A DNA stretch of 37,459 nucleotides from Verrucomicrobiota bacterium (GTDB lineage: Bacteria; Verrucomicrobiota; Verrucomicrobiia; Opitutales; Opitutaceae), in contig JAPLTN010000028.1 in assembly GCA_026398135.1 (NCBI GenBank), positions 1-37,459 on the forward strand, read 5' to 3'. Shown piece after piece: positions 1 through 37,459 of this stretch (its first letter is position 1; each line of letters starts with the position of its first letter). The translations under genes and the position numbers were made by a program. A model generated the notes under the pieces. That model was not told the DNA's origin. It was given only the letters and a program-made list of their open reading frames with translations, and did no database searches.

Positions 1-19
1 TGTAACCAATTTGGTTACA
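1..19. promoter_or_regulatory. Perfect 9-bp inverted repeat, operator-like
   Basis: The window opens with TGTAACCAATTTGGTTACA, a perfect palindrome of two 9-base arms around one central T. The size and symmetry suit a dimeric repressor, and TAACC/GGTTA half-sites occur in operators of some TetR-type regulators; that family link is inference. No regulator gene is visible, so the site may belong to a gene left of the window or to the promoter of prmC. Confidence 0.4.
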
Positions 20-183
20 CTTTGCCGGGGGGCCGGTGTGTGTGGGATAGTCTTTGGGGGACAAAAGGTTTTTTGCATTTTGTCGTTATCCAGGGAGAGG
101 GGCTGGGGCAGCCACGCCGCCAGCGCGTGTTGCTTGCAGTTTTCGATGGCGTGGGCGGCGGTCGGACCGATTGTAGCGGAGTC

Positions 184-1044
184 ATGTTATCGCTGCTCGA
201 AATCATTGCCAAAACGACCGACTTCTTCGCCTCGAAGGGCGTGGAGTCCGCGCGGCTCAATGCCGAGCATGTGATCGGTCATGCGCTGGGACTGAAACGC
301 ATGCAGCTCTATCTTCAGTTTGAACGCCTGTTGACCGACGCCGAGCTGGATAAAATCCGCCCTTTGGTGAAACGCCGGGCCCAGCGCGAACCTTTGCAGC
401 ATATTCTCGGGACGGTCGAGTGGGGCGGAATGATTGTAAAATGCGACCGGCGTGCTTTGGTGCCCCGGCCGGAGACGGAGGAGTTGCTGGAGTTGGTCAC
501 CGAGCGGTTAAAGGGCGGCGCGCCCGAAGCGGCGGCGCGGCGTATTCTGGATTTGGGCACGGGGACCGGTGCGCTGGCCCTGGGGCTGGCGAAGGCCTGG
601 CCCGAGGCGCGGGTGACGGCGGTGGACGCCAGCGCCGATGCGCTGGCTCTGGCGCGGGAGAACGCGCTCGCGACCGGTCTGGCGGAGCGGGTCGAGTTTG
701 TGTTGTCCGACTGGTTCGCGGCGCTGCCGGACGCGGCCCGGTTTGAGGTGATCGTGAGCAATCCGCCTTACCTGACAGACGAGGAAGTGGCGGCGGCGGA
801 GCCCGAGGTGCGTTTGCATGATCCGCGGGCGGCTTTGGTCGCGGAAGACGCCGGGCTGGCGGACTTGAAAACAATTATCGCGGGCGCGGCGAAACGCCTG
901 GCTCCGGGCGGCCTGCTGGCGCTGGAAACCGGCATCGCCCAGCACGCGGAGTTGCTCTGTGGGTTGGCGGCGGCGGGTTGGCGGGATGTCGAGTCGCGCA
1001 AGGATTTGAGCGGGCGCGACCGGTTCGTTTTCGCCCGGCGCTGA
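184..1044 (+). CDS. prmC: Peptide chain release factor N5-glutamine methyltransferase
   Basis: This 286-residue protein is PrmC (HemK), the SAM-dependent enzyme that methylates the glutamine of the GGQ motif in release factors RF1 and RF2, tuning translation termination in the cytoplasm. The N-terminal helical substrate-binding domain is followed by a class I methyltransferase fold: SAM motif LDLGTGTGALALGLA, then the diagnostic SNPPY tetrad that holds the target glutamine, and near the C-terminus ALETG and SGRDRFVFA. The family usually has about 280 residues. The frame is open further upstream, but the ATG at 184 gives the normal N-terminus and has GGAG just before it, closer than usual. No prfA is adjacent, although the two genes are often neighbours. 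It converges on the protease gene across a repeat-bearing gap. Confidence 0.93.
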   Translation: MLSLLEIIAKTTDFFASKGVESARLNAEHVIGHALGLKRMQLYLQFERLLTDAELDKIRPLVKRRAQREPLQHILGTVEWGGMIVKCDRRALVPRPETEELLELVTERLKGGAPEAAARRILDLGTGTGALALGLAKAWPEARVTAVDASADALALARENALATGLAERVEFVLSDWFAALPDAARFEVIVSNPPYLTDEEVAAAEPEVRLHDPRAALVAEDAGLADLKTIIAGAAKRLAPGGLLALETGIAQHAELLCGLAAAGWRDVESRKDLSGRDRFVFARR

Positions 1045-1072
1045 AGTCGGCCAATGATCAAGCCACGGATAG

Positions 1073-1157
1073 TTAACCACTAATGGACGCTAATTTACGC
1101 TAATCCGGAGTCAGGAAACGGGCTTATTCGTGCCCATGAGTGTTCATCAGTGGTTAA
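1073..1157. repeat. Imperfect inverted repeat with TAATGGACGCTAAT-type arms
   Basis: The left arm (1073-1104) contains AACCACTAATGGACGCTAAT followed by a second TTTACGCTAAT unit. The right arm (about 1125-1157) is a diverged reverse complement ending in CATCAGTGGTTAA. The arms can form a long hairpin between two convergent genes and could stop transcription in both directions. Similar sequences are, as I recall, dispersed in several bacterial genomes, which cannot be verified here. The right arm overlaps the end of the protease gene and encodes its final residues and TGA stop. Confidence 0.6.
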
Positions 1158-3405
1158 AATCTGGTCCGGGTGTCTGTGCGCTTAACTTCGCCGCCTGAGC
1201 GATCTCGGTGGGCGGGGCGGTGACTTGGCGCAGGTCGGCCAGGACGCGCAGGCTTTCGCGCAGATAGACGTCCATTTTGGCGTAGCGTTGGTCGCCTTCA
1301 TCTTCGTCGTCGGCCAGGCCTTCGCCGGATTCCTCGTCGGCGGGCTTTTCGGCTTTGATGCGGGGAGGGGGAGGCGGGGCCACGAAGAATTCTTTGAAGG
1401 GGTAGGCCTCGGTGACTTCGAGGGCTTTACGGGCGGCGGTGGCCTGGTCGCGGAAAGCCTTGTCCTCGGTTTTTAGCGAGCGGCGGGTTTCAAGGTTGAG
1501 CGAGACGGTCTTCTCTTCCTGGCGTTCCTTGAAGCGGTCGATGGATTTTTTTAGCAGGGAAAACTCCGGCAGGGAGGCGATGCGCTCGGCGCTGCGGGTT
1601 TTGAGCAGGCTCATGCTGGCGGGCGGGAGCGGTTTGGCATCGAAGAAACTGGTGGAGATTTCGTCCCAGGCGAGGGCGTGGGGCAGATCCTGTTCACCGA
1701 TGGGGAGAAACTCGTCCACCGAGGGAATGACGACGTCGGGGATCACGCCCTTGAGCTGGGTGGATGCTCCGTTGGGCAGGTAAAACTTCTGCACGGTGAC
1801 CTTGGATGCGCCGGCGGTCTGGCCGCGACGGGTGAGCTGGGGCAGGATGCTGCCCATTTCGATCACGGTTTGCACGGTGCCCTTGCCGTGGGTGGAGGTG
1901 TCGCCGATGACGACGGCGCGGCCGTAGTTTTGCAGGGCGCCGGCCACGATCTCGGAGGCGGAGGCGCTGAAGCGGGAGGTAAGCACGACCAGGGGGCCGT
2001 CGTAGGCTACGGCGGGGTCTTTGTCCTCGTCGATTTTCACTTCCCCGGCGGAGCTCTTGATCTGCACGACGGGGCCGGAAGGGATGAAGAGGCCGGTGAG
2101 CGATACCGCCTCGGTGAGCAGGCCGCCGCCGTTGCGCCGAAGGTCGAGCACCAGGCCGTCGATGCCCTGCTCCTTGAGTCGGGTGATGAGGGTGGCGATG
2201 TCGTCGGTGGCTGAGTTTTGGTCTTTGGAGTCGCGATTATCGCGTCCGTAGAAGGTGGGCAGGGTGATGACGCCGTAGGGGCGGGTGCCGCCCCGGCCGT
2301 CGGGGAGTTGGAAGATCGCGCCGTGGGCGCGGGCGGAGTCGAGATTGATGAGGTCGCGCACGAGCACGAGTTCCTTGCGCACGGCGGCGTCGGCGGCGTC
2401 GGCAGGCTGGACGAGGAGGCGGACCTTGGTGCCTTTTTCGCCGCGGATCATCTGCACGATGCGGCGGAGTTTCATGCCTACGACCTCGACGAATTCACCC
2501 TTCTCTTGGGCGACGGCGAGGATCTTGTCGTTGGGCTTGAGGCTGCGGGAGAGGTCGGCGGGGCCGCCGGGGATGATCTCCTTGAGCACGCAGACGTCTT
2601 CTTCGAGGCCGAGGAGCGCGCCGATGCCGAAGAGCTGGAGGCGCATGTTGATGCTGAAATCGTCGTAAGTGTCGGGCGAGAAGTAGGTGGAGTGCGGATC
2701 GTAGAGACCGGCGATGGAGGTGAGGAAAACCTCGGCGACGTCGTTGGCGTCGAAGTCGTCGAGGTTTTTGAGGATGCGTTCGTAGCGTTTGGCGACCTTG
2801 GTGCGGGCTTCCTCGAGGGTCTTCTTGTTGAGCAGTTCCTGGAGGAGATCGAAGCGCAGGCGGTTTTCCCAGAGGGCGTCGGCCTCGGCGGGGTTGGCCG
2901 GCCAGTCGAGTTTGCTGCGGTCGAGCGGGTAGGTGGCGTCGGTGGCGAAATCGAAGTCGCGGGTGAGGCGCTCGTTGATCCAGGTGACGCGCTCGCGCAC
3001 GCGCTGTTCGTAGCGGGTGTAGATGGCGAAGGCGGGGTCCAGTTTGCCGAGGGTGGCGAGGTTCCAGTAAAGGCTTTCGGTGCGGTTGCGGGTCTGGATT
3101 TCGGCGAGGTCGGAGCCGAGTAAAAAGAGCTTCTGGCCGTCGAGCGCCTTGAAGGTGTTGGGGATGACCTCGGAGTAGTTGGCGGGGGTGACTTTATCGC
3201 GGTTGAAGTGGTATTCCTCCAGCAGGCGAACGAGGCCGCGCAGCTCCAGGGACAGGCCGGGGCTGGGGGTGAGTGAGCGGGCGGCCGGGGCGGGCGCGGC
3301 CGGGGGGACCGGAGTCGGTGCCGCCGGGGTGGCGGCGGGCACGGTCAGCGCGGAGACCAGGCTGAGCAGGAGAAGCGGGAGCGACGGGAGGCGGCGAAAC
3401 AGCAT
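1147..3405 (-). CDS. prc: Carboxy-terminal processing (tail-specific) protease, S41 family
   Basis: A 752-residue exported serine protease of the Prc/Tsp type, which degrades or trims periplasmic proteins from their C-termini. Residues 1-25 form a signal peptide, followed by a Pro/Ala-rich stretch to about 45. Next come a helical N-terminal region with the typical ITSIAGLYDPHSTYFSP-like segment (here FLTSIAGLYDPHSTYFSP, about 227-244), a PDZ domain (about 255-335) and the S41 core. The core holds VLDLRRNGGG (about 419-428), SRFSASASE with probable nucleophile S482, and STHGKGTVQ with general base K508. The rest matches the C-terminal domain of Tsp, with an acidic low-complexity insert near 680-705. 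The length is somewhat above E. coli Prc. The last residues (DFNH) come from the overlapping intergenic repeat. It lies 76 bases downstream of the rhomboid gene, probably in one operon. Confidence 0.92.
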   Translation of the reverse strand: MLFRRLPSLPLLLLSLVSALTVPAATPAAPTPVPPAAPAPAARSLTPSPGLSLELRGLVRLLEEYHFNRDKVTPANYSEVIPNTFKALDGQKLFLLGSDLAEIQTRNRTESLYWNLATLGKLDPAFAIYTRYEQRVRERVTWINERLTRDFDFATDATYPLDRSKLDWPANPAEADALWENRLRFDLLQELLNKKTLEEARTKVAKRYERILKNLDDFDANDVAEVFLTSIAGLYDPHSTYFSPDTYDDFSINMRLQLFGIGALLGLEEDVCVLKEIIPGGPADLSRSLKPNDKILAVAQEKGEFVEVVGMKLRRIVQMIRGEKGTKVRLLVQPADAADAAVRKELVLVRDLINLDSARAHGAIFQLPDGRGGTRPYGVITLPTFYGRDNRDSKDQNSATDDIATLITRLKEQGIDGLVLDLRRNGGGLLTEAVSLTGLFIPSGPVVQIKSSAGEVKIDEDKDPAVAYDGPLVVLTSRFSASASEIVAGALQNYGRAVVIGDTSTHGKGTVQTVIEMGSILPQLTRRGQTAGASKVTVQKFYLPNGASTQLKGVIPDVVIPSVDEFLPIGEQDLPHALAWDEISTSFFDAKPLPPASMSLLKTRSAERIASLPEFSLLKKSIDRFKERQEEKTVSLNLETRRSLKTEDKAFRDQATAARKALEVTEAYPFKEFFVAPPPPPRIKAEKPADEESGEGLADDEDEGDQRYAKMDVYLRESLRVLADLRQVTAPPTEIAQAAKLSAQTPGPDFNH

Positions 3406-3433
3406 GAGAGTGAGAAAGGGAGGGTGGGGGAAA

Positions 3434-3472
3434 GTTACGCGGAATTTACTCGGAATTGATCAAATGCGTAAC
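3434..3472 (-). terminator. Inverted repeat between rhomboid and prc genes
   Basis: GTTACGC (3434-3440) and GCGTAAC (3466-3472) are 7-base complementary arms separated by 25 bases. Read on the minus strand the hairpin follows the rhomboid stop and is followed by TTTCC, so it could be a weak terminator or attenuator before prc. The short stem and long loop make this tentative. CGGAATT occurs twice in the loop region. Confidence 0.25.
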
Positions 3473-3481
3473 GGGTCGTAT

Positions 3482-4384
3482 TCAGCGCGGGTTGAGGTGA
3501 TGGCGGGCGTCGTCGAGCACGCGTTTCTCCTCGGCGGTGAGAGAGGCGAACCCGTTCAGGTTGATCTTGTCGAGGATGCGATCCACCTCGGCCCGCAAGG
3601 CGTCGCGATCAAGGGGGCGGCTGGAGGAAGGCGCGCCGGGGGAGGATTCCACATTAACGCGGTAGGCCACGGTGGACTTGGCTGGTTTGCGGCGTAACCA
3701 GGCCGGAGGCTCGATCGCGGCGCGGCCTTTGCCGGAGGCGTTCTGGATCGCGAATTGGTAGAAAAGCCAGCCGGAAGCCAAACCGCCAAGGTGGGCCGAG
3801 TGCGCGACGTCGTAGAGACTGCGGTTGCTCGGCAGTTCGTAGAAAAGGAAGCCCAGCAGGTCGATGCTGCCAAGAATCGTCACCAGCCAGACCGGTTGAA
3901 TGGTCACGGGAATCACGAAGAACAGCAGCATCGTCATCTGGCGGCGCGGATAGAGGCAGGCGAAGACGGTGAGCAGGGCCATGACCAAGCCGGAAGCGCC
4001 AATGACGTTGCCGGGACGTTGGAAATTAACCCCGAGCCAGAAGAGCGAGGCTCCGAGGGTGCCGATCAGGACGAGCTGAAGGAAGCGCACGGGAGAAAGC
4101 GCGTTTTGCAATTCACGCCCGATGAAAAACACACCGAGGCAGTTGATTAACAGATGCCCGATGCCGCCGTGTAACAACGCGTAGGTGAGCAGGGTCCAGA
4201 TTTTGCCCGCGCGGATTCCAGTGCTGGAGAGTCCGCCCCAAGACAAAGGCAGATTGGAGCCGAACCAGATGGTGAAAACGTTTTGGACGACAAAAACACC
4301 GATGATGCCACCCAATAACCAGACCAGCACAGAGGCGGAGCTGCGGTTGGGGTCGGCGCGCATGTAGGAGCGGTCTGAAAGCAT
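3482..4384 (-). CDS. Rhomboid-family intramembrane serine protease
   Basis: A 300-residue polytopic membrane protein of the rhomboid family, which cleaves transmembrane segments of substrates within the bilayer. The signature elements are present in order: HGGIGHLLIN (H72, H77 and N81 region) in the second helix, GASG with nucleophile S131, and AHLGGLASG with catalytic H198. About six hydrophobic segments lie between residues 16 and 212. The C-terminal ~85 residues form a cytosolic tail ending in a short helical domain (AEVDRILDKINLNGFASLT) seen on many bacterial rhomboids. The ATG at 4384 gives a short N-terminal tail; M8 is an alternative start. It precedes the tail-specific protease gene on the same strand, which suggests coupled membrane and periplasmic proteolysis. 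Substrates cannot be predicted. Confidence 0.93.
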   Translation of the reverse strand: MLSDRSYMRADPNRSSASVLVWLLGGIIGVFVVQNVFTIWFGSNLPLSWGGLSSTGIRAGKIWTLLTYALLHGGIGHLLINCLGVFFIGRELQNALSPVRFLQLVLIGTLGASLFWLGVNFQRPGNVIGASGLVMALLTVFACLYPRRQMTMLLFFVIPVTIQPVWLVTILGSIDLLGFLFYELPSNRSLYDVAHSAHLGGLASGWLFYQFAIQNASGKGRAAIEPPAWLRRKPAKSTVAYRVNVESSPGAPSSSRPLDRDALRAEVDRILDKINLNGFASLTAEEKRVLDDARHHLNPR

Positions 4385-4469
4385 TACGCGCGCAGCGTAT
4401 GAAACGAAGCGGTAAACTCAAGGGCTGCGGTGCGTTGTTTTGAGCTCAATCCGTCGCGTCGCTCCACCA

Positions 4470-4637
4470 GGGTGTGTTTGGTAAACAAACCCATCACGCG
4501 TGCATACCCACCGGAGAAACCCGCCGGGCCGGCGTTGCCCTCGGCGGCATGGACCGCTGGGCCACCTCCGCCTCGGTCGCCTTGGCCGGGCAAGTTTCTC
4601 CAGCGGCGCCTGACGCGTTTATTTACCAAACACACCC
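4470..4637. repeat. ~170-bp imperfect palindrome between divergent genes
   Basis: The outer arms, 4470-4490 and 4617-4637, are complementary at 20 of 21 positions (core GGTGTGTTTGGTAAA). Inside, complementary blocks recur in mirrored order: CGCGT (4497-4501) with ACGCG (4613-4617), and GGAGAAAC (4513-4520) with GTTTCTCC (4594-4601), then a GC-rich centre. This nested order implies one long foldable element rather than chance. It lies between the rhomboid and ferredoxin starts and ends nine bases before a TTGACA box. It could be a structured RNA, a regulatory cruciform or a small non-autonomous element. Confidence 0.6.
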
Positions 4638-4645
4638 CAGGCCGC

Positions 4646-4675
4646 TTGACAGAGGGCTCATCGGGTTTCTTTTAT
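4646..4675 (+). promoter_or_regulatory. Candidate sigma-70-type promoter for the ferredoxin gene
   Basis: A consensus -35 hexamer TTGACA (4646-4651) is followed after 18 bases by TTTTAT (4670-4675), a moderate -10. Transcription would start within a few bases of the ATG at 4684, implying a very short or leaderless mRNA. This fits the lack of a Shine-Dalgarno sequence before that ATG. No experimental support. Confidence 0.35.
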
Positions 4676-4683
4676 GCGCGAAC

Positions 4684-4920
4684 ATGGCCAACAAATCCGA
4701 CAAGTGGGAACAGAACGTAGCCGGTAAGTTTTTCGTCGATCAGCAATGCATCGACTGCGACCTGTGTCGCGAAACTGCCCCGAATTTCTTCTCTCGTCAT
4801 GACGAGGGTGGTTATTCCTTCGTACACAAACAGCCGACCACCGAAGAGGACATCGCGCTTTGCACCGAGGCCCTCGAAGGCTGCCCGGTCGAGGCGATCG
4901 GCAACGACGGCGAAGAATAA
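4684..4920 (+). CDS. Single-cluster [4Fe-4S] ferredoxin
   Basis: A 78-residue cytoplasmic electron carrier. CIDCDLC (residues 22-28) supplies three cysteines, and the fourth is C67 in GCPVEAI, the normal arrangement for a monocluster [4Fe-4S] ferredoxin. C60 is an additional cysteine, which could pair as a disulfide with another cysteine as in some monocluster ferredoxins. The protein is acidic, as expected for partner docking. The open frame continues far upstream through the palindrome, but the ATG at 4684 gives the normal N-terminus. No redox partner gene lies next to it. A rho-independent terminator follows, so it is probably transcribed alone. Confidence 0.9.
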   Translation: MANKSDKWEQNVAGKFFVDQQCIDCDLCRETAPNFFSRHDEGGYSFVHKQPTTEEDIALCTEALEGCPVEAIGNDGEE

Positions 4921-4948
4921 GTCTTCCGCAGCAACGCGTTGTTTCTTC

Positions 4949-4973
4949 CCCCGCCCTCACCGGCGGGGTTTTT
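4949..4973 (+). terminator. Rho-independent terminator after the ferredoxin gene
   Basis: CCCCGCC (4949-4955) pairs with GGCGGGG (4962-4968) across a six-base loop and is followed by TTTTT. It begins about 28 bases after the ferredoxin stop codon and is the clearest intrinsic terminator in the window. Confidence 0.8.
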
Positions 4974-5045
4974 CGTTTCCGGGCGGCCTGGGCAACATAC
5001 CTAATGATACCATGTCCTGATGAATTTAGACTATGTCACAATGTA

Positions 5046-5101
5046 GCAACGGTCGGTGGCCGGTTCCGCCCTCTAAACCGCACCGGTCAGCGACCGGTTG
5101 C
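5046..5101 (+). promoter_or_regulatory. Leader hairpin upstream of the TonB-dependent receptor
   Basis: GCAACGGTCGGTGGCCGGTT (5046-5065) is largely complementary to ACCGGTCAGCGACCGGTTGC (5082-5101), forming a strong imperfect hairpin with a loop of about 16 bases. The surrounding 4974-5219 has no gene and is AT-richer than its neighbours. Downstream, GGGGGAATTGGT (about 5135-5146) and AAGCCAGGCTTGG (about 5200) faintly recall elements of cobalamin riboswitches, which often precede vitamin B12 receptors, but the conserved core is not clearly present. I record a structured leader and leave the ligand open. Confidence 0.35.
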
Positions 5102-5219
5102 TGGTACCCATTATCGTTTCATAAGTCTTAAACCATGGGGGAATTGGTATGATGCGCGAAAATCGGCACTCGTTAACTTGAGTATTGATTTCGATTAACA
5201 AGCCAGGCTTGGTGCGCGC

Positions 5220-7112
5220 GTGAAACTTAATCCCGCTTCGATTTTAACGGTTACTTGGATTGCTTTGGGCGCGTTGGCTACGGCACGCGCCGGGGCTCAG
5301 ACGGAGGCCGCACCGGTGCAATTGGAGACCTACACGGTTTTCTCCAACCGGGTGGCTTTGCAGGAGCCGGTCAGCACCTTTGCCGCACCGATTTCGGCTC
5401 TGGTTTACGAGCCGCAGGTCGATGTGCAGGCGCGCAGTTTTGCCGAGGGGCAGGCCGATGTTTCGATCCGCGGCGGCACGTTTGAGAATACGGGTTTCAC
5501 GGTCGGGGCCTTGCCGATTTACGACCCCCAGACCGGGCATTACTCGGCGGAGCTGCCGATTTCGTCCTACATGCTGGGCGCGCCCGAGGTTCGGGTGGGC
5601 GGCGAGCATGCCGCCACCGGATTTAATTCCACGGCGGGCGGGGTGGTCTATGCCTGGCGTCCGATTCACACCGGCGGGGCGGTGAGTGTGGGCATGGGGG
5701 GCGACGATCTGGCGCGCGGGGAGATTTATACCGGCTTTCTGGCCAAGGAGAAAATCGGCGGTTTCAGCGTCGGGGCCGATGCCTCGGTCGCCAGCGCCCG
5801 GGGCGATGGCACCCGCAAGTGGAAGGACACGAATGGCGTGGCCCGCGACAGCGGTTTTGATTTTCAGCGCGTCAGCGGTCGCGTGCAGGTGGCCAATGCG
5901 GTGAGTCAGACGGACATCGCCGCCGGTTATCAGGACAAGGATTTTGGCTGGCCCAATCTCTACGCCGCGCGCCCGACCACGGCCTTGCGCTACGAACGCG
6001 AGGAGCTGCAAACCAAGTTATTCGTGGTAAACAACCGCACCGAGCTCGGGGCGGATGGCGATTTCGTGCAGGGCGGCGCGTATTACCGCGGGCATCGGGA
6101 CCACTATTCCATCCCGCTGCTGGGCGCGAATTCCTACCACCAAACGCTGGTGCGAGGGGCGGCGTTTGACGGGCGTCAGACCATCGTGCCGGGCACGGCG
6201 GTGAAGTATGCCTCGGGCCTGATTTCGGACGACCTCGATTCCAACAGCCTGAACAAGGGTCACTTCATGAGCCGCACGCAGGTTTACGGTTCCTTGGCGG
6301 CGGAGCAGACGGTGGCCTTGAGCGATACCCGCGATCTGGTGATGAGCGCGGGCACGCGGTATGATGACAGCAACCGGGACAGCTCGGAGCTTTCGCCCAT
6401 TGCCTCGGTCGAACTGCGTCAGGAAAAAGCGGGGCTGCGCCGGCTCTATTTGAGCTACGACGAAAGCACCCAGCTCCCGAGCTACACGGCGTTGAACAGC
6501 GCGGCGGGCGGGCTTTTTGGCGGCAACCCGAACCTGCCCCGCGCCACGTCGCAAAATCTGGAACTGGGCGCAGAGTTGGCGGCGGCGGCCTGGACGGTTC
6601 AGTCGGCGGTTTTCTACCGGCAGGACGACAACCTGAACGATTACATCTTCGATCCGACCGGTGCGCTGGGAACCAGCCGCACGGCGGCGGCGGTGGGATT
6701 GGACACCCTCGGTTTCGAGGCATTCGTGCGTTATTCGCAGGCTCGTTTCGATCTGCTTGCGGGCTACACCTATCTGCACAAGGCGGATAACTACCAAGCT
6801 CCGCGCAACGGCAGCTTCTACGCGCTGAATTACGCCGAGCATCGCCTTACGGTGGGCGGGGTGGGCCGGCTGGGCGCGGGTTTTGAATTGCGCGTGGACA
6901 ACGAGTTTCGTCGTCAGGCGGATAACGCGCTGCGTCGCGAAGGGGCGGACAATGTCCTGAGCGCAGCGGGCCTGTTTTATCAGGTGCCTGGCGTGAAAGG
7001 GCTGACGCTCAATGCCCAGGTCGAAAACGTGTGGGATACGGCGTTTCAGGAAGTGCCGTTGGTGCCTTCCTCGGGCCTGACCTGGAGCACGGGTGCGACC
7101 TACGTCTGGTAA
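5220..7112 (+). CDS. TonB-dependent outer-membrane receptor (BtuB-sized)
   Basis: A 630-residue TonB-dependent receptor for active uptake across the outer membrane. Residues 1-26 are a signal peptide ending at ARAGA. The mature N-terminus has VQLETYTVFSNR, resembling the TonB box/plug start of verrucomicrobial receptors. A plug domain follows (about 45-160; QADVSIRGGTFENTGFTVG is a typical plug motif), then a beta-barrel rich in alternating hydrophobic residues that ends in the aromatic YVW signature of barrel proteins. The size is close to BtuB and siderophore receptors, and there is no CarboxypepD or SusC-type extension. The start codon is GTG, with no convincing Shine-Dalgarno sequence. 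The substrate is unknown; a cobamide is only suggested by size and the structured leader. Confidence 0.88.
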   Translation: MKLNPASILTVTWIALGALATARAGAQTEAAPVQLETYTVFSNRVALQEPVSTFAAPISALVYEPQVDVQARSFAEGQADVSIRGGTFENTGFTVGALPIYDPQTGHYSAELPISSYMLGAPEVRVGGEHAATGFNSTAGGVVYAWRPIHTGGAVSVGMGGDDLARGEIYTGFLAKEKIGGFSVGADASVASARGDGTRKWKDTNGVARDSGFDFQRVSGRVQVANAVSQTDIAAGYQDKDFGWPNLYAARPTTALRYEREELQTKLFVVNNRTELGADGDFVQGGAYYRGHRDHYSIPLLGANSYHQTLVRGAAFDGRQTIVPGTAVKYASGLISDDLDSNSLNKGHFMSRTQVYGSLAAEQTVALSDTRDLVMSAGTRYDDSNRDSSELSPIASVELRQEKAGLRRLYLSYDESTQLPSYTALNSAAGGLFGGNPNLPRATSQNLELGAELAAAAWTVQSAVFYRQDDNLNDYIFDPTGALGTSRTAAAVGLDTLGFEAFVRYSQARFDLLAGYTYLHKADNYQAPRNGSFYALNYAEHRLTVGGVGRLGAGFELRVDNEFRRQADNALRREGADNVLSAAGLFYQVPGVKGLTLNAQVENVWDTAFQEVPLVPSSGLTWSTGATYVW

Positions 7113-7133
7113 GATCGTTCTGCTGTAACGAGG

Positions 7134-7192
7134 CAGGCTTCGGCGGGACGCCGAAGCCGACACCCGGGACGGGTGCGCTCCCCGGACCGACG
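7134..7192. repeat. GC-rich double-hairpin repeat, copy 1
   Basis: This 59-base unit contains two small palindromes, CTTCGGCGGGACGCCGAAG and ACCCGGGACGGGT, followed by GCGCTCCCCGGACCGACG. It matches 23578-23636 at 55 of 59 positions. In the second hairpin one C-G stem pair of this copy is a G-C pair in the other, a compensatory change. It lies between the receptor and ribE. Confidence 0.7.
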
Positions 7193-7253
7193 GAAACGAA
7201 GCGAGGCTTGCGGGCTCGCAGGGGGCGGCGCACGGTGGCGGTTTTTAACCGAC

Positions 7254-7850
7254 ATGTTTACCGGCATTATCGAGGAGACGGGACGAGTGGAGCGCTTCGA
7301 GCGCGGGGGCGACGCGTGGAAGTTGCGCGTCGCGGCTAATGCGGCGCTGACCGACATCGCGACGGGCGATAGCATCGCGGTGAATGGGTGCTGCCTCACG
7401 GTGGTGAAATTTGACGCGACCGGGATCGAGTTCGACCTGTTGGAGGAGACGCGGCGGCTGACCAGCATTCAGTCCATCGCAGCGGGCTCGGCGGTGAATC
7501 TGGAGCGCAGTTTGCGCTTCGGCGGGAAAATGGGCGGACATTTCGTGACCGGGCATGTGGACGGCCTTGGAACAGTCGAGGTATTCGAGGCGCGGGGCGC
7601 GGATCGTTACCTGCGGGTGAAGGCGGCGGCGGGGCAGGGGAAATATCTCATTCACAAGGGCAGCATCGCGATCGACGGGATCTCGCTGACGGTGGCCGAG
7701 GTCGAGGGCGACGCCTTCGCGGTGTGGTTGATTCCGCATACCGTGACCGCGACGAACTTGTGCGAGAAACGGGTGGGCGATCCGGTGAATCTGGAGTTTG
7801 ATCTGCTGGGCAAATACGTGGAAAAACTCACGCTCGGGCGTGCGGGCTGA
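7254..7850 (+). CDS. ribE: Riboflavin synthase, alpha subunit
   Basis: A 198-residue riboflavin synthase, which dismutates two 6,7-dimethyl-8-ribityllumazine molecules to riboflavin plus a pyrimidine. The protein shows the expected internal duplication. The first barrel starts with the hallmark MFTGIIEETG and contains SIAVNGCCLTV; the second contains MGGHFVTGHVDG followed by GSIAIDGISLTV and IPHTVTATNL. The length is typical. The ATG at 7254 is fixed by the invariant MFTGI start. No other rib gene is adjacent, so the pathway is scattered. The upstream gap carries the dispersed hairpin repeat and no obvious FMN riboswitch. Confidence 0.95.
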   Translation: MFTGIIEETGRVERFERGGDAWKLRVAANAALTDIATGDSIAVNGCCLTVVKFDATGIEFDLLEETRRLTSIQSIAAGSAVNLERSLRFGGKMGGHFVTGHVDGLGTVEVFEARGADRYLRVKAAAGQGKYLIHKGSIAIDGISLTVAEVEGDAFAVWLIPHTVTATNLCEKRVGDPVNLEFDLLGKYVEKLTLGRAG

Positions 7851-7871
7851 GCGCGGCTTTACGTTGATTTT

Positions 7872-8834
7872 ATGCGCGCGGTTTTGCAGGCCATTGCCGA
7901 TGAGCTCCAGCGGTTGAAAGCCGATGGGGAGAGCACCGTGGCCGTATCCGACGAAACGATGGCCGGGCTTAGGGCGATGGTGAAGGCGCAGCGGGGCGAG
8001 CGGGCCGCGCCTGTGGTGGCGGCGGCGGAGGTGTTGGCACCGGTGCCGGTAAATCCTTTGCGGGCGGAGCGGGCGGCGAGCGCAGTGGCGGCGGCGGTTC
8101 CGGTGGTTCCGGCGGCGGGTGCTGCGCCGTTGCGCGGTCTGGTGGCGGCGAAGGTCGGGGGGCGCGAGTTGCCTGCGCCGCCCGCGGTAGTTCTGCCCGA
8201 GGGCGACAAGGCGGCAAGGTGGGCGACCTTGCGGGCTTTTATCGCGGCGGATGCGGGCTGCGCGGCGCAGCTTGGGCCGGGGGTTAAGCCGATTTTTGGC
8301 GTGGGTTCGCTGGATGCCAAAATCGTTTTTGTGGCGGATGCGCCGAGCGAAGAGGAGGCGCGGGCGGGCTCGCCGTTGGCGGGGGCGAGCGGGGAGTTGC
8401 TGGCCAAAATGATCGGCGCGATGGGGCTGAAGCCCGAGGCGGTTTTTGTTACGACTCTGCTCCCGTGGCGGCCGCAGGCCCTGGCGGCGGAGGGCGGGGC
8501 GGCGCTCGGCGATCGTCCGCCGTCGTCGGCTGAGTTGGTTTACGGGGAGGTGTTTTTCCGGGCCTTGGTGGACATCGTGCAGCCGCAGGTGGTGGTGGCG
8601 CTTGGGCAGGAGGCGGCGCAGGGATTGAAGGCGGAGAAAATAAAAACCCTGGCGGAGGTGCGCGGGCAGTGGACGGAGTATGCGGGCGCGGCGCTGATGG
8701 TGACGTGCAAACCGAGTTACTTGCTGCGCAGCGGCACCAATCGCACCAAGCGTCCGGCCTGGGAGGAACTCATGAAGGTGATGGAGCGGGTGGGGCTGCC
8801 GATTTCGGAGAAGCAGCGCGGGTATTTTCTTTAG
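7872..8834 (+). CDS. Divergent uracil-DNA glycosylase-like protein (family 4/5 fold)
   Basis: A 320-residue protein with a UDG-superfamily domain in its C-terminal ~190 residues. FGVGSLDAKIVFVADAPSEE (142-161) matches the first active-site segment of family 4 enzymes, usually GEAPGxxE, and SPLAGASGELL (167-177) matches the following PFVGxSGxLL. VVALGQEAAQGL (241-252) and KPSYLLRS (280-287) match the later core strand and the HPSYLL motif. The first ~110 residues are an Ala/Val/Pro-rich low-complexity extension. The protein has only C130 and C279, so it lacks the four cysteines that bind [4Fe-4S] in family 4. The HPS histidine is lysine. It may still act on damaged bases in DNA, or it may be a relative with altered activity. 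It follows ribE by 21 bases. Confidence 0.75.
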   Translation: MRAVLQAIADELQRLKADGESTVAVSDETMAGLRAMVKAQRGERAAPVVAAAEVLAPVPVNPLRAERAASAVAAAVPVVPAAGAAPLRGLVAAKVGGRELPAPPAVVLPEGDKAARWATLRAFIAADAGCAAQLGPGVKPIFGVGSLDAKIVFVADAPSEEEARAGSPLAGASGELLAKMIGAMGLKPEAVFVTTLLPWRPQALAAEGGAALGDRPPSSAELVYGEVFFRALVDIVQPQVVVALGQEAAQGLKAEKIKTLAEVRGQWTEYAGAALMVTCKPSYLLRSGTNRTKRPAWEELMKVMERVGLPISEKQRGYFL

Positions 8835-8903
8835 GGGGGAAACGGAGCGGTCGCAGGCGAGCTACGACCCTACGGGGCCGTGGCGGGCAGTGCTGTGAGA
8901 GGG

Positions 8904-8925
8904 GCGGGGGAGGGGGCTCCCCCGC
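8904..8925. terminator. Strong GC hairpin between convergent genes
   Basis: GCGGGGGAG (8904-8912) and CTCCCCCGC (8917-8925) form a perfect 9-bp stem with a GGGG loop, between the convergent UDG-like and chemoreceptor genes. Neither side has a T-tract, so it may slow polymerase or block read-through rather than act as a canonical terminator. Upstream, GTCGCAGGCGAGCTACGAC (about 8850-8870) is another small palindrome of the type dispersed in this window. Confidence 0.4.
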
Positions 8926-8938
8926 GTTATCTGAATTC

Positions 8939-11032
8939 CTACACTTTGAACTTGGCGACGAGCTGGCCGAGGGTGGTCGAGAGGGCGTTGAGCTCGGTGG
9001 CGGAGGCGCTGATACGAGTGGCTCCCTTGGCTCCCTCGGCGGCGGCTTCGGAGACGCCGGAGATGTTGCGGGCGACCTCGGCGGCACCCTCGGAGGTTTG
9101 CTGGACGTTCTTGGAGAGCGTGCCGGTGGCGGTGGAGACGTTGTGTATGGTGCCGACAATCTCGGAAGTAGTGGCGGATTGCTCTTCGACGGCGGCGGCG
9201 ATGGAGGAGGAGATGTGGGAGACCTGCTCGATGATCTTGGCCACTTCGTCGAGGGAACGCATGGAGGAGCCGGCGCCGTCCTGGATGAGGGTGACTTGTT
9301 TGCGGATGTCCTCGGTGGCGGCGGCGGACTGGCGGGCGAGTTCCTTGACCTCGTTGGCGACTACGGCGAAGCCGCGGCCGGCCTCGCCGGCGGAGGCGGC
9401 CTCGATGGTGGCGTTGAGGGCGAGCAGGTTGGTCTGTTCGGCGATGCGGTTGATCAACTCCACAACCTTGCCGATCTGGCGGGCGGAGTCGTCGAGTTTG
9501 GCCATGAGTTCGCGGGTTGCGCGGGCCTGGGTATCGGCCTTGCGGGCGATCTCGGATTCCTGGGCGCAGTTGCGGGCGACCTCTTGGATGGAGGAGGACA
9601 TTTCCTCCATGGCGGCGGCGACGGTGGAGGTGGATTGGGTGATCTGGCCGGCGGATTCGGACATGACCTTGGAGTTGATGGAGAGCTCTTCACCGGCGGA
9701 GGCGACGGTGTTGGCCTGCACGGTGGTTTCCTCGGCGGCGGCGGCCTGGGAGTGGGCGGTATCGGTGAGGATCTGGGCGGAACCGAGCAGGTCGGAGGCG
9801 GATTGTTTGAGTGCGCCGACGAGGGTGCGGAGGTTGCCGATGCAGGTATCGACGGAGGTGGCGAGGGTGCCGATTTCGTCGTCGCGTTTTAGGCCTACTT
9901 GGGCGGTGAGGTCGCCTTGGGCGAGGCGTTCGACGGCGGCGACGCAGCGGGCGATGGGGCGGGTGATGGAGCGGGCGATCAGGAGCGAGCAAACGATGAG
10001 CAGGGCGGTGGCGATACCAACGGTAGACCAGGTGTTGCGGATGGCGGCGCGGGGGGCGGAGAGAAGTTCGGTTTCGGGGACGCGTATGATGAGGCTCCAG
10101 CCGAGTCCGGGGTAGCCGAGGGCACCGGCGGAGCGGGCGAAGCCGTAGGCGAGCTGGACGTTTTTGCGTTTGTGAAGTTCGACGCCTTCGCCGTTTTCAC
10201 CGCGGGTGCCGCGAAGGGCGGATTCCACGCCGAGCTCGGCGAGGTTGATTTTCAATATAGTGGCGGGATCGCGGTGGAAGTCGGAGGAGCCGGCGGTGGT
10301 GGGGTCGTATTCGGCGAGAAGGACGCCTTTGCTGTCGATGAGGGCGAGTTCTGAGGAGGGGAGACCGGCGGCTTTCAGGCTGGTGTAGCGTTCCTTGATC
10401 ATGGTTTCGACCAAGCTGAAATCGGCGAGATTACGCCACACTCCGATGAACTCGCCGGTGGCGTTGAAGATCGGAGCGGAGTAGCTGACGTAAAGCGCAT
10501 CGTTACCAAAGACACGGGCGGTGTCGGGGTCGCGGGCGACGTCTTCGACAACGGTGCCGTCGAGCAGGTTGCTCTTGAGGAATTTGCCGTCGCGGGCATC
10601 GCGGAACCAGGATGCTTTGGAGTAGTCCTTGCCTATGAGAAAACTGGTATCGAGGGCTTTGCCAGTGGCGTCTTTCGTATTTACGGCGACGACCTTGCCG
10701 GTGGCGTCGGTGATCAGGCTAAGGGGATAGAGGCCGTAGAGACGGACATAGGTGTTGATGGAGTCTGTAACGACGGCATTGGATTCGGGGGAGCCGAGTT
10801 CGTGGATACGGAGCACGCCGTTGGAGGCGAAAGCTTGGACGTCGCCGTAGCGCTCGAAGAGATTGCGCTCGATGGTGTCCATGGTGGAAAGCGAGGCTTG
10901 ATGCAGCTGGTCTGCGGAGCCTTCGGCGATGGCGTTGGCGCTGCGAATGCTGATGAAGGCAACGACGCTCAGGGGAATAAGGCCGAGGGCGAGAAACGCT
11001 AAGACGAGTTTACCGGTGAGTTTGAGTTTCAT
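8939..11032 (-). CDS. Methyl-accepting chemotaxis protein with Cache-type sensor
   Basis: A 697-residue chemoreceptor. TM1 covers about 8-29, a large extracytoplasmic region about 30-333 has the features of a dCache ligand-binding domain ([33 protein letters not shown]), TM2 is about 334-354 and HAMP about 355-407. The cytoplasmic coiled coil carries the invariant hairpin tip [20 protein letters not shown] and [15 protein letters not shown]. The protein ends in LVAKFKV directly after the signalling domain, with no C-terminal pentapeptide for CheR/CheB tethering. The gene lies 97 bases downstream of cheA on the same strand, so the receptor probably feeds that kinase. The ligand is unknown; dCache domains often bind amino acids or other small metabolites. 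Confidence 0.93.
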
Positions 11033-11040
11033 GGGGGATT

Positions 11041-11095
11041 TGGAAGCTAGTGGAGCTGGTAAGCGGATAAGTTGGTGGAGTTAGTAAGCTGGCAG
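11041..11095. repeat. Short imperfect direct repeats upstream of the chemoreceptor gene
   Basis: The units TAGTGGAGCTGGTAAGCGG and TTGGTGGAGTTAGTAAGCTGG occur in tandem with a few differences in an otherwise non-coding gap. On the coding (minus) strand they would lie in the leader of the receptor mRNA. Their function is unknown. Confidence 0.35.
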
Positions 11096-11098
11096 AGC

Positions 11099-11120
11099 GG
11101 CGGGGTGCGGAGACCCCGCC
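11099..11120. terminator. GC hairpin between cheA and the chemoreceptor gene
   Basis: GGCGGGGT (11099-11106) and ACCCCGCC (11113-11120) form an 8-bp stem with a GCGGAG loop, ten bases after the cheA stop codon. It resembles the small GAGAC/GGGAC-loop palindromes elsewhere in the window and may reduce read-through from cheA into the receptor gene. No T-tract follows. Confidence 0.45.
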
Positions 11121-11129
11121 CCACAATTT

Positions 11130-14100
11130 TCATACGGCCAGGCTGAGGACTCGGGTGAGGGCCTTGCAGAGGCGTTCGCGGTCGAGCTTGGTTTCATAGT
11201 GGGTGATGCCGGCCTGGGTGGCGCGGGTATGGAATTCTTCGTTGTCACGGGCGGAGAGAGAGATGACAGGCAGGGTTTTAAGGCGGGCGTCAGCCCGGAT
11301 ACGTATGGTGAGTTCGAAGCCGTTGAGGCGGGGCATTTCGAGGTCGGTGATGAGCACGTCGTAGGAGGTGGTTTGCAGGCGCTGCCAGGCTTCTTCGCCG
11401 TCGTTCACGATATCGAGGGTGCCTACGAGGTCGCCCAGGCCGCGCCTCACGGCTTCGCGGAAAAAGGCGGTGTCTTCGGCAACAAGGATACGGAGGGAAG
11501 AGAGGCTGGTGGCGGCGAGGGTGGGTGAGGCGTCGAGGCCGACGAGGCGGACGAGGCCGTAGAGGTCGAGGAGGATGGTGAGGCGTTGCTGGAGCGAGGC
11601 GGTGCCGAGGATGCCGGGAGCGGCCAGGGAAGTGCGATCCAGGGCGGCGGTGGGCAGATCGGTGGCGTCGAGGATGGTCTCGACCACGAGGGCGATGGGG
11701 TGGTGGACGAGGCGGGGGACGATGATGTGGATCTCCTCGGGAAGGGGGCCGGCCGGGGTGACGGGGAGTTGGTCCTGAATGCGCAGGAGACGCAGGGTGG
11801 GGCCGTTTTTCTGGCGGAGGTAATCGTGGCCGCCGATGCGCTCGATGCGGGAGCTGGCGATGCGTTCGATGCGGCCGATGTTGGCGATGTGGAGGGCGAA
11901 GGTCTCGGGGGTGCCGTCGCGGAAGAGGAGCACGCGTTCGGTGTCGGCGGCGGTGGCTTCCTGGGTGAGCTGGCGGGCGTGGGTCTCGGCGGGCAGGCGG
12001 CCGTGGGCGAGGCCGGCGAGGTCGAGGATGAGGGCGATCTCGCCCTGGCCGAGCAGGGTGGCCCCCGAGTAGAAGGAGGTGTTTTGGAGGTGGCGGCCGA
12101 GGGGTTTCACCACGATTTCCTCGGTGTCGTTGATTTCCTCGACCTGGAGGCCGAAGCGGCGGTCGTCGAGTTTGAGCATGAGCACGTAGCCGGGGTTGTC
12201 GGCGGTGGCGTGGTCGGGGAGACCCAGAAGGGTGGAGAGGTTGAGGACGGGCAGGAGTTCTTCGCGCAGGCGGATGATGCGGGAGCCGCCGAAGTTTTCG
12301 AGCGGTCGGTCCGGGCCGGGGCGCACGATTTCGTCGAGGTTGAGCTGGGGGACGGCGAAGCGGCGGGTGCCGCAGCCGACGATGAGGGCGGGGATGATGG
12401 CGAGGGTGAGGGGCAGGCGGATGATGATGGCGGTGCCCTGGCCGAGGACCGAGCTGATTTCGACGCGGCCGCCGAGGCGTTCGATGTTGGTTTTGACGAC
12501 GTCCATGCCGACGCCGCGACCGGAGACGTCGCTGACGACGGCGGCGGTGGAGAAGCCGGGTGCGAAGATGAGTTGCCAGGCCTCAGGGTCGCTCAGGCGG
12601 GCGGATTGCTCGGGGGTGATGAGGCCTTTTTCGATGGCCTTGGCCTTGAGTTTGGCGGGGTTGAGGCCGTGGCCGTCGTCGCGGACCTCGATCTGGACGC
12701 GGCCGGCGAGGTGGGCGGCGGAGATACGCACGTGGCCGGTAGGGGATTTGCCGGCGCGCTTACGTTCTTCGCCGGGCTCGATGCCGTGGTCGGCGGAGTT
12801 GCGGATAAGGTGGGTGAGGGGATCGGAGAGGCCCTCGATGAGGGCGCGGTCGAGCTCGACGTCGTCGCCGACGGTTTCGAGGTGGATGTCTTTGCCGAGT
12901 TTCTGGCCGAGGTCGCGGATGATGCGGTTGAATTTTCCGAAGAGGCCGCCGACGGGTTGGAGGCGGGCGCGCATGATGGTGCGCTGGAGGTCGGAGGTGA
13001 TGCCGCTGATGCCCTGGACGATGCCGGCGAGGCCTTCCTGGCCGGGGTGGGCGGCGGAGTCGCGGCTGGAGGCGGCGATGCGGAGGAGTTGGTTGCGGCC
13101 GAGGACCATCTCGCCGGCGAGATTCATCAGGGCGTCGAGCAGGGAGACGGAGATGCGGACGGTTTCCTCGGTCTTGGCGCGGGGGGCGGTGGGGATGGCC
13201 TGGGCGGTGCCGGAAGGTGCGGGTTCGGGCGGGTGGGCCGGGGGATGGGCGGGGGCGGGAGGAGGCGCGAGCGTGGCGGGAGGGGGCGGGGTGAGCGCGG
13301 TGGAGGCGGCGGGCGCGGGCGGGTGGGACAGGGCGGGCGGCGGGGTGGCGACCGAAGGGGCGGGGGCGAGGACGGGCTGGGTGAGGAGCCAGTCGTGAAA
13401 GACTTTTTCCGGGGTCTGGATGAGCTGGCTCTCAGGCAGGTTAAAGGCGGCCAGGAGGAGGTCGGGTTCCATGGCGGTGGTAAAGAGTACGGAGCAGATG
13501 AGCTCGGCGCTCAGTTCGTCGGAGAGGCCGGAGACCTCGCTGAGGTCGGTGGCGGTGTCGATGAGAGTGCCGAGGGATTCGACCTCGCGGAGGTAATCGA
13601 GGATGGTCTGGCCGTGGGCCTCGATGTCGGCGTGGAGGCGGACCTGGATGACGTAGATGTTGTGGCCGTGGCGGACGGCGTCGCGCACGAGCTCGGGGTC
13701 GATGCGGAAGGCGCTTAAGTAGAGCGGGAGGGTGGGGGCGTCGTTTTTCGCCGGACGGGCGGGGGGTTCGGTGGTGAGGAGGGCGTGGAGGGCGGTGCGT
13801 TCGGCGGAGGTGTCGATCGAGGTGGATTGCTCGGGGGCGGCGACCATGGCCTTGAGCTTGTCGGTGCCGGAGAGGAAGAGGTTGATCAGGTCGGGGGTGG
13901 CGTGCATGCGTCCGTCGCGCAGGAGGGCCATGACGCTCTCCATGACGTGGGCGAGGTCGGTGATGGCGGTGAGGCCAAAGAAGCCGGCGGTGCCTTTGAC
14001 GCTATGGATGGCGCGGAAGAGGCGGTTGAGGAGTTCGGCGTCGCTGGGGCGGGATTCCAGGGCAACGAGGTCGGTTTCGAGGGTTTCGAGGTGCTCGCTC

Positions 14101-14147
14101 GCCTCTTGGACAAAAAGGCCGAGCATCTCGTTTTCTTCGGTGCTCAT
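11130..14147 (-). CDS. cheA: Hybrid chemotaxis histidine kinase CheA-CheW-CheW-REC
   Basis: A 1005-residue hybrid CheA. Order of domains: HPt with phospho-acceptor H48 in AIHSVKGTAGFFG; an alpha/beta domain (about 140-250) in the P2 position; a Pro/Ala-rich linker (about 265-325); the P3 dimerisation helices; a P4 ATPase with IRNSADHGIE (N box), DDGHGLN (G1) and SGRGVGMDVV (G2); a P5 CheW-like domain; a second, more diverged CheW-like domain; and a C-terminal receiver with phospho-acceptor D935 in TDLEMPRLNG, an upstream acidic pocket VAEDTAF, and K982 in ETKL. It should transfer phosphate from H48 to its own receiver and perhaps to a separate regulator, none of which is encoded nearby. The start is two bases after the STAS stop, so translation is probably coupled. 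Confidence 0.93.
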   Translation of the reverse strand: MSTEENEMLGLFVQEASEHLETLETDLVALESRPSDAELLNRLFRAIHSVKGTAGFFGLTAITDLAHVMESVMALLRDGRMHATPDLINLFLSGTDKLKAMVAAPEQSTSIDTSAERTALHALLTTEPPARPAKNDAPTLPLYLSAFRIDPELVRDAVRHGHNIYVIQVRLHADIEAHGQTILDYLREVESLGTLIDTATDLSEVSGLSDELSAELICSVLFTTAMEPDLLLAAFNLPESQLIQTPEKVFHDWLLTQPVLAPAPSVATPPPALSHPPAPAASTALTPPPPATLAPPPAPAHPPAHPPEPAPSGTAQAIPTAPRAKTEETVRISVSLLDALMNLAGEMVLGRNQLLRIAASSRDSAAHPGQEGLAGIVQGISGITSDLQRTIMRARLQPVGGLFGKFNRIIRDLGQKLGKDIHLETVGDDVELDRALIEGLSDPLTHLIRNSADHGIEPGEERKRAGKSPTGHVRISAAHLAGRVQIEVRDDGHGLNPAKLKAKAIEKGLITPEQSARLSDPEAWQLIFAPGFSTAAVVSDVSGRGVGMDVVKTNIERLGGRVEISSVLGQGTAIIIRLPLTLAIIPALIVGCGTRRFAVPQLNLDEIVRPGPDRPLENFGGSRIIRLREELLPVLNLSTLLGLPDHATADNPGYVLMLKLDDRRFGLQVEEINDTEEIVVKPLGRHLQNTSFYSGATLLGQGEIALILDLAGLAHGRLPAETHARQLTQEATAADTERVLLFRDGTPETFALHIANIGRIERIASSRIERIGGHDYLRQKNGPTLRLLRIQDQLPVTPAGPLPEEIHIIVPRLVHHPIALVVETILDATDLPTAALDRTSLAAPGILGTASLQQRLTILLDLYGLVRLVGLDASPTLAATSLSSLRILVAEDTAFFREAVRRGLGDLVGTLDIVNDGEEAWQRLQTTSYDVLITDLEMPRLNGFELTIRIRADARLKTLPVISLSARDNEEFHTRATQAGITHYETKLDRERLCKALTRVLSLAV

Positions 14148-14149
14148 GT

Positions 14150-14461
14150 TTAGGCGGCGGGGACGAGGGCGAAGCGGGTGTTGAGATTGAGGAGGGTGAA
14201 CATTCGGCGGATCTCGGGGTGGGGGTTTTCCACGCGGAATTTGAGTTTGCGGCGTTCGGTCTCGCGCAGGAGGGCGATGAGGAGGTTGAGGCCTTGGGAA
14301 TCGACGACCTTGGCGTTGCTGAGGTCGGCTATGACGGTGGTGGCGGCGGCTTCCTTATCGAGGTGGGCGAGGAGCTCGGTGCGCAAGGCGGTGACGTTGG
14401 TGGAGAGGAGGTCGCCGGGGAAAGTGACGCGGAGGGCGTAGTCGTTGAGTTCAATTTGCAT
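14150..14461 (-). CDS. STAS-domain protein (anti-sigma factor antagonist-like)
   Basis: A 103-residue single STAS domain. VIADLSNAKVVDSQGLNLLI (43-62) contains the D-S-x-G motif in which the serine (S55) is the phosphorylation site in SpoIIAA/RsbV-type antagonists. The tail RRMFTLLNLNTRFALVP fits the last helix and strand. Such proteins act as partner-switch elements controlled by a serine kinase and a PP2C phosphatase, neither of which is in the window. Placement between cheW (13 bases upstream) and cheA (2 bases downstream) argues that it works with the chemosensory complex. The ATG at 14461 gives a domain-sized protein; the upstream extension overlaps cheW and is rejected. Confidence 0.88.
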   Translation of the reverse strand: MQIELNDYALRVTFPGDLLSTNVTALRTELLAHLDKEAAATTVIADLSNAKVVDSQGLNLLIALLRETERRKLKFRVENPHPEIRRMFTLLNLNTRFALVPAA

Positions 14462-14474
14462 GAGAGAGGGGGGG

Positions 14475-14969
14475 TTAGGCGTTGGTGGCGGCGGGGGCGG
14501 AAAGCACGGAGCCGATGTGGAGGAGCGTGACCAGGCCTTCGGGGCGGGGAACGACGCCGGCGATGCAGTTGTGGTCCAGGCCGGAGAGCGTCTCGGGCGG
14601 GGGGGCGAGCACGGTCTCGGGTCGGGGCAGGATGTCGCCGACGGCATCAACGATGAGGCCGAGCAGGTCTTGGGAGGCGAGTTCGGCTTCTGCGGGGGGA
14701 TGGGCGAGACGGGCGAGTTCGGAAGCGGTTTTAAAAACGATGCAGCGGGTGCTACCGGTGTCGGTTTTGGGGTGAAGGCCCAGGCGATGGTCGAGGTCGA
14801 GGGCGGTGAGAATCTGGCCGCGCAGGTGGATGAGTCCGCGCACGACGGGCGGGGCGCGGTCCACGGGGGTGAGGGCGGGTTGTCGAAGGATTTCCCGGAC
14901 CCAGAGAAGGTCGCAGGCGTACCAGCGGCCTTGAGTTTGGAAGGTGAGGAGTTGCGTGGGGGCGGACAT
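14475..14969 (-). CDS. cheW: CheW-type coupling protein
   Basis: A 164-residue CheW-like scaffold that links chemoreceptors to CheA. LLTFQTQGRWYACDLLWVREIL (start of the domain) corresponds to the usual F-x-L-x-x-x-x-Y/F-A-I-x-x-x-x-V-x-E-I pattern, and VVRGLIHLRGQILTALDL is the conserved RG-x-x-x-x-RG-x-x-x-P/x-x-x-D/N-L region. The domain continues to GLIVDAVGDIL and ends in LLHIGSVLS. The ATG at 14969 is chosen because the domain begins at once; the frame upstream is not conserved-looking. It is the first gene of the minus-strand chemosensory operon and shares its upstream region with the divergent HDOD gene. Confidence 0.87.
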   Translation of the reverse strand: MSAPTQLLTFQTQGRWYACDLLWVREILRQPALTPVDRAPPVVRGLIHLRGQILTALDLDHRLGLHPKTDTGSTRCIVFKTASELARLAHPPAEAELASQDLLGLIVDAVGDILPRPETVLAPPPETLSGLDHNCIAGVVPRPEGLVTLLHIGSVLSAPAATNA

Positions 14970-15178
14970 AGCGGGGTTAAAGGGGCTAAAGGCGCGGTAA
15001 AGGGCAGGAACGTCTCGCGGGGTAATGTGTGTTCCCGCTAATCGGCGCATTTGCTCGCGGGTTGAGCGCAAAAAAACGGTTTCTGCTTGTTCGCTGCTGA
15101 ATTAACCGGCCGGCAAGGGTCTGTTTGCCCTGTTTTTGCGAAAGCGCGGGTTTGTGTCGGGGTAAACGCGTTAAATTT

Positions 15179-16105
15179 ATGCCGAATCGGTTCATTTATC
15201 GCCCCAAAGAGCCGATAGCTGCGGGTAATTTATTTATGGCGCTGAGTTTTGTGACTCCGGAAACAATCAAACAGGTGGCCAAGACGATGCCCTCGTCGGC
15301 CCGGATCTTCGCGTGTTTGCAGACGATGCTGCAAAAACCGAGTCCGAATCTAAACGAGATCGTGGATCTGGTGCGCATGGATGCCGGCCTGGCTTCGAGC
15401 GTGGTGCGCTTGAGCAACAGCGCGGTGTATCGGCGGGGAGAGCCGGTGGAGTCGGTGCACGATGCGATCAACCGGGTGGGTCTGCGCGAGGTGAACCGAA
15501 TCGTGGGCATGACGGTGACGGGGCAGCTGTTTTCGTCGTCGTTGCCGCTTTACCGTCAGCAGGGGGATGCCTTGTGGCAAAACTCGTTGGCGACGGCTCT
15601 GGCCATGGCCCAGCTCGCGCGCACCGGGGGCGAGGATGACCGGCAGGCCTACACGCTGGGTTTGTTGCGTCCGGTGGGCCGGGTGGCCTTGCAGCGGATG
15701 GCGATGACGGTGGGCGCGGTGATCGCACCGATGCCGCCGGAAACGGCTCCGGCGGCGGCGGTGTTGACCTGGGAGCGTACGCATTTCGGCCTGACCAACG
15801 CGGAGACCTCGGCGTTTTTGCTGGCCGAGTGGGGCTTCGCCTCGCCGCTTTGCCTGGCGGTGAAACAACATGTGCAGCCGGTGGGCGCGGCGCGGCCCAG
15901 TCGCTGGGCGGCGCTGTTGCATGTGGCGAGCGGAGTGGCGGATCAGCTGGGCAAGGGCCTGACCGGCGAGAAGCAGTTTTGGTCGCAGGACGAGCCGGTT
16001 TTGCGCGAGGCGGGACTGCCGGCCAAGGCCCCGGAAAACTGCACGATGGAAACACGCGAGGAGTTGAACCGGCTCAGCTCGATGGTGCGGGCGTTTGGCG
16101 CGTGA
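15179..16105 (+). CDS. HDOD-domain signalling protein
   Basis: A protein of about 308 residues with an HDOD domain, a degenerate HD-GYP-like fold without catalytic residues that is used in bacterial signal transduction. MPSSARIFACLQTMLQKPSPNLNEIVDLVRMDAGLASSVVRLSNSAVY shows the usual pattern: a helix, then the Ile-Val-x-Leu-Val-x-x-Asp segment and RLSNSAVYRRG. It continues to VHDAINRVGLREV and ALAMAQLA. There is no output domain. The start is uncertain: ATG 15179 is used here, but ATG 15236 (MALSFVTPETI) is equally plausible because the 57 bases between are AT-richer and read like a leader. It diverges from cheW, which suggests co-regulation with the chemosensory genes. Confidence 0.85.
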   Translation: MPNRFIYRPKEPIAAGNLFMALSFVTPETIKQVAKTMPSSARIFACLQTMLQKPSPNLNEIVDLVRMDAGLASSVVRLSNSAVYRRGEPVESVHDAINRVGLREVNRIVGMTVTGQLFSSSLPLYRQQGDALWQNSLATALAMAQLARTGGEDDRQAYTLGLLRPVGRVALQRMAMTVGAVIAPMPPETAPAAAVLTWERTHFGLTNAETSAFLLAEWGFASPLCLAVKQHVQPVGAARPSRWAALLHVASGVADQLGKGLTGEKQFWSQDEPVLREAGLPAKAPENCTMETREELNRLSSMVRAFGA

Positions 16106-16109
16106 GCTT

Positions 16110-17114
16110 TTAAGCTAGGGTAAATTCGAGCTGGTTGTCCTGTCCCAAGGCCCAAGCCTCGACGCCCCGGGCGCGCAGGTCGCGGGCGAAATCGGCGGCG
16201 AAGCCGTGCAGGGTGAGCACCCGTTTGGGCTGGGTGAGCTCGACGAAACGCAGCAGATCTGGGTAGTCGGCGTGGTCGGAGAGCGCGAAAACCGCATCGC
16301 ACTGGTAACGAAAACGCGCGCCCGGATCGAGCGCCCAGCCGGTGAGCGCGGCGGTGCGGCGGCGGGGCATCAGGTCCAGGAATTTCGAGGTGGCGGCCTG
16401 GGGTGAACAAACCACCACGTGGCCGGCGCAGGTCGCGGAGTCGAAAGCCGAGTAAGGCGGGAAAACGATGCCCAGTTGCTCGTAAACCCGGGTGAGTTTC
16501 AGGGACTGCGGGTGCAACATCACCGGCAGCTCGGCTCCGGCGAGCGAGTGGAGCACTTCCTGGCTTTTGCCCAGACTGTAGCCGTAAAGCACGGGGATGG
16601 CGTCCGCCGCGAGTGTGGCGCGGCAGAACGCGATGATCTGCGCCAAGACTTCCTCGGTGGGCGGCAAGGTGTAGCGTGGCCGACCGTAGGTGGTCTCCAT
16701 GATTACCAAATCGGCCCGGGGTGCTTGGCAAAGCTCGGCGGAGCGGCCGGGACGGAGTTTAAAATCACCGGTGTAAAGCAGGCTGCCGTGCCCAGGATGT
16801 TCCAGGCGGATCATGGCGGAGCCGTGGATGTGGCCGGCGGGATGCAGCGAGACCGTGACCCCGGGGTATTCGGCGGAGAGCGGCGCGGTGACGCCGAACT
16901 CGCGGAGGTGTTCGATGCGTTTGCCCGAACGATCCGGCAGGCGCGCGCGCATCAAGGCGGCGGTGCCGGGCGAGAGCAGCACCTCGCGGTGCGCGGCCAT
17001 GTGGTCGAAGTGGGCGTGGGAGACAAAGGAGCGCGCGACCTTCTGGCGGGCGTCGAGCCACCAGTCGATCTGCGGCAGATAAAGACCGTGACGAAGTTGT
17101 ATTTCCCAGGACAC
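16110..17114 (-). CDS. Beta-CASP metallo-beta-lactamase hydrolase, DNA ligase-associated exonuclease-like
   Basis: A 334-residue metallo-beta-lactamase fold protein. SHAHFDHM (residues 33-40) is the zinc-binding HxHxDH motif, and PAGHIHGSAMI, YTGDFKLRPG and LSDHADYPDLL supply the further metal ligands. VIMETTYGRPRY and GYSLGKSQEV belong to the beta-CASP region characteristic of nucleic-acid hydrolases. The overall size and the order of these motifs fit the DNA ligase-associated exonuclease family, which in many bacteria is clustered with an ATP-dependent ligase and an Lhr-type helicase for DNA repair. No ligase or helicase is present here, so the partner genes lie elsewhere or are absent. An RNase role cannot be excluded. 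It starts 21 bases after the permease gene on the same strand. Confidence 0.82.
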   Translation of the reverse strand: MSWEIQLRHGLYLPQIDWWLDARQKVARSFVSHAHFDHMAAHREVLLSPGTAALMRARLPDRSGKRIEHLREFGVTAPLSAEYPGVTVSLHPAGHIHGSAMIRLEHPGHGSLLYTGDFKLRPGRSAELCQAPRADLVIMETTYGRPRYTLPPTEEVLAQIIAFCRATLAADAIPVLYGYSLGKSQEVLHSLAGAELPVMLHPQSLKLTRVYEQLGIVFPPYSAFDSATCAGHVVVCSPQAATSKFLDLMPRRRTAALTGWALDPGARFRYQCDAVFALSDHADYPDLLRFVELTQPKRVLTLHGFAADFARDLRARGVEAWALGQDNQLEFTLA

Positions 17115-17135
17115 GTCGGCATCGCCTGGCCGCGC

Positions 17136-18317
17136 CTAGCCGACCGAGTCCGGCATGTGGCCGGATAACACGCTCAGGTATTTGCGTTTCACCAAGCGCC
17201 AGGCGGTCACAAAAAACGCCGTGAGCGGAATGGCCAGAATCATGCCCAGGATGCCGCCCAGCGCGGTGCCCCAGAAGAAAATCGCCACGATGATCGTGAC
17301 CGGGTGCAGACCGGTGCGCTGGCCCATGATCTTGGGGGTGAGATACCAGCCCTCTATGTTTTGCACGATGATGAAGACCAGCAGCACCAACCCGACGAGT
17401 TGAACGCCGCCGGCCGGTTGGAGAAACGCGAGCGGCAGCGCGATGCTCAGGCCGATGATCGTGCCGAGGTAGGGCACGATGTTGAGGATGCCCAGCATCA
17501 GGCCGATGAAGAGGCCGAATTTAAGGCCGATGAGGGTAAAGCCCAGCGCGAGCAGCACGCCCATGAGCAGGCCGATGATGAGTTGGCCGCGAAAAAACGA
17601 GATTACGATGGCGATGAATTCGCGGACCAAAAACACCAGGTCGTCCCGCAGGCCGGGTTTGAGGAAATTGAGTTGATCGCCGAGGTTTTTGGTCGGATCG
17701 CCACTGGAGAGCAGGAAGAAAAAAAGATAAATGGGGATGATGGCCAGGCTGGTAAAAAAGCCGAACAGGCTCAGCACACCCGAGCCGGCGGCTTTAAGCG
17801 ACGGCACGGCGTGGGTCGCGAGACCCCGTGCTTCGTTAACAAGGTTCTTCACCGCCGCCTTGATGTCGGGGTTTTCGAGGTAGCGCTGGGCCGTCTCGAC
17901 CCATTGCGGATAGTGGTCGCGTCCGTAGCTTAGCGCGCGTTCCCAAAGCGCGGGCAGGAAAGTGATGAAATCGAGCAACTGAGAAACGGCGGGCGGCACC
18001 ACGGTCACGAACAGACCGGTGGCGGCGAGCAGGAAGGCGCCATAAATGGTGACCACGGCGGAAACGCGGCCAACCCTCAGGCGGCTTTCCAGCAGGTGCA
18101 CCAGCGGCATGAGCACGAGGGCCATGATGCCCGCCGTGACCAGCGGCCAAAGCACGCCCGAGAAAACGCCGAGCAGGAAAACGCCGAGCAGCGCCAGGCC
18201 GACCATCAGTGCGCCGGCGGCGATGGTGGCGAAAAGTCCGAGTGCAAAACCGGCGATGCGGCGTTGGGTGGGCGAGAGCAGGGGCGAGGCGGTGTCGGTG
18301 TCGGGAGCGTCGGCCAT
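17136..18317 (-). CDS. AI-2E family transporter (PerM/TqsA-like permease)
   Basis: A 393-residue inner-membrane protein of the AI-2E transporter family. It has the family topology: two or three helices near the N-terminus, a long soluble region (about 120-200: LWERALSYGRDHYPQWVETAQRYL), and a helix-dense C-terminal half. That half contains IIPIYLFFFLLSSGD, FRGQLIIGLLMGVLLALGF, GILNIVPYLGTIIG, and ILGMILAIPLTAF, all typical. Members have been linked to autoinducer-2 export, Na+/H+ exchange and other roles, so the substrate is open. The start at ATG 18317 (MADAPDTD) is chosen because upstream the frame runs antisense through uvrA and has no hydrophobic pattern. It precedes the beta-CASP hydrolase in a likely operon and diverges from uvrA. 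Confidence 0.9.
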   Translation of the reverse strand: MADAPDTDTASPLLSPTQRRIAGFALGLFATIAAGALMVGLALLGVFLLGVFSGVLWPLVTAGIMALVLMPLVHLLESRLRVGRVSAVVTIYGAFLLAATGLFVTVVPPAVSQLLDFITFLPALWERALSYGRDHYPQWVETAQRYLENPDIKAAVKNLVNEARGLATHAVPSLKAAGSGVLSLFGFFTSLAIIPIYLFFFLLSSGDPTKNLGDQLNFLKPGLRDDLVFLVREFIAIVISFFRGQLIIGLLMGVLLALGFTLIGLKFGLFIGLMLGILNIVPYLGTIIGLSIALPLAFLQPAGGVQLVGLVLLVFIIVQNIEGWYLTPKIMGQRTGLHPVTIIVAIFFWGTALGGILGMILAIPLTAFFVTAWRLVKRKYLSVLSGHMPDSVG

Positions 18318-18428
18318 GAGGCCTTGAAAAAACCCGGCCCAGGCGCGGGGGGCGAGGAAAGTTTTTACTTCGCTTTGCGGAGAGAGTGTTTGCGCGTCGC
18401 CGGGGATGCGTAGGCTGTGGGCTCTTCC

Positions 18429-21296
18429 ATGCAGCCCGCCACGCACATCCACATCAAAGGCGCCCGTGAGCATAACCTCAAGAACCTGGAGGTTAAACTG
18501 CCGCGCGGGAAGTTGATCGTGATCACCGGCCCCTCCGGTTCGGGCAAATCCTCGCTGGCCTTCGATACCCTCTACGCCGAGGGCTACCGGAAATACATGG
18601 AGTCGCTCTCGACCCAGGCGCGGCAGGTCCTGGAGCAACTCAAGCGGCCCGACGTGGACTTCATCCACGGCCTGTCCCCGGTGCTGGCTATCGAGCAACG
18701 CACCGGCAACGGCTCGCCGCGCTCGACCATCGCGACCGTTACCGAAATCGCCGACTACGCGCGCCTGCTCTGGGCCTTGCACGGCGAGCAGCGGTGTCCG
18801 AAGGACGGCGGCCGCGTGGTGCAACGCTCGCTTGATGACAACGTGCAACACGTGCTGACCGCCTGCGCCGGGGAGCGCATCATGCTGCTCGCGCCCGCGC
18901 TCACTGCCCGGCCCAGCGTGCTGCGCGACGAGCTGCCCCGCCTTCGGCAGCGCGGCTTTCAACGCGTGCGGCTGGACGGCGCGATCAAGAACCTCGACGA
19001 CCCGCACCTTGTGCCCGCCGGTCAGGGCACGCGCGAGCTCGCGGTCGAAGTGGTGGTGGACCGTCTGGTGGCGGTGGTCGAGCAGCGTTCACGCCTGGCG
19101 GATTCGCTCGAACTGGCGTTTCGCGAGGGCAAGGACCGCGTGCTGGTGCTGGCGCAAAAGGCCGGCGCGCCTGCCGACGTCTGGCGCGAGGTGTCGCTTT
19201 CCCAATCGCTGGCTTGCGAGGTGTGCGGCGACGTGTTCGAGAAACTCACGCCCCGGCATTTTTCCTTCAACCACCGCGAGGGCGCGTGCCCGGATTGCGA
19301 GGGCTTGGGGCGGAAACTGCGCTTCGTGCCGGAACTGCTGGTGCCCGATCCGACCAAGTCGATCCGGGGCGGGGCTCTCAAGCCGTGGCGCATCGGCGGG
19401 AAAAACCTGATCATCAAACACAACGCCCTGCTCAAGCAGCTCGCCGAGCAGTTGCCCTATGATCCGGAGACGCCGTGGGCGGAGCTGCCCGAGGCGATCC
19501 GCCATGCCATTCTTTATGGCGCGGGCGAGCGTCAGTTTGCTTTTAAACTGAAACGCATGCGCGAGGCCCGGGCCCAGCCGTTTGCCGGGGTGATCGCCGA
19601 CTTGGAGGAGAGTTTTCGCGAGACGGACAGCGACGGGTTTCGCGCCCGTCTGAGCACCTTCATGGTCAGTGGCGGCTGCCCCACCTGCAAAGGCGGACGG
19701 CTCAATGTGCGCAGCTCGGCGGTGACGGTTACTGGGCGGGGCATCGCGGAGTTTTTCGCGCTGGATGTGGCTGCCGCGCATGGGTTCGCGGCGGAGTTGC
19801 TTGCCGCGCCTGCGACCCACGAGGCGGTGCGCGAGATCGCGACCGGGATCGAGCAGCGCCTGCGCTTTCTGCTGGAGACCGGGCTCGGTTATCTGACGCT
19901 CGACCGCGATTACGATACCCTCTCCGGCGGCGAAGCCCAGCGCGTGCGCCTGGCCACCCAGCTCGGCATGGGGCTGATGGGTGTGATCTACGTGCTTGAT
20001 GAACCCAGTATCGGCCTGCACCCGGCGGATAACGAAAAACTGCTCGCCACCCTGACCGAGCTGCGCGACCGGGGAAACACCGTGATCGTGGTCGAGCACG
20101 ACGAGGACACGATGCGCATCGCGGACGAGATTATCGAACTCGGACCCGAGGCCGGCACCGAAGGCGGGCGTATCCTGTTTCAGGGCACGCCGGCCGAACT
20201 GATCGTCGCGCCCGCGCGCCAGACCCGCACCGGGCCCTATCTGGCGCGCAAGCAACGGGTGACCCGCGACGCCAAAGCGAAGACAGGCGACGGGCTTTTT
20301 CTGACCGTGCGCGAGGCGCGGCACCACAACCTGAAGGGGGTGGACGCGCGGTTTCCGGTCGGGCTGCTCACGGTGGTGACGGGCGTGTCGGGCTCGGGAA
20401 AAAGTACGCTGGTAAACGACGTGCTGGCGGCGCTGGCGGCGCGCAAGCTCAACGGTGCGAAGTCGGTGCCCGGCAAACACCGGCACGTGGAAAACCTCGA
20501 TGAGTTTGAAAAACTGGTGCAGGTGGACCAGTCGCCTATCGGACGTTCGCCGCGCTCGAATCCGGCGACCTACACCGGCCTGATGGATCCCTTGCGCGAG
20601 CTCTTCGCGATGGTGCCGCTGGCCAAGGTGCGCGGCTACACCGCGAGCCGGTTTTCGTTCAACGTGCGCGGCGGACGCTGCGAGCGCTGTGCGGGCGACG
20701 GGGTGATCAAGCTGGACATGCAGTTTATGGCCGATGCCTACGCGCCGTGCCCGAGTTGCGCCGGGCGGCGTTTTAACCGCGAGACGCTGGAGATCCTGTT
20801 TCACGGAAAATCCATCTCGGACGTGCTCGACATGACGGTGCGCGATGCGATCGGGATTTTTAAGAATATCCCCAAGATCATGGACCGGTTGGAAACGCTT
20901 TCGGCGGTCGGGCTGGGCTATTTGAAGCTCGGGCAAAGCGCGACCACGCTCTCGGGCGGCGAAGCGCAGCGGCTGAAGTTGTCCTTGGAGCTAAGCAAGC
21001 GCCAGCAGGGCAATACGCTCTACATCCTGGACGAGCCGACGACGGGTCTGCACTGGGTGGACATCCAGCACCTGATGGACCTGTTGTTTAAGCTGCGGGA
21101 CGCGGGCAATACCTTGATCGTGATCGAGCACAATCTGGACGTGATCCACCTCGCGGACTGGTTGATCGATCTCGGGCCGGGCGGCGGGTCGGCGGGCGGC
21201 GAGATTGTTTACGCAGGTCCGCGTGAAGGGATCGAAAAGGAGAAACGCAGCCTGACTGGCAGGGCGCTGGTGAAGTGGGCGGCGGCGGGGCGGTGA
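18429..21296 (+). CDS. uvrA: UvrABC excinuclease subunit A
   Basis: A 955-residue UvrA, the damage-recognition ATPase of nucleotide excision repair that works with UvrB in the cytoplasm. Two ABC ATPase halves are present: Walker [10 protein letters not shown] near the N-terminus and GVSGSGKST in the second half, with signature LSGGEAQR in both and Walker [11 protein letters not shown] and [10 protein letters not shown]. Zinc sites are CEVC...CPDC in the first half and CERC...CPSC in the second, the latter being the UvrA C-terminal zinc finger needed for specific DNA binding. [16 protein letters not shown] is the expected UvrA motif. Length is normal. ATG 18429 is preferred over an in-frame GTG at 18417. 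Its last 23 coding bases plus stop region recur exactly 2.1 kb downstream (see repeat entry). Confidence 0.95.
21272..21294 (+). repeat. 23-bp direct repeat, left copy (3' end of uvrA)
   Basis: GAAGTGGGCGGCGGCGGGGC plus CGT-type continuation forms a 23-base block at the end of uvrA (encoding the final V-K-W-A-A-A-G-R region) that is found unchanged at 23419-23441. The two copies flank the AT-rich Sel1 gene. The sequence is GC-rich and somewhat low in complexity, but 23 consecutive matches in the same orientation are unlikely by chance. Confidence 0.7.
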
Positions 21297-21307
21297 AGGC
21301 GGATGAG

Positions 21308-21338
21308 CGGCGGGCATGGCAACTAATTTTTCCCGCCG
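21308..21338. repeat. Inverted repeat after uvrA
   Basis: CGGCGGG (21308-21314) and CCCGCCG (21332-21338) form a 7-bp stem whose loop ends in TTTTT. It starts 12 bases after the uvrA stop. Because the T-run lies inside the loop it is not a standard terminator, but it may reduce read-through. The remainder of 21297-21435 is an AT-rich leader with TATATT at 21367-21372. Confidence 0.35.
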
Positions 21339-21435
21339 ACGCCTAACTTGCACTGTTGGCTATGTGTATATTGAAGAAGTAGCGTGTAACTTTATCTTGA
21401 GTTCATTAAACCTGCGCGAAGACTTTGATTCTTTT

Positions 21436-23391
21436 ATGCCTTTTAATAACCGACATTTGTTATTTTGCGTATTCTCTATTTTGGTTTTATTATCGGGATG
21501 TAGAACTGCCTCTTTTGAAGCGTATTCCTATCGCAAAGCGGCTGAACAGGGGGATTCGACTGCTCAAATGAATCTGGGTATCGCGTACTACAATGGTGAA
21601 GGAGTAGGGAAAGACCGCGTTGAAGCAGCGAAGTGGTTTCGCAAAGCAGCAGAACAAGGATTAGCTAATGCTCAGTTGAAACTTGGCTATGCCTTCGACT
21701 ATGGCGAAGGAGTCATTAAAGATCACGTCGAGGCGGTGAAGTGGTATCGCAAAGCTGCTGGAAAGGGATTAGCAAAGGCTCAATATAATTTAGGAGTTTC
21801 TTATTCGAAGGGAGAAGGCGTTGCTAAAGATGACGTAGAAGCAGCGATTTGGTTTCGGAAAGCAGCAGATAAGGGACATGCATCGGCACAAGCGAATCTT
21901 GGTTATGCATACGAAAAAGGCGAAGGCGTTGATAAAGACGCCGTCGAAGCCGTAAAGTGGTATCATAAGGCCGCCGAACAGGGTATTCCTGATGCACAAT
22001 CTAATCTTGGTTTCTGCTACTATAATGGAAACGGAGTCAGGAAAGACCTTGTTGAATCTGCGAAGTGGTATCGGAAAGCCGCCGAACAGGGATATTCTTC
22101 GGCTCAATATAACCTGGGGCTCTCTTATTCCAAAGGTGAAGGCGTTCCTAAAGATCCCGTTGAAGCTATTAAGTGGTATATGAAAGCAGCGGAACAGGGG
22201 CATTCATCGGCTCAATCAGCTCTTGGATACGCTTATTTTGAAGGCAAGGGAGTTACTAAAGATGTGGTCGAAGCAGTGAAGTGGTTGCGTAAAGCCGCCG
22301 AACAGGGCGTTGCAGTTGCTCAAACTAATCTTGGCGTTGCCTTCTATGAAGGCAAAGGAGTTAGTAAAGACCTTGTCGAAGCAATAAGGTGGTATCGCAA
22401 AGCGGCTGAACAGGAAGATTTAGGTGGTCAATTTAATTTAGGATTCGCCTACTATGAAGGGAAAGGAGTTAGTAAAGACTATGTCGAATCAGTGAGGTGG
22501 TATCGAAAAGCCGCTGAAAAGGGACATGCAGCGGCTCAGGCTAATCTTGGCTACGCTTACAAGCACGGTGAAGGAGTCATTAAAGATCACGCCGAATCAG
22601 TGAGGTGGTATCGCAAAGCGGCTGAACAGGGAGAAGCACAGGCACAAAGTAATTTGGGATCTTGTTATTTCAACGGAGAAGGAGTTACTAAAGATTACGT
22701 CGAAGCTTTGAAGTGGTATAGAAAAGCCGCTGAACAGGGCTTTGCAGCAGCTCAGGTGAAATTGGGCTACGCCTACAGTCACGGCAAAGGGCTTGATAAA
22801 GACCCTACCCAAGCCTTGCGTTGGTATCGAAAAGCGGCCGAGCAAGGAGATTCTTCAGGTCAATATAATTTGGGAGTGTACTACTACGAGGGAGAAGTCG
22901 TTTCTAAAGACCATGCCGAAGCAATAAAGTGGTACCGTAAAGCGGCTGAACAGGGACATGTTGATGGTCAATATGGTCTGGGCTTCGCTTATAACCAAGG
23001 TGCAGGAGTTATTAAAGACCCTATCGAAGCCGTAAAGTGGTATCGAAAAGCGGCTGAACAGGGACATTCAATGGCTCAATATGCCATGGGTAACGCCTAC
23101 ATATTAGACCAGGGTATCGATAAAGACTTCGTCGAAGCAATGCATTGGTATCGCAAAGCCGCTGAACAGGGAGTTGCACAGGCCCAATTTAATCTAGGCA
23201 ATGCTTACTTCCGAGGCGAAGGCGTTCCCGAAGACATTGTTGAGGCTTACGCTTGGTGGAGTGTTTTGGGTGAGCACGAAATCGCTCGTGTATATATAAA
23301 TTTAATCGAGGCCATGATGACCCAAGAACAACTAGATCAGGCTAGAAAACTGTCTCATGAACGCATGCAGAAATTTGGATCAAAGAAGTAG
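21436..23391 (+). CDS. Lipoprotein with 16 Sel1-like repeats
   Basis: A 651-residue protein. Residues 1-22 are a lipoprotein signal with lipobox LLSGC, so the mature protein should be lipid-anchored. From about residue 30 there are 16 tandem 36-residue Sel1-like repeats of the pattern WYRKAAEQGxxxAQxNLG, then YxxGEGVxKDxVEA, followed by a short non-repetitive C-terminal segment (YAWWSVLGEHEIARVY to the end). Sel1 repeats form an alpha-alpha superhelix used for protein-protein contacts, for example in envelope or signalling adaptors. The DNA is visibly AT-richer than its neighbours and repeats with a 108-base period. The ATG at 21436 gives the signal peptide; an upstream in-frame start would bury it. 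Flanking direct repeats suggest an inserted segment. The partner is unknown. Confidence 0.9.
   Translation: MPFNNRHLLFCVFSILVLLSGCRTASFEAYSYRKAAEQGDSTAQMNLGIAYYNGEGVGKDRVEAAKWFRKAAEQGLANAQLKLGYAFDYGEGVIKDHVEAVKWYRKAAGKGLAKAQYNLGVSYSKGEGVAKDDVEAAIWFRKAADKGHASAQANLGYAYEKGEGVDKDAVEAVKWYHKAAEQGIPDAQSNLGFCYYNGNGVRKDLVESAKWYRKAAEQGYSSAQYNLGLSYSKGEGVPKDPVEAIKWYMKAAEQGHSSAQSALGYAYFEGKGVTKDVVEAVKWLRKAAEQGVAVAQTNLGVAFYEGKGVSKDLVEAIRWYRKAAEQEDLGGQFNLGFAYYEGKGVSKDYVESVRWYRKAAEKGHAAAQANLGYAYKHGEGVIKDHAESVRWYRKAAEQGEAQAQSNLGSCYFNGEGVTKDYVEALKWYRKAAEQGFAAAQVKLGYAYSHGKGLDKDPTQALRWYRKAAEQGDSSGQYNLGVYYYEGEVVSKDHAEAIKWYRKAAEQGHVDGQYGLGFAYNQGAGVIKDPIEAVKWYRKAAEQGHSMAQYAMGNAYILDQGIDKDFVEAMHWYRKAAEQGVAQAQFNLGNAYFRGEGVPEDIVEAYAWWSVLGEHEIARVYINLIEAMMTQEQLDQARKLSHERMQKFGSKK
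21530..23250 (+). repeat. 108-bp coding tandem repeats (16 units)
   Basis: The DNA encoding the Sel1 units repeats every 108 bases, with recurring blocks such as AAGTGGTATCGCAAAGC and GCTGAACAGGG. Units differ mostly by substitution, with no frame breaks, so selection on the protein is evident. Such arrays can expand or contract by recombination. Confidence 0.8.
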
Positions 23392-23418
23392 CCAGCGATT
23401 AGATTTACGGGCCGACGC

Positions 23419-23441
23419 GAAGTGGGCGGCGGCGGGGCGGT
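23419..23441 (+). repeat. 23-bp direct repeat, right copy
   Basis: An exact second copy of 21272-21294, 28 bases after the Sel1 stop codon and not in a gene. It is followed by a TAG where the uvrA copy has TGA, so it resembles a duplicated uvrA gene end. It marks the likely right boundary of the AT-rich insert. Confidence 0.7.
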
Positions 23442-23485
23442 AGGAAGGGGTGGGGGATAGATTGGCGTTGGAGTATGGGCTCGAT

Positions 23486-23636
23486 GGTCCGGGGAGCACA
23501 CGCGTCTCGCGTGTAGCGCCGGGCGTCTCGCCCGGCGCTGGTTTGGGCGGGTGCGATACAGGGAAACACTGCTCAGACAGGCCTCGGCGGGACGCCGAAG
23601 CCGACACGCGAGACGCGTGCGCTCCCCGGACCGACG
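23486..23636. repeat. Composite GC hairpin repeat, copies 2 and 3
   Basis: A 29-base module at 23486-23514 is present inverted at 23604-23632 with 28 of 29 matches. The right-hand copy is part of the 59-base unit 23578-23636 shared with 7134-7192. Between them lies a perfect 11-bp stem, AGCGCCGGGCG and CGCCCGGCGCT (23515-23525 and 23529-23539), with a TCT loop. The whole block sits between the Sel1 gene and the end of the DUF5916 gene, and could terminate transcription from both sides. Confidence 0.7.
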
Positions 23637-23657
23637 AGACGAGCCCAGGGAGGTGGC

Positions 23658-25829
23658 TTAGAAGCGGAACGTCGCGCCCATCTTGGTGCTGATCTCGGTG
23701 CGGGTGAAATCCCAACGACCGTCGTCGATGTCGGCTCCCTGGTTAAAGACCCAGAAGATGTCGCCGCCGGGCATATAGGTCCAACGCAGGCGGGTGTTAA
23801 AACCGACCGAGTGGCTGAGATTGTCGAATTGGCCGAGCACGGACCAGACGAGCTTGGGGGAGAATTGCACCGCGCCGCCGAGCTTCATGAGGCGCACGGG
23901 GAATTCCGCGTAGGGCAGGGTGACGTCGGTGTATTCAAAGCCGGCGTCCACGTTGAACACCGGGACCGGGCGCCAGGTGAGCGAGCTCTTGTAGAGGATT
24001 TGGTCGCCGGCGTAGTAGAGGCGCTTGGCGACGCTGGCGGTGCCGGAGATGGGGCGGGATTTGGAGGTGGTCATGGCGACCTCCAGGTGTTCGCCGTAGA
24101 AGGAACCGGGGAGCACGACGACGCCGTTGGGCACGCGGAAGGAGGCGGGCAGACGCTCGTTTTCCACCTTGGTGCGCAGCAGGAGGGTGTCGCCGCGTTT
24201 GGTCTCGAAACTGACTTCTGGGCCGTAGGTTTCCTGTTCGCGGCTGTTGGTGATGAGGCTGTGGCGGTGCGAGGCGGAGAAGACCGGAACGATGCGCTTG
24301 AGCGGCTCGGGGTTGAATTCGTAGTCGAGTTTGCCGGTGAGGTTGTAGATGCCGGTTTGCTGGACGTTGCCGAGGGCGGGGTAGAAGTCTTTCCCTACGC
24401 GGTCGAGGTAACTGGTGAAGCCCCAGGTGGGGCTGTCGTAGATGGCGCCCCAGCCGAAGGCGGCGGAGTCGTCGTTGCGGTTGGTGGACTCGGTTTCCTC
24501 GAAGTAGAGGGAGCCTTGGAAAGGCGAGGCGGGCTGGTCGAAGAGGCGGCCGGTGTTGTAGTTGAGGTCGAAGCCGGCGAGCCAGGCATCGCCGTTGGTG
24601 CGGGGATCGCCAAAGGTGCCGATCACGCCGACGCCGATTTCGTCGGTGGCGCGGACGAGCACGCGGCCGACGGCGAGGTCTTTGGCTTCGAGCGTGCCCG
24701 AGGCCTCGGTGCGCACGGTGAGCAGGCCGAAGTTTACCGGGCCTTCGCGGCCGGAAATGCGCGCGCCGGCAAAGATGTCCACCACCTCGCCGCGCGGGCC
24801 GATGCCGATGCGGCGTGAGTAGTAAGGGAGTGGATTGCGGTTGATGAGGCTGTAGGCGAAGACGCCGGCGTCCTGGAGGAAGAAGGCGCGTTTTTCGGGG
24901 AAGAAGACGGGGAAGCGGGTGAGGTTGACCTGGCGTTCGTCCACCTCGGCGTCGGCGAAGTCGGTGTTGAAGGTGACGACGGTGGTGGTGGAATCGGTGA
25001 GTTTGTAGGACAGATCGAAGCCGGGTTTGAGCTGGGTGTATTCTTTGCCGGTGACGGTGTCGTTGACGTAGGTGACGGAAGTGAAGGGACGGGCCTCGTA
25101 GCGGGCGGCGCGGCGCAGGTCGGTGAGCCCGGTGAGACGGCCGGTGGCGGCGAGGTGGTTGACCTCGTATTGGCGCTGGGGGCTTTGCCAGCGGATTTTT
25201 TCGCCTTTGCGGGCGATTTGGCGTTCGAGGTTCAGGCCCCAGGCGGGGGTCTTGGAATTAAAGGAGAGGGTGGAAAGAGGGATGGAGCCCTCGGCCTGCC
25301 AGCCGTCGGGGGTGCGTTTGGCGACGACTTCCCAGAGGCCGTCCCAGTCGGTGTTGAGGGTGAGGCCGCCGCGAATGAGGGCGTCGCGCTTGGCCCCGAG
25401 GGAATTCACGGCGAAGTAGTAGCCGTTGCGCCGGTCGAGAAAGGGATCGAGCACGATGATGAAGTTGTCGTCGCCATCGAGGTCGGCGTCGCGCTTGCGC
25501 TGGGTGGCGACGATGCCCTCGGGCTTGGTGTCGTGGGCGACGATGAAGAAATACAGCCGGGTGCTGTCGTAGCCGAGGTAGAAGTCGGTTTTTTCCGAAG
25601 GCTCACCGCCGGGAACAGGTTCCACTTGTTTGAGGTTCGTGATGGCGGGCACGTCTTTCCAGGCTTCGTCGCCGAGATTGCCGTCGATGACCGGCGGGGT
25701 AGCGAGCCGGGGCGGAGACCAGCTTTGGGACGCGGTTTCAGAGCGGGCGAAGGAGGCAAAGGCGAGGCCGAGCAGGGCCGTGAGGAGAAGGGCTGAATTG
25801 CCCGGAGAGCTGTAACGGAACGAGCGCAT
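23658..25829 (-). CDS. DUF5916 outer-membrane protein with CBM9-like N-terminal domain
   Basis: A 723-residue exported protein. Residues 1-30 are a signal peptide. A CBM9-like beta-sandwich follows (about 38-225), recognisable by PPVIDGNLGDEAWKDVPAI, DFYLGYDSTRLYFFIVAHD, DDNFIIVLDPFLDRRNGYYF and LGAKRDALI. The remaining ~480 residues match the DUF5916 barrel-like region, with FPEKRAFFLQDAGVFAY and strand patterns, ending in the terminal phenylalanine (GATFRF) typical of outer-membrane barrels. Proteins of this architecture are often annotated as carbohydrate-binding family 9, but binding of sugar is not established for them. It appears monocistronic: a repeat block lies downstream and a 360-base gap upstream separates it from the binding-protein gene. 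Confidence 0.87.
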   Translation of the reverse strand: MRSFRYSSPGNSALLLTALLGLAFASFARSETASQSWSPPRLATPPVIDGNLGDEAWKDVPAITNLKQVEPVPGGEPSEKTDFYLGYDSTRLYFFIVAHDTKPEGIVATQRKRDADLDGDDNFIIVLDPFLDRRNGYYFAVNSLGAKRDALIRGGLTLNTDWDGLWEVVAKRTPDGWQAEGSIPLSTLSFNSKTPAWGLNLERQIARKGEKIRWQSPQRQYEVNHLAATGRLTGLTDLRRAARYEARPFTSVTYVNDTVTGKEYTQLKPGFDLSYKLTDSTTTVVTFNTDFADAEVDERQVNLTRFPVFFPEKRAFFLQDAGVFAYSLINRNPLPYYSRRIGIGPRGEVVDIFAGARISGREGPVNFGLLTVRTEASGTLEAKDLAVGRVLVRATDEIGVGVIGTFGDPRTNGDAWLAGFDLNYNTGRLFDQPASPFQGSLYFEETESTNRNDDSAAFGWGAIYDSPTWGFTSYLDRVGKDFYPALGNVQQTGIYNLTGKLDYEFNPEPLKRIVPVFSASHRHSLITNSREQETYGPEVSFETKRGDTLLLRTKVENERLPASFRVPNGVVVLPGSFYGEHLEVAMTTSKSRPISGTASVAKRLYYAGDQILYKSSLTWRPVPVFNVDAGFEYTDVTLPYAEFPVRLMKLGGAVQFSPKLVWSVLGQFDNLSHSVGFNTRLRWTYMPGGDIFWVFNQGADIDDGRWDFTRTEISTKMGATFRF

Positions 25830-26192
25830 TTCGGCGCACGTTTAGCAGGAAAGTTGCCACATCGTGTGTGCAATGAAGAAGGGCTAATATGTTTTCCGTT
25901 ATTGGTATGAATAAAATGATTGAAGTCGTGGGATCGGCTCAAAACCACCGTGCCTGCCACCCGAATTCCGGCATTTAAGGTGAGCCGCCCCCAGCCTCAA
26001 GTAATTGAGGGATTGGGGGATTCGGAGAGAGGCGGGGTTCGACCGGCGGGGCGGTTTGGTGCGGACCGTATTGGCACCGAGAATGTGCGGGAGATCGCCG
26101 GGGCGATTCCGGCGCGTTTGAAGTATTTCGGGGCGACGCTGACGGACCTGGAGCCGGTGAAAAAGCAGCGGCTGGGGCGCGGGGGAGCGGGC
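25830..26192. other. Intergenic region with hairpin and possible coding remnant
   Basis: No gene is called here. A hairpin lies at 25988-26019 (CCCCCA and CCTCAA pairing with TTGAGG and TGGGGG). The plus strand has a 23-codon frame at 25908 starting MNKMIEVVGSAQNH. At about 26070-26165 both strands read without stops in a protein-like manner (plus frame RIGTENVREIAGAIPARL; minus frame SVAPKYFKRAGIAPAISR), which may be a remnant of a gene or a dispersed repeat. The left part, 25830-25920, is AT-rich and probably holds the DUF5916 gene promoter. Confidence 0.4.
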
Positions 26193-27812
26193 TCAGGGGG
26201 CGAGACTGACGGCCTTGAGCGGGTGGCGGTCGAGCAGGGTGGGGTGCCAGCCGCGCACCGAGGGGTGGAGCAGGAAAACGTGGGTGTTGACGTAGAGCGG
26301 AAGGATGGGCGCGGCTTCGAGCAGACGGGTCTCGGCCTGGTGAAGCAGGGCCTGGCGGGCGGCGGTATCGGTGGTGCGGGCGGCCTGGTAGAGGGCGCGG
26401 TCGTAGGCGGGGTCGCTCCAGCCGGTGAAATTTTGCGCGCTCTGGCCGGTGAAGAGGGCGAGGAAGCTGATCGGGTCGTCGTAGTCGGCGACCCAGCCGG
26501 AGCGCAGGATCTGGAAATCGCCGGAGCGGCGGGCTTCGAGCAGGGTGGCGAATTCCTGGTTGATCAGGCGGGTCTGCACGCCGAGGGCGCGCCATTGGTT
26601 TTGCACCGTCTCGGCGACGCGACGGTGGTTTTCGGAGGTGTTGTAGAGAAGTTCAAATACGGGCAGGCCCTGGCCGTCGGGGTGGCCGGCCTCGGCGAGC
26701 AGGGCCTTGGCGGCGGCGAGGTCGTGGCGGACGATGGCGGGCGGGTTGTAGCCGCCGGTGCCGGGCGGGACGAAGGAGGTGGCGGGGCGCTGGCCGCCGC
26801 GCAGGAGGGCGTTGACCAGTTGCTCGCGGTCGAGGGCGAGGGAAAGGGCGCGGCGGATGCGCACGTCGGAGAGGAAGGGCCGGTTGGTGTTGAAGCGGTA
26901 AAAGTAGGCGTCAAGGAACGGGTCGGTGCGGAGTTGCTCGGGGGCCTCGGCACGCCAGGCGTCGATACGGCCGGCGGGCAGGGCGTCGATCACGTGGAGC
27001 TGGCCGGCCCGGTAGGCGCGTTCCTGGGCGTCCACGCTGTCGAAAGCGTGGAAGTGGACGGCGCGGAGTTTGACCGTGGCGGCATCCCAGTAGGTGGGCG
27101 AGGCGGCGGCGACGAGTACCTGGCCGGCGCGCCATTCCTGAAGGGTGAAGGCACCGTTGCCGACGAAGCTGGCGGGGGCGGAGGCCCAACGGTTGCCGCG
27201 GGCGTCGGCGGGGCCGGCGGCGGCGATGGCGTGGAGCGGGACGGGAAACCAGACGGGGTGGGTTAGCAGGGAGAGGAAATGGGCGGACGGGTATTCGAGG
27301 ACGATGCGCAGGGTTTGTGGATCGGGCGCGGTGATGCCCACGGCGGAGAAGTCGGCGAGGCGGGCCTTGTGGTAGGCCTCGGCGTTGAGCACGGGGTAGA
27401 GCAGCTCGGCGTTGGGTGCGCCAAGGGCGGGGGTGAGGGCGCGGCGCAGGGAGGCTACAAAATCGGCGGCGACGAGGGGGCGTCCGTCGGACCAGCGGGC
27501 CTCGGGGCGGAGTAGGAAGGTGTAGGTGGTGCCGTCGGCGGATATTTGCCAATTGCGGGCGACGCCGGCGATGGGGGCGAGGGTGACGGGATCCTCGGCG
27601 ACGAGGCCTTCGAAGAGGGCGGAGAGGATTTGGAGTTCGCCGAGAGCGGAGGCGAGGTGGGGGTCGAGGTTGGCGGGGTCGGGGCCGACGGTGCGGTGGA
27701 GGGTCTGGGTGCGGATGCCGGCCTGGACAGGGGTCTCGCGCGGAGCGCAGGCGGTGAAGGCGAGCAGGGCGAGGGCCGAGGCGAGGACGGGAAGGAGACG
27801 GAGCGGGCGCAT
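26193..27812 (-). CDS. Oligopeptide ABC transporter substrate-binding lipoprotein (OppA/DppA type)
   Basis: A 539-residue family 5 solute-binding protein. The N-terminus is a lipoprotein signal (ALALLAFTAC lipobox, cysteine 21), so it is anchored in the periplasm. The fold markers are in order: TLHRTVGPDPANLDPHLASA, FEGLVAEDP, ISADGTTYTFLLRPEARWSDG (the classic family motif) and PLVAADFVASLRRAL. Further on come RRALSLALDREQLVNALL and a C-terminal PLYVNTHVFLLHPSVRGW. It should deliver oligopeptides to an Opp-type permease. No permease or ATPase genes are adjacent, so it is either an orphan binding protein or works with a transporter encoded elsewhere. It follows the YhcG-like gene by about 76 bases. 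Confidence 0.92.
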   Translation of the reverse strand: MRPLRLLPVLASALALLAFTACAPRETPVQAGIRTQTLHRTVGPDPANLDPHLASALGELQILSALFEGLVAEDPVTLAPIAGVARNWQISADGTTYTFLLRPEARWSDGRPLVAADFVASLRRALTPALGAPNAELLYPVLNAEAYHKARLADFSAVGITAPDPQTLRIVLEYPSAHFLSLLTHPVWFPVPLHAIAAAGPADARGNRWASAPASFVGNGAFTLQEWRAGQVLVAAASPTYWDAATVKLRAVHFHAFDSVDAQERAYRAGQLHVIDALPAGRIDAWRAEAPEQLRTDPFLDAYFYRFNTNRPFLSDVRIRRALSLALDREQLVNALLRGGQRPATSFVPPGTGGYNPPAIVRHDLAAAKALLAEAGHPDGQGLPVFELLYNTSENHRRVAETVQNQWRALGVQTRLINQEFATLLEARRSGDFQILRSGWVADYDDPISFLALFTGQSAQNFTGWSDPAYDRALYQAARTTDTAARQALLHQAETRLLEAAPILPLYVNTHVFLLHPSVRGWHPTLLDRHPLKAVSLAP

Positions 27813-27847
27813 GGAGGAGGACGGGAAGTGCGGAGGAGTTACGCGTG

Positions 27848-27900
27848 AAGCAGGGCTTTGGCCAAGTAGCGCGAGGAGCGCTGGTTGTTTAGCCCTGCTT
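27848..27900. repeat. Inverted repeat overlapping the YhcG-like stop codon
   Basis: AAGCAGGGCT (27848-27857) and AGCCCTGCTT (27891-27900) are exact 10-base complements, with an inner AGCGC/GCGCT pair at about 27867-27881. The right arm encodes the final residues of the YhcG-like protein. Read on the minus strand no T-run follows, so this is probably not a standard terminator. Confidence 0.45.
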
Positions 27901-29049
27901 TTTCGGAACGGGAGCTGGATCGTCGGCCAACTCGGCTTCTATTTCGGCGATGGTAGGCAGGATGCCACGCAGTTCTTTTGGGAGGGAGGCGGTTAGCTGG
28001 GTCTGCCACTCGGCGACGGCGATGGATTGATCGAGGCCGCGCAGGGCATACTCGGCGACGAGCTTGTTTTTATGACGGCAGAGGAGGAGGCCGATGGTGG
28101 GCTGGTCGTCGGGGTGGCGCAGAAGGTCGTCCACGGCGGAAAGGTAAAGGTTAAGCTGGCCGACATCGCCGGGGGTGAAGGCGCGGGCTTTTAGCTCGAT
28201 GACGACGTAGCGGCGGAGCTTCAGGTGATAGAACAGCAGATCGAGCGGGTAGTCTTCACCGCCGACTTCGAGGGGGATTTGACGCCCGACGAAGGCGAAG
28301 CCGGTGCCCAGCTCCAAGAGGAATTTCTGGATGTGGTCCACGAGGGCCTGCTCTAGTTCGGACTCGTGGCGCGGGTCGGCGGTGCCAAGGAAATCGAAGA
28401 GGTAGGGGTCTTTGAAAAGCTGCGCGGCCAGATCGGAATCCGCCGGGGGCATGGTGAGGGCGAAGTTGTTCTGGGCCTTGCCGGCGCGGAGATGGAGTTG
28501 GTTCTGGATTTGGGTTTCCAGGGTGCTGCGGCTCCAACCTTGGGCGAGGGTTTCGCGGATGTAGAAGTCGCGGGCGGCGGGGGCTTTGACCATTTGCATG
28601 AGGCGGATGATCTGACCCCAGGGTAATTGTGAAACAGGTTGTTTCACAATTGGGCCGGTGGGAAAGGCCTCGGCGAAGGCGCGCATGGAAAACAAGTTGC
28701 GACGCGTGAGGCCGCTCATGTCCGGGAACTCCGCCTGAAGGTCGGCGGCGAGACGGTCGATGACTTTGGCGCCCCAGGCGGCTTCTTGCTGGCGGGCGAG
28801 GATGATTTTCCCGGTGTGCCAGTAGGCTTCGATGACGATGGGGTTGGCCGCAAGGATGGCTCGGACGCGGGCGCTGCGGAGGTGGGATTTTATTTCCTGA
28901 AGCGTGGCGGCGTAGCTCGCCGGCAACGACGCGGCGGAGGGCGCGACGGGGAAGATCGCCTCGGGTCGGGTGCGGCCACGGGACAGGCGGGCGTCGTCCG
29001 GCTTTTTGGCGGAACGAGACGCTGCAGGCGTTTTTTTCTTACTGCTCAT
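27889..29049 (-). CDS. YhcG/DUF1016 family PD-(D/E)XK nuclease-fold protein
   Basis: A 386-residue protein of the YhcG family. The N-terminal DUF1016_N-type region (about 45-175) includes ANPIVIEAYWHTGKIIL and MSGLTRRNLFSMRAFAEAF, then PWGQIIRLMQ and ARDFYIRETLAQGWSRSTLE. The C-terminal nuclease-like domain has EDYPLDLLFYHLKLRRYVVIELKAR, in which the D and the E-x-K form the PD-(D/E)XK active site, followed by GQLNLYLSAVDDL. Families of this kind are often found near mobile elements and restriction or defence genes; biochemical function is not well settled. The first ~45 residues are a Lys/Arg/Ser/Ala-rich tail. It sits 54 bases downstream of ispF, an unusual neighbour. A perfect inverted repeat occurs inside the gene at 28625-28651. 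Confidence 0.88.
   Translation of the reverse strand: MSSKKKTPAASRSAKKPDDARLSRGRTRPEAIFPVAPSAASLPASYAATLQEIKSHLRSARVRAILAANPIVIEAYWHTGKIILARQQEAAWGAKVIDRLAADLQAEFPDMSGLTRRNLFSMRAFAEAFPTGPIVKQPVSQLPWGQIIRLMQMVKAPAARDFYIRETLAQGWSRSTLETQIQNQLHLRAGKAQNNFALTMPPADSDLAAQLFKDPYLFDFLGTADPRHESELEQALVDHIQKFLLELGTGFAFVGRQIPLEVGGEDYPLDLLFYHLKLRRYVVIELKARAFTPGDVGQLNLYLSAVDDLLRHPDDQPTIGLLLCRHKNKLVAEYALRGLDQSIAVAEWQTQLTASLPKELRGILPTIAEIEAELADDPAPVPKKQG
28625..28651. repeat. Perfect 12-bp inverted repeat inside the YhcG-like gene
   Basis: AATTGTGAAACA (28625-28636) and TGTTTCACAATT (28640-28651) are exact complements around GGT. This AT-rich palindrome lies in the GC-rich coding sequence and encodes PIVKQPVSQLP, at the boundary between the N-terminal region and the segment leading to the nuclease domain. 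Confidence 0.8.
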
Positions 29050-29103
29050 TTTTGCCGATTCACGGGATGTCGTGGCCGTTGGGGTAGATGGAAGCGAAGG
29101 CGG

Positions 29104-29586
29104 CTAGGTTTTGGAAATGAGGGCGACGGCGTGGGCGGCGATGGCGAGGCCGCGGCCGATGTCGTCGGAGCCTTCGTTGGTGGTGGCTTTGAGGCCGAGC
29201 TGGTCCACGGCGAGGCCGGAGCTGGTGGCGAGACGCTGGCGCATTTCTTGGAGGCGGGGGGCGATCTTGGGGCGTTCGGCGATGAGGGAGGCGTCGATGT
29301 TTACGATCTCGTAGCCGCGCTCGCGGAGGGCGGCGCACACGCGCTGGAGCAGGATTTGCGAGTCGATGTTTTTGTAGGCCGGGTCGGTATTCGGGAAAAA
29401 GTGACCGATGTCGGGCAGGGCGGCGGCGCCGAGGAGGGCGTCGCAAATCGCGTGGGTGAGGGCGTCGGCGTCGGAATGGCCGTCGAGGCCGACCGGGCAT
29501 TCGGCGAAGTGCACGCCGCCCAGAATCATGGGGCGGCCGGCGACGGTGCGGTGGATGTCGTAGCCGTGGCCGATGCGGAAGGGCAT
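29104..29586 (-). CDS. ispF: 2-C-methyl-D-erythritol 2,4-cyclodiphosphate synthase
   Basis: A 160-residue IspF, which cyclises CDP-ME 2-phosphate to MEcPP with release of CMP in the MEP isoprenoid pathway. Metal ligands are visible as D10 and H12 in GYDIHR and H45 in DADALTHAICDAL. GLDGHSDADAL, DIGHFFPNTDPAYKNIDS and KATTNEGSDDIGRG are family signatures. The length matches the usual ~160 residues. The ATG at 29586 gives the standard MPFRIGHGYD start. The gene lies 39 bases after ispD, consistent with the frequent ispDF pairing. Confidence 0.96.
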   Translation of the reverse strand: MPFRIGHGYDIHRTVAGRPMILGGVHFAECPVGLDGHSDADALTHAICDALLGAAALPDIGHFFPNTDPAYKNIDSQILLQRVCAALRERGYEIVNIDASLIAERPKIAPRLQEMRQRLATSSGLAVDQLGLKATTNEGSDDIGRGLAIAAHAVALISKT

Positions 29587-29587
29587 G

Positions 29588-29625
29588 AGAAGGGGACTTA
29601 TGGGACGGATGGGAATCCGGGGGAC
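29588..29625. repeat. GGGACTTATGGGAC-type short repeats between ispD and ispF
   Basis: The short gap contains GGGGACTTATGGGACGGATG and, after GGGAATCC, GGGGGACTTAGG, imperfect repeats of a GGGAC(TTAT) unit. Such units fill the spacer completely. Low-confidence repeat, with no obvious function. Confidence 0.35.
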
Positions 29626-30309
29626 TTAGGCTGGGGTGGGGTTGGCGAGCAGGAACTCGGCGTAGGCGAGGTCGGCGGGGGTGGTGAGTTTGGGGTTGGG
29701 GTGGGTGTTTTCGAGCAGGGCGACGGGGTGCTTGAGGAGCTCGACGGCGGAGGCGTCGTCGGTGATGCGGTGCTCTTTGGCGGCGACTTTGGCGTAGGCC
29801 TCGGTGATGAGTTCGCGGGCGAAAACCTGGGGCGTTTCCATGGCCCAGAGGCGGTCGCGGTCGAGGGTTTTGAGCAGGCCGGTGTCGGCGTGTTTTTTAA
29901 TGGTGTCGGTGACGCGGCGGGCGAGCACGACGGCGTCTTCCTTGCGCACGATTTTGTGGAGGGCGACGAGTTGTTCGGCGCGGACAAGGGGGCGGGCGCA
30001 GTCGTGGATGAAGACGTAGGCGATATCGGCGGGGAGGACGGCGAGGGCGTTTTGCACGGAGTCCTGGCGCTCTTTGCCGCCGATCACAAACTGGGCGGGG
30101 GTGGGGGCGTAGGCGGAGAGGGCGATGGACTGGGCCTGGTCGCGGGCGACGATGACGTAGAAGTCGGCCACGCCGCTTTCGAGGAAGGCGGCCACGGAGT
30201 GGGCGAAGACGGGGCGGTCGGCGAGGGGCGCGAGGATCTTGTCGGCGACGGCGCCTTGCATGCGGCGGCCGCAGCCGGCGGCGAGGAGGATGACGGCGGT
30301 GCGGGACAT
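29626..30309 (-). CDS. ispD: 2-C-methyl-D-erythritol 4-phosphate cytidylyltransferase
   Basis: A 227-residue IspD, which transfers CMP from CTP to MEP, the third step of the MEP pathway. The nucleotide-binding motif is AVILLAAGCGRRMQG at the N-terminus, followed by KILAPLADRPV. VIGGKERQDSVQNAL holds the conserved RQDSV, and VFIHDCARPLVRAEQL corresponds to the usual V-H-D-x-A-R-P. TPQVFARELITEAY and ITDDASAVELL complete the pattern. The length is typical. It precedes ispF and follows pyrF on the minus strand. Confidence 0.95.
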   Translation of the reverse strand: MSRTAVILLAAGCGRRMQGAVADKILAPLADRPVFAHSVAAFLESGVADFYVIVARDQAQSIALSAYAPTPAQFVIGGKERQDSVQNALAVLPADIAYVFIHDCARPLVRAEQLVALHKIVRKEDAVVLARRVTDTIKKHADTGLLKTLDRDRLWAMETPQVFARELITEAYAKVAAKEHRITDDASAVELLKHPVALLENTHPNPKLTTPADLAYAEFLLANPTPA

Positions 30310-30341
30310 GGGGCTGATATTTATGATTTAGAATTGATGAT
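30310..30341. repeat. AT-rich ATTTATGATTT spacer between pyrF and ispD
   Basis: The spacer and adjoining bases (about 30318-30350) read ATTTATGATTTAGAATTGAT then GATTTATGATTT, a reiterated ATGATTT/AGAATT motif in a very GC-rich setting. Similar sequences are, as I recall, widespread short dispersed repeats in several bacterial genomes. It covers the intercistronic gap and reaches into the 3' end of pyrF. Confidence 0.45.
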
Positions 30342-31046
30342 TTATGATTTCGCGGAGGCGAGGTCGGCGAGGATGGCGCGGGCGGCGGCGGCGGGGTCGG
30401 GGGCTTTGAGGATGGGGCGGCCGACGACGATGTAGCTGGAACCGGCGGCGGCGGCTTGGGCGGGGGTGAGCACGCGTTTCTGGTCGTCGCCACCAGATTC
30501 GCCGGCGGGGCGGATGCCGGGGGTGACGAGTTGGACGCCGGCGGGGAGGATGCGGCGGAGGAGGCCGACTTCAAGGGGGGAGCAGACGAGGCCCTTCATT
30601 CCGGCGGAGGCGGCGAGGGAGCCGAGGCGGGCGACCTGCATCTCGGGGGTGCCGCCGACGCCGATGTTGGCCAGTTCGGTGGTATCCATGGAGGTGAGCA
30701 CGGTGACGCCGAGGAGGAGGAGGTCGGGGCGGGTGGCTTGCTGGGCTTTGACGGCGGACTGCATCATCTCGCGGCCGCCGCCGGTGTGGAGGGTGAGCAT
30801 GCCGATGGGCAGGGGCGCGAGGGATTCGACGGCTTTCGCGACGGTGTTGGGGATGTCGTGCAGTTTAAGGTCGAGGAAGATGTCAAAGCCCTCGTCGGCG
30901 ACGGCGCGCACGTAGTCGGGGCCGTAGGCGGTGAACATTTGCAGGCCGATTTTGACCCAGCGGAGTTGGCCGCGAAGTTGGCGGAGCAAGGGGGCGGCTT
31001 CTTCGCGGGTGGGGACGTCGAGGGCGAGAATGAGGTCGCAGGACAT
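30342..31046 (-). CDS. pyrF: Orotidine 5'-phosphate decarboxylase
   Basis: A 234-residue OMP decarboxylase (subfamily I), making UMP in the final step of de novo pyrimidine synthesis. LILALDVPT begins the barrel, and K32 in WVKIG binds substrate. The catalytic D-x-K-x-x-D array is visible as D59, K61 and D64 in FLDLKLHDIPNT. LTLHTGGG, GVTVLTSMD and QLVTPGIRP with YIVVGRPI give the remaining active-site loops, the last two binding phosphate. The ATG at 31046 is chosen because the frame upstream runs antisense through ispE. It is the first gene of the pyrF-ispD-ispF minus-strand set. Confidence 0.95.
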   Translation of the reverse strand: MSCDLILALDVPTREEAAPLLRQLRGQLRWVKIGLQMFTAYGPDYVRAVADEGFDIFLDLKLHDIPNTVAKAVESLAPLPIGMLTLHTGGGREMMQSAVKAQQATRPDLLLLGVTVLTSMDTTELANIGVGGTPEMQVARLGSLAASAGMKGLVCSPLEVGLLRRILPAGVQLVTPGIRPAGESGGDDQKRVLTPAQAAAAGSSYIVVGRPILKAPDPAAAARAILADLASAKS

Positions 31047-31145
31047 GGGGGCGGAGTGTCGGCGGGCGGGGCGGAGAGGGAAGAAAAAAGGCGGGGCGGT
31101 GCGAAATGGGTTTTCGCGGGGGCGGGGAGTGTTTGGGTTGGGGGT

Positions 31146-32033
31146 GTGCACACGGTAACGCTTTTCAGTCCGGCCAAGCTCAATCTTTCGCTCGCGATCA
31201 CGGGGCGGCGGGCGGACGGCTTTCACGAGTTGATCTCGGTGACGAGTCAGCTGGCTTTCGGTGACACGCTGCGGGCGACGCGAGGGGAAGATGGGGCGGG
31301 GTTCGTGCTGCGGTGCGACGCGCCGGGGGTGCCGGTGGACGGGACGAATCTGGTTTTGAAAGCGGCGGCGGCGTTTGCGGCGGAGACGGGGTGGCGGGGC
31401 GGGGTGGCGTTTGATTTGGAAAAACGCACACCGGCCGGGGCGGGGCTGGGAGGGGGGAGCAGCAACGCGGTGGCGGCCTTGCGGGCGCTGGAGGCGTTGA
31501 GCGGGGTGACGCTGGAGGCGGAGCGGCGGGTGGCGCTGGCGGCGCGGCTGGGGTCGGATTGTGCGTTGTTTTGGCACGATCGGCCGGGGGTGAGGCGGGG
31601 GCGGGGGGAGTTTATCGAGGCCTTGGGCGAGGCGCAGGCGGCGAGGTTGCGGGGGCGGCGGGTGTTGATTTTTAAGCCGCATTTCGGGGTGGCGACGGCG
31701 TGGGCGTATCAGGCGCTGGCGGCGCGGCCGGAGTGGTATGCGGACGCGGTGGCGGAGGAGGCGCGGCTGGCGGGGTGGCTGGCGGATGGGGCGGCGCCGT
31801 TGGAGCGGTTGCTGGGCAATACGCTGGAGCGGCCGGTCTTTGCGAAGTGGGTGGCGCTGCCTGCGATGCTGGCCTGGCTGCGGGAGCGGCACGGGTTGGA
31901 GGCGCGCATGAGTGGAAGCGGCAGCGCGTGTTTCGCGATTTTGCCGGACGAGGCCGACGTGGCGGCGATCACGGTTACGATACGCGAGGGCTGGGGCGCG
32001 GAAGTCTTCGTGCAAGCCACGGAACTGGCGTGA
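31146..32033 (+). CDS. ispE: 4-diphosphocytidyl-2-C-methyl-D-erythritol kinase
   Basis: A 295-residue GHMP kinase, IspE, which phosphorylates CDP-ME between the IspD and IspF steps. FSPAKLNLSLAITGRRADGFHEL is the family N-terminus, and PAGAGLGGGSSNAVAALRAL is the GHMP ATP-binding loop. LGSDCALFW is the usual GSDVPFF segment with C in place of V/P. MSGSGSACFAIL is the third GHMP motif. GTG 31146 is taken as start because it places the conserved F-S-P-A-K-L-N near residue 7; a GGGGG run precedes it. It diverges from pyrF, so ispE and the ispD/ispF set share a 99-base region on opposite strands. Confidence 0.93.
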   Translation: MHTVTLFSPAKLNLSLAITGRRADGFHELISVTSQLAFGDTLRATRGEDGAGFVLRCDAPGVPVDGTNLVLKAAAAFAAETGWRGGVAFDLEKRTPAGAGLGGGSSNAVAALRALEALSGVTLEAERRVALAARLGSDCALFWHDRPGVRRGRGEFIEALGEAQAARLRGRRVLIFKPHFGVATAWAYQALAARPEWYADAVAEEARLAGWLADGAAPLERLLGNTLERPVFAKWVALPAMLAWLRERHGLEARMSGSGSACFAILPDEADVAAITVTIREGWGAEVFVQATELA

Positions 32034-32151
32034 GTTTGCGTTTTTTTGGCGGGGAAACTGATTGACCCATACGGGGGGTCTGGGCGTCATGCGAGCACCC
32101 CGGTCGGCGTCGTTTGCTTTTTTGAGCATCGGTACTTCGGGCTACTCCTAA

Positions 32152-33918
32152 ATGTCCGAAGCAGAATCCAGTCCCCGACCTGAAATCTTGCTGCAAGGTA
32201 TCGCCGCCTCGCACGGGATCGCTTACGGGCAGATTTTTGTCTATGTGCAGAGTGATTTGGAGGTGCCGGAATACCAGGTGGAGGAGGCGGCGTGGGGGGC
32301 GGAGATAGCGCGCTTCGAGCAGGCGCTGGTGGTGACGCGCCAGCAGGTGCAGAAGATCATGGTGGAGGTGGAGAAAAACCTGGGCGAGGAAGAGGCGCGG
32401 ATCTTTGACGCGCATCTGCTGGTGCTGGAGGATCAGGCGCTGATCTCGGAGACGATCCGGGATTTCGAGAAATCACGGGCGAACATCGAGGCGTGTTTTG
32501 ATCGGGTGGCGCAGCGTTACATCGCGGCGTTTGAGGCGATCGATGACGAGTATCTGCGCGAGCGCGGGGGAGATATTCGTGATGTCGCGCAGCGGGTGCT
32601 CGCCAATCTGCTCGGTCATACGGGCCTGCGGTTGAGCAAGCTGGCGGACAAGCGCATCGTGGTGGCCAACGACATCTCGCCCTCGGACGCGGCGAGTCTG
32701 GATCGTTCGGCGGCGCTGGGCATCGTGACCGATTCCGGGAGCAAGACGAGCCATGCGGTGATCGTGGCACGCTCGATGAAGGTCCCCGCCGTGGTTGGTT
32801 TGCGCGACCTTTCCGCGATGGTGCAGCAGGGGGATTACTTGCTGGTCGATGGGTATGAGGGCGCGGTCATCCTGAATCCGACCGAGAGCACGCTTTTCCG
32901 TTACGGGCAGATTCAGCGGCAGAAGCATACCCAAGAGCAGCGACTGATGGATGCGAATCGCCTGCCTGCGGTCACGCTCGACGGCGTGCAACTGACCTTG
33001 CGCGCGAATGTGGAGAAGTCGGACGAGTCCGCGCTGGTCAAGGAATACAACGCTGACGGGGTGGGGCTCTACCGCACGGAGTATCTCTATCTCGGTTCAG
33101 CGGTCATGCCGACCGAGGATGAACAATACGCGGCCTACCGGGCCTTGGCCGAGGCGCTCGCGCCCGCGCCGGTCACGATTCGCACCCTGGACCTGGGCGG
33201 GGACAAGCCCATCGCCTCGCAGGCGCATTTGTTTCCCAAGGAGCAAAATCCGTTTCTAGGATACCGGGCGATTCGTTTCTGTCTGGATCATCTGGACGTT
33301 TTCAAAATTCAGTTGCGGGCGGTGCTGCGGGCCAGCGCGCACGGCACTATTTTGTTAATGTATCCGATGGTGAGCGGACGCGACGAGATGCGGCGGGCCA
33401 ACGTGGTGCTCGACGAGTGCAAGGCCGAGTTGCGCGCCGAGGGTATCGCGTTTGATCTGAATCTTCGCGTGGGGACCATGATCGAGATTCCCAGCGCGGC
33501 GATGACGGCGGACCTATTGGCGCAGGAGTGTGATTTTTTCAGTATCGGGACCAACGATTTGATCCAGTATCTGTTGGCGATCGACCGGGTGAACGACCGG
33601 ATCGCGCATCTATACGAACCGACGCATCCCTCGGTTTTGCGCGTAATCCGGCACATTGTGGTGGAGGCGCACCGGGCGCGCATAAAGGTGAGTGTGTGCG
33701 GCGAGATGGCGGGTGACCCGATTTTTACCGCGTTGTTGTTTGGTATCGGCGTGGACGAGCTGAGCATGACGCCTCCGCTGGTGCCGGCGGCGCGTTACAT
33801 CGTACGCAATATGCGCATGACGGACGCCAAGAAACTGGCGCAGATGGCGCTGGCGATGGATTCGGCCCCGGCGATTCATGCGCTGTGCGCGCAGTTCGCG
33901 GAAGAGCGGTTGAAATAG
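32152..33918 (+). CDS. ptsI: Phosphoenolpyruvate-protein phosphotransferase (PTS enzyme I)
   Basis: A 588-residue enzyme I of the phosphotransferase system, which takes phosphate from PEP onto a histidine and passes it to HPr. The phospho-histidine is H201 in SGSKTSHAVIVARS, in the swivelling domain. The PEP-binding barrel follows, with VGLYRTEYLYL, TIRTLDLGGDKP, NPFLGYRAIRFCLD, GTMIEIPSAAM, FFSIGTNDLIQYLLAIDR and the catalytic cysteine C516 in VCGEMAGD. Full length, so probably functional. No HPr or EII genes are adjacent; in many organisms lacking sugar-specific EIIs the enzyme belongs to a regulatory (nitrogen or carbon) PTS, but this has no GAF domain. It follows ispE by 118 bases. Confidence 0.95.
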   Translation: MSEAESSPRPEILLQGIAASHGIAYGQIFVYVQSDLEVPEYQVEEAAWGAEIARFEQALVVTRQQVQKIMVEVEKNLGEEEARIFDAHLLVLEDQALISETIRDFEKSRANIEACFDRVAQRYIAAFEAIDDEYLRERGGDIRDVAQRVLANLLGHTGLRLSKLADKRIVVANDISPSDAASLDRSAALGIVTDSGSKTSHAVIVARSMKVPAVVGLRDLSAMVQQGDYLLVDGYEGAVILNPTESTLFRYGQIQRQKHTQEQRLMDANRLPAVTLDGVQLTLRANVEKSDESALVKEYNADGVGLYRTEYLYLGSAVMPTEDEQYAAYRALAEALAPAPVTIRTLDLGGDKPIASQAHLFPKEQNPFLGYRAIRFCLDHLDVFKIQLRAVLRASAHGTILLMYPMVSGRDEMRRANVVLDECKAELRAEGIAFDLNLRVGTMIEIPSAAMTADLLAQECDFFSIGTNDLIQYLLAIDRVNDRIAHLYEPTHPSVLRVIRHIVVEAHRARIKVSVCGEMAGDPIFTALLFGIGVDELSMTPPLVPAARYIVRNMRMTDAKKLAQMALAMDSAPAIHALCAQFAEERLK

Positions 33919-34090
33919 GCGGGCGCGGGCAGTTTTTTAACGCGGAAACGTTTAACTTTGAGGTGGGTGAGCCGTTTTCTGTCTCGAACAAGACCATTTG
34001 ACTTCGGCTGATTCCCCATAACGCCCCACTTGATATTTCGCATAGGGAAATCTTCCCGGCCTTCCCTGGCTGATTATTCCCATCTCCTTT

Positions 34091-34105
34091 AATAAACAGT
34101 TTATT
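34091..34105. promoter_or_regulatory. Perfect 7-bp palindrome abutting a start codon
   Basis: AATAAAC (34091-34097) and GTTTATT (34099-34105) are exact inverted repeats around a single A, ending directly against the ATG at 34106. The position overlaps where the ribosome would bind, so a protein operator or a small RNA hairpin could affect translation initiation. The rest of 33919-34090 is gene-free and AT-richer, with no clear promoter. Confidence 0.45.
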
Positions 34106-35911
34106 ATGAAATCCTGGCTCCGTCGTCTCCGTACTCTTTTCACCCTGGATGGTTTCGCGGTCGCGCCGATTTTACACCAACAAGTGGTGGTGATGCTTGC
34201 CGCCGCCGGAGTGGTGGTGGTTTTCATTCCCTTGATCGGGTCTTTTGACGATAGCTACGCCGTTTTCATGCAGACGAAAGAGCTGAGCGAGCTCCCCGTT
34301 TGGATCATCCCGCTGGCCCTGATCGAACTCGTCTTGGGTATCATGATCATGAGCTTCGTGATCTCTTTGATCTCGAGCGCGCTGAATCAGTTTATCGACG
34401 GAATCAAGAAGGGTACCCTTGGCTACACGCGTTCCCGGCATTTCGTTCTGATTAACATCAACGACATGATGGCGGACATCCTGGGGGAGATCAACGACCG
34501 TGCCATCAGTTCCAACGCCATCTATGATGTGGTGATTCTCGTCGCCGATTCCGACCAGGTGGCCAAGGCGCGTGAACTCCTTGATGGAAATAGTTTTCCC
34601 TGTCTTCAGATCTACGTCCGACAAGGCGATACTTACAATCAGGAGACCTACCGGCGGATCAACCTCTGTGGTGCCACGGGTGTCTTGCTGCTCAGGGACG
34701 GCGCGGAGCCCGATCCCTTCGCGGCTGATAACAACGCTTTGAAAATCCTCTTCGTGCTCGCGGGATGGAAGGACTTTACCGCCACCCTGGCCCGACGACT
34801 CGCGGAAAAGAGCCCGGTCAAATTCATCGTCGAGATGAGCAACACCATCGCGAGCTCTGATATCGCGGCGCGACTCGCGAGCAACAACGGTAACCGATCG
34901 TTCATCGTCGTGCACCCGCCGGAAATCGCCGACCGCTTGCTCGGCCGCTCCATTATCGACGTCAGTTACTATCGTATCTTTGAGGAGCTTTTTTCCTTCA
35001 CCGGCAAAGAAATCTATTTCGTAAATCCGCTGAAGGTAAACGGCGGAAGCAGCATGGCGGGGCTGAGCTTTAAACAGGCCTGCTTCGGTCTCCACCGCGG
35101 CGTGCTCATCGGGCTCTGTCGTTTCAAACAAGGTGTCTTCGAGACACTCATTTGTCCGATGGAAGAGACCATCCTGGCGGGCGATTGGTTGATCGTGGTG
35201 GCCGAAGATGAGCGCGCGGCGGACTTTGATCCCGCCCGGAAACTCACCGCCTCGCAGAATACCCTGCCGCAGCCGGAGGAAATTGTCCGCCGCCGCATTC
35301 TCATGCTCGGAAACGAGCACGCGTTCCCTTCCATCACCGAGTTCCTGGATGCGACCAGTCTGCAAATCTACAACGAAAACATCACTATTTTTACCCAGCC
35401 CGAGGACTATTTTCAGCCTGCCCTTATCGCCCGGATCAAGTCCGATGAATTCGACAACATCGTCATCAATCTCAAAGACGAACTGGGTTTCCGCCTGGCC
35501 GCGCACCTGACCGCGTCGCTGCCACCCGGGGATCCCTTTCTGGATAAAATTGTCACCATCCTGAACAGCCCCGCGACGGACGAAATCCTCAACTCCGGGC
35601 GTGACCAACGCAGCACGATTCTTTCGGGGCGCATTTGCGCGAAATACCTGACTCAAGTGCTCTTTCAGAAGTCGCTCGAAGCGGTTATCCGCGACCTCTG
35701 TTCGGCGGAGGGCTACGAACTGAACCTGCTGGCCGTCGGCACGCAATTTCCGCGCTCGGCCCTCGGGACCAAAGACGAGGTGAAGCAGTTACTCCTCAAC
35801 AGCGGTATGGCTTACTTGGGCTACATGGATCTGCAAAAAAACGTGCAGCTGGATGGCGAGGATTTCTCGCAGGCGACGACCATCATCGTGCTTGCCAAGG
35901 GAAAACTCTGA
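34106..35911 (+). CDS. CASTOR/POLLUX-like ion channel-related protein with RCK domains
   Basis: A 601-residue membrane protein resembling the bacterial relatives of CASTOR/POLLUX (SYM8) channels. Two hydrophobic helices lie at about 25-46 and 65-90. Between them is a short acidic/polar stretch (FDDSYAVFMQTKELSELP) in the place of a pore loop, without a recognisable K+-channel or ADxGN-type filter. The soluble part (about 108-601) contains two RCK/TrkA-N-like regions: RHFVLININDMMADILGEI, ILVADSDQVAKARELL, and RRRILMLGNEHAFPSITEFL. VKFIVEMSNTIASSDIAARL is typical of the family. It may sense ligands through RCK gating. The substrate is unknown. It has no operon partner on the plus strand. Confidence 0.75.
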   Translation: MKSWLRRLRTLFTLDGFAVAPILHQQVVVMLAAAGVVVVFIPLIGSFDDSYAVFMQTKELSELPVWIIPLALIELVLGIMIMSFVISLISSALNQFIDGIKKGTLGYTRSRHFVLININDMMADILGEINDRAISSNAIYDVVILVADSDQVAKARELLDGNSFPCLQIYVRQGDTYNQETYRRINLCGATGVLLLRDGAEPDPFAADNNALKILFVLAGWKDFTATLARRLAEKSPVKFIVEMSNTIASSDIAARLASNNGNRSFIVVHPPEIADRLLGRSIIDVSYYRIFEELFSFTGKEIYFVNPLKVNGGSSMAGLSFKQACFGLHRGVLIGLCRFKQGVFETLICPMEETILAGDWLIVVAEDERAADFDPARKLTASQNTLPQPEEIVRRRILMLGNEHAFPSITEFLDATSLQIYNENITIFTQPEDYFQPALIARIKSDEFDNIVINLKDELGFRLAAHLTASLPPGDPFLDKIVTILNSPATDEILNSGRDQRSTILSGRICAKYLTQVLFQKSLEAVIRDLCSAEGYELNLLAVGTQFPRSALGTKDEVKQLLLNSGMAYLGYMDLQKNVQLDGEDFSQATTIIVLAKGKL

Positions 35912-36273
35912 TTGGGCAAGCGTGAGGGGTCCTGGTTTCGCCGCGAGAGCATGCGGTCGGCGAGAGCGAGGAGGAAGGTGGGGGCGCCGTGGAGCTCGGC
36001 GAGGGCATATAATTAACCTGTCCCTTGCTCCTCTAGGAACCGGGAGCTTTAGCGGACGGGGCCTGTGACGTGACAAGCGCGGATCTTATCGGAGCGCTGC
36101 CTCTACGGCGCATTCTTGCGCCGCGGGCCGGGCCGGGCGGGGTTGCACTCAACCGGACGGAGCGCCGCAAGGCGCGGAGGAGGAAGCAGACGGCGTGACA
36201 GCTCGGAGTCTGCGCAGGGCTGGCGCGACGTGTGCCGTTTGTTGCTGCGGGGTTGGTGATGTTGCGCCCGCGT
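35912..36273. other. Intergenic region with GC hairpins, no gene called
   Basis: A hairpin CGGCGCA-TTCT-TGCGCCG lies at 36106-36123. GGAGCGC units occur at about 36091 and 36159 with related GGCGC arms, so the region looks like a degraded dispersed repeat. The minus strand at about 35930-36015 reads in one frame as ALAELHGAPTFLLALADRML, which is protein-like but has no start or continuation. It separates convergent genes and may hold their terminators. Confidence 0.35.
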
Positions 36274-37287
36274 TTACGGCGTCGGCTTTATCACTTTGGC
36301 GGGATCAAATTCCAGGTTCCGGCTGCCAGACGGATTCCAAAATGAATTGATCCGGGCGTAACTGTTTCCCGGCATCATCTTGATTTCCACCCGACCGTAA
36401 CCTTTAGGCGTTTGCACATAAAAGACCCCGCCTTGATAACCGCCATCTACCCCAAGCGGCTTAGGCGTATCATATTCGGAAGTAACAGTTGGTTTATAGC
36501 CAGACTCCGGCGCTTCATAAGGAAACTCCTCCAAGGTGGATTGCAGCCCTCCGCCGGGCACACTGATACGCGCCGACCATTGCTTGTCTCGAAGCTGAGC
36601 GTTGGTGAGAAGTTCTATCACAACCTTAGCCGCGTTCGGGTCACCCGGATTTAGTATAAACGCGGCTGGCACTCCTATCGACACAGGAAAACGCACCTCA
36701 CGCTTTATCAACGGTTCGGCCTCGCGGTTTTTCCTCAAACGGAAAATCACGGGATTGCTATGGTCGGGCACATGGAAAGAATCTTCAAAATATGCTGCAT
36801 ATTCAAAACTGAACTGCGTGCCTATAAAATAGTGTTTGTATCCTTCTTTACGAACTTGAACACCGAGGTTCTTGCCTGTTACCCCATCCAGTCTAAACAG
36901 GCCTTGGCTATCACTGATCGTATTGTATTCCGAAGTGCCTTCACGTGATAAATCCGTCCATTGGAATCTGATAGTGGCCTTTTCTATCGGCTGGTCTTTA
37001 TCATCAACTACTTTGCCGTAAAACTCTATCGGCATCTTCCACTCGAAGTTTTTGTCGAGTTTATTCATTTTAACCCACCATTGATTTAGCTCCTCCTTGT
37101 CTGTTGTGCGTGGGGGTGGAACAACTTTAGAAGTAGTCGGTGGGACAGAAGCCAATAGAGGTGCTTGGACTTCGGCCATGCTCGCCGGACGTTGTGCGGC
37201 GGGCGTTTTTTTCAAACTCCATAGCCAAAGTACTCCCGCAAGAAGTATTAAGACTATTATAATCAAACTAAGTCGGCTGCGGTTCAT
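36274..37287 (-). CDS. Membrane-anchored protein with carboxypeptidase-regulatory-like domain
   Basis: A 337-residue protein of unknown function. Residues 6-24 are a hydrophobic N-terminal anchor (LSLIIIVLILLAGVLWLWSL), then a Pro/Ser/Thr linker (about 28-62). WKMPIEFYGKVVDDKDQPIEKATIRF and ISDSQGLFRLDGVTGKNLGVQVRKEGY match a CarboxypepD_reg-like beta-sandwich, often found on secreted or surface proteins. The rest, about 175-337, is beta-rich with no family I recognise. A strong Shine-Dalgarno sequence (GGAGG) stands before the ATG, whose ATGA overlaps the stop of the upstream gene, indicating translational coupling. The DNA is AT-richer than most of the window, which may reflect a different origin. 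Confidence 0.75.
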   Translation of the reverse strand: MNRSRLSLIIIVLILLAGVLWLWSLKKTPAAQRPASMAEVQAPLLASVPPTTSKVVPPPRTTDKEELNQWWVKMNKLDKNFEWKMPIEFYGKVVDDKDQPIEKATIRFQWTDLSREGTSEYNTISDSQGLFRLDGVTGKNLGVQVRKEGYKHYFIGTQFSFEYAAYFEDSFHVPDHSNPVIFRLRKNREAEPLIKREVRFPVSIGVPAAFILNPGDPNAAKVVIELLTNAQLRDKQWSARISVPGGGLQSTLEEFPYEAPESGYKPTVTSEYDTPKPLGVDGGYQGGVFYVQTPKGYGRVEIKMMPGNSYARINSFWNPSGSRNLEFDPAKVIKPTP

Positions 37288-37459
37288 GGTGTACCTCCTA
37301 CTGCGTCGAACACACGTTGATAAAACGCATCCGTCTGCTGAACGTTGCGGTTAAATTCGGCGCTATGGTCGGAACGCGACCGATCAAAGTTATAAATGGT
37401 TCCTTCGCCTATGTTTACTTCTTCTGAGACGACCCCACCCACGCCTGCCAACGCCCCCA
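37284..37459 (-). CDS. C-terminal end of an unidentified protein, cut by window edge
   Basis: The last 57 codons of a minus-strand gene whose 5' part lies outside the window. It ends in FYQRVFDAVGGTP and a TGA that overlaps the ATG of the next gene. A glycine-rich stretch (GALAGVGGVVSEEV) precedes a polar segment (NFDRSRSDHSAEFNRNVQQ). The glycine-rich junction recalls the end of RHS or other polymorphic-toxin repeats, but too little is present to assign a family. Its coupling to the following membrane-anchored protein suggests the two act together. Confidence 0.55.
   Translation of the reverse strand, partial: GALAGVGGVVSEEVNIGEGTIYNFDRSRSDHSAEFNRNVQQTDAFYQRVFDAVGGTP

Follow-up and report, generated by a model that had tools for sequence, protein, structure and literature searches.

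Genomic setting and anatomy of the repeat

The window, that is, the whole stretch of 37,459 nucleotides that was analysed, holds three full copies of one 54-bp two-hairpin element, recognisable both in the sequence and with a covariance model (R1). One copy stands alone and the other two form a head-outward pair on which the neighbouring genes converge:

5220..7112, + strand: TonB-dependent receptor beta-barrel gene, upstream of copy 1 (PF00593, E 3.4e-17; stop codon 22 nt ahead of the element)
7135..7188, - strand: copy 1, single (head 7177-7188, hairpin 1 7160-7176, hairpin 2 7136-7158; R1 78.5 bits, E 1.7e-12)
7254..7850, + strand: lumazine-binding protein of the riboflavin synthase type, downstream of copy 1 (PF00677, E 9.9e-50)
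21316..23391, + strand: Sel1-repeat protein, left of the pair and converging on it (PF08238, E 2.9e-187)
23486..23539, + strand: copy 2, left half of the head-outward pair (head 23486-23497, hairpin 1 23498-23514, hairpin 2 23516-23538; R1 76.7 bits; inverted repeat I1)
23540..23578, no strand: 39-nt spacer between the inward-facing tails of copies 2 and 3, by the R1 match positions
23579..23632, - strand: copy 3, right half of the pair (head 23621-23632, hairpin 1 23604-23620, hairpin 2 23580-23602; R1 76.8 bits)
23658..25829, - strand: DUF5916 protein, right of the pair and converging on it (PF19313, E 2.4e-13)

The element is made up of a conserved and unpaired 12-nt head (GGTCCGGGGAGC), hairpin 1 (7 bp), one base, hairpin 2 (10 bp) and a final base. 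Its limits were read from 42 full-length rows aligned with their flanks, in which conservation sets in at position 1 and drops after position 54. On one strand, the foot reads ...GGGGAGC and is followed by hairpin 1 and then hairpin 2, both with a TCY loop. The commonest form of hairpin 1 is GC-NNN-CG-TCY-CG-N'N'N'-GC (exactly that in 21 of the 44 host copies), and hairpin 2 has a variable stem beneath a nearly fixed GGCG-TCY-CGCC tip. The consensus of the foot, GGAG followed by C, differs from the GTAG or GTGG, 0-2 nt from the stem, by which REPs are defined. Nevertheless, the foot and hairpin 1 behave as a REP, to which hairpin 2 would be an addition; judging from the common CG-TCY-CG tip, it is perhaps a second REP hairpin minus its foot.

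The repeat had been noticed through two 59-base units (7134-7192 and 23578-23636), which are indeed identical at 55 of 59 positions and differ by a compensatory change, hairpin 1 reading ACCCG/CGGGT in one unit and ACGCG/CGCGT in the other. The two remaining differences are one loop base and one base in the stem of hairpin 2; the latter turns a T-A pair into a T-G wobble on the element's own (-) strand, which appears as a C/A mismatch on the + strand. The third copy, at 23486, is inverted as the original prediction had it, yet it is more than the 29-base module described there: it extends to 23539 and has its own second hairpin, of other letters and fully paired (GCGCCGGGCG/CGCCCGGCGC).

Two other features of the window were recorded. 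The Sel1-repeat gene (21316-23391) contains sixteen 108-nt repeat units and has a GC3 of 0.39, the GC3 being at least 0.73 in 13 of the 14 other window genes measured; this low-GC3 gene was possibly acquired. A 31-nt inverted repeat lies at 4470-4500 and 4607-4637, its arms being 87% complementary and 106 nt apart.

Copy number and distribution

The single-strand DNA folding z-scores of the three window stretches (-3.3, -1.7 and -5.9 against 200 shuffles) make one of them weak by folding alone. The family is taken as real because R1 matches 44 copies in the host genome, that of a verrucomicrobial bacterium of the Opitutaceae type, and because the exact head occurs there 28 times and the reversed head not once. 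The search with R1, which was built on 33 copies chosen by head match rather than on all 44 and was run with E up to 0.1 in the 3.39-Mb host genome and up to 0.01 across 38 genomes, thus bore out the expectation that the repeat would not be confined to the window. A 54-bp unit in 44 copies agrees with the definition of REPs as short palindromic repeats in many dispersed copies. Among the matches listed, R1 copies at E up to 0.01 are present in 17 of the 38 genomes (host included). All of these are from the host's own family, f1 (17 of its 25 genomes), and the 13 genomes outside it have none. The richest relatives, again among the matches listed, are G012 (50 copies), G016 (18), G015 (14) and G001 (13). 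In ten genomes searched for the exact head, it was also found in G003 (9 times) and G007 (6 times) and in none of the seven others; the reversed head is likewise absent from G003 and G007 and occurs at most twice in any other searched genome. The constant part of the head is down to about GGGGAGC in G015 and G016, which belong to other genera.

The host copies are intergenic, mostly near gene 3' ends, either single or in head-outward pairs, as is typical of extragenic REPs. None of 31 host sites, which cover 43 of the 44 R1 matches (C74 was left out), falls inside a gene called by a simple home-made codon-usage gene caller. Thirteen of these sites were classed as convergent, 13 as co-directional, one as divergent and four had no called neighbour on one side; window copy 1 (C91a) is counted among the 13 convergent sites, although the whole-window run puts the riboflavin synthase gene on the + strand and hence makes the site co-directional. 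Divergent sites are rare: there is one among the 27 that have a called gene on both sides (P 0.004 against an expectation of one quarter). Pairs of alternating orientation, another REP trait, were found in the window and in C106, C78 (two), C65, C20, C14, C59, C105, C73, C45 and C40.

Close relatives differ in the presence of the element. The G003 locus syntenic with the first window site has neither hairpin and still contains CTCCCGGACCG; as to the second site, G003 is without the pair, and G007 is without the hairpins but retains GTGCTCCCCGGACCG. A head-like remnant is thus kept at two of the three empty sites. The head was considered as a pre-existing insertion target and rejected as such, the exact head being missing from seven of the ten genomes searched; for this reason, it is preferable to regard sites that have the head alone as what is left after a loss of the hairpins. 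Truncated copies also exist, consisting of the head and hairpin 1 only (C74, C103) or of the head and half of hairpin 1 (G003:C147). Moreover, in eight host pairs the internal layout is the same and the outer arms are alike (on one side about CGTTCAAG...TTTAAC), so that a composite pair must itself have multiplied.

These distributions bear on the possibility that the repeat is a transcribed RNA hairpin (an mRNA 3'-end stabiliser, a terminator or a regulatory RNA) under selection for RNA structure, roles of a kind that the text of PMC3733652 hypothesises for REPs in general. The proximity to gene 3' ends and the strong covariation described below would be in line with it. Yet the copies occur in both orientations and in pairs, close relatives differ in their presence or absence, the head is conserved though unpaired, and the window has no Rfam match at the gathering score. 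The role of terminator is rejected, since neither window locus has a terminator-like site; over the 44 copies, the 10 nt after the element contain a mean of 2.55 T, and at least 5 T in only 5. A selected RNA hairpin therefore appears improbable.

Covariation and evolution of the stems

Covariation among intergenic copies had been proposed as the mark of a REP-like family, and it is strong both in the copies used to train R1 and in others. In the 33 training copies, 94.1% of the stem cells are paired and 14 of the 17 pairs changed on both sides, with a covariation score of 0.527 vs 0.183 when shuffled and at most 0.124 when slid. The values are similar for 57 distinct non-host copies (95.8% paired, 13 of 17 pairs changed on both sides, 0.523 vs 0.168 shuffled and at most 0.130 slid), which are outside the training set but aligned to R1 and hence biased towards the model; one weak match, L366 (G003:C128), was left out of the counts. 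The changed pairs are mainly the five outermost ones in hairpin 1 and the six lowest ones in hairpin 2; at the tips there is almost no variation. Double transversions, such as C-G to G-C, make up 64 of the 122 changed-yet-paired cells and mismatches 33 of 561 cells, figures that count sequences rather than events.

Several processes may keep stems paired while their letters change. One possibility is that one arm is copied onto the other by template switching in quasipalindromes, with no need for folding to be favoured. The double transversions, which are impossible via a wobble pair, and the proportion of mismatched cells would be explained in this way, and a paired change was found in two of seven comparisons of copies at shared sites (C33/G003:C47, which shares the left flank only, and C106/G001:C2), comparisons that used a subset of the relatives' copies. 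Nevertheless, the other stem changes at shared sites are mostly one-sided or unpaired, and the cell counts do not represent independent events. The composite pair points the same way: in the seven copies in which the pairing of hairpin 2 was followed (the layout was taken from eight, and C40 was left out here), this hairpin is fully paired in 7/7 first halves and has one or two unpaired positions in 4/7 second halves, and the C105 copy resembles a mosaic of two stem alleles. Arm copying is an alternative to which a minor chance is given. We rather propose that the covariation arises because folding is selected at each round of movement; the stems would then drift in letters yet stay paired because mainly foldable copies get passed on.

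Y1 genes of the host

Five Y1 genes were detected in the host with Pfam. The RAYTs of C89 and C65 were rejected as partners of the 54-bp family since the repeats around each of them are not of that family but a GTAG-footed set of its own. They make two more REPtrons in the host (L004, G000:C89, and L003, G000:C65), in which the GTAG-footed hairpins on either side of the RAYT read GTAG-CG-TTGGCCG-TCYC-CGGCCAA and GTAG-GGTCGTCG...CGACGACC, respectively. The Y1 gene of C42 (L005, G000:C42) has TIR-like repeats: a 62-nt repeat containing TTGTATCCATGTAAC lies at 1445-1506 and 2251-2312, with an inverted copy at 1368-1407, and the start of the frame is apparently damaged.

A multicopy 333-aa Y1 transposase (C114 type) called for closer attention, as the 54-bp repeat could be the end of its own mobile unit. 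The gene is full length in C114 and further pieces lie at the ends of other contigs; repeats are found just 3' of it in C114 (4 nt away, degenerate, 18.4 bits), C95 (115 nt), C26 (about 120 nt) and G003 (about 160 nt), each with the head distal. However, C94 and C82 also hold the 3' end of such a gene and have no R1 match, and the left end of this Y1 element is a GGGACAG motif without the repeat (among the 32 of 80 loci listed). Of 80 loci of this type from named genomes, a single one, that of G003, has an R1 repeat, a further match at E 2.4 being noise. Among the matches listed, the gene and the repeat are also dissociated between genomes: G020 has ten matches to the gene and no repeat, and the gene is missing from G015 and G016, which have 14 and 18 repeats, respectively. 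The C114-type enzyme, suggested as the cognate transposase by the repeats downstream of it in the host, was thus rejected on the 80 loci, and the corresponding reading is largely refuted and very improbable. Its host copies (G000:C114, C94, C95, C82, C26, C27, C64 and C88) terminate at contig ends; in the three that hold the left side (C27, C64, C88), short tandem repeats that differ between copies precede GGGACAGGTTAAATATG, as if they were derived from the target.

RAYTs of related genomes

The original prediction had also pointed to a RAYT (Y1 transposase) gene as the partner to look for. This held in part: in relatives, repeats that share the foot lie on both sides of RAYTs, in one locus also sharing the hairpin framework, but the host has no RAYT of their clade. 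The case that matters here is the RAYT at G016:C1:450268-450588 (81.7 bits vs the NF047646 cut-off of 80), around which repeats of the form GGGAGC + GCGGGCG-TCC-CGCCCGC occur at three places (R1 26-30 bits). Two of these places have head-outward doublets, which lie on opposite sides of the conserved domain; the flanking is measured from this domain because the open frame itself (480-2675 of L358) extends across the repeats. Within 3 kb at this RAYT there are four copies of the strict module GGGAGC + GC-NNN-CG-TCY-CG-N'N'N'-GC, which has none in 27 other RAYT loci (thus 1 of 28) and none in 413,823 bases of 79 C114-type Y1 loci. RAYTs in G012:C43 and G015:C30 are flanked by GGGAGC-footed hairpins and that of G006:C102 by GGGAAC-footed ones, with other stems and loops. 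At no RAYT examined did the complete 54-bp form occupy both flanks.

These four RAYTs belong to one clade of 11 (support 98/98), which also includes RAYTs with GTGG or GTAG-C feet; the GGGAGC set itself is weakly supported as a clade (73/14). The foot labels on this tree were assigned by eye, five of the 28 rows being in no group and the GGGAGC group including G006:C102 (GGGAAC). A profile of the clade scores over 200 bits in G004, G006, G012, G015 and G016, by construction since it was built from their five proteins, and in the host it reaches 46.9 bits at most, with C89, a RAYT of another branch. G004 is R1-positive, and its RAYT above 200 bits goes with a GTAG-C foot. The host yielded no RAYT from the GGGAGC clade, nor did G001, G003 and G007, three R1-positive relatives that are 83-92% complete. 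Among the matches listed, at least five R1 copies are present in 5/5 genomes with a RAYT over 200 bits vs 5/20 others of the family (Fisher P 0.005, with thresholds chosen post hoc); if any R1 match is counted instead, the difference is not significant (5/5 vs 12/20, P 0.14).

Known systems and proposed mobilisation

The closest known systems are the REP/BIMEs of the GTAG superfamily, which the text of PMC3733652 presents together with a CGTC superfamily. It reports GTAG families in Opitutus terrae (GTAG-17, -19 and -20), from the same phylum as the host, with many intragenic repeats in that species, and the foot variants GYAG, GYRG, GTRG and GTMG, as well as GTGG in O. terrae GTAG-20. The 54-bp family shares with this superfamily short palindromes with an unpaired foot beside the hairpin, inverted pairs and intergenic positions near gene 3' ends. 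It differs in its GGAG foot, in the adjacent second hairpin of the conserved unit, in the 12-nt conserved head within the host genus and in the lack of a cognate RAYT clade in the host. The CGTC-tagged repeats (PMC3733652) likewise include REP-like families that have no dedicated transposase beside them in the genome, and their hairpins also contain CGTC. In those repeats, however, the stems measure 8-9 bp and the loops 4-5 nt, and CGTC is a tag at the terminus, whereas here it spans the stem and the loop tip. MITE-like derivatives of IS200/IS605 and TIR-flanked Y1 elements are also non-autonomous DNA moved by HUH/Y1 enzymes, but the left end of the host's multicopy Y1 element is GGGACAG, and no repeat consistently accompanies this element. 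Finally, the RAYTs of relatives resemble the REPtrons of the TnpAREP subclasses (PMC6006769) in being flanked by the same foot and framework (G016:C1), the same foot (G012:C43, G015:C30) or GGGAAC (G006:C102), although the published rule needs GTAG/GTGG 0-2 nt from the stem and the full two-hairpin form flanks no examined RAYT on both sides.

In its text, PMC6006769 classifies the TnpAY1 proteins, searches REPs by GTAG or GTGG and gives class 3 a CnGA foot; according to that of PMC8266576, GTAG is essential in E. coli and changes are tolerated in other systems. GGAG as the start of a word does not occur in the main text of PMC3733652, PMC6006769, PMC8266576 and PMC2817692, and a term search of the last gave no mention of Opitutus, Verrucomicrobia or GGAG. 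As far as these four papers and literature searches go, the GGAG foot is unreported; GGAG-footed families would be missed by the published search because it requires GTAG/GTGG.

The 44 covarying copies, the absence of the 31 host sites from genes and the same-footed repeats flanking RAYTs of relatives all support the RAYT-linked, REP-type nature initially suggested for the repeat. It is probably a family of 54-bp non-autonomous mobile DNA elements, REP/BIME-like and moved by a RAYT-type transposase. When single-stranded, for instance on the lagging-strand template, the hairpins would fold; a RAYT-type HUH (Y1) transposase would recognise the foot and hairpin 1 and move or copy the element to intergenic sites, singly or as a head-outward pair, and mainly foldable copies would be passed on. 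We infer that the RAYT acting on the window's family is of the GGGAGC kind, and the strand and chemistry likewise. Since the host has no RAYT of the GGGAGC clade, its family looks orphaned; probably it is either so or moved by a RAYT of another branch. A more specific version, to which we give a rather slim chance, is that of a GGAG two-hairpin REP class in which hairpin 2 would be a second recognition structure, the stems would be renewed by arm copying, and the family would persist after the loss of its cognate RAYT, either cross-mobilised by other-footed RAYTs or through slow RAYT-free movement.

The 54-bp family would extend the REP/RAYT world past the GTAG/GTGG foot. Since a single bacterial family holds REPtrons with GTAG, GTGG, GTAG-C, GGGAGC and GGGAAC feet, it offers a natural series for the way in which RAYTs read the foot. 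In several genomes the repeat is seemingly orphaned, and close relatives offer both shared and empty sites; this also bears on the movement of REPs without a resident RAYT.

A RAYT of G016:C18 has a 61.8-bit R1 copy touching one side, the other side being the contig end; it was set aside as proof for this second reason and because it branches outside the GGGAGC clade. This copy sits within a long open frame: in L151 (G016:C18:53500-55637) it adjoins the 3' end of the RAYT and the same frame continues beyond it, in what we take to read like an alanyl-tRNA synthetase. The contig ends just past L151 in low-complexity sequence. A RAYT-REP may have inserted here within alaS or beside it.
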